From NCBI GenBank assembly GCA_003223555.1, contig QHVM01000033.1, forward strand, positions 3,008 to 43,432: a stretch of 40,425 nucleotides of DNA, read 5' to 3'. Made by a program: the position numbers and the translations under genes. Shown piece by piece: positions 1 to 40,425 of this stretch. The notes below the pieces were generated by a model. It had not been told where the DNA came from. It ran no database searches and saw nothing but the letters and a program-made list of their open reading frames with translations. The stretch is from Acidobacteriota bacterium (lineage in GTDB: Bacteria; Acidobacteriota; Vicinamibacteria; Fen-336). Each line of letters opens with the position of its first letter. Within the stretch, counting starts at the first letter, position 1.

Positions 1-528
1 ACCGTACTCGGACTGCTGCACGATGCGTGAGAGCTCCGATGGCAGCCACGTACCAGGGTCGTAGGCCTGGAGAACCCCGACTGTGGCATTGATGCCATTG
101 CAGATCAGGAGGATCCACAGCAGACGCTGCAGGTGTCTCGGCCCCTGGACCAGGGCGGGCATCCACAGAGCGGGTGCCAGAACCGACAGATAAAGCATGG
201 CGTGAGCGGCACCGGCCAGCAGCGTGTTCGTCGTGGGATGGAAGACCATGAACGCCAGATAGACGGCGATCAGAATGAGCCAACGGCGTGCGGGGTGAGG
301 TCGAATTGGGCTTTCCTGCGGCCGAAATGCAACCCACATCCACAGCGCGAGGCTGAAGGCGAAGGGCGCGATCCGAAGCAGCAATCGAAGCGACTGCGCA
401 CCGGGTATGAAGAGAAGCGCCGGGAAGGCAGTCTGCGAAACGATGAACCATTCCGGGAGTCCCCATCGCGAGGACTCCGCCTCCATGTCCGGGCGCCCGC
501 TGCCAGCGCCCGGCGCCCGCTCCGTCAT
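1..528 (-). CDS. O-antigen ligase/polymerase-like membrane protein (partial)
   Basis: My own minus-strand translation from ATG at 528 gives 176 residues without a stop to the window edge, so the C-terminal part is missing. At least four or five hydrophobic segments are seen (for example around LILIAVYLAFMVF and LLWILLICNGINATVGVLQ). The stretch GVLQAYDPGTWLPSELSRI resembles the region after an early membrane helix in Wzy/WaaL-type O-antigen ligase or polymerase proteins. Such inner-membrane proteins join polysaccharide repeat units or transfer glycan to an acceptor. The start overlaps the stop of the FkbM gene (ATGA at 525-528), so the two are probably translated together. Family assignment rests on topology and weak similarity and is moderately sure. 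GC content is near 60 %, lower than in neighbouring genes. Confidence 0.6.
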   Translation of the reverse strand, partial: MTERAPGAGSGRPDMEAESSRWGLPEWFIVSQTAFPALLFIPGAQSLRLLLRIAPFAFSLALWMWVAFRPQESPIRPHPARRWLILIAVYLAFMVFHPTTNTLLAGAAHAMLYLSVLAPALWMPALVQGPRHLQRLLWILLICNGINATVGVLQAYDPGTWLPSELSRIVQQSEYG

Positions 529-1457
529 CGCTCGATCGGCTCCCGGCCGCACGCCACGCAGAGAACATGCGGCCAGGGTCCAAACCGCTCGCTGGTACGA
601 TAGGCGTGCAGCAGACCACGTGCATCGACATCCTTGTGGTAAGCCGCGCGACGGGTTGCCTCTCGCGAATGATCCACGACCCAGATGCGATAGCCGAGTG
701 ATTCGAGGCCCGACAGGATCCTCGTCGGAGAATCGCCGAGCTCCGAGAGTTGCTGCGGATGAAGCTCCAAGAGCAACCGGTGAATCCGGTGCGTCGCGAG
801 TGACTTGCTGAGACCCTTTAGGGCGAAACCCTCGCCTCCCTCGATGTCGACCTTTAGCAGATCGACCGAGGACAGACCGAACCGATCCAGAAGCCCATCG
901 AGAGGCTCGCCCACCACTTCGAAATGCTCGCCCTCAGACGAGGCCTGGGCCACCTGTCGCGTGAGCCCGAAGTTCCCAGCGTCTTCGTCGTAGCCCCGCA
1001 GCAGGATGCGAGCGTGCTGCGCACTCGCGGCAACCTGGAGCGCAAGGACAGTAGTGAGCCCATTGCGGGCGAGGTTCCGCTCGAGCACCGGGAAGATCCT
1101 CGGGTCCGGCTCGAGGCCGACCACTCGGCCCCTTTCCCCCACGAGCCAGGCCGCCAGCAACGTGAAGTAACCCCAGTTCGCCCCCACGTCGACGAAGCTC
1201 ATTCCAGGCCGCAGGATGGTTCGGACGAGGGCCGTCTCTTGTGGTTCATAGCGTCCGGTAAAGCAGACCTCGCGGGCGATTGCGTCCCGAGGGTCGCACT
1301 CGAACCAATACCCGCCGGCATTCCACGGCAGGCGCATCAGAAACGGCTGAAGCCCTCGGCAGGGAAGCCAGTCGATCGCGCGATACCGTCCTGCCGGTAG
1401 GATCCGAAGCGTCTGAGCGGCGAGGCGGACCCAGAGTGGAGCCACCTCGTGGATCAT
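525..1457 (-). CDS. FkbM-family SAM-dependent methyltransferase
   Basis: A 310-residue protein. The SAM-binding motif VDVGANWGYFT lies at about residues 89-99, followed by the acidic strand end VVGLEPDP and the later motif LLKVDIEGGEG, a pattern typical of FkbM methyltransferases. Such enzymes O-methylate sugars or other small acceptors and are common in glycan clusters, so methylation of the polysaccharide made by this locus is likely (inference). The frame is open further upstream to 1682, but that part overlaps the divergent glycosyltransferase gene. I chose ATG at 1457, which begins MIHEVAPLWV. The gene is followed with a 4-base overlap by the membrane protein at 1-528. GC is about 60 %, unlike the next gene to the right. 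Confidence 0.85.
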   Translation of the reverse strand: MIHEVAPLWVRLAAQTLRILPAGRYRAIDWLPCRGLQPFLMRLPWNAGGYWFECDPRDAIAREVCFTGRYEPQETALVRTILRPGMSFVDVGANWGYFTLLAAWLVGERGRVVGLEPDPRIFPVLERNLARNGLTTVLALQVAASAQHARILLRGYDEDAGNFGLTRQVAQASSEGEHFEVVGEPLDGLLDRFGLSSVDLLKVDIEGGEGFALKGLSKSLATHRIHRLLLELHPQQLSELGDSPTRILSGLESLGYRIWVVDHSREATRRAAYHKDVDARGLLHAYRTSERFGPWPHVLCVACGREPIER

Positions 1458-1542
1458 GGGGGCTGGTTCTGGTCTGGAACCCGGTCGCGCCGGGGGGAGC
1501 TTGCTCTGCGGTTGGCCTTCCGGGTGCAGGGACGGGCCCAGC

Positions 1543-3411
1543 ATGCGCAATGATAGAGCAGTTGACCGAGAAACGCCGACGAGATTAGTCTCGAGCCGCA
1601 CCGGAGGGCTCAGCGTTGGCGAACGAGAAGGCATCCTAACCACGGCCGGCGGGCCCGCCCTGCGCGTCCTGCACGTCGGCAAGTTCTACCCGCCGGCCCG
1701 GGGCGGGATGGAGCGCATGCTCCAGGTCCTGGCCGAGGACGAGCATCGCGCGGTGGATACCGAAGTGCTGGTCGCCAATGTGAGGCCGCGCACAACCCGG
1801 GAGGTCTGCGGCAACGTGCCGGTGACGCGGGTGGCCAGCTTCGGCTCGGTCGGCACCGTCGGTGTCTGCCCGACCTTCCCGCTCTGGCTGCGCCGGCTGG
1901 CCGGCGACGTGGTCGTCCTCCACGAGCCGAACCCGTTGGCCTTCGCCTCGTACCTGCTGGCCCGCCCCCGCGGCAAGCTGGTCGTGTGGTTCCACAGCCA
2001 GCTCATCCTGCACCGCTGGTACTACTTCATGTACCAGCCGCTGGCCCGCCTGGCCCTGCGGCGGGCCGAGCGGGTGATCGTCTCCTCGCCCGCCCTGGCC
2101 GCCCAGGCCCCCGAGCTGCAGGCCATCCGCGGCAAGTGCGAGGTGATCCCCTTCGGCATCGATCCCTCGCCCTGGACGCCCACCGGCGCGGTCAGGCAGC
2201 AGGCCGACGAGCTGCGCCGGCGCCATGGCACGCCGCTCGTGCTCTTCATCGGGCGCATGGTTCCCTACAAGGGCGTCGACGTGCTCCTGCGCGCCCTGGT
2301 CGGGTTGACCGGTACGACGCTGCTCGTCGGCCGCGGCCCGCTGCTCGAGGAGATGCGCGCCCTGGCCGGGGAGCTGGGCCTCGCGGACCGGGTGGTATTC
2401 GTCGAGGAGCTCGACGACGCTCAGATGGCGGCCGCCTATCACGCCTGCGACGTCTTCGTGCTTCCCTCGGTCGGCACCAACGAGACCTTCGGCATCGTCC
2501 AGCTCGAGGCGATGGCCTGCGGCAAGCCGGTCGTGAGCACGCAGCTCCCCACCGGCGTCCCGTGGGTGAACCGCCACGGCGAGAGCGGGCTGGTCGTGCC
2601 GCCCGGCGACGTGGCAGCGCTGCACGACGCGCTCGACCGGCTCCTCGGCGACCGCGCGCTGCGGACGAGGCTCGGCGAGCAGGGCCGCCGCCGCGTGCTC
2701 AGCGAGTTCACCGTCGAGCGCATGGTCGGGCGCACGGTGGCCCTCTACCAGGAGGTGGCCGGGCCGCCGGGGGCGAGAACCGGGAAGCCCCGGCGGGAGC
2801 CGGCCGCCAAGCGCCTCCTCGACGCGCTTCTCGCGGGGACGGGCCTCCTCCTCTCGAGCCCGCTGTGGCTGCTCTTCGCCCTCGCCATCAAGCTCGACGA
2901 CGGCGGCCCGGTCTTCTACGCCCAGGACCGCGTGGGACGGGATGGGCGGCGCTTCAAGAGCCGGAAGTTCCGATCGATGGTCCCCGACGCGGACCGGCGC
3001 TTCGGCCCCCTCCAGGCCGCCCACGTGGATCCGCGCGTCACCCGCGTGGGCCGTATCCTGCGCGGCACCGCCCTCGACGAGCTGCCGCAGCTCTGGAACA
3101 TCTTCGTCGGCGACATGAGCTTCGTCGGGCCGCGGGCCCTGATGCCGCAGGAGATCGAGCGGAGCGCGACCGGCGAGCCGGTGCCGATCGAGGAGATCGA
3201 GGGCTACGAGGCCCGCCACCAGGTCCGGCCCGGGCTGACCGGCATCGCCCAGGTCTACGCGGACCGCGACATCCCGCGGCGGCAGAAGTTCAAGTACGAC
3301 GTCCTGTACATCCGCAAGCAGAGCTTCGGCCTGGACCTCCGGCTCATCGCGCTGTCGTTCTGGATCACCTTCCGCGGCAAGTGGGAGCATCGCGGCGGGC
3401 GCAAGTTCTAG
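1543..3411 (+). CDS. GT4 glycosyltransferase fused to bacterial sugar transferase (phosphoglycosyl transferase)
   Basis: A 622-residue two-domain protein. Residues ~45-410 form a GT-B glycosyltransferase of family 4: N-terminal VGKFYPPARGGMERM, and the E-x7-E region NETFGIVQLEAMACGKPVV. Residues ~420-622 form a WcaJ/PglC-type phosphoglycosyl transferase: membrane segment LLDALLAGTGLLLSSPLWLL, basic KSRKFRSM, and the catalytic Asp-Glu in LDELPQLWNIFVGDMSFVGPRA. The second domain should load the first sugar phosphate onto undecaprenyl phosphate, and the first domain add a later sugar; doing both in one chain is inference. Start: ATG 1543 is the only reasonable start before the conserved GT4 strand, although about 40 residues precede the strand and are poorly constrained. 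It is divergent from the FkbM gene. Confidence 0.88.
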   Translation: MRNDRAVDRETPTRLVSSRTGGLSVGEREGILTTAGGPALRVLHVGKFYPPARGGMERMLQVLAEDEHRAVDTEVLVANVRPRTTREVCGNVPVTRVASFGSVGTVGVCPTFPLWLRRLAGDVVVLHEPNPLAFASYLLARPRGKLVVWFHSQLILHRWYYFMYQPLARLALRRAERVIVSSPALAAQAPELQAIRGKCEVIPFGIDPSPWTPTGAVRQQADELRRRHGTPLVLFIGRMVPYKGVDVLLRALVGLTGTTLLVGRGPLLEEMRALAGELGLADRVVFVEELDDAQMAAAYHACDVFVLPSVGTNETFGIVQLEAMACGKPVVSTQLPTGVPWVNRHGESGLVVPPGDVAALHDALDRLLGDRALRTRLGEQGRRRVLSEFTVERMVGRTVALYQEVAGPPGARTGKPRREPAAKRLLDALLAGTGLLLSSPLWLLFALAIKLDDGGPVFYAQDRVGRDGRRFKSRKFRSMVPDADRRFGPLQAAHVDPRVTRVGRILRGTALDELPQLWNIFVGDMSFVGPRALMPQEIERSATGEPVPIEEIEGYEARHQVRPGLTGIAQVYADRDIPRRQKFKYDVLYIRKQSFGLDLRLIALSFWITFRGKWEHRGGRKF

Positions 3412-3434
3412 CTCGCGCGTCTTGCCTCGCCCCC

Positions 3435-3440
3435 TATAAT
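3435..3440 (+). promoter_or_regulatory. Consensus -10 box, probably leaderless promoter
   Basis: A perfect TATAAT ends 7 bases before the GTG at 3448, so transcription would begin at or next to the start codon. No convincing -35 hexamer is seen at 16-18 bases upstream. Confidence 0.55.
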
Positions 3441-3447
3441 CGCTGCG

Positions 3448-4611
3448 GTGATCGACGTTGCCGTCGTCGGCGCCGGACCGGCCGGCCTGCTCGCCGCCGC
3501 CCACCTCGCCCGGTCCGGGCTCGACGTCCTGCTCCTCGAGGATCATCCCCGGGTCGGAGAGCCCACCCACTGCACCGGGATCGTCTCGCTGGAGACGGCC
3601 GATCTGACGGACATACCGGACGAGCTGGTCCTCGGCCGGCTCGCCCGGGCGCGCCTGGTGGCGCCGAACGGGGGCGAGGCCCGGCACGCCTGGCCCGCCG
3701 CGGGCAGCGACGCGATCCTGGCCATCGACCGCGCGGCCTTCGACCAGGGGCTGGCCCGCCGGGCGATCGATGCCGGCGCCTCGCTCCGCACCGGGACCGC
3801 GGTGCGGGACGTCCAGCTCGCGGCCGACGGTGTCGACCTGCGCACCGGGGCGGGGCCCGTTCGGGCCAGGGCCTGCGTGCTGGCCTGCGGGGTCTCGTAC
3901 CGCTTCCAGCGGCAGCTCGGGCTCGGCCTGCCCGGCCAGGCGATCCACACCGCGCAGACCGAGGCCGATGCCACGCCCGGCGACGTGGTGGAGCTGCACT
4001 TCGGGCGGCAGGTCGCGCCGAACGGCTTCGCGTGGACGGTGCCGGTCGTCCGCGGGGGCCGCCACCGGCTCAAGGTCGGCGTGATGGCCATGGGCGACGC
4101 GGGAGCGTATCTCGACGCCTTCCTCGAGCGGCCGCCGCTCCGCGCGCGCGTGCAGGGCGAGCGGGCGCCGATCGTCCGGCGCCTGCTGCCGCTCCGGCCG
4201 ATCGCGAAGACGTACACCGACCGGGTCCTGGTCGTGGGCGACGCCGGCGGGTTCACCAAGCCCACCACCGGCGGCGGCATCTTCTACAGCCTGCTCACCG
4301 CCTCGCTGGCCGCCGAGACGCTGGCCGAGGCCTTCGCGGCCGGCCGGCTCGACGACGCCTTCCTGGCCCGTTACGAGCACCGCTGGCAGGCGCGGCTGGG
4401 GGCGGACCTGCGGGTGGCGGACTGGCTGCGCCAGTTCGTCACCAAGTGCTCGGACGCCGAGATCGACCTGCTGGTGCGGGCGATGGACTCGGAGGACGTC
4501 CAGGAGCTGGTCCAGCGGACGGCCCGCTTCAACTGGCACCACGACGTGATCGTCGCGCTGGCCCGCCAGCCGGGCATCGCCACGCTCATCTTCCGCACGC
4601 TGTTCCGCTAG
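3448..4611 (+). CDS. Geranylgeranyl reductase-family FAD-dependent oxidoreductase
   Basis: A 387-residue flavoprotein with an N-terminal Rossmann dinucleotide fold (VAVVGAGPAGLLAAAHLARSG, residues ~4-24). It has the family motif GEPTHCTGIVS at ~38-48, and the second FAD motif VVGDAGGFTKPTTGGGIFYS at ~260-280. These match the geranylgeranyl reductase family, which saturates isoprenoid double bonds (archaeal lipids, chlorophyll side chains, menaquinone), and related flavoenzymes. The substrate cannot be told from sequence. Reduction of a polyprenyl carrier or quinone is possible. Its place inside a polysaccharide locus, 36 bases after the sugar transferase gene, may hint at a lipid-carrier role, but it has its own -10 box. 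GTG start is fixed by the TATAAT just upstream. Convergent with the barrel gene. Confidence 0.82.
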   Translation: MIDVAVVGAGPAGLLAAAHLARSGLDVLLLEDHPRVGEPTHCTGIVSLETADLTDIPDELVLGRLARARLVAPNGGEARHAWPAAGSDAILAIDRAAFDQGLARRAIDAGASLRTGTAVRDVQLAADGVDLRTGAGPVRARACVLACGVSYRFQRQLGLGLPGQAIHTAQTEADATPGDVVELHFGRQVAPNGFAWTVPVVRGGRHRLKVGVMAMGDAGAYLDAFLERPPLRARVQGERAPIVRRLLPLRPIAKTYTDRVLVVGDAGGFTKPTTGGGIFYSLLTASLAAETLAEAFAAGRLDDAFLARYEHRWQARLGADLRVADWLRQFVTKCSDAEIDLLVRAMDSEDVQELVQRTARFNWHHDVIVALARQPGIATLIFRTLFR

Positions 4612-4641
4612 AGCGGCCGCCCGCGGCAGCGCGAGCGCTCC

Positions 4642-5886
4642 TCACGGCACCAGCTCGCCCTGGATCCCGTAGCGGAGGCCTTGATAGGAGAAGCTCGGGA
4701 AGTCGCTCACCCGGCGCGCCCACTGGAGGGTGCCCCCCAGGCGTATCCCGGCCCGGAAGCTCCGCAGGAGGCTGATCCCTCCCGTCCAGAGGTGATCGAC
4801 GCGGGGGGCGAAGGCGGAGCCGACGGGATAGGGCAGCAGGTACCTGGCCTCTTCGAAGCCGAAGCTGCCCCGGCCGATGAGCGCGAAGGGCAGGCCCACC
4901 GCCGCCTCGCCCCCGAAGCGGGTGGAGACGTAGGTGTTGCGGAAGAGGCTGCTGCGCAGCGGCGTCGGCGTGAGGGCGAAGTAGATGTCCCGCTCGCCCA
5001 CCGCGGTCACGAGGCCGTAGCGCAGGAAGGGAAACGACAGCGACGTCGCCAGGCTGGGGCCGCGGTAGCGGGGGGTGGAGCCCGAGACCGGGAACTCCCG
5101 GACGCCGGCCAGCAGCCGCCCGCGCACGATCGCCTTCGCGCCGAACTCGAAACCGCCCAGGTACCGGTACGAGCGCGTGAGGCGCGAGGTCACGCGGGAC
5201 AGGCGCAGGAAGCGGTCTTCGATCGTGTCGGCCGAGGCCACGAAGCTCGTGCGCCGGCTGAAGGCGTAGCGGAGCTGGGCGGTGCCGGTCAGCTCGTCGC
5301 GGTCCAGGCTCTGCTTGACGTTCACGTCCGCGATGGCGAGGCTGGCGAACTCGGAGATCCGGCTCGTCCCGGAGAGCGTGGCCGACACGCGCCGGGTGGG
5401 AGCCAGCGTCACTCCGACCGAGCCCCACCGCTCGTGGCGCAGCACGCGCTGGTCGATGTCGATCGTGAAGCGCTGGCGGTACTGGCCGCCGCCGCCGGCG
5501 CCGAAGAACGTGAAGGGGCCCACGTCCACCTCGGCCCGGCCTTCCCCCCCGAAGTCGGTGGAGCGCTCGCTGCTCTGGCGCCGGAAGTAGTTGAGGTCCA
5601 GGTTGCCCGCGCCGGTGAGGCGCAGCCGGCGGCCCACGGGCATCGCGGCGAGCATGGTCGGGCTGAGGACCACCGACGTGTCGGGGATCTCCCCGGTCCG
5701 CTGGTTGAAGACGTTGGTGTCGACGCCGGCGTTCTTGAGCTGGAGCTTGGGCGTGAGGTAGACGGGGCCGACCCGGAACCGGCCCGGCCGCTTCTTCTTC
5801 TCCTTCTCGGCGGCGGGGGCCGGGGCGGCCGAGGCGGCGCTCAGCACGAGGACGGCCGCCAGCAGCGGCCACACCGGGCCGGTCAC
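4642..5886 (-). CDS. Outer-membrane beta-barrel protein of exopolysaccharide locus
   Basis: A 414-residue protein from GTG 5886, whose start overlaps the stop of the PKD lipoprotein gene (GTGA). It opens with a signal peptide (WPLLAAVLVLSAASAAPAPAAE) and a lysine-rich patch. After that come many alternating amphipathic strands rich in Arg, Gly, Tyr and Phe, ending in a barrel-like C-terminus (GLRYGIQGELVP). The phrase VGPVYLTPKLQLKNAGVDTNVF is typical of outer-membrane barrels encoded in polysaccharide/exosortase loci. Likely role: outer-membrane pore or accessory for polysaccharide release, last gene of the wza-wzc-PKD-barrel set (inference). No enzymatic motif is seen. An upstream extension of the frame to 6090 exists but runs antiparallel to nothing conserved and is rejected. 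Confidence 0.75.
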   Translation of the reverse strand: MTGPVWPLLAAVLVLSAASAAPAPAAEKEKKKRPGRFRVGPVYLTPKLQLKNAGVDTNVFNQRTGEIPDTSVVLSPTMLAAMPVGRRLRLTGAGNLDLNYFRRQSSERSTDFGGEGRAEVDVGPFTFFGAGGGGQYRQRFTIDIDQRVLRHERWGSVGVTLAPTRRVSATLSGTSRISEFASLAIADVNVKQSLDRDELTGTAQLRYAFSRRTSFVASADTIEDRFLRLSRVTSRLTRSYRYLGGFEFGAKAIVRGRLLAGVREFPVSGSTPRYRGPSLATSLSFPFLRYGLVTAVGERDIYFALTPTPLRSSLFRNTYVSTRFGGEAAVGLPFALIGRGSFGFEEARYLLPYPVGSAFAPRVDHLWTGGISLLRSFRAGIRLGGTLQWARRVSDFPSFSYQGLRYGIQGELVP

Positions 5887-6287
5887 CGCGTGCAGGCCGC
5901 CGAGGTGGGCGGCGGCAGCTCGGTCACCCGCGCGGTCTGGGAGGCCGACGCCTTGGCGCCCTTGTCGTCGGTGACCGTGAGGAGCACGGTGTAGACGATC
6001 TCCAGGCAGGTGGCGGGCGTGTCGGGAAAGACGTGCGTGGTGGTGGGCGTGTTGCGGCTCTCCTCCGCGGTGCCGTCGCCGAAGTTCCACGTGTAGGAGA
6101 CGATCTGGCCGTCGGGGTCGGTGCTGCCGGAGGCGATGAAGGTCACCACCGTCTGGCCGGCGTTGATCGGGCTGACCGGGCTGTAGACGAACGAGGCCGT
6201 GGGCGGGACGTTGGGGATCTCGGGCAGCTTCTCGCAGCCCAGCGCGGCGAGAAGCGCCAGGGCGGCGAGGACGGCCCTACCGCGCAC
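5883..6287 (-). CDS. PKD-domain lipoprotein
   Basis: A 134-residue small lipoprotein. The signal sequence MRGRAVLAALALLAALGC ends in a lipobox with Cys18. Residues ~28-120 form one PKD (Ig-like) domain: PPTASFVYSPVSPINAGQ, GSTDPDGQIVSYTWNFGDG and YTVLLTVTDDKGAKAS. The start overlaps the last 11 bases of wzc and the end overlaps the barrel gene, so it is translationally tied to both. PKD domains mediate protein-protein or protein-glycan contacts outside the cytoplasm. Here it could brace the exporter between Wza and the barrel protein (inference). Its position inside the export operon is conserved only as far as this one window can show. Confidence 0.8.
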   Translation of the reverse strand: MRGRAVLAALALLAALGCEKLPEIPNVPPTASFVYSPVSPINAGQTVVTFIASGSTDPDGQIVSYTWNFGDGTAEESRNTPTTTHVFPDTPATCLEIVYTVLLTVTDDKGAKASASQTARVTELPPPTSAACTR

Positions 6288-8457
6288 TGCGCTTGTCCCC
6301 GATTCTCGCCACCTTGGAGCCGGCCACCGGACGGGACGGCGCGCTGCTGTAGTAGTGACCGTAGTAGTGCCCGTAGTAGCGGCCGTAGTAGTAGGAGTGC
6401 TTCTCGACCTGGGCGCGGTTCAGCACGACCCCCAGCAGCCTCGTCCCGGTCTCCCGCACGCGCTCCAGGGTCTGGCGCAGGCCGTTGCGGGGCACCATCT
6501 CCGCCCCCACCACCACCACGACGCCGTCGGTCAGCGGCGCGAGGATGAGCGCCTCGGCCACCGGGCCCACCGGCGGCGTGTCGAGGACGATCCAGTCGTA
6601 GAAGCCGCGCAGGCCGTCCAGGAAGTCCCGCATGGTCTGCAGGGTCATGAGGTCGGCCGGGCTGGGCGCCCGCGTGCCGGAGGCGAGCAGGCTGAGCGTG
6701 GTGCCGGCGGGGCGCTGGATGGCCTCCGAGGGTCGGGCCTGGCCCACCAGCAGGTCCGAGACTCCGGGTGACTTCCGGCCCCTCAGCAGCACGTGACTCT
6801 GCGGCCGCCTCAGGTCGCAGTCCACCAGCAGCACGCGGCCCCCCAGCGAGGCCAGGATGAGGGCGAGGTTGACCGAGGTCACCGTCTTGCCTTCCCCGGC
6901 CGAGGTGGAGGTCACGAGGAGGATGCGGGAGGCGGCCTCCGGCCACGAGTAACTGAGCGAGGTGCGCAGCAGGCGATATCCGTCGGCGAGCGGGCTCTCG
7001 ACCCCCGACTTGATGATGACCTCGGCCGGGTTGGCGATCTCGGGGATCACGGCCAAGAGCGGCGCGGCGAGCTGCTTGCGCACGTCCTCGGGGGTCTTGA
7101 TCGTGTTGTCCAGGTAGTCCAGGAAGAAGGCGAGCCCGATCCCCAAGGCCAGGCCGAGGAAGACCCCGTAGAGGATGTCCCGCGTCGTGCGGGGGCGGAC
7201 CGGACCGCGCGGCACGCTGGCCGGGTCCACGATGCGGATGTTCGAGTTCTTCAGTTCCTGGGCCACGTCGGTCTGCTTGTGGCGGGAGAGGAGGCTGTTG
7301 AGGACCTCCTTGCCCGCCTCCGCCTCGCGCTTCGCGGTGTCGTACTGGACGCTCCGCCGCGAGAGGTCGAGCGCCTCCGCCTTGGCCGCCTCCAGCGCCG
7401 AGGCCACGCTCGCCTCCTGGGCCGCGTAGGCCTTGTAGTCGTTCTCCGCCGCGCGGATCACCCGCTGGCTCTCGGCGGCGATCTTCTTCCTCGTCTCCTG
7501 GATCTGGTTGCGGACCTTCACCACCTCCGGGTGCTGGTCCATGTAGCGCTCGAGGAGCTGGGCCTGCTGGCGCTCGAGGCCGGCCAGCTCGATGCGGAGG
7601 GACTGGACGAGCGGGCTGCGCATGACCTCCGGCAGCTCCTCGGGGTTGGCGGCGCCGCGCATCTGGTTGTAGAGGGCTTCCCTCTCGAGCCGCTCGGTGC
7701 GCAGCGTCGTGAGAGAGGTCCCCAGCTCCTTGAGCTTCTGGTCGAGCAGCGTGCGCCGCTCCTCGATGTTGACGATGCCCTCCTGCTCCTTGACCTGCTG
7801 GAGGGCGCGCTCGGCCTGCTCCACCTTGCCCTTCTGCTCCTCGATCTGCTGGCCCAGCCACTGGGCGGCCTCCGACGAGGTCTGGTACCGGAACTCCAGC
7901 GTCTGCTCGATGTAGAGCTTGGACAGCCCGTTGGCCGCCGCGGCCGCCATCTCGGGACGGAACGACTCGTAGGAGACCATGACCAGCCGGCTGCTCTTGA
8001 TCGGGACGACCTTCAGCTTCCCGAGGAACTCGTCGATCGCCCTCTCCATGACCGCAGACGCGCCGGGAGAGGCCGCCTTGACGGCCTCGATCTCCTCCGC
8101 GCTGCGCGGCCCGCCGAACTCCGGGTCCTGGAGGAGGCTCATGCTCTCGATCACGCGGCGGACGAGGGCCCGGCTCTGGAGCAGCTTGTACTGGGTCTGG
8201 TAGTAGTCGTCGCGGGCGGCGTCCACCTGGGCCACTTCCTTGAAGGTCAGGACGCTGGGCGTGTCGCGCTCGATCAGGATCTGGGCGGACGCCTCGTAGA
8301 CCGGACGGGTGAGGAGCGAGCGGAACGTGGCCAGGGCGGCCACCCCGAGGAACACGGCGAGGACGAGCCGCCGGCGCCGGAGGATGACGTAGATGTATTC
8401 CCAGAGATGCGCTTCCTGGGGCTCGCCTTCGTAGCCGGAGGACGCGCTCGGGCTCAC
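6277..8457 (-). CDS. wzc: Wzz/GumC chain-length regulator fused to tyrosine autokinase (Wzc-type)
   Basis: A 726-residue inner-membrane co-polymerase. The N-terminal Wzz domain starts at the HLWEYIYVILRRRR stretch with a first membrane helix (LVLAVFLGVAALATF). A long coiled-coil periplasmic region follows, rich in Glu/Gln/Arg, then a second helix (ILYGVFLGLALGIGLAFFLDY). The C-terminal BY-kinase domain has Walker A SAGEGKT, Walker A' LLVDCDLRRP and Walker B WIVLDTPPV. The tail carries a run of nine tyrosines in YYYGRYYGHYYGHYY, the autophosphorylation cluster that controls polymer length. Start: GTG 8457 has AGAAGGCGAGG about 10 bases upstream and lies downstream of a good promoter (8539-8567). 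The frame opens to TTG 8562, but that codon would sit in the -35 region. Confidence 0.9.
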   Translation of the reverse strand: MSPSASSGYEGEPQEAHLWEYIYVILRRRRLVLAVFLGVAALATFRSLLTRPVYEASAQILIERDTPSVLTFKEVAQVDAARDDYYQTQYKLLQSRALVRRVIESMSLLQDPEFGGPRSAEEIEAVKAASPGASAVMERAIDEFLGKLKVVPIKSSRLVMVSYESFRPEMAAAAANGLSKLYIEQTLEFRYQTSSEAAQWLGQQIEEQKGKVEQAERALQQVKEQEGIVNIEERRTLLDQKLKELGTSLTTLRTERLEREALYNQMRGAANPEELPEVMRSPLVQSLRIELAGLERQQAQLLERYMDQHPEVVKVRNQIQETRKKIAAESQRVIRAAENDYKAYAAQEASVASALEAAKAEALDLSRRSVQYDTAKREAEAGKEVLNSLLSRHKQTDVAQELKNSNIRIVDPASVPRGPVRPRTTRDILYGVFLGLALGIGLAFFLDYLDNTIKTPEDVRKQLAAPLLAVIPEIANPAEVIIKSGVESPLADGYRLLRTSLSYSWPEAASRILLVTSTSAGEGKTVTSVNLALILASLGGRVLLVDCDLRRPQSHVLLRGRKSPGVSDLLVGQARPSEAIQRPAGTTLSLLASGTRAPSPADLMTLQTMRDFLDGLRGFYDWIVLDTPPVGPVAEALILAPLTDGVVVVVGAEMVPRNGLRQTLERVRETGTRLLGVVLNRAQVEKHSYYYGRYYGHYYGHYYSSAPSRPVAGSKVARIGDKRSAR

Positions 8458-8538
8458 GGCCGGAGAACCTCGCCTTCTCTCGCTCCGACTCGGTCCGGGC
8501 GGCCACGTCGGCGCCGGGCACCGGGAGGAAGAACGCAA

Positions 8539-8567
8539 ACGATACCCAAAAGAGTACGCCAAGTCAA
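8539..8567 (-). promoter_or_regulatory. Sigma70-type promoter of wzc
   Basis: Reading the minus strand, TTGACT (8562-8567) and TATCGT (8539-8544) are separated by exactly 17 bases. The start of transcription would be near 8532, giving a leader of about 75 bases before GTG 8457. A small hairpin (CGGCAG/CTGCCG arms, 8599-8616) lies upstream, between wza and this promoter, without a T-run. Confidence 0.6.
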
Positions 8568-8654
8568 AAGCGCGACTGATGGAAATTCAGCGCTGGAGCG
8601 GCAGAACCTCCTGCCGGCTCAACCTATGCTTTATTGGATGGGCAGCAAGACGCG

Positions 8655-9968
8655 CTAGAAGAGCTTCGATTTTACCACGATCGTGTCGCCGGGCTGGATG
8701 GGCTCGTCGATCTTGATCTTCAGCTCCCGGCTCTTGCCCTCGACTGCCCGCACCACTCGGATCCGGCCCGACGAGCCGTCCTCGGTGAAGCCGCCGGCCA
8801 GGCTGATGGCCTGGCGCACGGTCGTCCCCGGGGCGAAGGGATAGGCGCCGGGGTTGCGGACCTCGCCCGAGACGAATACCTTCGGGGCCTGGGGTACGAA
8901 GACTGTATCGTCCGGGCGCAGCAGGACGTTCTTGGTCAGGTCGCCGGCCTGGATGTCGCGCATGTTGACGCGGATGACCTCCGCCATGCCCGGCGCCTCG
9001 CCCGAGGAGGAGCCCTCGCCGACCTGGGTCGGCAGCACCGGGCCCTGGACCTCGCCGTGCGGGCGCACGATCACCACCTCGGAGCTGGCGTTGGCGGTGG
9101 CGGGACCGGCCCGCGCGAGCGCCTCCACGAGCGTGCGGTTGCCGGAGAGCGGATAGGTGCCCGGCCGGGTGATCTCGCCCACGACGAAGATGGTCTTGCT
9201 GCGGTACTCCTGGACCAGCACCGTGACCTGGGGGTTGCGGATGTATCCCTGGGAGAGCAGCACGGTGATCTTGCGCTCCAGCTCCTTCGGCGTCAGGTCC
9301 CCGCCCTTGACCCGCCCGATGAGGGGGAACATGAATGTGCCGTCGCTCTGGACGACGATGGTCTGGGTGAGGTCGTCGTGGCCGTAGACGGTGACCTTCA
9401 GGATGTCCTCGGGCCCGATCTGGTAGTCCGTCGTCGGAGGGGAGGCGGCGGGCGTCGCGGACGCAGGGGGGGCCGGGGTGTCGGCCCGGATGGCGCGGCC
9501 TCGCCCCGCGGCCGCGGGCGGACTCACCCTGGAAACGCCCTCGAACCCCTCGGGCTTCCGGATGGCGCCCGTGGAGAAGACCTCGACGTCACCCTGGTCG
9601 GCCGTGTCGGCCACGCCCTTGGCGGTCGGGCAGCTCCGGGCATCCCGCACGACCTTGCCCGTGATCTCGGACGTCTTGTTCGTCCGCCCATCACCCAGCA
9701 CCGCCTCGATGTAGTAGGTGATCGAGGCGGCGTTCTCCCTCGGCCGGGGCAGCAGGCCCACGAAGCGGCCGAGCCGGGACGTCATCTCCACGAAGTAGAA
9801 CTGGCCGTCGGCCGCCCCCTTGAAATAGACCCGCCCCCTCACCTGGTCCGCGGGCGTCAGCAGCGCCTCGATGCGAGGTGACCGGTCAGCCAGGAAGCAG
9901 GCCACCGGCGGGTGGTTGATCCGCACGGCGGCGGGAGCGGCCAGGAAGAGCAAGGCCAACGGCGCCAT
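8655..9968 (-). CDS. wza: Polysaccharide export outer-membrane protein (Wza-type) with N-terminal extension
   Basis: A 437-residue protein. Residues 1-15 form a hydrophobic signal-like segment. Residues ~20-110 hold an extra domain of strand-like sequence containing ITYYIEAVLGDGRTNKTSEI, followed by a Pro/Ala linker to ~180. The Poly_export domain begins at DYQIGPEDILKVTVYGHDDL (~181-200). Two SLBB domains follow at ~258-345 (VVGEITRPGTYPLSG) and ~355-437 (VSGEVRNPGAYPF). Wza forms the octameric channel through periplasm and outer membrane. Unlike classical Wza, no lipobox cysteine is visible near the signal peptide. First gene of the export set, followed by wzc after 197 bases. The ATG at 9968 lies 8 bases after an extended -10 box. 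Confidence 0.88.
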   Translation of the reverse strand: MAPLALLFLAAPAAVRINHPPVACFLADRSPRIEALLTPADQVRGRVYFKGAADGQFYFVEMTSRLGRFVGLLPRPRENAASITYYIEAVLGDGRTNKTSEITGKVVRDARSCPTAKGVADTADQGDVEVFSTGAIRKPEGFEGVSRVSPPAAAGRGRAIRADTPAPPASATPAASPPTTDYQIGPEDILKVTVYGHDDLTQTIVVQSDGTFMFPLIGRVKGGDLTPKELERKITVLLSQGYIRNPQVTVLVQEYRSKTIFVVGEITRPGTYPLSGNRTLVEALARAGPATANASSEVVIVRPHGEVQGPVLPTQVGEGSSSGEAPGMAEVIRVNMRDIQAGDLTKNVLLRPDDTVFVPQAPKVFVSGEVRNPGAYPFAPGTTVRQAISLAGGFTEDGSSGRIRVVRAVEGKSRELKIKIDEPIQPGDTIVVKSKLF

Positions 9969-9976
9969 CGCCAGAG

Positions 9977-9982
9977 ATGATA
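9977..9982 (-). promoter_or_regulatory. Extended -10 box for wza, probably leaderless
   Basis: On the minus strand TGC-TATCAT is an extended -10 element that ends 8 bases before the wza ATG. No -35 match is seen, as often with extended -10 promoters. The start would lie at or next to the first codon. The same bases read on the plus strand (GATGAT) could serve the divergent zinc-ribbon ORF. Confidence 0.5.
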
Positions 9983-9986
9983 GCAG

Positions 9987-10430
9987 TTGACGGCCGGGGC
10001 CGGCCGCTCTAGCCTGGGCCTCACGGCTCCCCCGGCCAGTGCCTCCGCCTCATCCTCGCCGCGATGCCCGGCCTGCGGCGCCGAGCGGACCGTCCGTTCC
10101 CACCGGAGCGGCTATCGGGAGACGATCCTCCTGCGGATGATGGGCCGGGCCCCTTGGCGCTGCCTCGGCTGCGGCGAGCGCTTCACGGCCCCGGCCGCGT
10201 CCGAGGTCGCCGCGCGCCGGCACCACACGCTGGCCGGCTATCTCGGGATCCGGGACCCGAAGCTCCGCCATCGCTTCTACCAGCGCGTCCTGGCCGTGGC
10301 GGCGGTGGCGATGGCGCTGGGGCTGGCCCTGGCCTTCATGGGCTACTGCTCCCGGCCCGTGGCTCCGCCGGAGTCGGGTGGAAGCAGCGAGCGAGGGGGT
10401 CTCCCCCGAGCGAGCGACCTGGGGGAGAGC
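9987..10430 (+). CDS. Zinc-ribbon, single-pass membrane protein (3' end unresolved)
   Basis: The frame from TTG 9987 encodes a rubredoxin-like zinc ribbon: CPAC at residues 27-30 and CLGC at 59-62, each in a ribbon context (CPACGAERTVRSHR, WRCLGCGERF). It is followed by a membrane helix at ~100-119 (VLAVAAVAMALGLALAFMGY). Small proteins with this build are frequent and mostly uncharacterised. No in-frame stop follows: the frame enters the dispersed repeat at 10383 and then runs antisense through the whole acyl-CoA dehydrogenase gene to 12230, which is clearly not protein-like. I end the feature at the end of the repeat. The true stop may have been lost through repeat insertion or a frameshift; in another frame a TAA stands at 10432. 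Confidence 0.45.
10383..10430. repeat. Dispersed hairpin element, copy A
   Basis: Contains AGCGAGCGAG, a short hairpin GGGGG-TCT-CCCCC, then CGAGCGAGCGACCTGGGGGAG. It shares flanks with the copies at 29951, 32411, 36797 and 39879 but lacks the TTCA(C/T) loop. It lies between the zinc-ribbon frame and the stop codon of the acyl-CoA dehydrogenase gene. Confidence 0.6.
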
Positions 10431-12212
10431 TTAAAGAGGATAGTCGCCGTGGTCGATGGCCGCCTCGGCCACCTGCCGGCGCAGGGCCACCGTGTTCTCG
10501 ACCTCCCGCCGGGTGAACCGCCGGAGGGCGGCCAGGGACGCGCGCAGGGCGTCGCCCTCGGCCACGGCGGCCAGCAAGCGGCGGGCCGACACCTCGACGC
10601 GGTCGAGGGCGTCCTGGGCGAAGCACCTCACCGCGGCCGCCTGCAGCCGGCAGGCGTCCTCGCCCCGGGCCGCCGCCCGCTTGCGCGCGCGCAGGACCGC
10701 GCTCTCGAGAGCGTAGGTCTCCATCGCGATGTCGGCGAAGTGGCCCATCACCTCCTGCTGCTCGCTCAGGCCGGCTCCGTACCTCTGCGCGGCCAGGCCC
10801 AGGCCGATGAGAGCGGCCTTCTTGGCTCCCTCCGCCATGCGCGCCTCGGCGGCGAGGAAGCCGCCGTCCTCCGGCGCGGCGGCCGGGGGCGCGGCAACCT
10901 CGTCCAGGAGGGCGGTGGCCTTGTCGAAGACCGGCAGCTCCCCCTTCATCGCCCGCCGCACAAGCCGGCCGGGGACGAGCAGGCGGTTGATCTCGTTGGT
11001 GCCCTCGAAGATGCGGTTGACGCGGGCGTCGCGCCAGTAGCGCTCGGCCGGGTAGTCCTCGACGAAGCCCGAGCCGCCGAAGACCTGGACCGTCTCGTCG
11101 ACCACGTAGTCCAGCATCTCCGAGCACCAGACCTTGATCATCGAGCACTCGACGTCGTACTCCTCGATGCACGGCAGAGCCTCGGCGGCCCGGGTCACCC
11201 CGGCCAGGCGGCGGTCGATCATGCCCGCCGTGCGGTAGACCATCGCCTCCGCCACCCAGGCCAGGATCGCCATCTCGCCCAGCTTGTGCTTCACGAGGCC
11301 GAAGTCGGTGATGGGATGGCCGAAGGCCTGGCGCCCCTTGCCGTACCCGACCGCCGTGCGCAGCGCGCCCTTGGCCCCGCCGACGCAGCCCGCCCCGAGC
11401 TTGAAGCGGCCGATGTTGAGGATGTTGAAGGCGATCTTGTGGCCCTTGCCGATCTCGCCGAGGAGGTTCTCCTTCGGGACGACCGCGTCCTGGAGGATGA
11501 GGGGGCAGGTCGAGCTGCCCTTGATCCCGGTCTTCCGCTCCTCCGCGCCCAGGCTCGCGCCGGGGGAGCCCTTGTCGATGATGAACGCGGTGAAGTGCTC
11601 GCCGCCGACCTTGGCAAAGGTGATGTAGACGTCGGCGAAGCCGGCGTTGGTGAGCCACATCTTCTCGCCGTTCAGGATCCAGCTCGCCCCGTCCGGCGAG
11701 GGGACCGCCCGGGCCTGGGCGTTCATCGCGTCGCTGGCCGAGGACGCCTCCGAGAGCGAGTACGAGCTGATCCACTCCCCGGCCGCAAAACGGGGCAGGT
11801 ACTTCCTCTTCTGCGCCTCGTTCCCGAAATAGACGATGGGCAGCGTGCCGATGCCGGTATGGCCCATGAACGAGACGGCGAAGCTGCCGTCCCGGGCCGA
11901 CTTCTCGGAGACGAGGCAGCCGCAGACCTTGTCGAGCCCGGCCCCGCCGTACTCCTCGGGGATCTCCACCCCGAGCAGCCCCAGCTCCCCCGCCTTGCGG
12001 AGCAGCTCTCGGGTGGCCCCGTAGTCGAGGGAGAGGATGCGGGGCAGGCGCGGCACCATCTCCTTCTCCATGAACTCGGCCGCCGTCTCGCCGATCATGC
12101 GCTGCTCGTCGGTGAAGTCCTCGGGGGTGAAGACCTCCTCCACCTTGCGCTCCTCGATGAGGAAGCCGCCGCCGCGGGCGGCGACGACCGGGGTCCGGGT
12201 CTCAGTGGCCAT
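10431..12212 (-). CDS. Acyl-CoA dehydrogenase, long form (VLCAD/ACAD9-like)
   Basis: A 593-residue flavoenzyme, longer than the ~380-residue short forms. Its extra C-terminal helical region (~430-593) resembles very-long-chain acyl-CoA dehydrogenases. The catalytic domain is complete: GLLGVEIPEEYGGAGLD near residue 80, the FAD/substrate loop SYSLSEASSASDA, WLTNAGFADVYITFAKV, and RIFEGTNEINRLL, whose Glu aligns with the catalytic base. It oxidises acyl-CoA to trans-2-enoyl-CoA and passes electrons to ETF, the first step of beta-oxidation. ATG 12212 is preferred over GTG 12215 because AAGGA lies 7 bases upstream. It follows fadD by 27 bases in the tetR operon, so it should be under the same control. 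A dispersed repeat adjoins its stop codon. Confidence 0.92.
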   Translation of the reverse strand: MATETRTPVVAARGGGFLIEERKVEEVFTPEDFTDEQRMIGETAAEFMEKEMVPRLPRILSLDYGATRELLRKAGELGLLGVEIPEEYGGAGLDKVCGCLVSEKSARDGSFAVSFMGHTGIGTLPIVYFGNEAQKRKYLPRFAAGEWISSYSLSEASSASDAMNAQARAVPSPDGASWILNGEKMWLTNAGFADVYITFAKVGGEHFTAFIIDKGSPGASLGAEERKTGIKGSSTCPLILQDAVVPKENLLGEIGKGHKIAFNILNIGRFKLGAGCVGGAKGALRTAVGYGKGRQAFGHPITDFGLVKHKLGEMAILAWVAEAMVYRTAGMIDRRLAGVTRAAEALPCIEEYDVECSMIKVWCSEMLDYVVDETVQVFGGSGFVEDYPAERYWRDARVNRIFEGTNEINRLLVPGRLVRRAMKGELPVFDKATALLDEVAAPPAAAPEDGGFLAAEARMAEGAKKAALIGLGLAAQRYGAGLSEQQEVMGHFADIAMETYALESAVLRARKRAAARGEDACRLQAAAVRCFAQDALDRVEVSARRLLAAVAEGDALRASLAALRRFTRREVENTVALRRQVAEAAIDHGDYPL

Positions 12213-12239
12213 CACTCCATCCTTAATTAATACGCGCCG

Positions 12240-14005
12240 TCACGCCGCCGCCCCCGAGTACAGGCGGTCGATCACGTCCTTGTAGGTCTGCTCGACGACG
12301 CGCCGGCGCACCTTGAGGGTGGGGGTCAGCTCGCCGGCCTCCAGCGTGAACTCCCGGGGCAGGAGGGCGATCTTCTTGATCTTCTCGAACTGGGCGAGGT
12401 GGGGGGTCATCTCCTGGACGAGCCGCTCGTAGAGGGCGGACACCTCGGGCCGGGCCACCAGCTCCTCCCGGCTCGAGAAGGCCAGTCCCTGCTGCCGCGC
12501 CCATCCCTCCAGCGCCGGGAAGCCGGGCACCACCAGCGCGGCCGGGAAGTTGCGGCGGTTGCCGACGATGACGATCTCGCCGAAGAGAGGGTTCGTCTTG
12601 AGGAGGTTCTCGATGGGCTGGGGGGCGACCTTCTTCCCTCCCGAGGTGACGATGAGGTCCTTCTTGCGGTCGGTGATGACCAGGAACCCGTCGGGGTCGA
12701 GGTGGCCGACGTCGCCGGTGTGGAAGAATCCCCGGGCGTCGATCGCCTCCGCGGTGGCCTCCGGCTTGTGGAAGTAGCCCTTCATGACGTGGGGGCCCCG
12801 GGTCAGGATCTCGCCGTCGGGAGCGATCTCCACCTCCACCCCCGCAGGTTGAGGGCGATGACCGGGCTCGTCTCGGACAGCCCGTAGCCCTCCAGGATCA
12901 GCAGGCCGGCCGCGCCGAAGAACTCCGCCACCTCCTTGGCCAGCGGCGCCCCGCCGGAGATGAAGATGCGGATGCGCCCCCCGACCCGGGCCCGGATCTT
13001 CTTGAAGACGAGGCGGTCGGCCACCGCGTGCTGGAGCCGGAGCGCCGCGCCCGGCCGCGTCTTCCGGACGCGGTGCCAGAAGGCGTCGCTCCCCACCCTC
13101 AGCGCCCACCGGAAGAGGCGCCGCCGCCAGGCCGGGTCGCCGGCGACCTTCTCCAGGACGCGGGCGTGGACCTTCTCGTAGAAGCGCGGCACCGAGCACA
13201 TGAGCGTGGGCCGCACCTCGGCCATGTTGCCGACCACCTGGTCGACGCCCTCGGCATAGGCGATCGTCACCCCGTGGTGGAGCATCAGGTACTCGGCCAT
13301 GCGCTCGAAGATGTGGCAGAGGGGCAGGAACGAGAGGGCGACGTCGTCCTGGTGCAGGCCGGCGAAGGCGGCCGTGGAGGCCTTCACGTCGAACACGATG
13401 TTGGCGTGGGTGAGCATCACGCCCTTGGGATCGCCGGTGGTGCCCGAGGTGTAGATGATGGTGGCCAGGTCGTCCGGCCGGACCTCCGCCGAGCGCTGCC
13501 GCACCGCGTCCGGGCGCTCGGCGAGCCGGGCGCGGCCCGTCTCCCGCACCTCCTCCAGCCTCAGCACGCCGGGGGGGAAGGAGGCTCCCTCCTCCATGCC
13601 GACGACGTGGCGCAGGTGCGGCGCCTGGTCCCTCACCGCCGCGACCTTGGCCGCCTGGTCCGGGGTCGAGACGACGACCACCTTCGCCTCGCTGTCCTTC
13701 AGCACGTAGAGCACCTGGGGCGCGGTGAGCGTCGGGTAGATGGGCACGTCGGCCGCCCGCGCCGCCAGCGCCGCCATGTCCGTGTAGGCCCACTCCGGCC
13801 GGTTCTCCGAGAGCAGCGCCACGCGGTCCCCCGCCTCCACGCCCAGGGCCGCCAGCCCCAGCGACAGCTCCTCGACCGCGCGCCGGAACTCCTCCGAGCT
13901 GACCGCCCGCCACCCCCCGCCGCGCTTGTACTCGAGGTGCTTCGGCTTGCGGAACGTGTCGACCGACCGGTAGAACAGGTCGCACAGGGACGCCGGATCG
14001 CTCAC
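12240..14005 (-). pseudogene. fadD: Long-chain fatty acid-CoA ligase, broken by a linker deletion/frameshift
   Basis: An AMP-forming acyl-CoA ligase in two frames. The N-terminal frame (GTG 14005 to about 12843) carries the P-loop TIIYTSGTTGDPKG and ends in EGYGLSETSPVIALN. The C-terminal frame (about 12842 to 12240) carries GVEVEIAPDGEILTRG, the hinge ITDRKKDLIVTSGGKKVAP and a normal C-terminus. Between the Asn codon and Gly-Val-Glu only 5 bases remain. Family members have about 15 residues here, including a GTVGxPLP motif, so around 40 bases (3n+1) are missing. Otherwise it looks intact, so a recent mutation or an assembly deletion are both possible. Start overlaps the tetR stop (GTGA). Role if functional: activates fatty acids for the neighbouring dehydrogenase. 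Confidence 0.88.
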
Positions 14006-14649
14006 CGCTTCCTCCCCGCCGCCACCGCCCGCAGGAGCGGGCGGGCCTCCCGCGCCGGGTGCGACCCGGCCGCCCCCCGCAGGAAGAGGTCCACCACCGG
14101 GCCGGCCAGCGCGGCGAGGTCGTACGGCTTCCGGCTGAGGATCCACGACGTGACCATCTCGTCGAGCACGCCGAAGAACGCCTTGGTCGCCACCTTCACC
14201 GGGAGGTCCGCCCGCAGCGAGCCCTCGCGCTGGCCCTGCTCGATCACCTCCCCGATGAGCGCCAGGTAGTCCTGGAGCCAGGAGGCCGTGAAGCGCTCCA
14301 TGAACTTGGTCGACTGCCGCAGCTCGACCTGGAACACGACCGCCAGGTCGCGGTTGCTTCCCAGCAGGCCCAGGTGGCGTTCGGCGATCGCGCGCAGCCG
14401 CGCGGGGGCGGGCGCTTCCGGCTCCACCTGCCGCCGCCGGCCCTCCAGGTGCTCGGACATCACCTCGTCGAACAGGCTGACCAGGATGTCCTCCTTGTTG
14501 CGGAAGTAGAGGTAGATCGTGCCGTCGGCCACTCCGGCCCGGCGGGCGACGTCGGAGACCCGGGAGGCGAAGTAGCCCCGGCGGGCGAAGACCTTCACCG
14601 CCGCGTGCAGGATGCGGGAGCGCTTGTCGTCGCTGCGCCGGCGCGCCAT
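14002..14649 (-). CDS. TetR-family regulator, FadR-like
   Basis: A 215-residue repressor. The N-terminal helix-turn-helix covers residues ~8-55: RILHAAVKVFARRGYFASRV, then VARRAGVADGTIYLYFRNKE. A ligand-binding helical domain follows. The gene heads the operon tetR - fadD - acyl-CoA dehydrogenase, and its promoter holds an inverted repeat very close to the FadR operator of Bacillus. Regulation of fatty-acid degradation with acyl-CoA as inducer is therefore likely (inference from context and operator). ATG 14649 was chosen because the start of transcription implied by the promoter is near 14664. The longer open frame to 14844 would run through the promoter and into folK. The stop overlaps the fadD start by GTGA. 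Confidence 0.88.
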   Translation of the reverse strand: MARRRSDDKRSRILHAAVKVFARRGYFASRVSDVARRAGVADGTIYLYFRNKEDILVSLFDEVMSEHLEGRRRQVEPEAPAPARLRAIAERHLGLLGSNRDLAVVFQVELRQSTKFMERFTASWLQDYLALIGEVIEQGQREGSLRADLPVKVATKAFFGVLDEMVTSWILSRKPYDLAALAGPVVDLFLRGAAGSHPAREARPLLRAVAAGRKR

Positions 14650-14652
14650 GTT

Positions 14653-14672
14653 ATGAATGAACCGCCATTCAT
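14653..14672. promoter_or_regulatory. FadR-like TetR operator
   Basis: ATGAATG and CATTCAT are perfect inverted arms with a 6-base spacer. The core TGAATGAACCGCCATTCA (14654-14671) has the same length and spacing as the FadR consensus TGAATGAMTANTCATTCA of Bacillus. It lies over the -10 box and transcription start of tetR, as expected for autorepression. Confidence 0.75.
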
Positions 14673-14700
14673 TATGGGCGCCGGGCGACGGGCCTGTCAA
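14671..14700 (-). promoter_or_regulatory. Promoter of tetR-fadD-acyl-CoA dehydrogenase operon
   Basis: Minus strand TTGACA (14695-14700) and CATAAT (14671-14676) are separated by 18 bases. The start of transcription should be near 14664, inside the operator at 14653-14672. It is back to back with the folK -10 box. Confidence 0.7.
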
Positions 14701-14718
14701 CCCCGGCCGCGGGGGTGG

Positions 14719-14724
14719 TAATCT
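14719..14724 (+). promoter_or_regulatory. Candidate -10 box of folK
   Basis: TAATCT lies 10 bases before the folK ATG, a spacing like that of other short-leader genes here. No clear -35 element is seen, so confidence is low. Confidence 0.35.
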
Positions 14725-14734
14725 GGCCGCTCCC

Positions 14735-15241
14735 ATGGCCGCTGCTCCCGCCGTCTTCGTCGGCCTCGGCGCGAACCTCGGCGACCGCGAGCGGAGCCTG
14801 CTCCGGGCCCGGCAAGGCCTGGAGGCGCGCGGCTTCCGGGTCACGGCGATGAGCTCGCTCTACCTCACCGAGCCGCTCGACGCGCCGCCCCAGGAGTGGT
14901 TCCTGAACGCGGTGGCCGGGGGCGAGACCGCGCTCTCGCCCGAGGCGCTCCTGCAGGCCTGCCTCGACACCGAGCGCGAGCTGGGCCGGGTGCGGGACGC
15001 GCCGCGGGGTCCGCGGGCGATCGACCTCGACCTGCTGCTCCACGGCGGCGAGGTCCGCCCCGGGCCCGGACTGGTCCTCCCCCACCCCCGGATGGCCGGC
15101 CGCCGCTTCGTGCTCGTGCCGCTGGCCGAGATCGCCCCCCTCGCCCGCCATCCGGTGCTCGGCCTCACGGCGGCGGAGATGCTGCGCCGTTGCCCCGACC
15201 GCTCCGCGGTGCTGCTCCACGAGCGGAGCTGTCGCCGGTGA
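14735..15241 (+). CDS. folK: 2-amino-4-hydroxy-6-hydroxymethyldihydropteridine pyrophosphokinase (HPPK)
   Basis: A 168-residue enzyme with all HPPK landmarks: VGLGANLGDRERSL at residues ~8-21, RVRDAPRGPRAIDLDLLLHG at ~86-105, and LPHPRMAGRRFVLVPLAEIAP at ~115-135. It transfers pyrophosphate from ATP to the pterin alcohol, one step before dihydropteroate synthase in folate synthesis. Length is normal for a single-domain HPPK. ATG 14735 begins directly before the first strand; the frame is open further upstream, but that part overlaps the tetR operator. The stop overlaps the start of the deoxynucleoside kinase gene (GTGA), so the two are co-translated. Confidence 0.93.
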   Translation: MAAAPAVFVGLGANLGDRERSLLRARQGLEARGFRVTAMSSLYLTEPLDAPPQEWFLNAVAGGETALSPEALLQACLDTERELGRVRDAPRGPRAIDLDLLLHGGEVRPGPGLVLPHPRMAGRRFVLVPLAEIAPLARHPVLGLTAAEMLRRCPDRSAVLLHERSCRR

Positions 15242-15879
15242 AGTTCCAGTACGTGGCGGTGGAGGGGCCGATCGGGGTGGGGAAGACCGCGGTCGTCGAG
15301 CGCCTCGCCCAGAAGCTCGAAGCCCACACCGTGCTCGAGGAGTGGGGACAGAACCCGTTCCTCAAGTCCTTCTATGACGGCGGCGCGGGCGCCGCGTTCC
15401 AGGTGGAGCTGTTCTTCCTGCTGTCGCGCTACCGCCAGCAGCAGGAGCTGGTCCAGCGCCGGCTCTTCGCCGCAGCCACCATCTGCGACTACGCCTTCGA
15501 GAAGAGCAAGCTCTTCGCCTACCTGAACCTCGAGGACAGCGAACTGATCATCTACGACAAGCTCTACGCGCTGCTCGCGGAGGGAGTGCCCCGGCCCGAC
15601 CTCGTCATCTACCTGCAGGCGCCCACCGAGGTGCTGGTGCGCCGGATCCGCCAGCGCGGTCGGCCCGAGGAGACCCGGCTCTCCGAGGAGTACCTGGCCG
15701 AGGTGAACCGAGCGTACAACCATTACTTCTTCCACTACGCGCAGACGCCGCTGCTGGTGGTGAACACGGCCGAGGTGGACTTCGTGAAGCGGGCCGAGGA
15801 CGTGGACGACCTCCTGAGGCAGGTGCGGCAGATGGGCAAGGGGACCCAGTACTACGTGCCGATGGCCAACAAGGGTTGA
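15238..15879 (+). CDS. Deoxynucleoside kinase
   Basis: A 213-residue P-loop kinase of the deoxyadenosine/deoxyguanosine kinase family. The P-loop is VEGPIGVGKTAVVERLA at residues ~7-23. The middle motif ICDYAFEKSKLFAYLNL replaces the DRS/ERS motif of other branches and is typical of a bacterial clade placed next to folK. LLSRYRQQQ and the arginine-rich lid RRIRQRGRPEETRLSEEY (about 135-152) complete the core. It phosphorylates deoxynucleosides in the salvage pathway. Substrate preference cannot be read from the sequence. GTG 15238 overlaps the folK stop and starts just ahead of the first strand. The next gene follows within about 75 bases or overlaps. Confidence 0.87.
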   Translation: MKFQYVAVEGPIGVGKTAVVERLAQKLEAHTVLEEWGQNPFLKSFYDGGAGAAFQVELFFLLSRYRQQQELVQRRLFAAATICDYAFEKSKLFAYLNLEDSELIIYDKLYALLAEGVPRPDLVIYLQAPTEVLVRRIRQRGRPEETRLSEEYLAEVNRAYNHYFFHYAQTPLLVVNTAEVDFVKRAEDVDDLLRQVRQMGKGTQYYVPMANKG

Positions 15880-15953
15880 GCGGGCCCACCACGCGCTCCC
15901 GGCGGCTTGACGTGCGCACGGTGCTGGTCCATGCTTCCTCCCTCAGGAACCCG

Positions 15954-16736
15954 ATGGCTTTCGCGCCCCGGACCCGATCGCGCCAGCTCTCCCTCAGCTT
16001 CGACGAGACTCCGTTCTGGGACCAGGCCAGCCTCGAGGCGGCCATCCTCCGCGAGACCGGGCGCGAGGTCCGGCTCACCCTCACCGACAATCGCTCGGTG
16101 CTCCTCTCGTTCCGCCGGCGGGGCGGGGCGGTGCTGCTGCGGCTGCACCGGATGTTCCTCCACGCTCCCCTCGGCGTGGTGCGGGCGGTGTCGCGCAGCC
16201 TGCGGCGCACGAGCCGCAGCGCCGACGGCGAGGTCCGCCGCTTCATGAACGAGAACCTGCACCGCGTGCGGAAGATGCCCCGCCCGCTGCCCCCGCTGGT
16301 CACGAGCGGGAGGTACTACGACCTGCGCCTGGTCTACGACCGCCTGAACGCGCGCTTCTTCGCGGGCGGCCTGCACGTGCCGCTCACCTGGGGCCGCGGG
16401 GGCGGCCGCGCGCGCCGGGGCGGGCTCACCTTCGGCAGCTACGACCCGGTCCTGGCCCTCATCCGCATCCATCCCGTCCTCGACCGGCGCGAGGTCCCGA
16501 GCTACTTCCTGGAGAGTGTCGTCTACCACGAGATGCTGCACCACCACCTGGGCGGCGTCTCCGACGGCGCGGGGCGGACCGTCTACCACTCCCGGCCCTT
16601 CCGCGAGGCCGAAGCGCGCTACCCGTGGCACCGGCAGGCGCTGGCCTGGGAGAAGGAGAACCTGCCCCACCTGTTGAGGGCCAGCCAGGAGCTGGACCGG
16701 AGGCGCAAGGCCGAGACGGCCGCCTTCCGACGCTGA
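15954..16736 (+). CDS. SprT-like zinc metallopeptidase
   Basis: A 260-residue protein. The zinc site is HEMLHHHLGG (HExxH) in the C-terminal third, preceded by YDLRLVYDRLNARFFAGGL, a typical SprT/Wss1-like opening. WGRGGGRARRGGLTFGSYDP and ESVVYHEMLHH follow the usual order. The N-terminal ~100 residues are basic and have no recognised domain. SprT-like proteases act on DNA-protein crosslinks in some organisms; the role of this bacterial branch is unknown. ATG 15954 was chosen because AGGA lies 5 bases upstream. A TTG at 15876 overlapping the kinase stop (TTGA) would add 26 residues and is a real alternative. Co-transcribed with folK and the kinase. Confidence 0.8.
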   Translation: MAFAPRTRSRQLSLSFDETPFWDQASLEAAILRETGREVRLTLTDNRSVLLSFRRRGGAVLLRLHRMFLHAPLGVVRAVSRSLRRTSRSADGEVRRFMNENLHRVRKMPRPLPPLVTSGRYYDLRLVYDRLNARFFAGGLHVPLTWGRGGGRARRGGLTFGSYDPVLALIRIHPVLDRREVPSYFLESVVYHEMLHHHLGGVSDGAGRTVYHSRPFREAEARYPWHRQALAWEKENLPHLLRASQELDRRRKAETAAFRR

Positions 16737-16771
16737 GCCGGCCTCGGATCTCCGCTCGCCGCGGCACCGCT

Positions 16772-16777
16772 TAGAAT
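16772..16777 (+). promoter_or_regulatory. -10 box of ABC exporter operon, short or no leader
   Basis: TAGAAT ends 10 bases before the GTG start at 16788. The leader would be only 3-4 bases long and no Shine-Dalgarno sequence fits. No -35 match is visible. Confidence 0.5.
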
Positions 16778-16787
16778 AGGGGTTCGC

Positions 16788-18533
16788 GTGCGTTACCTCC
16801 GCCGCCTCCTTCCCTACGTCCGCCGCCACCGCGCGCGCATCGCGGGAGGCCTGCTCTGCCTCGTCCTCACCACCGCGCTGTCGGTCGCCTCGCCCTGGGT
16901 GCTCCGCTACGCGGTGGACGACCTCACCCTGCGGGTGACCCGCGAGAAGCTGTGGCTCTATTCCGGCCTCATCGTCGGCCTGGTGCTGCTGGAGGGCGTC
17001 TTCCGCTACTACATGCGCATGGTGCTCATCAGCGTCAGCCGCGAGATCGAGTACGAGCTGCGGGGGGACCTCTTCGCCCACCTGACGCGGCTCTCGGCCC
17101 GCTACTACCAGTCCCACCGCGTCGGCGACATCATGAGCCGCGCGACCAACGACATGTCGGCGGTGCGCAACGTGCTGGGACCGGGGATCATGTACACCGC
17201 CAACACGGTGGCCACCTTCGTGGGCACGGTCGCGCTCATGCTGCGCATCAGCCCCCGGCTGCTGGGCCTGGCCCTGGTCCCGCTGGCCCTGGTGTCGATC
17301 CTGGTCCGCTACTTCGGACAGCGGATCCACGACCGCTTCGAGTCGGTGCAGGCCCAGCTCGCGGAGATGAACGTCATCGTCCAGGAGAGCCTGTCCGGCG
17401 CGCGCGTCGTGCGCGCCTACGCGCAGGAGCCGCACGAGGTGGCCCGGTTCGAGGCCGCCAACCAGGAGTACGTCCGCCGGAACCGCGGCCTCATCCACAT
17501 GTTCGGCGCCCTCTACCCCGGGATCCAGCTCCTGATGGGCACCGGCGCGGTCCTGGTGTTATGGCTGGGCGGGCGCATGGCGGTGGCGGGGCGGATCACC
17601 CTCGGCGAGTTCGTGGCCTTCGGCGCCTACCTGGCCATGCTCCACTGGCCGAAGATCGCCCTCGGCTGGGTGGTGAACATCTTCGAGCGCGGCGAGGCGT
17701 CGATGGGCCGCATCGCGGAGATGCTGGACGCGCCGCCCGAGATCCGCGACGACCAGCCGGAGCCGGTGGCCCGGCTGCAGGGCGAGGTGGAGTTCCGCTC
17801 GCTGACCTTCGCCTACGACGGCGTGCCGGTGCTGCGCGACATCGACCTCAAGGTGCCCGCCGGTGCGACGGTGGCGGTGGTCGGCCCGACCGGCTCCGGC
17901 AAGTCGACCCTGGTGAGCCTCATCCCGCGCCTCTACGAGGCGCCGCCGGGGACGGTGTACGTGGACGGGCACGACGTGCGCCGCATCCCGCTGGCCACCC
18001 TGCGCGGCGCGGTGGGCTTCGTGCCCCAGGAGACGTTCCTCTTCTCGGACACCGTGCGCGAGAACGTGGCCTTCGGCCTCTCCCCCGACGGGCAGGAAGT
18101 GGAGGAGCGCGTCGCCTGGGCGGCGGGGGTGGCCCAGCTCGCCCCGGACGTGGCCGACTTCCCGCAGGGCTACGACACGTTCGTGGGCGAGCGGGGCATC
18201 ACGCTCTCCGGCGGCCAGAAGCAGCGCACCGCGCTCGCCCGCGCCCTGGCCGTCCTCCCCCGCATCCTGGTCCTCGACGACGCGCTGAGCGCGGTCGACA
18301 CCTACACCGAAGAAGGGATCCTGAAGGGGCTGAAGCAGGTCCGCTCGGGCCGCACGACCTTCCTCGTCTCCCACCGGGTCTCCACGGTGAAGGACGCCGA
18401 CCTGATCGTCGTGCTGCGCGACGGTCGGATCGTGGAGCGGGGGACCCACGACGAGCTGGTCTCCCGCGGCGGCTTCTACGCGGACCTGCACCGCCGGCAA
18501 CTGCTGGAAGAGGAAGTGGAGCGCACAGCGTGA
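16788..18533 (+). CDS. ABC exporter half-transporter, degenerate-site subunit
   Basis: A 581-residue fusion of a six-helix exporter domain (~1-320) and an ATPase domain (~335-581). The ATPase has Walker A VGPTGSGKSTL, Q-loop VGFVPQETFLFSDT and signature LSGGQKQR. Walker B is ILVLDDALSAVD, where Asp stands in place of the catalytic Glu. The His switch is LVSHRVSTV. The Asp substitution is the mark of one half of heterodimeric exporters such as BmrC/YheI. The partner gene follows 19 bases later. Substrate is unknown; multidrug or lipid export is typical. The GTG start is fixed by the -10 box just upstream. Confidence 0.92.
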   Translation: MRYLRRLLPYVRRHRARIAGGLLCLVLTTALSVASPWVLRYAVDDLTLRVTREKLWLYSGLIVGLVLLEGVFRYYMRMVLISVSREIEYELRGDLFAHLTRLSARYYQSHRVGDIMSRATNDMSAVRNVLGPGIMYTANTVATFVGTVALMLRISPRLLGLALVPLALVSILVRYFGQRIHDRFESVQAQLAEMNVIVQESLSGARVVRAYAQEPHEVARFEAANQEYVRRNRGLIHMFGALYPGIQLLMGTGAVLVLWLGGRMAVAGRITLGEFVAFGAYLAMLHWPKIALGWVVNIFERGEASMGRIAEMLDAPPEIRDDQPEPVARLQGEVEFRSLTFAYDGVPVLRDIDLKVPAGATVAVVGPTGSGKSTLVSLIPRLYEAPPGTVYVDGHDVRRIPLATLRGAVGFVPQETFLFSDTVRENVAFGLSPDGQEVEERVAWAAGVAQLAPDVADFPQGYDTFVGERGITLSGGQKQRTALARALAVLPRILVLDDALSAVDTYTEEGILKGLKQVRSGRTTFLVSHRVSTVKDADLIVVLRDGRIVERGTHDELVSRGGFYADLHRRQLLEEEVERTA

Positions 18534-18552
18534 GGGCGTTGGAGCGCACCGA

Positions 18553-20358
18553 GTGAGCACGGCCGCCTTCACGGAGGACCTGGTCGCCAAGAGCTACGAC
18601 CGCACGCTGCTGCGGAGGCTGCTTACCTACCTCCGCCCGTACCAGGCGGCGGTCGCCGTCTCCTTCCTCCTCATCGTGGTCATGGCCGGCCTCGACCTCG
18701 TCGGCCCCTACCTCACCAAGGTCGCCATCGACCGTTACATCACGAAGGGCGACGCCCCGGGGCTGGCCCGGGTGGCCGCCCTGTACCTGCTGACGCTGCT
18801 GGGCGCCTTCGCGGTGCGCTACGGCCAGGTCTACATCCTGCAGATGACCGGCCAGAAGGTGATGCTGGACATGCGCCGGCAGATCTTCGGCCACCTCCAG
18901 CGGCTGCACGTGGGCTTCTTCGACCGCAACCCGGTCGGCCGGCTCATGACCCGGGTCACCACCGACGTCGACGCCGTGAACGAGCTGTTCACCTCCGGGG
19001 TGGTGACCGTCTTCGGCGACCTGTTCACCCTGCTCGGCATCATGGGCGTCATGACCGCCATGAACCCCAAGCTGGCCCTCGTCACCTTCTCCGTGATCCC
19101 GTTCTTCTTCGTGATCACGAACTGGTTCCGCCAGGGCTCGCGGCAGTCGTTCCGCGAGGTGCGCAAGTGGGTGGCCCGCATCAACGCGTTCCTGCAGGAG
19201 AACCTGACCGGTATGTCGGTGGTGCAGCTCTTCCGCCGCGAGGGGCGCAACCGCGACGCCTTCGCCGCCATCAACCGCGCCCACGCCGACGCGAACGTGT
19301 CCCAGATCTTCTACTACGCGGTGTTCTACCCGGCCATCGACCTGCTGGCGGCGGTCGCGGTGGCCATGATCCTTCTCTACGGGGGCGCGCGGGTCCTGGC
19401 CGGCACGCTGACCCTCGGCGCGCTCGTCGCCTTCGTCCAGTACTCGGAGCGATTCTGGCGGCCCATCTCCGACCTGTCCGAGAAGTTCAACATCCTGCAG
19501 GCGGCCATGGCCTCCTCGGAGCGCATCTTCACCCTCCTCGACAGCCCGGCCGAGGTCGTCTCTCCGCCCCGGCCCGCCCTCCTGGCCCAGGTGCGCGGGC
19601 GGGTGGCTTTCGAGGACGTGTCCTTCGCCTACGTCCCGTCCCAGTGGGTGCTCCGCGACGTGGACTTCACGGTGGAGGCGGGACGGAGCGTGGCCCTCGT
19701 CGGCGCGACCGGCGCCGGCAAGACGACGATCATCAGCCTGCTCGCCCGCTTCTACGACGTGCAGGCGGGACGGGTCAGCCTGGACGGGATCGACGTCAAG
19801 GACCTCGACCCCGCCCAGCTGCGCTCCTCGCTCGCCCTCGTGCTGCAGGACGTGCACCTGTTCAGCGGGACGATCGCCTCCAACATCCGCCTCGGCTCGC
19901 CCATCCCCGACGAGAAGGTGCGCGAAGCGGCCCGGGCCGTGCACGCCCACCGCTTCATCGAGGCCCTGCCCGAGGGTTACCAGACGGAGGTCCGGGAGCG
20001 GGGCGCGACGCTGTCGGTGGGCCAGAAGCAGCTCCTCTCCTTCGCCCGCGCGCTCGCCCACGACCCCCGCGTGCTGATCCTCGACGAGGCCACGTCCTCG
20101 GTCGACACCGAGACCGAGGCCCTCATCCAGGACGCGCTCAAGGTGCTGCTGCGCGGCCGGACCGCCATCGTCATCGCCCACCGGCTGTCCACCATCCAGA
20201 ACGTGGACGAGATCCTGGTCATGCACAAGGGCCGCATCCGCGAGCGCGGCACCCACCAGCAGCTGCTCGCCCAGCGGGGGATCTACTGGAGGCTCTACCA
20301 GCTCCAGTACAAGGACCAGGAGGTGCTGGCGGGCGGCGAGGCCGAGCTGCCCGCCTAG
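18553..20358 (+). CDS. ABC exporter half-transporter, canonical Walker B subunit
   Basis: A 601-residue partner of the preceding gene. Six-helix exporter domain ~30-330; ATPase domain ~355-590 with Walker A LVGATGAGKTTI, Q-loop LALVLQDVHLFSGT, Walker B LILDEATSSVD and His switch IVIAHRLSTI. The catalytic Glu is present, but the signature reads LSVGQKQL instead of LSGGQ. In heterodimeric exporters (BmrCD, TmrAB) the altered signature of one subunit and the Glu-less Walker B of the other come together in a single inactive ATP site. The two proteins fit this pattern exactly. GTG 18553 is the start. The stop TAG lies in CTAG, shared with the stop of the opposite gene. Confidence 0.92.
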   Translation: MSTAAFTEDLVAKSYDRTLLRRLLTYLRPYQAAVAVSFLLIVVMAGLDLVGPYLTKVAIDRYITKGDAPGLARVAALYLLTLLGAFAVRYGQVYILQMTGQKVMLDMRRQIFGHLQRLHVGFFDRNPVGRLMTRVTTDVDAVNELFTSGVVTVFGDLFTLLGIMGVMTAMNPKLALVTFSVIPFFFVITNWFRQGSRQSFREVRKWVARINAFLQENLTGMSVVQLFRREGRNRDAFAAINRAHADANVSQIFYYAVFYPAIDLLAAVAVAMILLYGGARVLAGTLTLGALVAFVQYSERFWRPISDLSEKFNILQAAMASSERIFTLLDSPAEVVSPPRPALLAQVRGRVAFEDVSFAYVPSQWVLRDVDFTVEAGRSVALVGATGAGKTTIISLLARFYDVQAGRVSLDGIDVKDLDPAQLRSSLALVLQDVHLFSGTIASNIRLGSPIPDEKVREAARAVHAHRFIEALPEGYQTEVRERGATLSVGQKQLLSFARALAHDPRVLILDEATSSVDTETEALIQDALKVLLRGRTAIVIAHRLSTIQNVDEILVMHKGRIRERGTHQQLLAQRGIYWRLYQLQYKDQEVLAGGEAELPA

Positions 20359-20573
20359 CCTTTCTTCCCGGTCACCAGCAGCACGGCGCCGACGACGACG
20401 GCTCCCGCGCCGAGCCACACCGGCAGATCGACGTACTTCTTCTCCTGGACCTGCACCTCGAGCGGGCCGATCTTCGCCTCGTGGGTCTCCTTCGTATAGC
20501 TGAACCCCCGATACGCGAGGGCGAGCACCCCGCCCACGATGAGAAGCACGGCCAGGATCTGCCTCGGCTTCAT
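20355..20573 (-). CDS. Small two-helix membrane protein
   Basis: A 72-residue protein with two membrane helices: ILAVLLIVGGVLALAYRGF (residues ~6-24) and LPVWLGAGAVVVGAVLLVTG (~50-69). A charged loop between them contains YTKETHEAKIGPLEVQVQEK. It resembles small uncharacterised membrane proteins of the DUF3185 type, but I am not sure of the family. ATG 20573 has AGGAG six bases upstream and overlaps the stop of the pseudouridine synthase gene (ATGA), so it is the last gene of that operon. Its stop codon shares the palindrome CTAG with the convergent ABC transporter gene. Confidence 0.8.
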   Translation of the reverse strand: MKPRQILAVLLIVGGVLALAYRGFSYTKETHEAKIGPLEVQVQEKKYVDLPVWLGAGAVVVGAVLLVTGKKG

Positions 20574-21325
20574 CGCATGCTCCTTTCTCCCCGTGACGCG
20601 GTGCGCGTCTGCAGGCGAGCCAGCTCGCCGGCGTCCAGCCGACGCCACCGGCCCGGCGCCAGGTCCCCCAGCTCGAGGGCGCCGATCCTGACGCGCACCA
20701 GCGCCTGCACCTCGTGGCCCACCGCGGCGCACATCCGCCGCACCTGGCGGTTCTTGCCCTCGGCGATGACGATCTCGAGCCAGGCGCCTTCGCGCCCGCG
20801 GCCGAGCGAGCGGACCCGGGCCGGCCGGGTCAGCGTCCCGCCGGGCAGGCTCACCCCCTCGCGCAGGACCGAGAGCGCCGCCGCCGACGGCACTCCCTCG
20901 ACCAGGACATGGTAGGTCTTGGGCACCGCGTGGCCGGGATCGGTCAGCCGCTGGCCCAGGCGGTGGTCGTTGGTGAGGATGAGCAGCCCGGAGCTGTCGC
21001 GGTCGAGGCGTCCCACCGGAAAGACCCATCGCCCGACGTCGCCGAGGAGGTCGTAGACCGTCGGCCGGCCGCCCGGCTCGGCCCGGGTCGTGATGTAGCC
21101 GGCCGGCTTGTGGAAGGCGAGCGCCACGCGCTCGGTGTCGTCCCCCACCCGCCGACCGTCCACGGTGACGCGCTGGCGGCGGGGCTCGATCCGGCGGGCC
21201 GGCCAGCGCACGACCTCCCCGTCCACCTCCACCCGGCCGTCCGCGATCCAGCGCTCGGCCTCCGCCCGCGAGCACACCCCGAACTTGGAGAGCGCCCGCG
21301 CCAGCGAAAGGGGGCCGGGGCTCAC
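20570..21325 (-). CDS. Pseudouridine synthase, RsuA/RluB/E/F family
   Basis: A 251-residue enzyme with an N-terminal S4 RNA-binding domain (LARALSKFGVCSRAEAERWI, residues ~8-27). The catalytic core has the active-site aspartate in GRLDRDSSGLLILTND (~102-117), and the motif EGKNRQVRRM (~191-200) that marks this family. It converts uridine to pseudouridine in rRNA. Which position (16S or 23S) cannot be told from the sequence; an RluB-type large-subunit enzyme is the usual call. GTG 21325 overlaps the stop of the FabZ-like gene, and its own stop overlaps the next start, so three genes form one tightly coupled operon. Confidence 0.88.
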   Translation of the reverse strand: MSPGPLSLARALSKFGVCSRAEAERWIADGRVEVDGEVVRWPARRIEPRRQRVTVDGRRVGDDTERVALAFHKPAGYITTRAEPGGRPTVYDLLGDVGRWVFPVGRLDRDSSGLLILTNDHRLGQRLTDPGHAVPKTYHVLVEGVPSAAALSVLREGVSLPGGTLTRPARVRSLGRGREGAWLEIVIAEGKNRQVRRMCAAVGHEVQALVRVRIGALELGDLAPGRWRRLDAGELARLQTRTASRGERSMR

Positions 21326-21789
21326 CGCTCAGGCGGGCGGTCGGCCAGGGCGAAGGTCATCTGGCCCTCGCACACCACGTGGCCGTCCACGCGGGCGATC
21401 CCCCGCAGGCTGCCCATCCTGGCCCGCAGGCGCACCACGATCCCTTCCAGCATCACGGAATCGCCCGCCACCACCGGCCGGCGGTAGCGCACGCGGTCGA
21501 TGCCCATGAAGTAGATCAGGCGGGAGCGGTTCTCGGGCTTGCTGAGGATCAGGACCGCGCCGGCCTGGGCCATGGCCTCGGTCAGGATGGAAGCGGGCAG
21601 GGTCGGCCGCCCCCCCGGGCCGGCGATGAAGTAGCGCTCGTCGGAGGCGACGTTCTTCACCGCCACGATGCGACGGTCCTCCTCCAGCTCGAGCACCCGG
21701 TCGATCAGCAGGAAGGGATGGCGGTGGGGCAGCACGGCCTTGATGTCCTCGATCTCCATGGGCAGGCGGAGCGCGCTCACGGCGGACAT
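21322..21789 (-). CDS. FabZ-like hotdog protein lacking the catalytic histidine motif
   Basis: A 155-residue single hotdog domain. IEDIKAVLPHRHPFLLIDRV at ~12-31 and the helix ILTEAMAQAGAVLIL are clearly those of beta-hydroxyacyl-ACP dehydratase FabZ. The usual GHFPG-x-P-x-MPG region, which holds the catalytic His, reads AGPGGRPTLPA, so the His is missing; the catalytic Glu of the helix (TEAMAQ) is kept. It may therefore be a non-dehydrating relative, or use another base. ATG 21789 stands 9 bases after a TATAAA box; the next Met (about 21759) is an alternative. First gene of an operon with the pseudouridine synthase, divergent from the SpoIIE phosphatase. Confidence 0.8.
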   Translation of the reverse strand: MSAVSALRLPMEIEDIKAVLPHRHPFLLIDRVLELEEDRRIVAVKNVASDERYFIAGPGGRPTLPASILTEAMAQAGAVLILSKPENRSRLIYFMGIDRVRYRRPVVAGDSVMLEGIVVRLRARMGSLRGIARVDGHVVCEGQMTFALADRPPER

Positions 21790-21798
21790 GGCCCGGAG

Positions 21799-21804
21799 TT
21801 TATA
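21799..21804 (-). promoter_or_regulatory. -10 box of FabZ-like operon, short leader
   Basis: Minus strand TATAAA ends 9 bases before the ATG at 21789. It lies in the 52-base divergent gap, next to the palindrome TGTTAACA (21808-21815), which may also serve the plus-strand gene. Confidence 0.5.
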
Positions 21805-21841
21805 CGTGTTAACATCTCCAGTCTTGCGGAGCTGGGAGTCC

Positions 21842-23575
21842 GTGGAGAAGGGTCCACCACTGCCGGGCGCCCTGCTCACCGAGCTCCTCCCCATCGTGGG
21901 CGAGATCGGGGCCGTCCTGGACCCGGACGCCCTGCTGCCCACCATCGCCCGCCAGCTGCGGCGCATCGTGGACTACAAGATCCTGGACATCTTCCTGGTC
22001 GACCGGGAGGGCGCGCTGGTGCCGGCCTTCGTCGAGGGCTACCAGTCCGAGGCGGGCTCCCGCATGCGGATCCGGCCCGGGGAGGGGATCGTCGGCGCCG
22101 CCGCGCAGTCGCGGGAGCCCGTCTTCGTCCCCGACGTGACCCGGGACCCGCGCTACCTGGCGGTCGTGCCCGGGGTCCTGGCCGAGATGGCCATCCCCCT
22201 CCTCAACCGCGACCGCCTGGTGGGCGTGCTGAACATCGAGGGCCCCGACCTGGGCGCCTTCACCCCCGAGGCGCGCACCGCGCTCCAGGTGCTGGCCCGC
22301 CACCTGGCGGTGGCGATCGAGAACGCCACGTTCTACCGCGAGGCCCGCTGGTACGCGGGCCTGCTCGCCACGCTCTACGAGATCGGCAAGGAGACCGCCT
22401 CGATCCTCGACCTCGACGAGCTGCTGCAGCGCGTGGCGGAGGTCGTCAAGCGGGTGATCGACTACGAGACATTCGGCATCCTGCTCCTCGACGAGCAGAC
22501 GCAGGAGCTCGTCGTGCGCAAGGCGGTCGCCTACGCGGACGCGCCCGAGAAGCCCCGCATCCCTCTCGGGCAGGGGCTCACCGGGACGGCCGCCCTCACC
22601 AAGGAGCCGATCCTGGTCGGCGACGTGCGAGCGGACCCGCGCTACCTGAACCTCATCCCCCAGACCCGCTCCGAGCTGGTGGTGCCCCTCGTCCACAAGG
22701 AGAAGGTGCTCGGGGTGTTCGACCTCGAGTCCCCGGTGCTGAACCGCTTCACCGACGAGCACGTGAAGATCCTGACCCCGCTCGCCAGCCAGGTGGCGGT
22801 AGCGATCGAGAACGCGCGCCTCTACGAGTCGCTCCGCGCGAAGGAGGCGCGCCTGGAGAAGGACCTCGACGTGGCGCGCCGCATCCAGGGCGGCCTCTTC
22901 CCCGAGAAGTGCCCGGGGGGTCCGGGCTGGGAGGCCTCCGCCCATTTCGTCCCCGCCCAGGTGCTGGGGGGCGACCTCTACGACTTCTTCGACCTCGGGG
23001 AGCGCGTCCATGCGGTGGCGATCGGCGACGTGGCCGGCAAGGGCGTGTCGGCCGCCCTCTACGGCGCCTTCGCCTCCGGCAACGTGCGCGCCCGGGCCTT
23101 CGAGCGCCACGCTCCGGCCGAGCTGCTGCGCCACGTGAACAACACACTGCGGCGGCGGGGAATGGACGGGCTCTTCTGCACGCTGACGTACGCCCGCTTC
23201 GACTTCGCGGCCCGCCGGCTGGTGCTGGCCAACTCCGGCCTGCCCTATCCCCTCCATTACCAGGCCGCCCACGCGCGCTGCGAGCCGCTCGAGCTGCCGG
23301 GCCTGCCCCTGGGCACCTTCGACGGCTCGACCTACGAGGAGATGACGGTGGAGCTGTCTCCGGGCGACGTGTTCGTCTTCTACACCGACGGGGTGACCGA
23401 GGCCTGGAGCGGCACCGAGGAGTACGGCACGGAGCGGCTCATGCGACAGGTGGAGGCCCACGCCACGGAGCCCGCGGGCCGGATCGGGGAGCAGATCCTC
23501 TCCGACGTGGGCCGGTTCGAGGGCGCGGCGTCGCCCGCCGACGACATCACCCTGATCGTGGTGAAGGTCCAGTGA
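21842..23575 (+). CDS. GAF-GAF-SpoIIE (PP2C) serine/threonine phosphatase
   Basis: A 577-residue cytoplasmic sensor phosphatase. GAF domain 1 covers ~20-165 (LDPDALLPTIARQLRRIV ... VPLLNRD-like end). GAF domain 2 covers ~190-335 (LDLDELLQRVAEVVKRVI). A short coiled linker leads to the SpoIIE domain at ~345-577. There DVARRIQGGLFPE, QVLGGDLYDFFDL, AIGDVAGKGVSAAL, FYTDGVTEA and SPADDITLIVV carry the metal-binding aspartates. Such RsbU-like enzymes dephosphorylate anti-sigma-factor antagonists in partner switching; no antagonist or RsbW gene is next to it. GTG 21842 has GGGAG four bases upstream. Its stop overlaps the PilZ gene. Confidence 0.9.
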   Translation: MEKGPPLPGALLTELLPIVGEIGAVLDPDALLPTIARQLRRIVDYKILDIFLVDREGALVPAFVEGYQSEAGSRMRIRPGEGIVGAAAQSREPVFVPDVTRDPRYLAVVPGVLAEMAIPLLNRDRLVGVLNIEGPDLGAFTPEARTALQVLARHLAVAIENATFYREARWYAGLLATLYEIGKETASILDLDELLQRVAEVVKRVIDYETFGILLLDEQTQELVVRKAVAYADAPEKPRIPLGQGLTGTAALTKEPILVGDVRADPRYLNLIPQTRSELVVPLVHKEKVLGVFDLESPVLNRFTDEHVKILTPLASQVAVAIENARLYESLRAKEARLEKDLDVARRIQGGLFPEKCPGGPGWEASAHFVPAQVLGGDLYDFFDLGERVHAVAIGDVAGKGVSAALYGAFASGNVRARAFERHAPAELLRHVNNTLRRRGMDGLFCTLTYARFDFAARRLVLANSGLPYPLHYQAAHARCEPLELPGLPLGTFDGSTYEEMTVELSPGDVFVFYTDGVTEAWSGTEEYGTERLMRQVEAHATEPAGRIGEQILSDVGRFEGAASPADDITLIVVKVQ

Positions 23576-23895
23576 CGGAGGAGCGGCGCAAGAGCCCCCG
23601 CTTCCCGGTCGAGGTGCCGGTGCGGCTGACCGCCAACGGCGCCTCCTTTCCCGGCCACCTGAAAGACGTGTGCCGGGACGCGGTGCTCGTCGAGACCCAC
23701 CGCGCGCTGCCGGTCGATGCGGAGGTCTCGGTGGCGATGGCGCTGCCGGGCACGGGGGGGCCGCTCGAGGTCGGCGGCCGGGTCGTGCGGGTGGGCCATG
23801 GCGAGGGCGACGCCCACCGGGTGGCCATCCTCTTCACGAACGTGACCCCGGCCGCCGAGACCCGCATCGATTTCTTCATCGCCCAGCACGAGTAA
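23572..23895 (+). CDS. PilZ domain protein with degenerate second motif
   Basis: A 107-residue single PilZ domain. The first c-di-GMP motif R-x3-R is present (RRKSPRFPVEVPVRL, near residue 5). The second motif (D/N)-x-S-x-x-G is altered to DVCRDA, with Cys for Ser and Ala for Gly, so nucleotide binding may be weak or absent. It ends in RVGHGEGDAHRVAILFTNV, the usual closing strands. GTG 23572 overlaps the stop of the SpoIIE phosphatase gene, which suggests that the two act together, perhaps linking second-messenger level to partner switching (inference). Confidence 0.82.
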   Translation: MTEERRKSPRFPVEVPVRLTANGASFPGHLKDVCRDAVLVETHRALPVDAEVSVAMALPGTGGPLEVGGRVVRVGHGEGDAHRVAILFTNVTPAAETRIDFFIAQHE

Positions 23896-23963
23896 CGACG
23901 GCACGGAAATCACCCCGGGCGGTCCGTGAGGCGCATCACAAATCGCGCGGATTCGCCTGACCC

Positions 23964-23969
23964 TATACT
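23964..23969 (+). promoter_or_regulatory. -10 box of VWFA gene, leaderless
   Basis: TATACT ends 6 bases before GTG 23976, so the expected first transcribed base coincides with the start codon. No Shine-Dalgarno sequence could be present on such a transcript. Confidence 0.55.
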
Positions 23970-23975
23970 GAGGTT

Positions 23976-24932
23976 GTGACGATGTTGAGGCGGGGCATGC
24001 GAGGGCGGGCGGGGGCGGTCCTGGCCGCCGCCCTCCTCCTGGGAGGGATGGGACGGGCGGGGGGGGAGGACCAGGTCCTCCGCTTCCCGAGCCGGACCGA
24101 CCTGGTGGTGCTCTCCGCCATCGCCGTCGACCGCCACGGCCGGCCGGTCACCGACCTGCGGCGCACCGAGTTCTCGATCCGCGAGGACGGCCAGCCGCAG
24201 GCGATCCAGCACTTCTCCGAGGGCCGGGAGTCGCCGGCTCGCGTCCTGCTGCTGGTCGACGCCAGCGGCAGCATGAGCACGACGCCGCGCTCGTCCAGCC
24301 CCGTGATGGCGGCCCGGCAGCTCCTGTACGCGCTGGACCCGACGGACCAGATCGCGCTGGCCGGCTTCGACGACCACTACTTCGGGGTCGTGGCCTTCAC
24401 CACCGATCACGCCCTGATCCTCCGCGGGTTCTCCGAGCTGCAGCCGTTCGGGTCCACGGCGCTCCACGACGCGCTTGGCCAGGCCGCCTCCGATCTCGCC
24501 ACCCACGGCGAGGGCCGCCGGGCGGTGGTCGTGATCACGGACGGCGTCGACACCGCCAGCCACCGGTCGGCGGAGGACGTCATCGCCCGCTCGCGGGCCC
24601 TGGACGTACCGGTCTACGCGATCTCGGTGGTCTCTCCGCTGGACGATCCCGACTCGGGGCGGTTCACCGGGCGGCAGCGCCCGACCGCCGCCACCACCGG
24701 CAGCCGCGTGCTGGCCCGCTACGCCGAGATGTCGGGGGGCGCCGCCTTCGTGGTCAGCGAGTTCTCCGGCCTGAAGCAGGCCACCGACACCATCGTGGGC
24801 GAACTGAAGCACCAGTACCGCCTGGGATACGATCCGCCGCCCGGGCCCTTCCGGTTCCGGAGGGTCGAGGTCACCACCACACGCAGGGGCGTTTCGGTCA
24901 AGACGCGCAGCGGCTACGTGCCGCAGTCCTGA
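23976..24932 (+). CDS. Secreted VWFA-domain protein (VWFA-related, acidobacterial type)
   Basis: A 318-residue exported protein with a signal peptide (GAVLAAALLLGGMGRAGG). An N-terminal strand region follows (VLSAIAVDRHGRPVTDLRRT, EFSIREDGQPQAIQHF), as in the 'VWFA-related Acidobacterial domain' family. The von Willebrand A fold then starts near residue 87. The metal site is complete: DASGSMS (~94), the Thr of FGSTALHDAL, and ITDGVDTAS. The end has HQYRLGYDPPPGPFRFRRV and KTRSGY, also typical. Function in bacteria is not known; protein binding at the cell surface is likely. GTG 23976 or ATG 23982 could be used; the -10 box favours GTG. Confidence 0.87.
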   Translation: MTMLRRGMRGRAGAVLAAALLLGGMGRAGGEDQVLRFPSRTDLVVLSAIAVDRHGRPVTDLRRTEFSIREDGQPQAIQHFSEGRESPARVLLLVDASGSMSTTPRSSSPVMAARQLLYALDPTDQIALAGFDDHYFGVVAFTTDHALILRGFSELQPFGSTALHDALGQAASDLATHGEGRRAVVVITDGVDTASHRSAEDVIARSRALDVPVYAISVVSPLDDPDSGRFTGRQRPTAATTGSRVLARYAEMSGGAAFVVSEFSGLKQATDTIVGELKHQYRLGYDPPPGPFRFRRVEVTTTRRGVSVKTRSGYVPQS

Positions 24933-24941
24933 ACCATCACC

Positions 24942-24957
24942 CGGGGCGCAGGCCCCG
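24942..24957. terminator. Small GC hairpin after VWFA gene
   Basis: CGGGGC-GCAG-GCCCCG forms a 6-base stem ten bases after the stop codon, followed only by AGAGATTT, so it is at best a weak terminator or attenuator before the OmpA-family gene. Confidence 0.3.
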
Positions 24958-24987
24958 AGAGATTTGACGACAACGAATGGAGGTCCG

Positions 24988-25626
24988 ATGAGGCCGATCA
25001 TCCCGGTGTTCCTGATCGTCGGCGTGGCCGCCACCGGCTGCGCCACCAAGAAGTACGTGGGCAAGGAAGTGGGCGAGATCAACACCAAGGTCGAAAACCT
25101 CTCCGGGGAGGTCGAGAAGACGCAGGAGCGGGTCAAGCGCAACGAGGTCCGGATCGACGAGGTCAACCAAGCCGCGCAGACGGCCCAGGCCGGCGCCAAC
25201 GAGGCCCGGGGCATCGGCCAGCAGGCCCTGACCCGGGCCACCGAGGCGGAGCGGGCGGCCAAGGGCAAGCTCATCTACACCGTGACCCTCTCCAACGACA
25301 AGGTGACCTTCCCCCTCAACAAGGCGAGGATCAGCGACGAGGCCAAGCAGATCGTCGACGGGGCGATCGTGCAGCTCAAGCAGGAGAACCGGGGGGTGTA
25401 CTTCGAGATCGAGGGCCACACCGACTCCACCGGTCCCGAGGCCTACAACATGAAGCTCGGCGAGCAGAGAGCCGAAGCGGTGCGGAACTACATGCACGAC
25501 GAGCTCGGCATCGCCCTCAACCGCATGGAAGTGATCTCCTACGGCGAGACCAAGCCGGTGGAGGACAACAAGACCCGGGAGCACCGGGCCCAGAACCGGC
25601 GCGTGGTGATCAAGGTCCTCGAGTAG
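24988..25626 (+). CDS. OmpA-family lipoprotein
   Basis: A 212-residue envelope lipoprotein. The signal peptide MRPIIPVFLIVGVAATGC ends in a lipobox with Cys18. Residues ~20-90 are a Lys/Glu/Ala-rich coiled coil like that of Lpp or YbgF-type spacers. Residues ~100-212 form an OmpA C-terminal peptidoglycan-binding domain (FEIEGHTDSTGPEAYNMKLG, QRAEAV, ISYGETKPV, HRAQNRRVVI). It should tether the outer membrane to peptidoglycan, like Pal. ATG 24988 follows a clear GGAGG Shine-Dalgarno, unlike many genes here. It stands ahead of the ECF sigma factor gene. Confidence 0.9.
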   Translation: MRPIIPVFLIVGVAATGCATKKYVGKEVGEINTKVENLSGEVEKTQERVKRNEVRIDEVNQAAQTAQAGANEARGIGQQALTRATEAERAAKGKLIYTVTLSNDKVTFPLNKARISDEAKQIVDGAIVQLKQENRGVYFEIEGHTDSTGPEAYNMKLGEQRAEAVRNYMHDELGIALNRMEVISYGETKPVEDNKTREHRAQNRRVVIKVLE

Positions 25627-25702
25627 GGAAAGTCGGAATAGCCGGGCCCCCGCCGCGGTATCTCGTCCGTGTGACGGCGGGGGCCTGGGGGCGGCGGGCG
25701 CC

Positions 25703-26229
25703 GTGGAGGATGCGGAGAGCGAGACTGGCCTGCTGGAGAAGGCCCGCGGGGGGAGCCTTCCTGCCTTCGAGGAGATCGTGCGGCGCTACCAGCGCCGGGT
25801 GTACGCCACCGCCTACCGGATCGTGCGGCGGCACGAGGTGGCCGACGACGTGGCCCAGGAAGCCTTCATCCGCGCCCACCGCAGCCTGGACCGCTTCGAC
25901 GCCGCCCGCCCGTTCGGACCCTGGATCTGCCGCATCGCCGCCAACCTCGCCGTGAACCGACGCCCTCCGCGGCGGCCTCTCCGCTGCAGGGCGTGCTGGA
26001 CTCGGAAGCGCGCGCGATGCTGGAGCGGGCCCTCCAGGACCTGCCGGCCGAGCAGCGGGCGGTCTTCTGCCTGAGGGTCTTCGAGGAGCTGTCCTATCGC
26101 GAGATCGCCGATGTCCTGGCGATCTCCATCGGCACGGTGATGAGCCGGCTCTCACGCGCGCGGGAGAAGCTGCGCGAAGCGCTGGCTCCCTACCTCGCGG
26201 CCGCCCGCCGCGCCGGGAGCGAGCCGTGA
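25703..26229 (+). pseudogene. ECF sigma factor, frame broken between regions 2 and 4
   Basis: The first frame (GTG 25703 to about 25960) encodes sigma region 2: FEEIVRRYQRRVYATAYRIV, VADDVAQEAFIRAHRSLDRF and GPWICRIAANLAVNR. The second frame (about 25966 to 26229) encodes region 4: LERALQDLPAEQRAVF, LSYREIADVLAISIGTVMSR and LSRAREKL. Joining them needs a change of one base (or 3n+1) near 25957-25985. The linker is also about 15 residues shorter than I would expect, so a larger deletion is likely. Both halves look well kept, so this is either a recent lesion or an assembly error. The stop overlaps the start of the anti-sigma factor gene (GTGA), as expected for an ECF pair. Confidence 0.85.
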
Positions 26230-27266
26230 GCGCCCACGTGGAGGACCGCCTGTCCCCCTACCTCGACGGCGAGCTGAGCGCCGGCGAGCGCGACCGCGTC
26301 GAGTCCCATCTGCGCGGCTGCCCCTCGTGCGCGCGACACCTCGAGGAGCTGCGGGCGGTGGATGCCGCCGCCCGCGCCCTGCCCCTGGAGGCGCCGGCCG
26401 GCTACTTCGGGTCCTTCTCCGGGCGTCTGCGCGAGCGGCTCCCGCAGCGGCGGGCGCGGCGCTGGCCGGCCTGGGCGCTGGCGGCGGCGGCGGGCCTCGC
26501 CCTGGCCGTGCTGGTGCCCCTCAGCGCGCGGCGGGTCGTCTCGCCGGTGCCAGAAGCGGTGAAGACGGACGCGTTGCGCTCCTCGACCCCGACGACGCTG
26601 GTCGCGGCGAGCCCGGCCTTCGCCGAGCCCCCCCGCGTGCGCGCCAAGACCGCGGCGGAGCCGGGGGCCGCGCCGCCGGCGGGCGTCGCCACCCCCGTCC
26701 CGATGATGGCCTCCCGCGAGCAGCTCAAGAGCGGCCTGTACGCGCAGAAGCGTTCGGGCCCCTCGGCGCAGGAGCCGTCGTCGCAGGCCGCCGCCAACCA
26801 GGCGGCGCCGCCGGCGGCCCCGGCCGCCGGCCCGGCTCCAGCGTCCGTCTCCGGGGCGGCCGAGCGCTTGGAGGGGGCCGAAGAGAAGAACAAGGAAGGC
26901 CCGCTCCGCAAGATCCAGCGCGACGAGGCCAGCCGGGGGGTCCGGACCGACGCGCAGCTCATGCGGGCCGACGAAGACGTGGGCTACCAGTCCCTCCTCG
27001 TCCGGCAGGCCGGCTCGGTCGACGAGGCCCGCCGCCTCGCCGACGCGTGGAAGACCTTTGCTGAGACCCATCCGGCGAGCCCGCGGGCCGACGAGGCGCG
27101 GGTGCGGGCCATCGAGGCGCGGGGCCTGGCCTGGCGGCTCTCCCACGATCCGGCCGATCTCGACCGCGTCCGGCAGTCCGCTCGCGCCTACCTGGCCTCG
27201 TCGCGGGCCCCCCAGCGCGAGCGCGTGCGCGCGCTGCTCGAGACCCTCCCCGCTTCGGAACCCTGA
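26226..27266 (+). CDS. Zinc-binding anti-sigma factor with long periplasmic tail
   Basis: A 346-residue membrane protein. Residues ~1-50 carry the ZAS zinc-finger motif H-x3-C-x2-C in HLRGCPSCARHL, the sigma-binding part. A single membrane helix (WPAWALAAAAGLALAVLVPLS) lies at ~79-100. The remaining ~240 residues are periplasmic. A long Ala/Pro-rich, low-complexity stretch (to about 215) is followed by a helical, TPR-like end (ARRLADAWKTFAETHPASPRA). It should hold the ECF sigma factor inactive until an envelope signal arrives. GTG 26226 overlaps the sigma stop. Since the sigma gene is broken in this sequence, the anti-sigma factor may have lost its partner, unless the break is an artefact. 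Confidence 0.85.
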   Translation: MSAHVEDRLSPYLDGELSAGERDRVESHLRGCPSCARHLEELRAVDAAARALPLEAPAGYFGSFSGRLRERLPQRRARRWPAWALAAAAGLALAVLVPLSARRVVSPVPEAVKTDALRSSTPTTLVAASPAFAEPPRVRAKTAAEPGAAPPAGVATPVPMMASREQLKSGLYAQKRSGPSAQEPSSQAAANQAAPPAAPAAGPAPASVSGAAERLEGAEEKNKEGPLRKIQRDEASRGVRTDAQLMRADEDVGYQSLLVRQAGSVDEARRLADAWKTFAETHPASPRADEARVRAIEARGLAWRLSHDPADLDRVRQSARAYLASSRAPQRERVRALLETLPASEP

Positions 27267-27274
27267 GCGGCGCG

Positions 27275-28798
27275 TCAGGACGCGGGCTGCGGCGGCGGCG
27301 CCGGGGCCGCGGCGGGCGCGGCCAGGCGGCTGTGGCGGAAGCCGTACGAGAAATAGATCACGGCCCCCACGATCAGCCACCCGAAGAACCTCATCCACGA
27401 GGACGGCGGCAGGTAGTAGATGAGCCCGAGGCACGACACCACGCCGAGCGTCGGGATGAGGTAGGGGCCGAGGGGCACGCGGAACGGCCGCGGGCGCCCG
27501 GGGTCCTTGACGCGCAGGACCGTGATCCCGATGCACACGAGGATGAAGGCGAACAGGGTTCCGATGTTGGTGAGGTCCACCATGGCGTCGAGCGAGGTGA
27601 AGCTGGCGGTGACGCCGACGAAGAGGCCGGTGACGATCGTGGCCACGTGGGGGGTCCGGAAACGGGGATGCACCCGGGCGAAGACCTGGGGCAGCAGGCC
27701 GTCCCGGGCCATGGCGAAGAAGATCCGCGGCTGCCCGAGCTGGAAGACGAGCAGGACCGCGGTGTGGGCCACCACCGAGCCGAAGGCCACGATCCCCACC
27801 ATCCAGGACGACATGCCCACGTGCTTCATGGCCAGGGTCAGCGGCTCCGCCTGCTCGGTGGCGAGCGTCGTCTTGAGGTCGCCGTAGGAGATCATGCCCG
27901 TGAACACCGCCGCTACCGCGATGTAGACCACCGTGCAGACGACGAGCGAGCCCATGATCCCGATCGGCATGTTGCGCTGCGGGTTGCGGGTCTCCTCGGC
28001 GGTGGTCGAGATGGCGTCGAAGCCGATGTAGGCGAAGAACACGATGGCCGCCCCCGCCGCGACGCCGCCGAAGCCGTTGGGGACGAAGGGGTGCCAGTTG
28101 GCGCTCTGCACGTGGTGGAGGCTCACGGTCAGGAAGAACCCCAGCACGACCAGCTTCACCGCCACCATCGCGAAGTTGAAGCGGGCCGACTCGCGGATCC
28201 CCCATACCAGCACCGCCGTGATGACCATGACGATCCCGAAGGCCAGCACGTTGAGCACGATGGGCACCCCGGCCACGTGGGGCGCCTGCTCCACCACCTC
28301 CGGCATCCGGGCCATCGCGGTGCCGTAGTCGATGGCCAGCCAGCGGGGGAAGTGGATGCCCATCGTCTCCAGCCAGGTGTGGAAGTAGTTGGCCCACGAG
28401 ATGGCCACCCCGACGTTGCCGATGGCGTACTCGAGGATGAGGTCCCAGCCGATGATCCAGGCCACCAGCTCGCCGAGCGTGGCGTAGGCGTAGGTGTAGG
28501 CCGAGCCCGACACCGGCACCATGGCCGCGAACTCGGCGTAGCAGAACGCGGTCAAGGCGCACACGAACGCGGTCAGCACGAAGGACAACATCAAGGCCGG
28601 CCCGGCCCCCGGGCGCTGGACGTCGCCCGCGGCCGCGGTGCCGATGGTGGCGAAGATGCCCGCGCCGATGATGGCCCCGATGCCGAGCGCGATCAGGTTC
28701 AGCGGCCCCAGGGCGCGGCGGAGCTGGTGGCCCGCCTCCCTCGTCTCGGCGATCAGCTCGTCGAGGCTCTTGGTCTGGAAGAGCTGCCCCAGCGGCAC
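27275..28798 (-). CDS. APC-family amino acid permease (cationic amino acid transporter type)
   Basis: A 507-residue inner-membrane transporter with about 12-14 helices. The start LNLIALGIGAIIGAGIFATI contains the GAIIGAGIF consensus of helix 1 in the APC superfamily. FVCALTAFCYAEFAAMVPVS and AYIGFDAISTTAEETRNPQR (helix 6 and following loop) identify the CAT/YfnA branch, which carries arginine, lysine or neutral amino acids by proton symport or exchange. The tail is Ala/Pro-rich. I favour GTG 28798, because a TATGAT box (28806-28811) overlaps the upstream ATG at 28810 and its transcript would begin near GTG 28798; ATG 28810 would add four residues. Divergent from the DAHP synthase gene. Confidence 0.92.
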   Translation of the reverse strand: MPLGQLFQTKSLDELIAETREAGHQLRRALGPLNLIALGIGAIIGAGIFATIGTAAAGDVQRPGAGPALMLSFVLTAFVCALTAFCYAEFAAMVPVSGSAYTYAYATLGELVAWIIGWDLILEYAIGNVGVAISWANYFHTWLETMGIHFPRWLAIDYGTAMARMPEVVEQAPHVAGVPIVLNVLAFGIVMVITAVLVWGIRESARFNFAMVAVKLVVLGFFLTVSLHHVQSANWHPFVPNGFGGVAAGAAIVFFAYIGFDAISTTAEETRNPQRNMPIGIMGSLVVCTVVYIAVAAVFTGMISYGDLKTTLATEQAEPLTLAMKHVGMSSWMVGIVAFGSVVAHTAVLLVFQLGQPRIFFAMARDGLLPQVFARVHPRFRTPHVATIVTGLFVGVTASFTSLDAMVDLTNIGTLFAFILVCIGITVLRVKDPGRPRPFRVPLGPYLIPTLGVVSCLGLIYYLPPSSWMRFFGWLIVGAVIYFSYGFRHSRLAAPAAAPAPPPQPAS

Positions 28799-28805
28799 GG
28801 CGCAC

Positions 28806-28811
28806 ATCATA
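28806..28811 (-). promoter_or_regulatory. -10 box of permease gene, leaderless
   Basis: Minus strand TATGAT ends 7 bases before GTG 28798 and covers the ATG codons at 28805-28810, which speaks against those as starts. Confidence 0.45.
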
Positions 28812-28857
28812 GCCCGCTTGGCTACAATTGGGCTCGTCGCCGCTCGAGGAGGTTCCT

Positions 28858-29871
28858 CTGCTCGTCGTGATGCGTCAGGACGCCACCGCGGCCGACATCC
28901 GCGGGGTCGTGGAGGCCGTCGAGGCCCGTGGCTACCGGGCCCATCCCATTCCGGGGGCCCAGCGCACCGCCATCGGCATCACCGGGAACAAGGGCGCGGA
29001 GGAGGCGCCGGTCTTCGAGACGCTGCCCGGCGTGCTGGAGGTCATCCCGGTCACCCACGCGTACAAGCTGGTCTCCCGCGAGGTGAAGCCGGACGACTCG
29101 GTCGTACGGGTGGGCGGGGTGCCGGTGGGCGGGCCCGAGCTGGCGATCGTGGCCGGGCCGTGCGCGGTCGAGTCGCGCGAGCAGCTCCTCACCGTGGCCC
29201 GCGCGGTCAAGGCGGCCGGCGCGCAGCTGCTTCGCGGCGGGGCCTACAAGCCGCGCACCAGCCCCTACTCGTTCCAGGGTCTGGGCGAAGAGGGCCTGAA
29301 GCTGCTGGCCGAGGCCCGGGAGGCCACCGGGCTTCCCGTCGTCACCGAGGCGCTCGACTCCGAGAGCGTGGAGCTCGCCGAGCGCTACGCCGACGCCATC
29401 CAGATCGGCGCGCGCAACATGCAGAACTTCTCGCTGCTGAAGCGGGTGGGCCGCGCCCGCAAGCCGGTGGTCCTGAAGCGCGGCATGTCGGCCACGCTGG
29501 AGGAGTTCCTGATGTCGGCCGAGTACATCCTGGCCGAGGGCAACTACCAGGTGATCCTGTGCGAGCGGGGCGTGCGGACCTTCTCCGACTTCTCGCGCAA
29601 CACGCTCGACCTCGCGGTGGTCCCCGCCGTCAAGCGCATGAGCCACCTGCCGATCCTGGTGGATCCCTCGCACGGCACCGGACGCCGGGAGAAGGTCGCG
29701 CCGCTGTCCCGGGCCGCGGCGGCGGTGGGGGCGGACGGGCTCATGATCGAGGTCCATCACGACCCCAACCGCGCCCTGTCCGACGGGCCGCAGTCGATCA
29801 CGCCCGACATGTTCGAGGAGCTGATGCGCGAGCTCCGCCAGATCGCCCCGGTCATCGGCCGCCGGCTCTAG
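28858..29871 (+). CDS. aroF: 3-deoxy-7-phosphoheptulonate synthase (DAHP synthase, type I-beta)
   Basis: A 337-residue enzyme. The N-terminal ~75 residues are the ferredoxin-like regulatory domain (VVMRQDATAADIRGVVEAVE); the barrel follows (ELAIVAGPCAVESREQLL, GGAYKPRTSPYSFQGLG, IGARNMQNFSLLKRV, PVVLKRGM, VDPSHGTGRREKV). It condenses PEP with erythrose 4-phosphate, the first step of the shikimate pathway. The start is unusual: family members begin ML/I-VVM, which here is CTG CTC GTC GTG ATG. AGGAGG (28847-28852) lies 5 bases before CTG 28858, against 14 or 17 for the following GTG 28867 and ATG 28870. I therefore place the start at CTG. A TACAAT box lies at 28823-28828. No second aromatic gene is next to it. 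Confidence 0.92.
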   Translation: MLVVMRQDATAADIRGVVEAVEARGYRAHPIPGAQRTAIGITGNKGAEEAPVFETLPGVLEVIPVTHAYKLVSREVKPDDSVVRVGGVPVGGPELAIVAGPCAVESREQLLTVARAVKAAGAQLLRGGAYKPRTSPYSFQGLGEEGLKLLAEAREATGLPVVTEALDSESVELAERYADAIQIGARNMQNFSLLKRVGRARKPVVLKRGMSATLEEFLMSAEYILAEGNYQVILCERGVRTFSDFSRNTLDLAVVPAVKRMSHLPILVDPSHGTGRREKVAPLSRAAAAVGADGLMIEVHHDPNRALSDGPQSITPDMFEELMRELRQIAPVIGRRL

Positions 29872-29888
29872 GCCAGGCGGCTTTGCTC

Positions 29889-29930
29889 TTGAACGCAGAG
29901 ACCGCAGAGATCGCGCAGAGATCGCAGGGA
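29889..29930. repeat. CGCAGAG-type repeat, single arm
   Basis: AACGCAGAGACCGCAGAG continues in further CGCAGAGATCGCA units. It is the same repeat family as the inverted pair at 35606-35721, here without the second arm, directly before dispersed element copy B. Confidence 0.6.
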
Positions 29931-29950
29931 ACAAGGATGGAGCCACAGCT

Positions 29951-30020
29951 GCGAGCGGAGCGGGATTCACTCCCGCGGAGCGAGCGGGGGGTCTGGGGGT
30001 GCGCCGCTAGCACCCCCCAG
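29951..30020 (+). repeat. Dispersed double-hairpin element, copy B
   Basis: Hairpin 1: GCGGGA-TTCAC-TCCCGC, flanked by GCGAGCGGA and GGAGCGAGC. Hairpin 2: GGGGGGT, then CTGGGGGTGC paired with GCACCCCCCAG with a one-base bulge. It fills the gap between the convergent DAHP synthase and DUF4388 genes and ends at the stop codon of the latter, so it may act as a two-way transcription end. Confidence 0.7.
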
Positions 30021-30021
30021 C

Positions 30022-31128
30022 TCAATTAAGCCGGATGACCTTGCGCTCCAGCAGGCGGGCGAAGATCATGAGCGCGTCGTCCTCCGCCATCGGGCACAGC
30101 TTGAGGATCGAGCGCACGTCCCACTCGCCGTTGACGCGGGAGAGCACGAAGCCCTCCTGGGGGTCGAAGTTCTGCCGGGTGAGGGTGCTCATGTCCATGA
30201 GCAGGACCGGAACCTTGTCGAGCGGCACGCTGCGCAGGGCCCGGTCCCGGCTGCGCGACTCCATGACCGCGATGAGCCCCTTCTTGGCGTGCTGGTTCAG
30301 GCGGTCGATGGCGAGCACCTCTTCGTAGGCGCGCAGCGCGGCGTCGTAGCGCCGCTCCTTCAGCCGTTGGCCGGCCACGCTCAGCAGGTCCTTGATCGTG
30401 CCCACCAGGTCGGCGGCCGCGGCGGCCTCCTCGCCGAGCGAGTCCACCTGCACGAGCCCCCGGCCGTGCAGCCCGAACAGCACGGAGGCCGTCTCGAACT
30501 CCGGGCGGCGCAGCTCCAGGCTGATGGCGGCCAGGCTCTTGTCGAGGGACGCGAGCTTCAGCGCCTCGCGCTCCACCGGGTCGTCGGGCAGGTCGTGGCC
30601 GATCATCACCCGGAAGGTGACGCTCGTGGAGGGGAGCACGTCCTTCATTCGCTGCCACTCGTCGACGCGGCGGACACCTTCCAGGATCACCCCCGTGACG
30701 TCCAGGCCGATGAAGACGTTGATGTTCTCGGGCAGCTCTCCATCCTTGAACTCGAACTTGCCTTCCGGCCACAGGAACAGGTCGTAGACCGTCTCCTCGG
30801 CCTTGGCCTGGAGGCTCTTGCGCAGGTCCGCCTCCTTCAGCAGGCCGTCGCCGATGAGGATGGTGCCGAGCAGTCGTCCCTCCGTCTCCTGCTTGAGCAG
30901 GGCGCGGAAGAGCTGCTCCTCGGTGACCAGACGCTCCCGGATGAGGAACTGGCCCAGCGACTCGCGCGGGTCGTTGGACCACGAGGTGTGGATGACGCCG
31001 CCCCGGAAGACGATCCGCTTCTCGACCGAGCGGCGCTCCAGGTGCAGGGTGCCCGTCTTGTGTCCGGTCGAGATCCACTGCAGGATCTCGGGGAGGTCCA
31101 TCGTCCGGAGGTTGCCGCTGAGGCCCAT
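30022..31128 (-). CDS. DUF4388 (PATAN-like) regulatory protein
   Basis: A 368-residue cytoplasmic protein. Residues ~1-55 match the start of DUF4388/PATAN domains (GLSGNLRTMDLPEILQWIS, GTLHLERRSVEKRIVFRGG). Residues ~57-115 look like an MshEN/GspE-N-type segment (LGQFLIRERLVTEEQLFRAL, LLGTILIGDGLLKEADL). The middle is helical with a TPR-like hairpin (RLKERRYDAALRAYEEVLAI), and the end resembles a winged helix (EWDVRSILKLCPMAEDDA). Such proteins appear with gliding, pilus or two-component systems in delta-proteobacteria-like genomes. The exact role is unknown. Its stop codon touches the dispersed element copy B. Follows the HNH gene on the same strand with a gap of 23 bases. Confidence 0.85.
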   Translation of the reverse strand: MGLSGNLRTMDLPEILQWISTGHKTGTLHLERRSVEKRIVFRGGVIHTSWSNDPRESLGQFLIRERLVTEEQLFRALLKQETEGRLLGTILIGDGLLKEADLRKSLQAKAEETVYDLFLWPEGKFEFKDGELPENINVFIGLDVTGVILEGVRRVDEWQRMKDVLPSTSVTFRVMIGHDLPDDPVEREALKLASLDKSLAAISLELRRPEFETASVLFGLHGRGLVQVDSLGEEAAAAADLVGTIKDLLSVAGQRLKERRYDAALRAYEEVLAIDRLNQHAKKGLIAVMESRSRDRALRSVPLDKVPVLLMDMSTLTRQNFDPQEGFVLSRVNGEWDVRSILKLCPMAEDDALMIFARLLERKVIRLN

Positions 31129-31151
31129 GGCGGGAGGGGCCGATCAGCCGG

Positions 31152-31685
31152 TCAGCCGCGTTCCCAGGAGAGGTCCCAGTACAGGTAGTCCCGCCAGCTC
31201 GCCGGCGCGCGGTGGATGCCGAAGCTCAAGGTCAGGTAGGGGAGCGCGGCCGGGCGGCGCGGCTTGCGCACGAGGTGGAAGCCGATCTCCTCCGGGGTGC
31301 TGTCGCCCTTCCGCCGGTTGCAGGCGATGCAGCAGGTCACGATGTTGTCCCAGCCCTTGTGACCGCCCCGGGCCACCGGGATCACGTGGTCGAAGGTGAG
31401 TTGGGAAGGGGACAGGCGGCGTCCGCAATACTGGCAGGTGTGGTCGTCGCGGGCGTAGACGTTGGCCCGGGAGAAGGGGACGTCGGCGAAGGGTCGTTTC
31501 ATCCGGACGTGACGGAGCAGGCGGAGCACCGACGGCAGCTTCACCCGGACCGTGACGCCGCGGATCTCCCGATCGTAGACGGCGATGACCTCGACCTTCC
31601 CCTGGAAGAGGAGGGTCATGGCCTTCTGCCAGGAGATGATCCTCAGCGGCTCGTAGCTGGCGTTGAGGACCAGGGTCTGTTCCAT
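31152..31685 (-). CDS. HNH endonuclease family protein
   Basis: A 177-residue protein. The C-terminal half carries an HNH fold: two CxxC zinc pairs (CQYC at ~90 and CIAC at ~125), the catalytic region LTFDHVIPVARGG, then NIVTCCIACNRRKGD. The N-terminal part (EQTLVLNASYEPLRIISWQKA) matches a widespread, often solitary subfamily of bacterial HNH proteins whose role is not known. No methyltransferase or toxin partner is nearby. ATG 31685 was chosen as it fits the family start; a TTG at 31700 would be in the leader. It has a good promoter with TTGACA 17 bases from CACAAT. Downstream is the DUF4388 gene. Confidence 0.88.
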   Translation of the reverse strand: MEQTLVLNASYEPLRIISWQKAMTLLFQGKVEVIAVYDREIRGVTVRVKLPSVLRLLRHVRMKRPFADVPFSRANVYARDDHTCQYCGRRLSPSQLTFDHVIPVARGGHKGWDNIVTCCIACNRRKGDSTPEEIGFHLVRKPRRPAALPYLTLSFGIHRAPASWRDYLYWDLSWERG

Positions 31686-31702
31686 GGCGGGGCCGACCAA
31701 AA

Positions 31703-31731
31703 ATTGTGCGACGACCTCCGGGGGCTGTCAA
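31703..31731 (-). promoter_or_regulatory. Sigma70-type promoter of HNH gene
   Basis: Minus strand TTGACA (31726-31731) and CACAAT (31703-31708) are exactly 17 bases apart. The leader would be about 10 bases. Confidence 0.6.
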
Positions 31732-31755
31732 GGCGCCGCCCCGCGGGGGCGGGGG

Positions 31756-32409
31756 TCAGGGCGAGGCGCGCGCCTCCTGGACGAGGCGCACGTACTCGCG
31801 CGCCTTCTCCGTGACCAGGCGGGCCTTGCCGTCCCGGATGGCCGCGGTGTCGACCAGGTCGGCCCCCACGCCGAGGGCCATCGAGCCGGCGCGGATGAAG
31901 TCGGCCGCCGTCTTCACGGAAACCCCGCCGGTGGGGATCATCTCCACCTGCGGCAGGGGCGCCTTCAGGGACTTGATGTAGCTGGCGCCGCCGACCGCGC
32001 CGCAGGGAAAGATCTTCACCACGTCGGCGCCGGCGGTCCAGGCCGCCATGACCTCGGTGGGCGTGAGGGCCCCCGGCATCACCGCGACCGAGTACCGGCG
32101 GCACAGCTCGATGGTGCCCCGGTCGAGGGCGGGGCTCACCACGAACCGGGCCCCGGCCAGGATGCAGGCGCGCGCGGTCTCGGCGTCGAGGACCGTCCCG
32201 GCGCCCAGGAGGACGTCGGCGCCGAAGCGGCGCCCGACCTGCTCGATCACCCCGATCGCGCCGGGCACGGTCATCGTGATCTCGAGCACCGGGACGCCGC
32301 CCTCGCGGATGGCCTCGACCACGCGCATGGCCTCGTCGGCCGACTGGGCGCGCACGACCGGCACCACCCCCACCTCGGCGATCCGTCGGATCACTTCCGG
32401 CTTGGTCAT
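31756..32409 (-). CDS. eda: 2-dehydro-3-deoxyphosphogluconate (KDPG) aldolase
   Basis: A 217-residue class I aldolase. The general base Glu is in VLEITMTVPGA (~42-52), LLGAGTVLDAE follows the third strand, and the Schiff-base Lys is in ADVVKIFPCGAVGGASYIKS (~128-147). PTGGVSVKTAADFIRAG completes the phosphate site. It splits KDPG to pyruvate and glyceraldehyde 3-phosphate. It lies 75 bases after the sugar kinase gene on the same strand, so together they turn 2-keto-3-deoxygluconate into central metabolites. ATG 32409 is the start. The gap between the two genes is filled by dispersed element copy C. Confidence 0.92.
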   Translation of the reverse strand: MTKPEVIRRIAEVGVVPVVRAQSADEAMRVVEAIREGGVPVLEITMTVPGAIGVIEQVGRRFGADVLLGAGTVLDAETARACILAGARFVVSPALDRGTIELCRRYSVAVMPGALTPTEVMAAWTAGADVVKIFPCGAVGGASYIKSLKAPLPQVEMIPTGGVSVKTAADFIRAGSMALGVGADLVDTAAIRDGKARLVTEKAREYVRLVQEARASP

Positions 32410-32410
32410 G

Positions 32411-32484
32411 TTCCGCTCGCGCGGAATGAATCCGCGCTCACTCCTCGAGCTGGGGGGACTCCCCGGTCCCCCCAGACCCCCCGC
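32411..32484 (-). repeat. Dispersed double-hairpin element, copy C (modules in swapped order)
   Basis: On the minus strand it reads GGGGGGTCTGGGGGGAC paired with GTCCCCCCAG, then CTCGAGGAGTGAG, then hairpin GCGCGGA-TTCAT-TCCGCGC and GAGCGG. The G-rich module precedes the TTCAT hairpin here, the reverse of copies B, D and E. It lies inside the kdgK-eda operon, right after the kinase stop codon. Confidence 0.65.
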
Positions 32485-33585
32485 TCACCGCGCCACGCGG
32501 GCGCCGCCGCCCTTCATGACCCGCTCGACCTCGGCCATCGTGACCATGGTCGTGTCGCCGGGCGTCGTCATGGCCAGGGCGCCGTGGGCGGCCCCGCACT
32601 CGACCGCCCATTGCGGGCCCTTGCCGGCCAGGAGCCCGAAGATCAGGCCGGAGGCGAACGAGTCGCCGCCCCCCACCCGGTCGAGGATCTCGAGGCCCTC
32701 GCGGTTCGGGGCCCGGTAGACCTGGCCGCCGTGGTAACAGACCGCGCCCCAGTCGTTGACGGTGGCGGTGCGCGCGTTGCGGAGCGTGGTCGCCACCACG
32801 CGGAAGTTGGGGAACGTCCTCACCGCCTCCTCGATCATGCGGCGGAAGCTCTCCGGGTCCAGCGCGGAGAGCTCCTCGCCCACGCCCTCCACGTCGAAGC
32901 CGAGGGCGGCCGTGAAGTCCTCCTCGTTGCCGAGCATGACGTCCACCAGCGGCGCGAGCTGGCGGTTGACCTCCCGGGCCCGCTTCTGGCCGCCGATCGA
33001 CTTCCAGAGCGACGGGCGGTAGTTGAGGTCGAAGGAGACAAGGGTACCGTGCCGGCGGGCGGACTCCATCGCCTCCTTCGCCACGAGCGGCGTCGTCTCG
33101 GAAAGGGCGGCGAAGATGCCGCCGGTGTGGAACCAGCGCGCGCCTTCCTTGCCGAACACGAGATCCCAGTCGATCTCGCCCGGCTTCAACTGGGACACGG
33201 CGGTGTGCCCGCGGTCGGAGCAGCCCGCCGCGGCCCGGACGCCGTAGCCGCGTTCGGTGAAGTTGAGCCCGTTGCGCGCCGTCCGGCCGACCCCGTCGTC
33301 CTTCACCCACCTGAGGTGCGACTGGTCGACGCCGCCCTGGAAGATGAGGTCCTGGACGAGCCGCCCCACCGCGTTGTCGACGAGGGCGGTGACGATGGCC
33401 GTCTCCAGGCCGAAGCAGCGCTTCAGGCCCCGGGCCACGTTGTACTCGCCGCCGCCCTCCCAGACCTGGAAGCGGCGCGTCGTGTGGATGCGCCCCGCGC
33501 CGGGGTCGAGCCGCAGCATCACCTCCCCCAGGCTGACCAGGTCCCAGCGGCACGCCGCCCGTTCCTTCGGCTTCAGCTCGGCCAT
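32485..33585 (-). CDS. kdgK: PfkB-family sugar kinase, probable 2-keto-3-deoxygluconate kinase
   Basis: A 366-residue ribokinase-like enzyme. The N-terminal GEVMLRLDPGAGRIHTTRRF and GGGEYNVARGLKR are typical of KDG kinases. The PfkB C-terminal signature DRVGGGDSFASGLIFGLL holds the catalytic Asp and anion hole. LDLNYRPSLW-like VSFDLNYRPSLWKSIGG (~190) also fits KdgK. Together with eda it should form the last two steps of uronate or polysaccharide breakdown (or a semi-phosphorylative Entner-Doudoroff route). Substrate is inferred from the neighbour. ATG 33585 lies 10 bases after a TACACT box. Divergent from the sulfatase gene, with only 20 bases between the two starts. Confidence 0.83.
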   Translation of the reverse strand: MAELKPKERAACRWDLVSLGEVMLRLDPGAGRIHTTRRFQVWEGGGEYNVARGLKRCFGLETAIVTALVDNAVGRLVQDLIFQGGVDQSHLRWVKDDGVGRTARNGLNFTERGYGVRAAAGCSDRGHTAVSQLKPGEIDWDLVFGKEGARWFHTGGIFAALSETTPLVAKEAMESARRHGTLVSFDLNYRPSLWKSIGGQKRAREVNRQLAPLVDVMLGNEEDFTAALGFDVEGVGEELSALDPESFRRMIEEAVRTFPNFRVVATTLRNARTATVNDWGAVCYHGGQVYRAPNREGLEILDRVGGGDSFASGLIFGLLAGKGPQWAVECGAAHGALAMTTPGDTTMVTMAEVERVMKGGGARVAR

Positions 33586-33595
33586 GGCCGCGTGT

Positions 33596-33601
33596 AGTGT
33601 A
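33596..33601 (-). promoter_or_regulatory. -10 box of kdgK-eda, short leader
   Basis: Minus strand TACACT ends 10 bases before the kdgK ATG. The overlapping plus-strand sequence TAGTGT (33595-33600) could serve the sulfatase, so the two divergent promoters would share the same bases. Confidence 0.45.
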
Positions 33602-33605
33602 GCGT

Positions 33606-34991
33606 ATGACCATGAACGGGCGGCTCGTCCCGACGCTCATGCTGGCGGCGGCCACGCTGGCGCCCCCGACGCCGGGCCCGGCCCGGCGCCCGCCCAACCT
33701 GATCCTGGTCGTGGCCGACGACCTGGGCTGGGGCGATCTCGCCTGCTACGGCCACCCCACCATCCGCACCCCGCACCTGGACCGGATGGCCGGAGAGGGC
33801 CAGCGCTGGACCAGCTTCTACGCGGGGGCTCCGTACTGCACGCCGAGTCGCGCCGGGTTGCTGACGGGCCGGCTGCCCGTGCGCAGCGGCATGGCTTCGG
33901 AGGTCCGTACCGTCCTCTACGCCGACTCGAAAGGCGGCCTGCCCGCATCGGAGGTGACGATCGCCGAGCTGCTCAAGGGTCGCGGTTACGCCACGGCCCT
34001 GGTCGGCAAGTGGCACCTCGGCCATCTGCCCGCGTATCTGCCGCCGCGCCACGGCTTCGATCTCTACTTCGGCATCCCGTACTCGAACGACATGGACGCG
34101 AATCCGGACAGCCCCCCCACCCGCATCGAGCATCCGAAGAGCGAGTACTTCGACGTGCCGCTCCTTCGCGGCAGCCAGGTCGTCGAGCGGCCCGCCCAGC
34201 AGGCGACCCTCACCCGCCGCTACGTGGAGGAATCGATCCGGCTCATCCAGGCGAACCGCGACCGGCCCTTCTTCCTGTACCTGGCCCACACGATGCCCCA
34301 CGTGCCGCTCTTCGCGGGGGAGGGATTCGCCGGCCGCAGCCCGCGCGGCCCCTACGGCGACGTGGTGGAGGAGATCGACTGGGGGATGGGACGGCTTTTC
34401 CAAACGCTGGCCGAGCTGGGCCTGGACCGGCGGACACTCGTGGTCTTCACCAGCGACAACGGCCCCTGGCGCGGCCAGCGCGCGCTGGGCGGCTCGGCCG
34501 GCCCGCTGCGCGACGGCAAGGGCACGACGTTTGAGGGCGGCGTGCGCGTCCCGGCCATCTTCTGGTGGCCGGGCACGGTAGCGCCGGGAGTGGTGCGCGA
34601 GATGGGGTCGTTCTTCGACGTGCTGCCGACGCTGGCCGCCCTGGCCGGCGCGCCGCTGCCGCCGGGGCGGGTGCTGGACGGCTACGACCTCTCCCCGGTG
34701 CTGCGCGGCGCCGGCCCGAGCCCGCGGCGGACCTACTTCTACTACCGCAGCGCGGCCCTCCAGGCCGTGCGCGAGGGCCGGTTCAAGCTGCATTTCTTCA
34801 CGAGGCCGGACGGCAACGACGAGCCGCCGCGGCCGGTCGACCCGCCGTGGCTCTTCGACCTGGACCAGGATCCCGGCGAGCAGTACGACCTCGCCGCGGA
34901 CCGGCCCGAGATCGTGGCTGCGCTGCGGCGCCTGGCCGACCAGCACCGGCGCGGCGTGCAGCGGGGGGAGGACCAGGTCGCCAAGCGTTGA
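33606..34991 (+). CDS. Arylsulfatase-type sulfatase
   Basis: A 461-residue, probably exported enzyme (hydrophobic start LVPTLMLAAATLAPPTPGPA). LILVVADDLGWGDLACYGHP at ~31-50 holds metal-binding aspartates. CTPSRAGLLTGRLP (~79-92) is the C-x-P-S-R site whose Cys must be turned into formylglycine, so a formylglycine-generating enzyme is needed elsewhere in the genome. VGKWHLGHLP, HTMPHVPLF and FTSDNGPWRGQRALGGSAGP complete the site. It hydrolyses sulfate esters, for example of polysaccharides or aryl compounds. Next to kdgK-eda, it may feed on sulfated sugars (inference, weak). Start ATG 33606 or 33612. Confidence 0.9.
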   Translation: MTMNGRLVPTLMLAAATLAPPTPGPARRPPNLILVVADDLGWGDLACYGHPTIRTPHLDRMAGEGQRWTSFYAGAPYCTPSRAGLLTGRLPVRSGMASEVRTVLYADSKGGLPASEVTIAELLKGRGYATALVGKWHLGHLPAYLPPRHGFDLYFGIPYSNDMDANPDSPPTRIEHPKSEYFDVPLLRGSQVVERPAQQATLTRRYVEESIRLIQANRDRPFFLYLAHTMPHVPLFAGEGFAGRSPRGPYGDVVEEIDWGMGRLFQTLAELGLDRRTLVVFTSDNGPWRGQRALGGSAGPLRDGKGTTFEGGVRVPAIFWWPGTVAPGVVREMGSFFDVLPTLAALAGAPLPPGRVLDGYDLSPVLRGAGPSPRRTYFYYRSAALQAVREGRFKLHFFTRPDGNDEPPRPVDPPWLFDLDQDPGEQYDLAADRPEIVAALRRLADQHRRGVQRGEDQVAKR

Positions 34992-35016
34992 CCGGCGGGG
35001 AAGCGGCGCCTAGAAT
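34988..35016 (+). promoter_or_regulatory. Sigma70-type promoter, near-leaderless
   Basis: TTGACC (34988-34993, overlapping the sulfatase stop codon) and TAGAAT (35011-35016) are 17 bases apart. The TTG start of the next gene follows after 9 bases, so the leader has at most 2-3 bases. This is the best-supported of the short-leader promoters in the window. Confidence 0.7.
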
Positions 35017-35025
35017 CGAGCGGTC

Positions 35026-35595
35026 TTGATACGGGCGCGGTTTGCCGTGTCGTTCGGCGACTCCCTGGACCTGGACCTCGTCTCGGGGGAGCAGGCCCCG
35101 CCTGCCACCGAGGCGGTGGTCGTCCCCCAGGACGTGCACCTCATCCTGGGCGAGCTGGCGACGATCGAGGACACCCGTGAGACCCCCGAGCAGGTGCTGG
35201 CCGCCTCGGCCCAGGACCGGCCCCGCCGCCCCGGATCCATCGTGGTGGCGCCGCCCAAGAAGGGGGCGCCCCTCACGCTGCAGGCCATCGTCTACGACTT
35301 CGGTAGCTCGCCCCCCGCCCGCGAGGCCCACGTCTTCGAGGCGCTGCTCGGCGCCTTCGAGGAGGCCAAGGCCCGCTGCATGAGCTGCCTGGCCGTGCAG
35401 CCCCTGGGCACTGCCCACGCCGGGCTGCCCCCCGCGCGCTTCCTGGCCCTGCTGGCCCAGGTCTGCTACTCGGCGGCCGAGCTGGGGACGAGCCTCCGCC
35501 GCGTCCACCTGCTCCTGCCCTCCCCGGAGGAGCTCTCGCGCTACGAGGCGCTGCTCTCCCAGGTGGTGGGCAAGAAGCCCCGTCCCGACCGATAG
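35026..35595 (+). CDS. Macro-domain-like protein of unknown function
   Basis: A 189-residue soluble protein. The first ~75 residues are strand-rich and acidic with no recognised domain (VSFGDSLDLDLVSGEQAPP). The second half resembles the C-terminal part of macro domains: LQAIVYDFGS, then HVFEALLGAFEEAKARCMSC, LAVQPLGTAHAGLPPARFLA and LRRVHLLLPSPEELSRYEALL. This region would form part of an ADP-ribose-type pocket. The glycine-rich first loop of true macro domains is not seen, so the assignment is tentative. The TTG start is set by the promoter at 34988-35016. Transcription would end at the large inverted repeat after the gene. Confidence 0.72.
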   Translation: MIRARFAVSFGDSLDLDLVSGEQAPPATEAVVVPQDVHLILGELATIEDTRETPEQVLAASAQDRPRRPGSIVVAPPKKGAPLTLQAIVYDFGSSPPAREAHVFEALLGAFEEAKARCMSCLAVQPLGTAHAGLPPARFLALLAQVCYSAAELGTSLRRVHLLLPSPEELSRYEALLSQVVGKKPRPDR

Positions 35596-35605
35596 GCCCA
35601 AGCCG

Positions 35606-35721
35606 TTTAACGCAGAGGACGCAGAGAAAACAGAGAGGACGCGGAGACAGAAAGCATTTCCCGTCCGTCTCTGCGTTCTCGGGCTATGCTGGGAACTTCT
35701 CCGCGACCTCTGCGTTAAAAG
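35606..35721. repeat. Large inverted CGCAGAG repeat, probable two-way terminator
   Basis: The left arm TTTAACGCAGAGGACGCAGA (from 35606) is matched by the reverse complement of the right arm (about 35697-35721), TTAACGCAGAGGTCGCGGAGA, with few mismatches. More CAGAGAGGACGCGGAGA and TCTCTGCGTTCTC units lie inside. It sits between the convergent macro-like and queA genes. Repeats of CGCAGAG type occur in many unrelated genomes. Confidence 0.75.
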
Positions 35722-35742
35722 GCAAGTTCGTTTGTCTGGCTT

Positions 35743-36777
35743 CTAGAGCACCAGCATCGCGTCGCCGTAGCTGTAGAAGCGGTAGGAGAGACGGACCGCC
35801 TCGGCGTAGGCTCCGAGCACGGCTTCCCGGCCGGCGAAGGCGGCCACCAGCATCAGCAGCGACGAGCGCGGCAGGTGGAAGTTGGTGAGAAGAGCGTCCA
35901 CCGCGCGGAACGGGTGGCCGGGCAGGATGACGAGCGCCGTCGTGCCGTCTCCGGGCGCGACGGTGCCGTCGGGGCGGACCGCGCTTTCGAGGGCCCGCAC
36001 GGTGGTCGTGCCCACCGCGACCACCCGCCCGCCGCGCGCCCGGGCGCGGTCCACCGCCGCGGCCGTCTCGGGTGGCACCCGATACGGCTCCGGCTCGATC
36101 CGGTGCTCTTCCGCCCGCCGCGACTTCACCGGCTGGAACGTTCCCGGCCCCACGTGCAGCACCAGCTCGGCGCGCTCGATCCTCCGCTCATCCAGCGCGG
36201 CCAGGAGGGCGGCCGTGAAGTGCAGGCCGGCGGTCGGCGCGGCGACGCTGCCGCTCTCGCGCGCGTAGACGGTCTGGTAGCGCTCGCGGTCGGCGGGTCG
36301 GTCGGGCCGGCGGATGTAGGGCGGCAGGGGCGTGTGGCCGCAGCGCTCGAGGGCGCCGTTGACGTCGCGGCGCCGGGACAGGAGCCGCACGCGGCGCGTC
36401 CCGTCCTCACGCAGGGCCTCCGACTCGATCACGACCGACAGGTCGTCGTCGATCGTGACCTTCTGGCCCGGTCGCAGGTGGCGTCCCGGTCGCACGAGGG
36501 CGTCCCAGCGCCCGCCGCCCTGGTCGCGCAGGAGCAGCACCTCGGCCTCGCCGCCGCTCGCGCGCCGGCCGAGGAGCCGTGCCGGGAAGACGCGGCTGCG
36601 GTTGACGACCAGCAGGTCCCCCGGCGCCAGCAGCGCCGGCAGCTCGCGGAACGCGTGGTGGGAGGTCGTTCCGCTCTTCCGGCCGAGCACCAGGAGCCGC
36701 GAGGCGTCGCGCTCGGGCAGCGGCTCCTGCGCGATGAGTCTCGGTGGCAGCTCGTAGTCGAAATCAGAGATGTCCAC
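35743..36777 (-). CDS. queA: S-adenosylmethionine:tRNA ribosyltransferase-isomerase
   Basis: A 344-residue enzyme of normal length. Signature parts: FDYELPPRLIAQEPLPERD at the start, LLVVNRSRVFPARLLG (~55-70), GSVAAPTAGLHFT (~170-182), LHVGPGTFQPVK, VVAVGTTTVRALES, and LLTNFHLPRSSLLMLVAAF near the end. It transfers the ribosyl part of SAM to preQ1-modified tRNA to make epoxyqueuosine. GTG 36777 starts the conserved MDISDFDY. A weak TAGTCT box ends 6 bases upstream, so it may have its own promoter in addition to reading from yebC-ruvCAB. Dispersed element copy E lies between it and ruvB. Confidence 0.93.
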   Translation of the reverse strand: MDISDFDYELPPRLIAQEPLPERDASRLLVLGRKSGTTSHHAFRELPALLAPGDLLVVNRSRVFPARLLGRRASGGEAEVLLLRDQGGGRWDALVRPGRHLRPGQKVTIDDDLSVVIESEALREDGTRRVRLLSRRRDVNGALERCGHTPLPPYIRRPDRPADRERYQTVYARESGSVAAPTAGLHFTAALLAALDERRIERAELVLHVGPGTFQPVKSRRAEEHRIEPEPYRVPPETAAAVDRARARGGRVVAVGTTTVRALESAVRPDGTVAPGDGTTALVILPGHPFRAVDALLTNFHLPRSSLLMLVAAFAGREAVLGAYAEAVRLSYRFYSYGDAMLVL

Positions 36778-36796
36778 ACCGGAAGACTACAAGCAG

Positions 36797-36862
36797 CTAG
36801 CGAGGGATTCACTCCCGAGCGAGCGACTGGGGGAGCGCGCGGGGGGTCGTTCACCCCCCGGG
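36797..36862 (+). repeat. Dispersed double-hairpin element, copy E
   Basis: Hairpin 1: GGGA-TTCAC-TCCC, flanked by AGCGA and GAGCGAGCGACTGGGGGAG. Hairpin 2: CGGGGGGT-CGTTC-ACCCCCCG, a perfect 8-base stem (36840-36860). It lies between the ruvB stop and the queA start. Confidence 0.7.
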
Positions 36863-36870
36863 ATTCTCGA

Positions 36871-37905
36871 TCAGAACAGCTTTTTCTGGCCGGGGCCCGG
36901 CCCGCCGTCGGGGGCCGCGCGGTTGAAGTGCTCGTAGGCGCGCCGCGTCGCCACCCGCCCACGCGGCGTGCGGTCGATGAAGCCGATCTGCAGCAGGTAG
37001 GGCTCGTAGATGTCCTCGATCGCGTCGGCCTCCTCGCTAATGGAGGCCGCCAGCGCCCCCACTCCCACCGGCCCGCCCCCGAACTTGTCGATGATCGTGA
37101 GCAGGAGCTTGCGGTCCACCTCGTCGAAGCCGTGGGCATCCACCTCGAGCAGGGCGAGCGCGTCGTGCGCGACGCCGGCTGTGATCACGCCCTGCGCCCG
37201 CACCTGCGCGAAGTCCCGTACGCGCCGCAGCAGCCGGTTGGCGATGCGCGGCGTGCCGCGGCTGCGCCGGGCGAGCTCCCTCGCGCCCTCCGCCTCGAGC
37301 GGAACGCCGAGGATGCGGGCCGAACGCGTAACGATGAACTCGAGGTCCTTCTCGGAGTAGAAGTCGAGGCGATGGACGATGCCGAAGCGGCTGCGCAGCG
37401 GCGCGGTCAGCAACCCCGCCCGCGTGGTGGCGGCCACCAGCGTGAACGGCTTCAGTGGGATCTTCATGGATCGGGCGCCGGGTCCGCTGCCGATCATGAG
37501 GTCCAGCGTGTAGTCCTCGAGCGCGGGATAGAGGATCTCCTCCACCTTGGCGTCCAGGCGGTGGATCTCGTCGATGAAGAGCAGCTCCCGCGGCTGGAGG
37601 GCGGTGAGCAGCGCCGCGAGGTCGCCGGCCCGCTCGATGATGGGGCCGGCGGTGGCCTTGATCGCGGCCTTCAGCTCCGTGGCGATGACGTGGGCGAGCG
37701 ACGTCTTGCCGACGCCGGGCGGTCCGAAGAGGAGGACGTGGTCGAGGGCCTCGCCCCGACTGCGGGCGGCCTCGATCGCCACCCGCAGGTTCGCCACCAC
37801 CTGGGGCTGGCCCACGTACTCGTCCAGCGTGCGCGGCCTGAGCGACAGGTCGAAGCCGAGGTCGTCGTCGATGGGGCGGGCCGAGACGAGCCGGGGGTCG
37901 GCCAC
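36871..37905 (-). CDS. ruvB: Holliday junction branch-migration ATPase RuvB
   Basis: A 344-residue AAA+ motor of normal length. [20 protein letters not shown] opens the domain. Walker A is [16 protein letters not shown], Walker [12 protein letters not shown], sensor 1 VAATTRAG, and the arginine finger lies in [19 protein letters not shown]. The C-terminal winged helix ends in [19 protein letters not shown]. With RuvA it drives branch migration of Holliday junctions, which RuvC cuts. GTG 37905 is the start, six bases after the ruvA stop. Confidence 0.96.
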
Positions 37906-37914
37906 GGTCAGGCC

Positions 37915-38508
37915 TCAGCGTCCCGCCACGATCTGCAGGGCCCGCCGCAGCAGGTCCTCGAACCGGCCCGAGCCGTCTTCGCGCAGCGCGCGGTCCACCC
38001 CCCGCTCCACCTCGCCTCGCGAGTAGCCTAGATTGACGAGGGCCGAGAGCAGGTCCTCTTTCGGGCCGCCGGCGGTGGGCGCCGTCGGCGCCTCGTCGGC
38101 CACGACCACCGGCATCTTGTCCTTCAGCTCCACGATCAGCCGCTCCGCCGTCTTCTTGCCGACGCCGGGCACGCGCGTGAGGCGGGAGACGTCGCTGGTG
38201 CGCAGCGCGGACACGAGATCCGGCACTTCGATCCCCGAGAGGATGTTGACCGCGAGCCTGGGACCTACGCCGCCGACCGAGATGAGGCGCTCGAACATGT
38301 CCTGCTCGGCGCCGGTGAGGAAGCCGTAGAGGGCGAGCGTGTCCTCGCGCACGTGGGTGTAGGTGCGCAGCTCGACCTCGGCGCCGGGCTCGCCCAGGCG
38401 GTAGAAGGTGGAGACCGGGATCGAGACACGGTAGCCGACGCCGCCGACGTCGAGCACCGCCTCCTGGGGGCCCTTGCGGAGGATCCGGCCGCGCAGGTGC
38501 GCGATCAC
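37915..38508 (-). CDS. ruvA: Holliday junction-binding protein RuvA
   Basis: A 197-residue protein with the N-terminal OB fold (IAHLRGRILRKGPQEAVLDV, YRVSIPVSTF). Two helix-hairpin-helix motifs follow (LISVGGVGPRLAVNILSG and LTRVPGVGKKTAERLIVEL, ~70-125). The C-terminal domain III (EDLLSALVNLGYSRGEVERG) contacts RuvB. GTG 38508 overlaps the ruvC stop (GTGA) and begins at the conserved VIAHLRG; a longer frame to 38547 lies inside ruvC and is rejected. Confidence 0.95.
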   Translation of the reverse strand: MIAHLRGRILRKGPQEAVLDVGGVGYRVSIPVSTFYRLGEPGAEVELRTYTHVREDTLALYGFLTGAEQDMFERLISVGGVGPRLAVNILSGIEVPDLVSALRTSDVSRLTRVPGVGKKTAERLIVELKDKMPVVVADEAPTAPTAGGPKEDLLSALVNLGYSRGEVERGVDRALREDGSGRFEDLLRRALQIVAGR

Positions 38509-38993
38509 GAGGCGGGGACCGCCAGGCCGTGCAGGTGGGCGTGGCACAGGGCCACGGCCAGGGCGTCCGCGGCGTCGCCCGCCTCGCCGTCGCCGGGCAG
38601 GGCCAGCATGCGCGCCACCATGAAGGCGATCTGGCCCTTCTCCGCCTGCCCCTGGCCGGTCACCTGGAGCTTGACGGTGGCGGGAGGGAAAGCCTGCACC
38701 CGGAGGCCGGCCTCCGCCCCCGCCAGGAGGATGACGCCGCGGACGTGGCCGAGGACGAGGGCGGCCCGGGCGCTCTTGGCGTGGAAGAGGTCCTCCACGG
38801 CCAGGATGTCGGGCGCGAGGCGGGCGATGATCTCCGCCATCCCGGCGTGGATGTAGCGCAGGCGCGCGGGCAGCTGGTCACGGGGAGGCGGGGCGAGGAC
38901 GCCCTTGTCGAGCAGGTGATGCCGGCGCCCGTCGCTCCGGATGGCCCCCCATCCGGTCCGCATCGACCCGGGGTCCACGCCGAGGATGACCAT
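38505..38993 (-). CDS. ruvC: Holliday junction resolvase RuvC
   Basis: A 162-residue nuclease. The catalytic acidic residues are in VDPGSMRTGWG (Asp7), LAVEDLFHAKSARAALVLGH (Glu near 67) and GDAADALAVALCHAH (two Asp near 140). FPPATVKLQVTGQGQAEKGQ is the conserved DNA-contact region. It cuts Holliday junctions in the RuvABC complex. ATG 38993 is the start, 24 bases after the yebC stop. Confidence 0.95.
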   Translation of the reverse strand: MVILGVDPGSMRTGWGAIRSDGRRHHLLDKGVLAPPPRDQLPARLRYIHAGMAEIIARLAPDILAVEDLFHAKSARAALVLGHVRGVILLAGAEAGLRVQAFPPATVKLQVTGQGQAEKGQIAFMVARMLALPGDGEAGDAADALAVALCHAHLHGLAVPAS

Positions 38994-39017
38994 TCCGCCG
39001 CGGCGCGAGGCGGGATC

Positions 39018-39773
39018 CTAGCCCGCGGCCGCCGCCGCCTCCAGCTCCTTGTCCGAGATGTCGAAGTTGGCCCACACGTTCTGGACGTCGTCGCTCTCCT
39101 CGAGCGACTCGATGAGCTTGAGCATCTGCTGGGCCTTGACGCCTTCGAGGGGGACGCTGTTTTCGGCGTACTTGCCGATCTCCGACTGCTCGGGCTCGAT
39201 CCCCGCCTTCTTCACCGCCTGGAGGACCGCCTCGTAGGCCCCGGGCGAGGTATAGACCTCCCACGCCTCGCCGGAGGAGACGATGTCGTCGGCGCCCGCA
39301 TCCAGGGCGAGGTCCATGAGCTTCTCCTCCGACACCTTGTCCTGGGCGATCGCGATGTAGCCGCGCGGCTTGAACATGTAGGACACACTGCCCGCGGTGC
39401 CCAGGTTGCCGCCGTTCTTGGTGAAGATGTGTCGGATCTCGGAGACGGTGCGGTTGCGGTTGTCGGAGGTGCCCTCCACCAGGATGGCCACTCCGCCGGG
39501 GCCGTAGCCCTCGAGGGTGATGTCCTCGTAGGCCATGCCCTCCAGCTCGCCGGTCCCCTTCTGGATGGCGCGCTTGATGTTGTCGGCGGGCATGTTCACG
39601 GACTTGGCCTTCTCGACCGCGGTGCGCAAGCGGGGGTTCGAGTTGGGGTCACCACCGCCGAGGCGGGCGGCGATCGACATCTCGCGGATGATCTTGGTGA
39701 AGACCTTGCCCCGCTTGGCATCGAGGGCGCCCTTCTTGTGCTTGATGGAAGCCCACTTGGAATGTCCGGACAT
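39018..39773 (-). CDS. yebC: YebC/PmpR-family regulator or translation factor
   Basis: A 251-residue protein of normal length. MSGHSKWASIKHKKGALDAK is the family start. PNSNPRLRTAVEKAKSVNMP and YEDITLEGYGPGGVAILVE follow, and DAGADDIVSSGEAWEVYTSP is typical of the central domain. YebC proteins act as DNA-binding regulators in some species, and related proteins help ribosomes on proline-rich stretches. Here it heads yebC - ruvC - ruvA - ruvB (- queA), a common order. AAGGAG lies seven bases before ATG 39773, one of the clearest Shine-Dalgarno sites in the window. Confidence 0.95.
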   Translation of the reverse strand: MSGHSKWASIKHKKGALDAKRGKVFTKIIREMSIAARLGGGDPNSNPRLRTAVEKAKSVNMPADNIKRAIQKGTGELEGMAYEDITLEGYGPGGVAILVEGTSDNRNRTVSEIRHIFTKNGGNLGTAGSVSYMFKPRGYIAIAQDKVSEEKLMDLALDAGADDIVSSGEAWEVYTSPGAYEAVLQAVKKAGIEPEQSEIGKYAENSVPLEGVKAQQMLKLIESLEESDDVQNVWANFDISDKELEAAAAAG

Positions 39774-39827
39774 CGGAAGTCTCCTTCAGCCGTCTGGAGG
39801 ATGCGAGTCTATCACCCGCCCGGGCAA

Positions 39828-39860
39828 CAAAAAAGCCCCGACGCGGAGGCGTCGGGGCTT
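39828..39860 (-). terminator. Rho-independent terminator of rRNA operon
   Basis: Minus strand: a perfect 12-base stem AAGCCCCGACGC/GCGTCGGGGCTT with a 4-base loop, followed by TTTTT. It lies between 5S rRNA and yebC, both on this strand, and should end the rRNA transcript. Confidence 0.85.
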
Positions 39861-39878
39861 GCGGCAAACGGCGCGGGC

Positions 39879-39966
39879 AGCGAGCGCCGGATTCATTCCG
39901 GCGCGAGCGACTCGGGGGGAGCGCGAATGCGCGCGGGGAGGTGGCGTCTTGCGTCGGCACCCCCCC
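39879..39966 (+). repeat. Dispersed double-hairpin element, copy D, inside rRNA operon trailer
   Basis: Hairpin 1: GCGCCGGA-TTCAT-TCCGGCGC (39884-39904), flanked by AGCGA and GAGCGACTCGGGGGGAG. A GCGCG-AAT-GCGCGC-like stem and GGGGAGGTG...CACCCCCCC follow. It lies between 5S rRNA and the terminator, so it is transcribed with the rRNA precursor. Confidence 0.7.
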
Positions 39967-39986
39967 GATACTTCCGAATATGAAAA

Positions 39987-40106
39987 ATCCCGGCAACGTC
40001 CTACTCTCCCACCAGGCTACCCTGGCAGTACCATCGGCGCTGGAGGGCTTAACGGCCGTGTTCGGAATGGGAACGGGTGTGACCCCTCCGCCATGGTCAC
40101 CGGGAT
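39987..40106 (-). rRNA. rrf: 5S ribosomal RNA
   Basis: 120 bases. The two ends (ATCCCGG and CCGGGAT) form the terminal stem. The inside carries standard 5S blocks on the plus strand as reverse complement, such as CCTACTCTCCCA, AGTACCATCGGCGCTGG and GTGTTCGGAATGGGAACGGG. It follows 23S rRNA after about 90 bases (40107-40197), in which I see no tRNA gene. Confidence 0.95.
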
Positions 40107-40197
40107 GAAGCTTGTCAAGGACGGCATGAGCAGCCGAAGATCCCTGGTCGAAGCGAGGGCAGGACACCGCACCGCCGTTTCAAACACTATAAACGTC

Positions 40198-40425
40198 ATG
40201 GTCAAGCCTCACGACCGATTAGTACCCGTAAGCTGAGAGCATTACTGCTCTTGCACATCGGGCCTATCAACCTTGTCGTCTGCAAGGGGTCTTCAGGCAG
40301 GTTACCCTGCGGGAGACTTCATCTCGAGGCTGGCTTCACGCTTAGATGCTTTCAGCGTTTATCCGTGCCGGACGTAGCTACCCAGCTGTGCCCCTGACGG
40401 GACAACTGGTGCACTAGAGGTCCGT
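40198..40425 (-). rRNA. rrl: 23S ribosomal RNA, 3' end (partial)
   Basis: On the plus strand the reverse complement of the 3' end of 23S rRNA is recognised: GTCAAGCCTCACGACCGATT, TCGGGCCTATCAACCTTGTC, GCTTAGATGCTTTCAGCGTT and TGCCCCTGACGGGACAAC. The gene runs out of the window to the right; about 228 bases are inside. The exact 3' end is estimated from the E. coli ending. Confidence 0.95.

What the first reader, a model, noticed from the sequence alone, without database searches (positions are those of the whole stretch)
4642..9968. Export set wza - wzc - PKD lipoprotein - outer-membrane barrel
The two export genes are followed by a PKD-domain lipoprotein and a 414-residue barrel protein, the last three genes overlapping by 11 and 4 bases. 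Classical Wza already forms its own outer-membrane channel, so a dedicated barrel and an Ig-like lipoprotein suggest a modified exit route or a surface-anchoring complex. That the four act as one machine is inference from the gene overlap.
Basis: inference. Interest (0 to 1): 0.5.

Follow-up and report, generated by a model that had tools for sequence, protein, structure and literature searches.

The report
Composite polysaccharide exporter with Ig-like domain
A soil Acidobacteria genome carries a four-gene set that most likely pushes a sugar polymer out of the cell through a protein barrel, a route already known from other bacteria, but with an undescribed immunoglobulin-like module fused to the exporter.

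Summary
In detail: four minus-strand genes at 9968..4642, the last three overlapping by 11 and 4 bases. It has D1-D2-D2 (Poly_export, two SLBB) and no membrane-spanning helix; the barrel is modelled with 18 strands. This fits the composite OPX/beta-barrel translocon published in 2022 (EpsY/EpsX, Wzp). An OPX gene lies within 5 kb of the barrel in 26 of 36 loci; the PKD gene in 2 of 36. So 'one machine' is supported for OPX-Wzc-barrel; PKD is a local add-on of unknown role, and surface anchoring is unsupported. What is new is the OPX N-terminus: an Ig-like domain in no Pfam family, fused to OPX in 3 genomes and a separate gene beside Wzc in 8 others of the family. In a tree of 93 copies the fused ones form one clade inside a 24-row subclade, of which 22 sit at OPX, Wzc or Wzy genes, against 3 of 69 outside it. 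I read it as a periplasmic coupling module between chain assembly and exit (inferred). New variant of a known kind; interest 0.42.

The parts
8655..9968 (-). OPX (wza-like) gene, 437 aa: Ig-like N-terminal domain, Pro/Ala-rich linker, D1 (Poly_export), D2, second D2 (SLBB); no C-terminal D4 helix
   Evidence: Pfam; PDB sequence matches to Wza and short OPX proteins; alignments
9519..9926 (-). Ig-like domain of the OPX with its tail (residues 15-150), one conserved Cys pair, no Pfam family
   Evidence: Alignments; AlphaFold pLDDT 94.2; Ig-type fold matches; no Pfam hit at E 1
9213..9440 (-). D1, Poly_export domain (residues 177-252)
   Evidence: PF02563 E 1.1e-23
8895..9197 (-). D2, first SLBB domain (residues 258-358)
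   Evidence: PF22461
8658..8882 (-). second D2 (SLBB) domain, ends at the last strand; protein stops without a D4 helix
   Evidence: PF10531 residues 363-412; 21 of 22 OPX rows end at the same strand, the other stops earlier
6277..8457 (-). wzc-like polysaccharide co-polymerase with tyrosine autokinase domain, 726 aa, Tyr-rich tail
   Evidence: Wzz, GNVR, AAA_31; TIGR01007 over its cut-off; gene call
5883..6287 (-). PKD-domain protein, 134 aa, lipobox in this genome; local accessory gene
   Evidence: PF18911; distribution; dN/dS 0.14
4642..5886 (-). 18-stranded outer-membrane beta-barrel, 414 aa (BBP2_2-related), proposed exit channel
   Evidence: AlphaFold pLDDT 87.9, 18 long strands; porins and AlgE Z 16-18; relative passes PF10082
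1456..3411 (+). neighbouring glycosyltransferase (GT4) fused to a phosphoglycosyl transferase: polysaccharide context, not part of the export set
   Evidence: PF00534 + PF02397
525..1682 (-). neighbouring FkbM-type methyltransferase: polysaccharide context
   Evidence: PF05050 E 1.4e-19

Best explanation
This is a composite OPX/beta-barrel polysaccharide translocon of the D1D2D2 type. The Wzc-like co-polymerase in the inner membrane controls chain assembly and meets an OPX ring in the periplasm; because that OPX has no D4 helix, the 18-stranded barrel is the outer-membrane pore. The variant part is an Ig-like domain joined by a flexible linker to the OPX N-terminus. In relatives the same domain is a separate periplasmic protein with a C-terminal hydrophobic segment, encoded beside Wzc or Wzy. 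My reading is that it tethers or guides: it holds the chain, or the assembly complex, next to the OPX ring. The PKD protein is an optional add-on seen only in this genus. Shown by computation: gene order, domains, missing D4, barrel model, fusion, clade. Inferred: physical complex, pore function, role of the Ig-like domain. The confidence below is for the composite translocon; for the coupling role of the Ig-like domain it is about 0.3.
For: OPX is Poly_export + two SLBB with no Wza_C hit, and 22 of 22 aligned OPX rows have nothing after their last SLBB strand. None of the 4 OPX genes of this genome has a Wza_C hit (at E 0.1, at E 0.01), so no helical pore was seen in an assembly rated 98% complete. 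Barrel: 18 long strands, pLDDT 87.9; AlgE Z 16.0-17.6, rmsd 5.3-5.5 over 307-326 residues, best row 18.1. Linkage: OPX within 5 kb of the barrel in 26 of 36 loci; in G009 Wzc and barrel overlap directly by 4 bases. Ig-like domain: fused to OPX in G000, G001, G010; in 15 other loci its frame is within 200 bp of a Wzc frame on the same strand, 11 of them in 8 genomes of the own family. Tree of 93 copies: the 3 fused are one clade (99/81) in a 24-row subclade (98/93) with 13 Wzc-adjacent, 6 Wzy-adjacent and 2 other rows; outside it 3 of 69 are Wzc- or Wzy-adjacent. Published model: PMC9601211, PMC9603273.
Against: Full-length OPX (437 aa) is over the 280-aa limit used in PMC9601211 (261 aa from D1 on). 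The OPX has no lipobox, unlike EpsY. No test of interaction or of outer-membrane insertion. AlgE is no better than non-polysaccharide porins in the fold search, and the barrel has no sequence match in the PDB at E 10. G009 has the same OPX-Wzc-barrel order with no Ig-like domain on the OPX, so the domain is not essential to the set; most copies of the domain (68 of 93) are neither fused nor next to Wzc or Wzy, and 2 of the 24 rows of the export subclade (L178, L193) are not. 2 of 36 barrels lie away from OPX and Wzc without a near contig end (L043; L068, nearest Wzc 5 kb off).
Confidence: 0.8

Rival explanations
1. The OPX forms a pore on its own as E. coli Wza does, and the barrel is a Wzi-like surface lectin that anchors the polymer.
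For: Wzi is also an 18-stranded barrel (section 9 of PMC9603273; PMC3791409 seen in a search listing only).
Against: No D4 helix in this OPX or in any of 22 aligned rows and no Wza_C in the 4 OPX of the genome; no Wzi family among the Pfam hits of the barrel at E 0.1; no plug domain in the model, whose only low-confidence stretch is residues 1-32.
Confidence: 0.07
2. OPX, Wzc, PKD and barrel are a surface-anchoring complex in which a lipid-anchored PKD domain holds the polymer at the cell.
For: PKD gene inside the operon with 11- and 4-base overlaps, kept in G001 with dN/dS 0.14; lipoprotein partners of export barrels are known (GfcB with GfcD, passage in PMC9603273; PelC and AlgK, recalled).
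Against: Present in 2 of 36 barrel loci; no other PKD match in the 14 family genomes lies on a contig with a barrel match; lipobox not kept in G001.
Confidence: 0.08
3. The barrel is an ordinary porin that shares an operon with the export genes; the polymer leaves by another OPX or barrel of the genome.
For: Fold matches include many general porins; the genome has a second OPX-barrel pair on contig C65.
Against: Linkage of this barrel family to OPX in 26 of 36 loci; no Wza_C in the four OPX genes.
Confidence: 0.07
4. The Ig-like domain on the OPX is only a spacer or folding aid picked up from a large local family of secreted proteins, without a role in export.
For: 68 of 93 copies are neither fused nor next to Wzc or Wzy; absent from the G009 OPX.
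Against: The fused copies fall inside the one subclade in which 22 of 24 rows are at OPX, Wzc or Wzy genes, against 3 of 69 outside; the Cys pair and the LPRP core are kept in the fusion.
Confidence: 0.3

Closest known systems
EpsY/EpsX composite OPX/beta-barrel translocon of Myxococcus xanthus (PMC9601211)
   Same: OPX without D4, 18-stranded barrel encoded in the same cluster, Wzc-type PCP; D1D2D2 variants with barrels are described there
   Different: OPX here has an Ig-like N-terminal domain and no lipobox; a PKD gene lies between Wzc and barrel; phylum Acidobacteriota
Class 3 OPX with Wzp porin (PMC9603273)
   Same: Poly_export-SLBB only, barrel gene near it
   Different: Extra N-terminal domain; barrel is related to BBP2_2 (PF10082); its sequence relation to the myxobacterial Wzp was not tested
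AlgE, alginate export barrel
   Same: 18-stranded barrel, Z 16.0-17.6
   Different: Synthase-dependent pathway without OPX partner (recalled); predicted inward charges here are balanced, 18 K+R to 17 D+E
E. coli Wza-Wzc
   Same: D1 and D2 domains and PCP with kinase domain
   Different: No D4 helical pore; a barrel gene instead
Ig-type modules in the PDB: part of peptidylarginine deiminase PPAD, modules of GlgE and a GH5 mannanase, collagenase PKD domains
   Same: Fold of the OPX N-terminal domain, Z 7.8-10.4, rmsd 2.0-3.6
   Different: No clear sequence relation (9-21% identity in those rows); that the PPAD part is called Ig-like is recalled; a shared fold shows no function

Membership tests
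Composite OPX/beta-barrel translocon (PMC9601211) | OPX with Poly_export (PES, D1) | tested here: met
   PF02563 83.6 bits, cut-off 28
Composite OPX/beta-barrel translocon (PMC9601211) | D1D2 or D1D2D2 architecture | tested here: met
   One Poly_export and two SLBB stretches
Composite OPX/beta-barrel translocon (PMC9601211) | No C-terminal D4 helix | tested here: met
   No Wza_C hit at E 0.1; sequence stops at the last SLBB strand; the OPX core was not modelled here
Composite OPX/beta-barrel translocon (PMC9601211) | Outer-membrane barrel, 18 strands, within five genes of the OPX | tested here: met
   18 long strands, pLDDT 87.9; third gene after the OPX; localisation itself not tested
Composite OPX/beta-barrel translocon (PMC9601211) | Polysaccharide gene within five genes | tested here: met
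   Wzz domain in the next gene; GT/PGT and FkbM genes nearby
   437 aa; 261 aa from D1 to the end, the excess is the N-terminal domain and linker. Hence 'variant', not plain member
Composite OPX/beta-barrel translocon (PMC9601211) | OPX and barrel stabilise and bind each other | not testable with these tools
   needs protein work
Class 3 OPX (PMC9603273) | Poly_export-SLBB(1-7), no Wza_C, no GfcC | tested here: met
Class 1 OPX (classical Wza) | C-terminal Wza_C helix | tested here: not met
BBP2_2 (PF10082) | Score over the curated cut-off | tested here: inconclusive
   window barrel not listed at E 0.1; G009 relative over the cut-off, 34.1 against 23.7 bits, G010 relative below, 15.5
Wzi lectin | Wzi family match and plug | tested here: inconclusive
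   no Wzi family among the Pfam hits at E 0.1, no plug domain in the model; Wzi not among the 50 fold rows shown, which excludes nothing

The most novel reading that the evidence does not exclude
An undescribed Ig-like domain family of one Acidobacteriota lineage has a branch that is a periplasmic coupling factor of Wzx/Wzy-type polysaccharide assembly: as a membrane-anchored protein it sits with Wzy or Wzc, and once it was fused to the OPX, its C-terminal hydrophobic segment being replaced by the OPX core. The fusion would then point to a physical contact between chain assembly in the inner membrane and the exit ring, made by a third protein that textbook systems lack.
Probability: 0.3. Interest if true: 0.6.

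Novelty: new variant of a known kind. Interest (0 to 1): 0.42.

Why it matters
It also gives a concrete lead: a lineage-specific Ig-like domain whose one subclade is tied to OPX, Wzc and Wzy genes, and whose fusion to the OPX suggests where in the periplasm it works. How growing chains are handed from the inner-membrane assembly complex to an OPX without a pore is, as far as I know (recalled), open.

Tried and rejected
Classical Wza pore: rejected, no D4. Wzi-like anchor: disfavoured, not excluded. PKD as a core part: rejected by distribution. 11 of 14 family genomes hold some PKD match; of the regions fetched five hold it in other proteins away from export genes (L139, L143-L146); in L140-L142 no called gene scored, so three matches of G004 were not placed; the remaining matches were not fetched, but none is on a contig with a barrel match. 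Electropositive, AlgE-like lumen: not found; inward charges are balanced, so I make no claim about polymer charge. In one search the outward face of each strand was chosen as the more hydrophobic one, so its contrast (69 of 126 against 28 of 124 hydrophobic) is partly by construction and I do not use it as evidence. Sequence search of the barrel in the PDB: nothing at E 10. Genome-contig scan with the barrel alone: nothing. PgaA (4y25) is at rank 13 of Foldseek but not in the 50 rows; Wzi in neither list, which excludes nothing. Literature, listings only: 'PKD domain' with 'polysaccharide export' and 'lipoprotein' gave two genome papers; OPX with 'immunoglobulin-like' and Wza with 'Ig-like domain' gave none; searches list nothing whose title or abstract start speaks of such a domain. 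The two key papers hold no 'PKD', 'Ig-like' or 'polycystic'. These searches cover open PMC papers only.

Limits: the gene caller was my own codon-score script, trained on six window genes; starts in relatives are rough. The OPX and barrel profiles were built from rows of the same loci. The barrel model rests on 24 rows, the Ig-like model on 19. A first tree of 50 of 51 copies had a 16-row export subclade with all 16 at polysaccharide genes; after the report was held back I fetched the rest of the class copies, and the larger tree gives 22 of 24, which replaces it. In it 5 of 98 copies under 100 residues were dropped, few columns carry many rows, and L113-L115, L178 and L202 have long branches. 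Wzy neighbours were judged by similarity to five proteins with a Pfam Wzy_C hit; Pfam itself was run on those beside L100, L105, L154 (second copy) and L149. Gene neighbourhood was seen only within the fetched stretches. dN/dS is a simple count on one pair of genomes.
Full report
WHAT IS THERE. Four genes lie head to tail on the minus strand, 9968..4642. First an OPX (wza-like) gene, 437 aa, with Poly_export and two SLBB domains. Then a wzc-like co-polymerase with tyrosine autokinase domain (Wzz, GNVR, AAA_31), a 134-aa PKD protein, and a 414-aa barrel. The neighbourhood is polysaccharide synthesis: an FkbM methyltransferase and a GT4/phosphoglycosyl-transferase fusion in the window, and two more glycosyltransferases in the 3 kb of the contig before it. 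In the related genomes G001 and G010 the barrel gene is followed at once by a WecA-type gene (PF00953); here a convergent oxidoreductase stands there instead.

WHICH ORGANISM. A further hit is named Vicinamibacteria (L119). So the window is from an Acidobacteriota genome, perhaps Vicinamibacteria, probably from soil (inference from the record titles, which give a sampling depth in cm).

THE OPX HAS NO PORE OF ITS OWN. The protein ends at the last strand of the second SLBB domain. In an alignment of 22 OPX proteins, 21 end at the same strand and one stops one domain earlier; none has a D4 extension. Pfam shows no Wza_C at E 0.1, and the other three OPX genes of this genome show none at E 0.01. 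This is the class 3 or D1D2D2 type of PMC9603273 (seen: abstract, sections 6 and 9, passages) and PMC9601211 (seen: abstract, sections 8, 10, 11, 12, passages). PMC9601211 reports for EpsY/EpsX mutual stabilisation and pull-down, and 453 OPX of at most 280 aa with a coupled barrel and no helix.

THE BARREL. AlphaFold on 24 aligned relatives gives pLDDT 87.9, pTM 0.83 and 18 long strands. In the second look by VIA-align the rows within 1 Z of the best (18.1) are a BenF-like porin, MOMP, AlgE, Occ porins and maltoporin; AlgE scores Z 16.0-17.6 with rmsd 5.3-5.5 over 307-326 residues. PMC9601211 names AlgE as the nearest structure to EpsX. No Pfam family reaches its cut-off for the window's protein, but the G009 relative is BBP2_2. 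A profile finds the family in 86 of 193 genomes of the class, own included.

GENE ORDER IN RELATIVES. The barrel search gave 36 places in 29 of 60 genomes, own included (regions fetched). In one search an OPX lies within 5 kb in 26 of 36. Of the other ten, two have Wzc beside the barrel (L065, L066), six lie within 2 kb of a contig end (L038, L045, L046, L062, L063, L067), and two are apart (L043; L068, whose nearest Wzc is 5 kb off). With about four OPX genes per 5-Mb genome, chance would give less than one in 36 (my estimate). Two orders occur: OPX-Wzc-barrel (G000, G001, G009, G010) and mostly barrel-OPX-Wzc (others). In G009 Wzc and barrel overlap directly by four bases, with no PKD gene between.

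THE PKD PROTEIN IS LOCAL. It lies in the cluster in 2 of 36 barrel loci, own genome and G001. Of 14 family genomes 11 hold some PKD match; those that could be placed are in other proteins, and none but the two is on a contig with a barrel match. Between G000 and G001 it is a constrained gene (dN/dS 0.14; an 11-base overlap possible in both), but its lipobox is not kept. Lipid anchoring is thus uncertain, and its role is unknown.

THE NEW PART: AN IG-LIKE DOMAIN ON THE OPX. Residues 15 to about 115 (with a tail to 150) form a domain with no Pfam match. It is modelled at pLDDT 94.2 as a beta sandwich. The best fold matches are a part of peptidylarginine deiminase PPAD (Z 10.4, rmsd 2.3, 92 residues) and modules of carbohydrate-active enzymes (GlgE, a GH5 mannanase, a cycloalternan-degrading enzyme, CbhA; Z 8.0-9.7), then PKD and antibody domains: a common fold, which shows no function. 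Two Cys and an LPRP core are kept among close relatives. The same domain heads the OPX in G001 and G010, not in G009. Elsewhere it is in a separate protein: in 15 loci its open frame lies within 200 bp of a Wzc frame on the same strand; 11 of these are in 8 genomes of the own family, 2 in family f2, 1 in f10 and 1 in another family of the phylum. In the 13 separate copies checked from the export subclade a hydrophobic segment follows the domain (mean hydropathy 1.73-2.45); in the three fusions it does not (0.88-1.36), the linker and OPX stand there instead.

DISTRIBUTION AND TREE. The domain is in 21 of 193 class genomes: all 14 of the own family, 3 of family f2, 4 of f10; and in 9 of 247 genomes drawn over the phylum, by an earlier and narrower profile. 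The fetched loci hold 98 copies; 93 of at least 100 residues went into a tree. The three fused copies are one side of a branch (99/81; 200 of 200 bootstrap trees). They lie in a subclade of 24 rows (98/93): 3 fused, 13 Wzc-adjacent, 6 Wzy-adjacent, 2 neither (L178, L193). Of the 69 rows outside, 3 are Wzc- or Wzy-adjacent (L115, L163, L187). A single fusion of an assembly-linked protein to the OPX is the simplest account.

HOW IT PROBABLY WORKS. Wzc and Wzy build the chain; the D1-D2-D2 ring takes it across the periplasm; the barrel lets it out. The Ig-like domain, on a flexible linker at the N-terminus of each OPX subunit, could bind the chain or the assembly complex. In relatives the same service would be given by the separate anchored protein. 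The first part rests on the published model plus the tests above (0.8); the second is inference from fusion, neighbourhood and tree (0.3, left as it was after the larger tree).

VERDICT. Ordinary in its core, a new variant at its edge.

Noticed in passing
window 1456-3411 (+): One frame joins a GT4 glycosyltransferase to a bacterial sugar transferase (phosphoglycosyl transferase), Pfam PF00534 and PF02397.
   Followed up: no
L100, L105, L154 (two copies), L115, last residues of the Ig-like proteins: The C-terminus ends in SPSR or SPSRP behind a hydrophobic segment, in four copies near Wzy genes and in one Wzc-adjacent copy from another family of the phylum. Could be a sorting or contact motif.
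   Followed up: partly
L071 8160-10723 (own genome, contig C65): A second OPX next to a BBP2_2-type barrel protein of 544 aa in the same genome: a second composite pair.
   Followed up: partly
L073 2142-3638 (contig stretch before the window): Region between glycosyltransferase genes carries undetermined bases and two overlapping frames; the longer frame has no Pfam hit at E 0.001: perhaps a Wzy-like gene in poor assembly.
   Followed up: no
L103 6119-9610: One open frame of 1163 aa joins the Ig-like domain, a PKD-like stretch and a permease-like multi-pass part (the last two by eye): odd fusion or assembly error.
   Followed up: no
window 3448-4611 (+) against L035 11131-12672 and L037 7095-8633: The gene behind the barrel is a WecA-type transferase in G001 and G010 but a convergent FAD oxidoreductase here, so the operon is cut short in this genome.
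   Followed up: partly
L109 5057-9293: Three tandem Ig-like-domain genes in G005, two of them with a like C-terminal region: local expansion of the family outside export loci.
   Followed up: no
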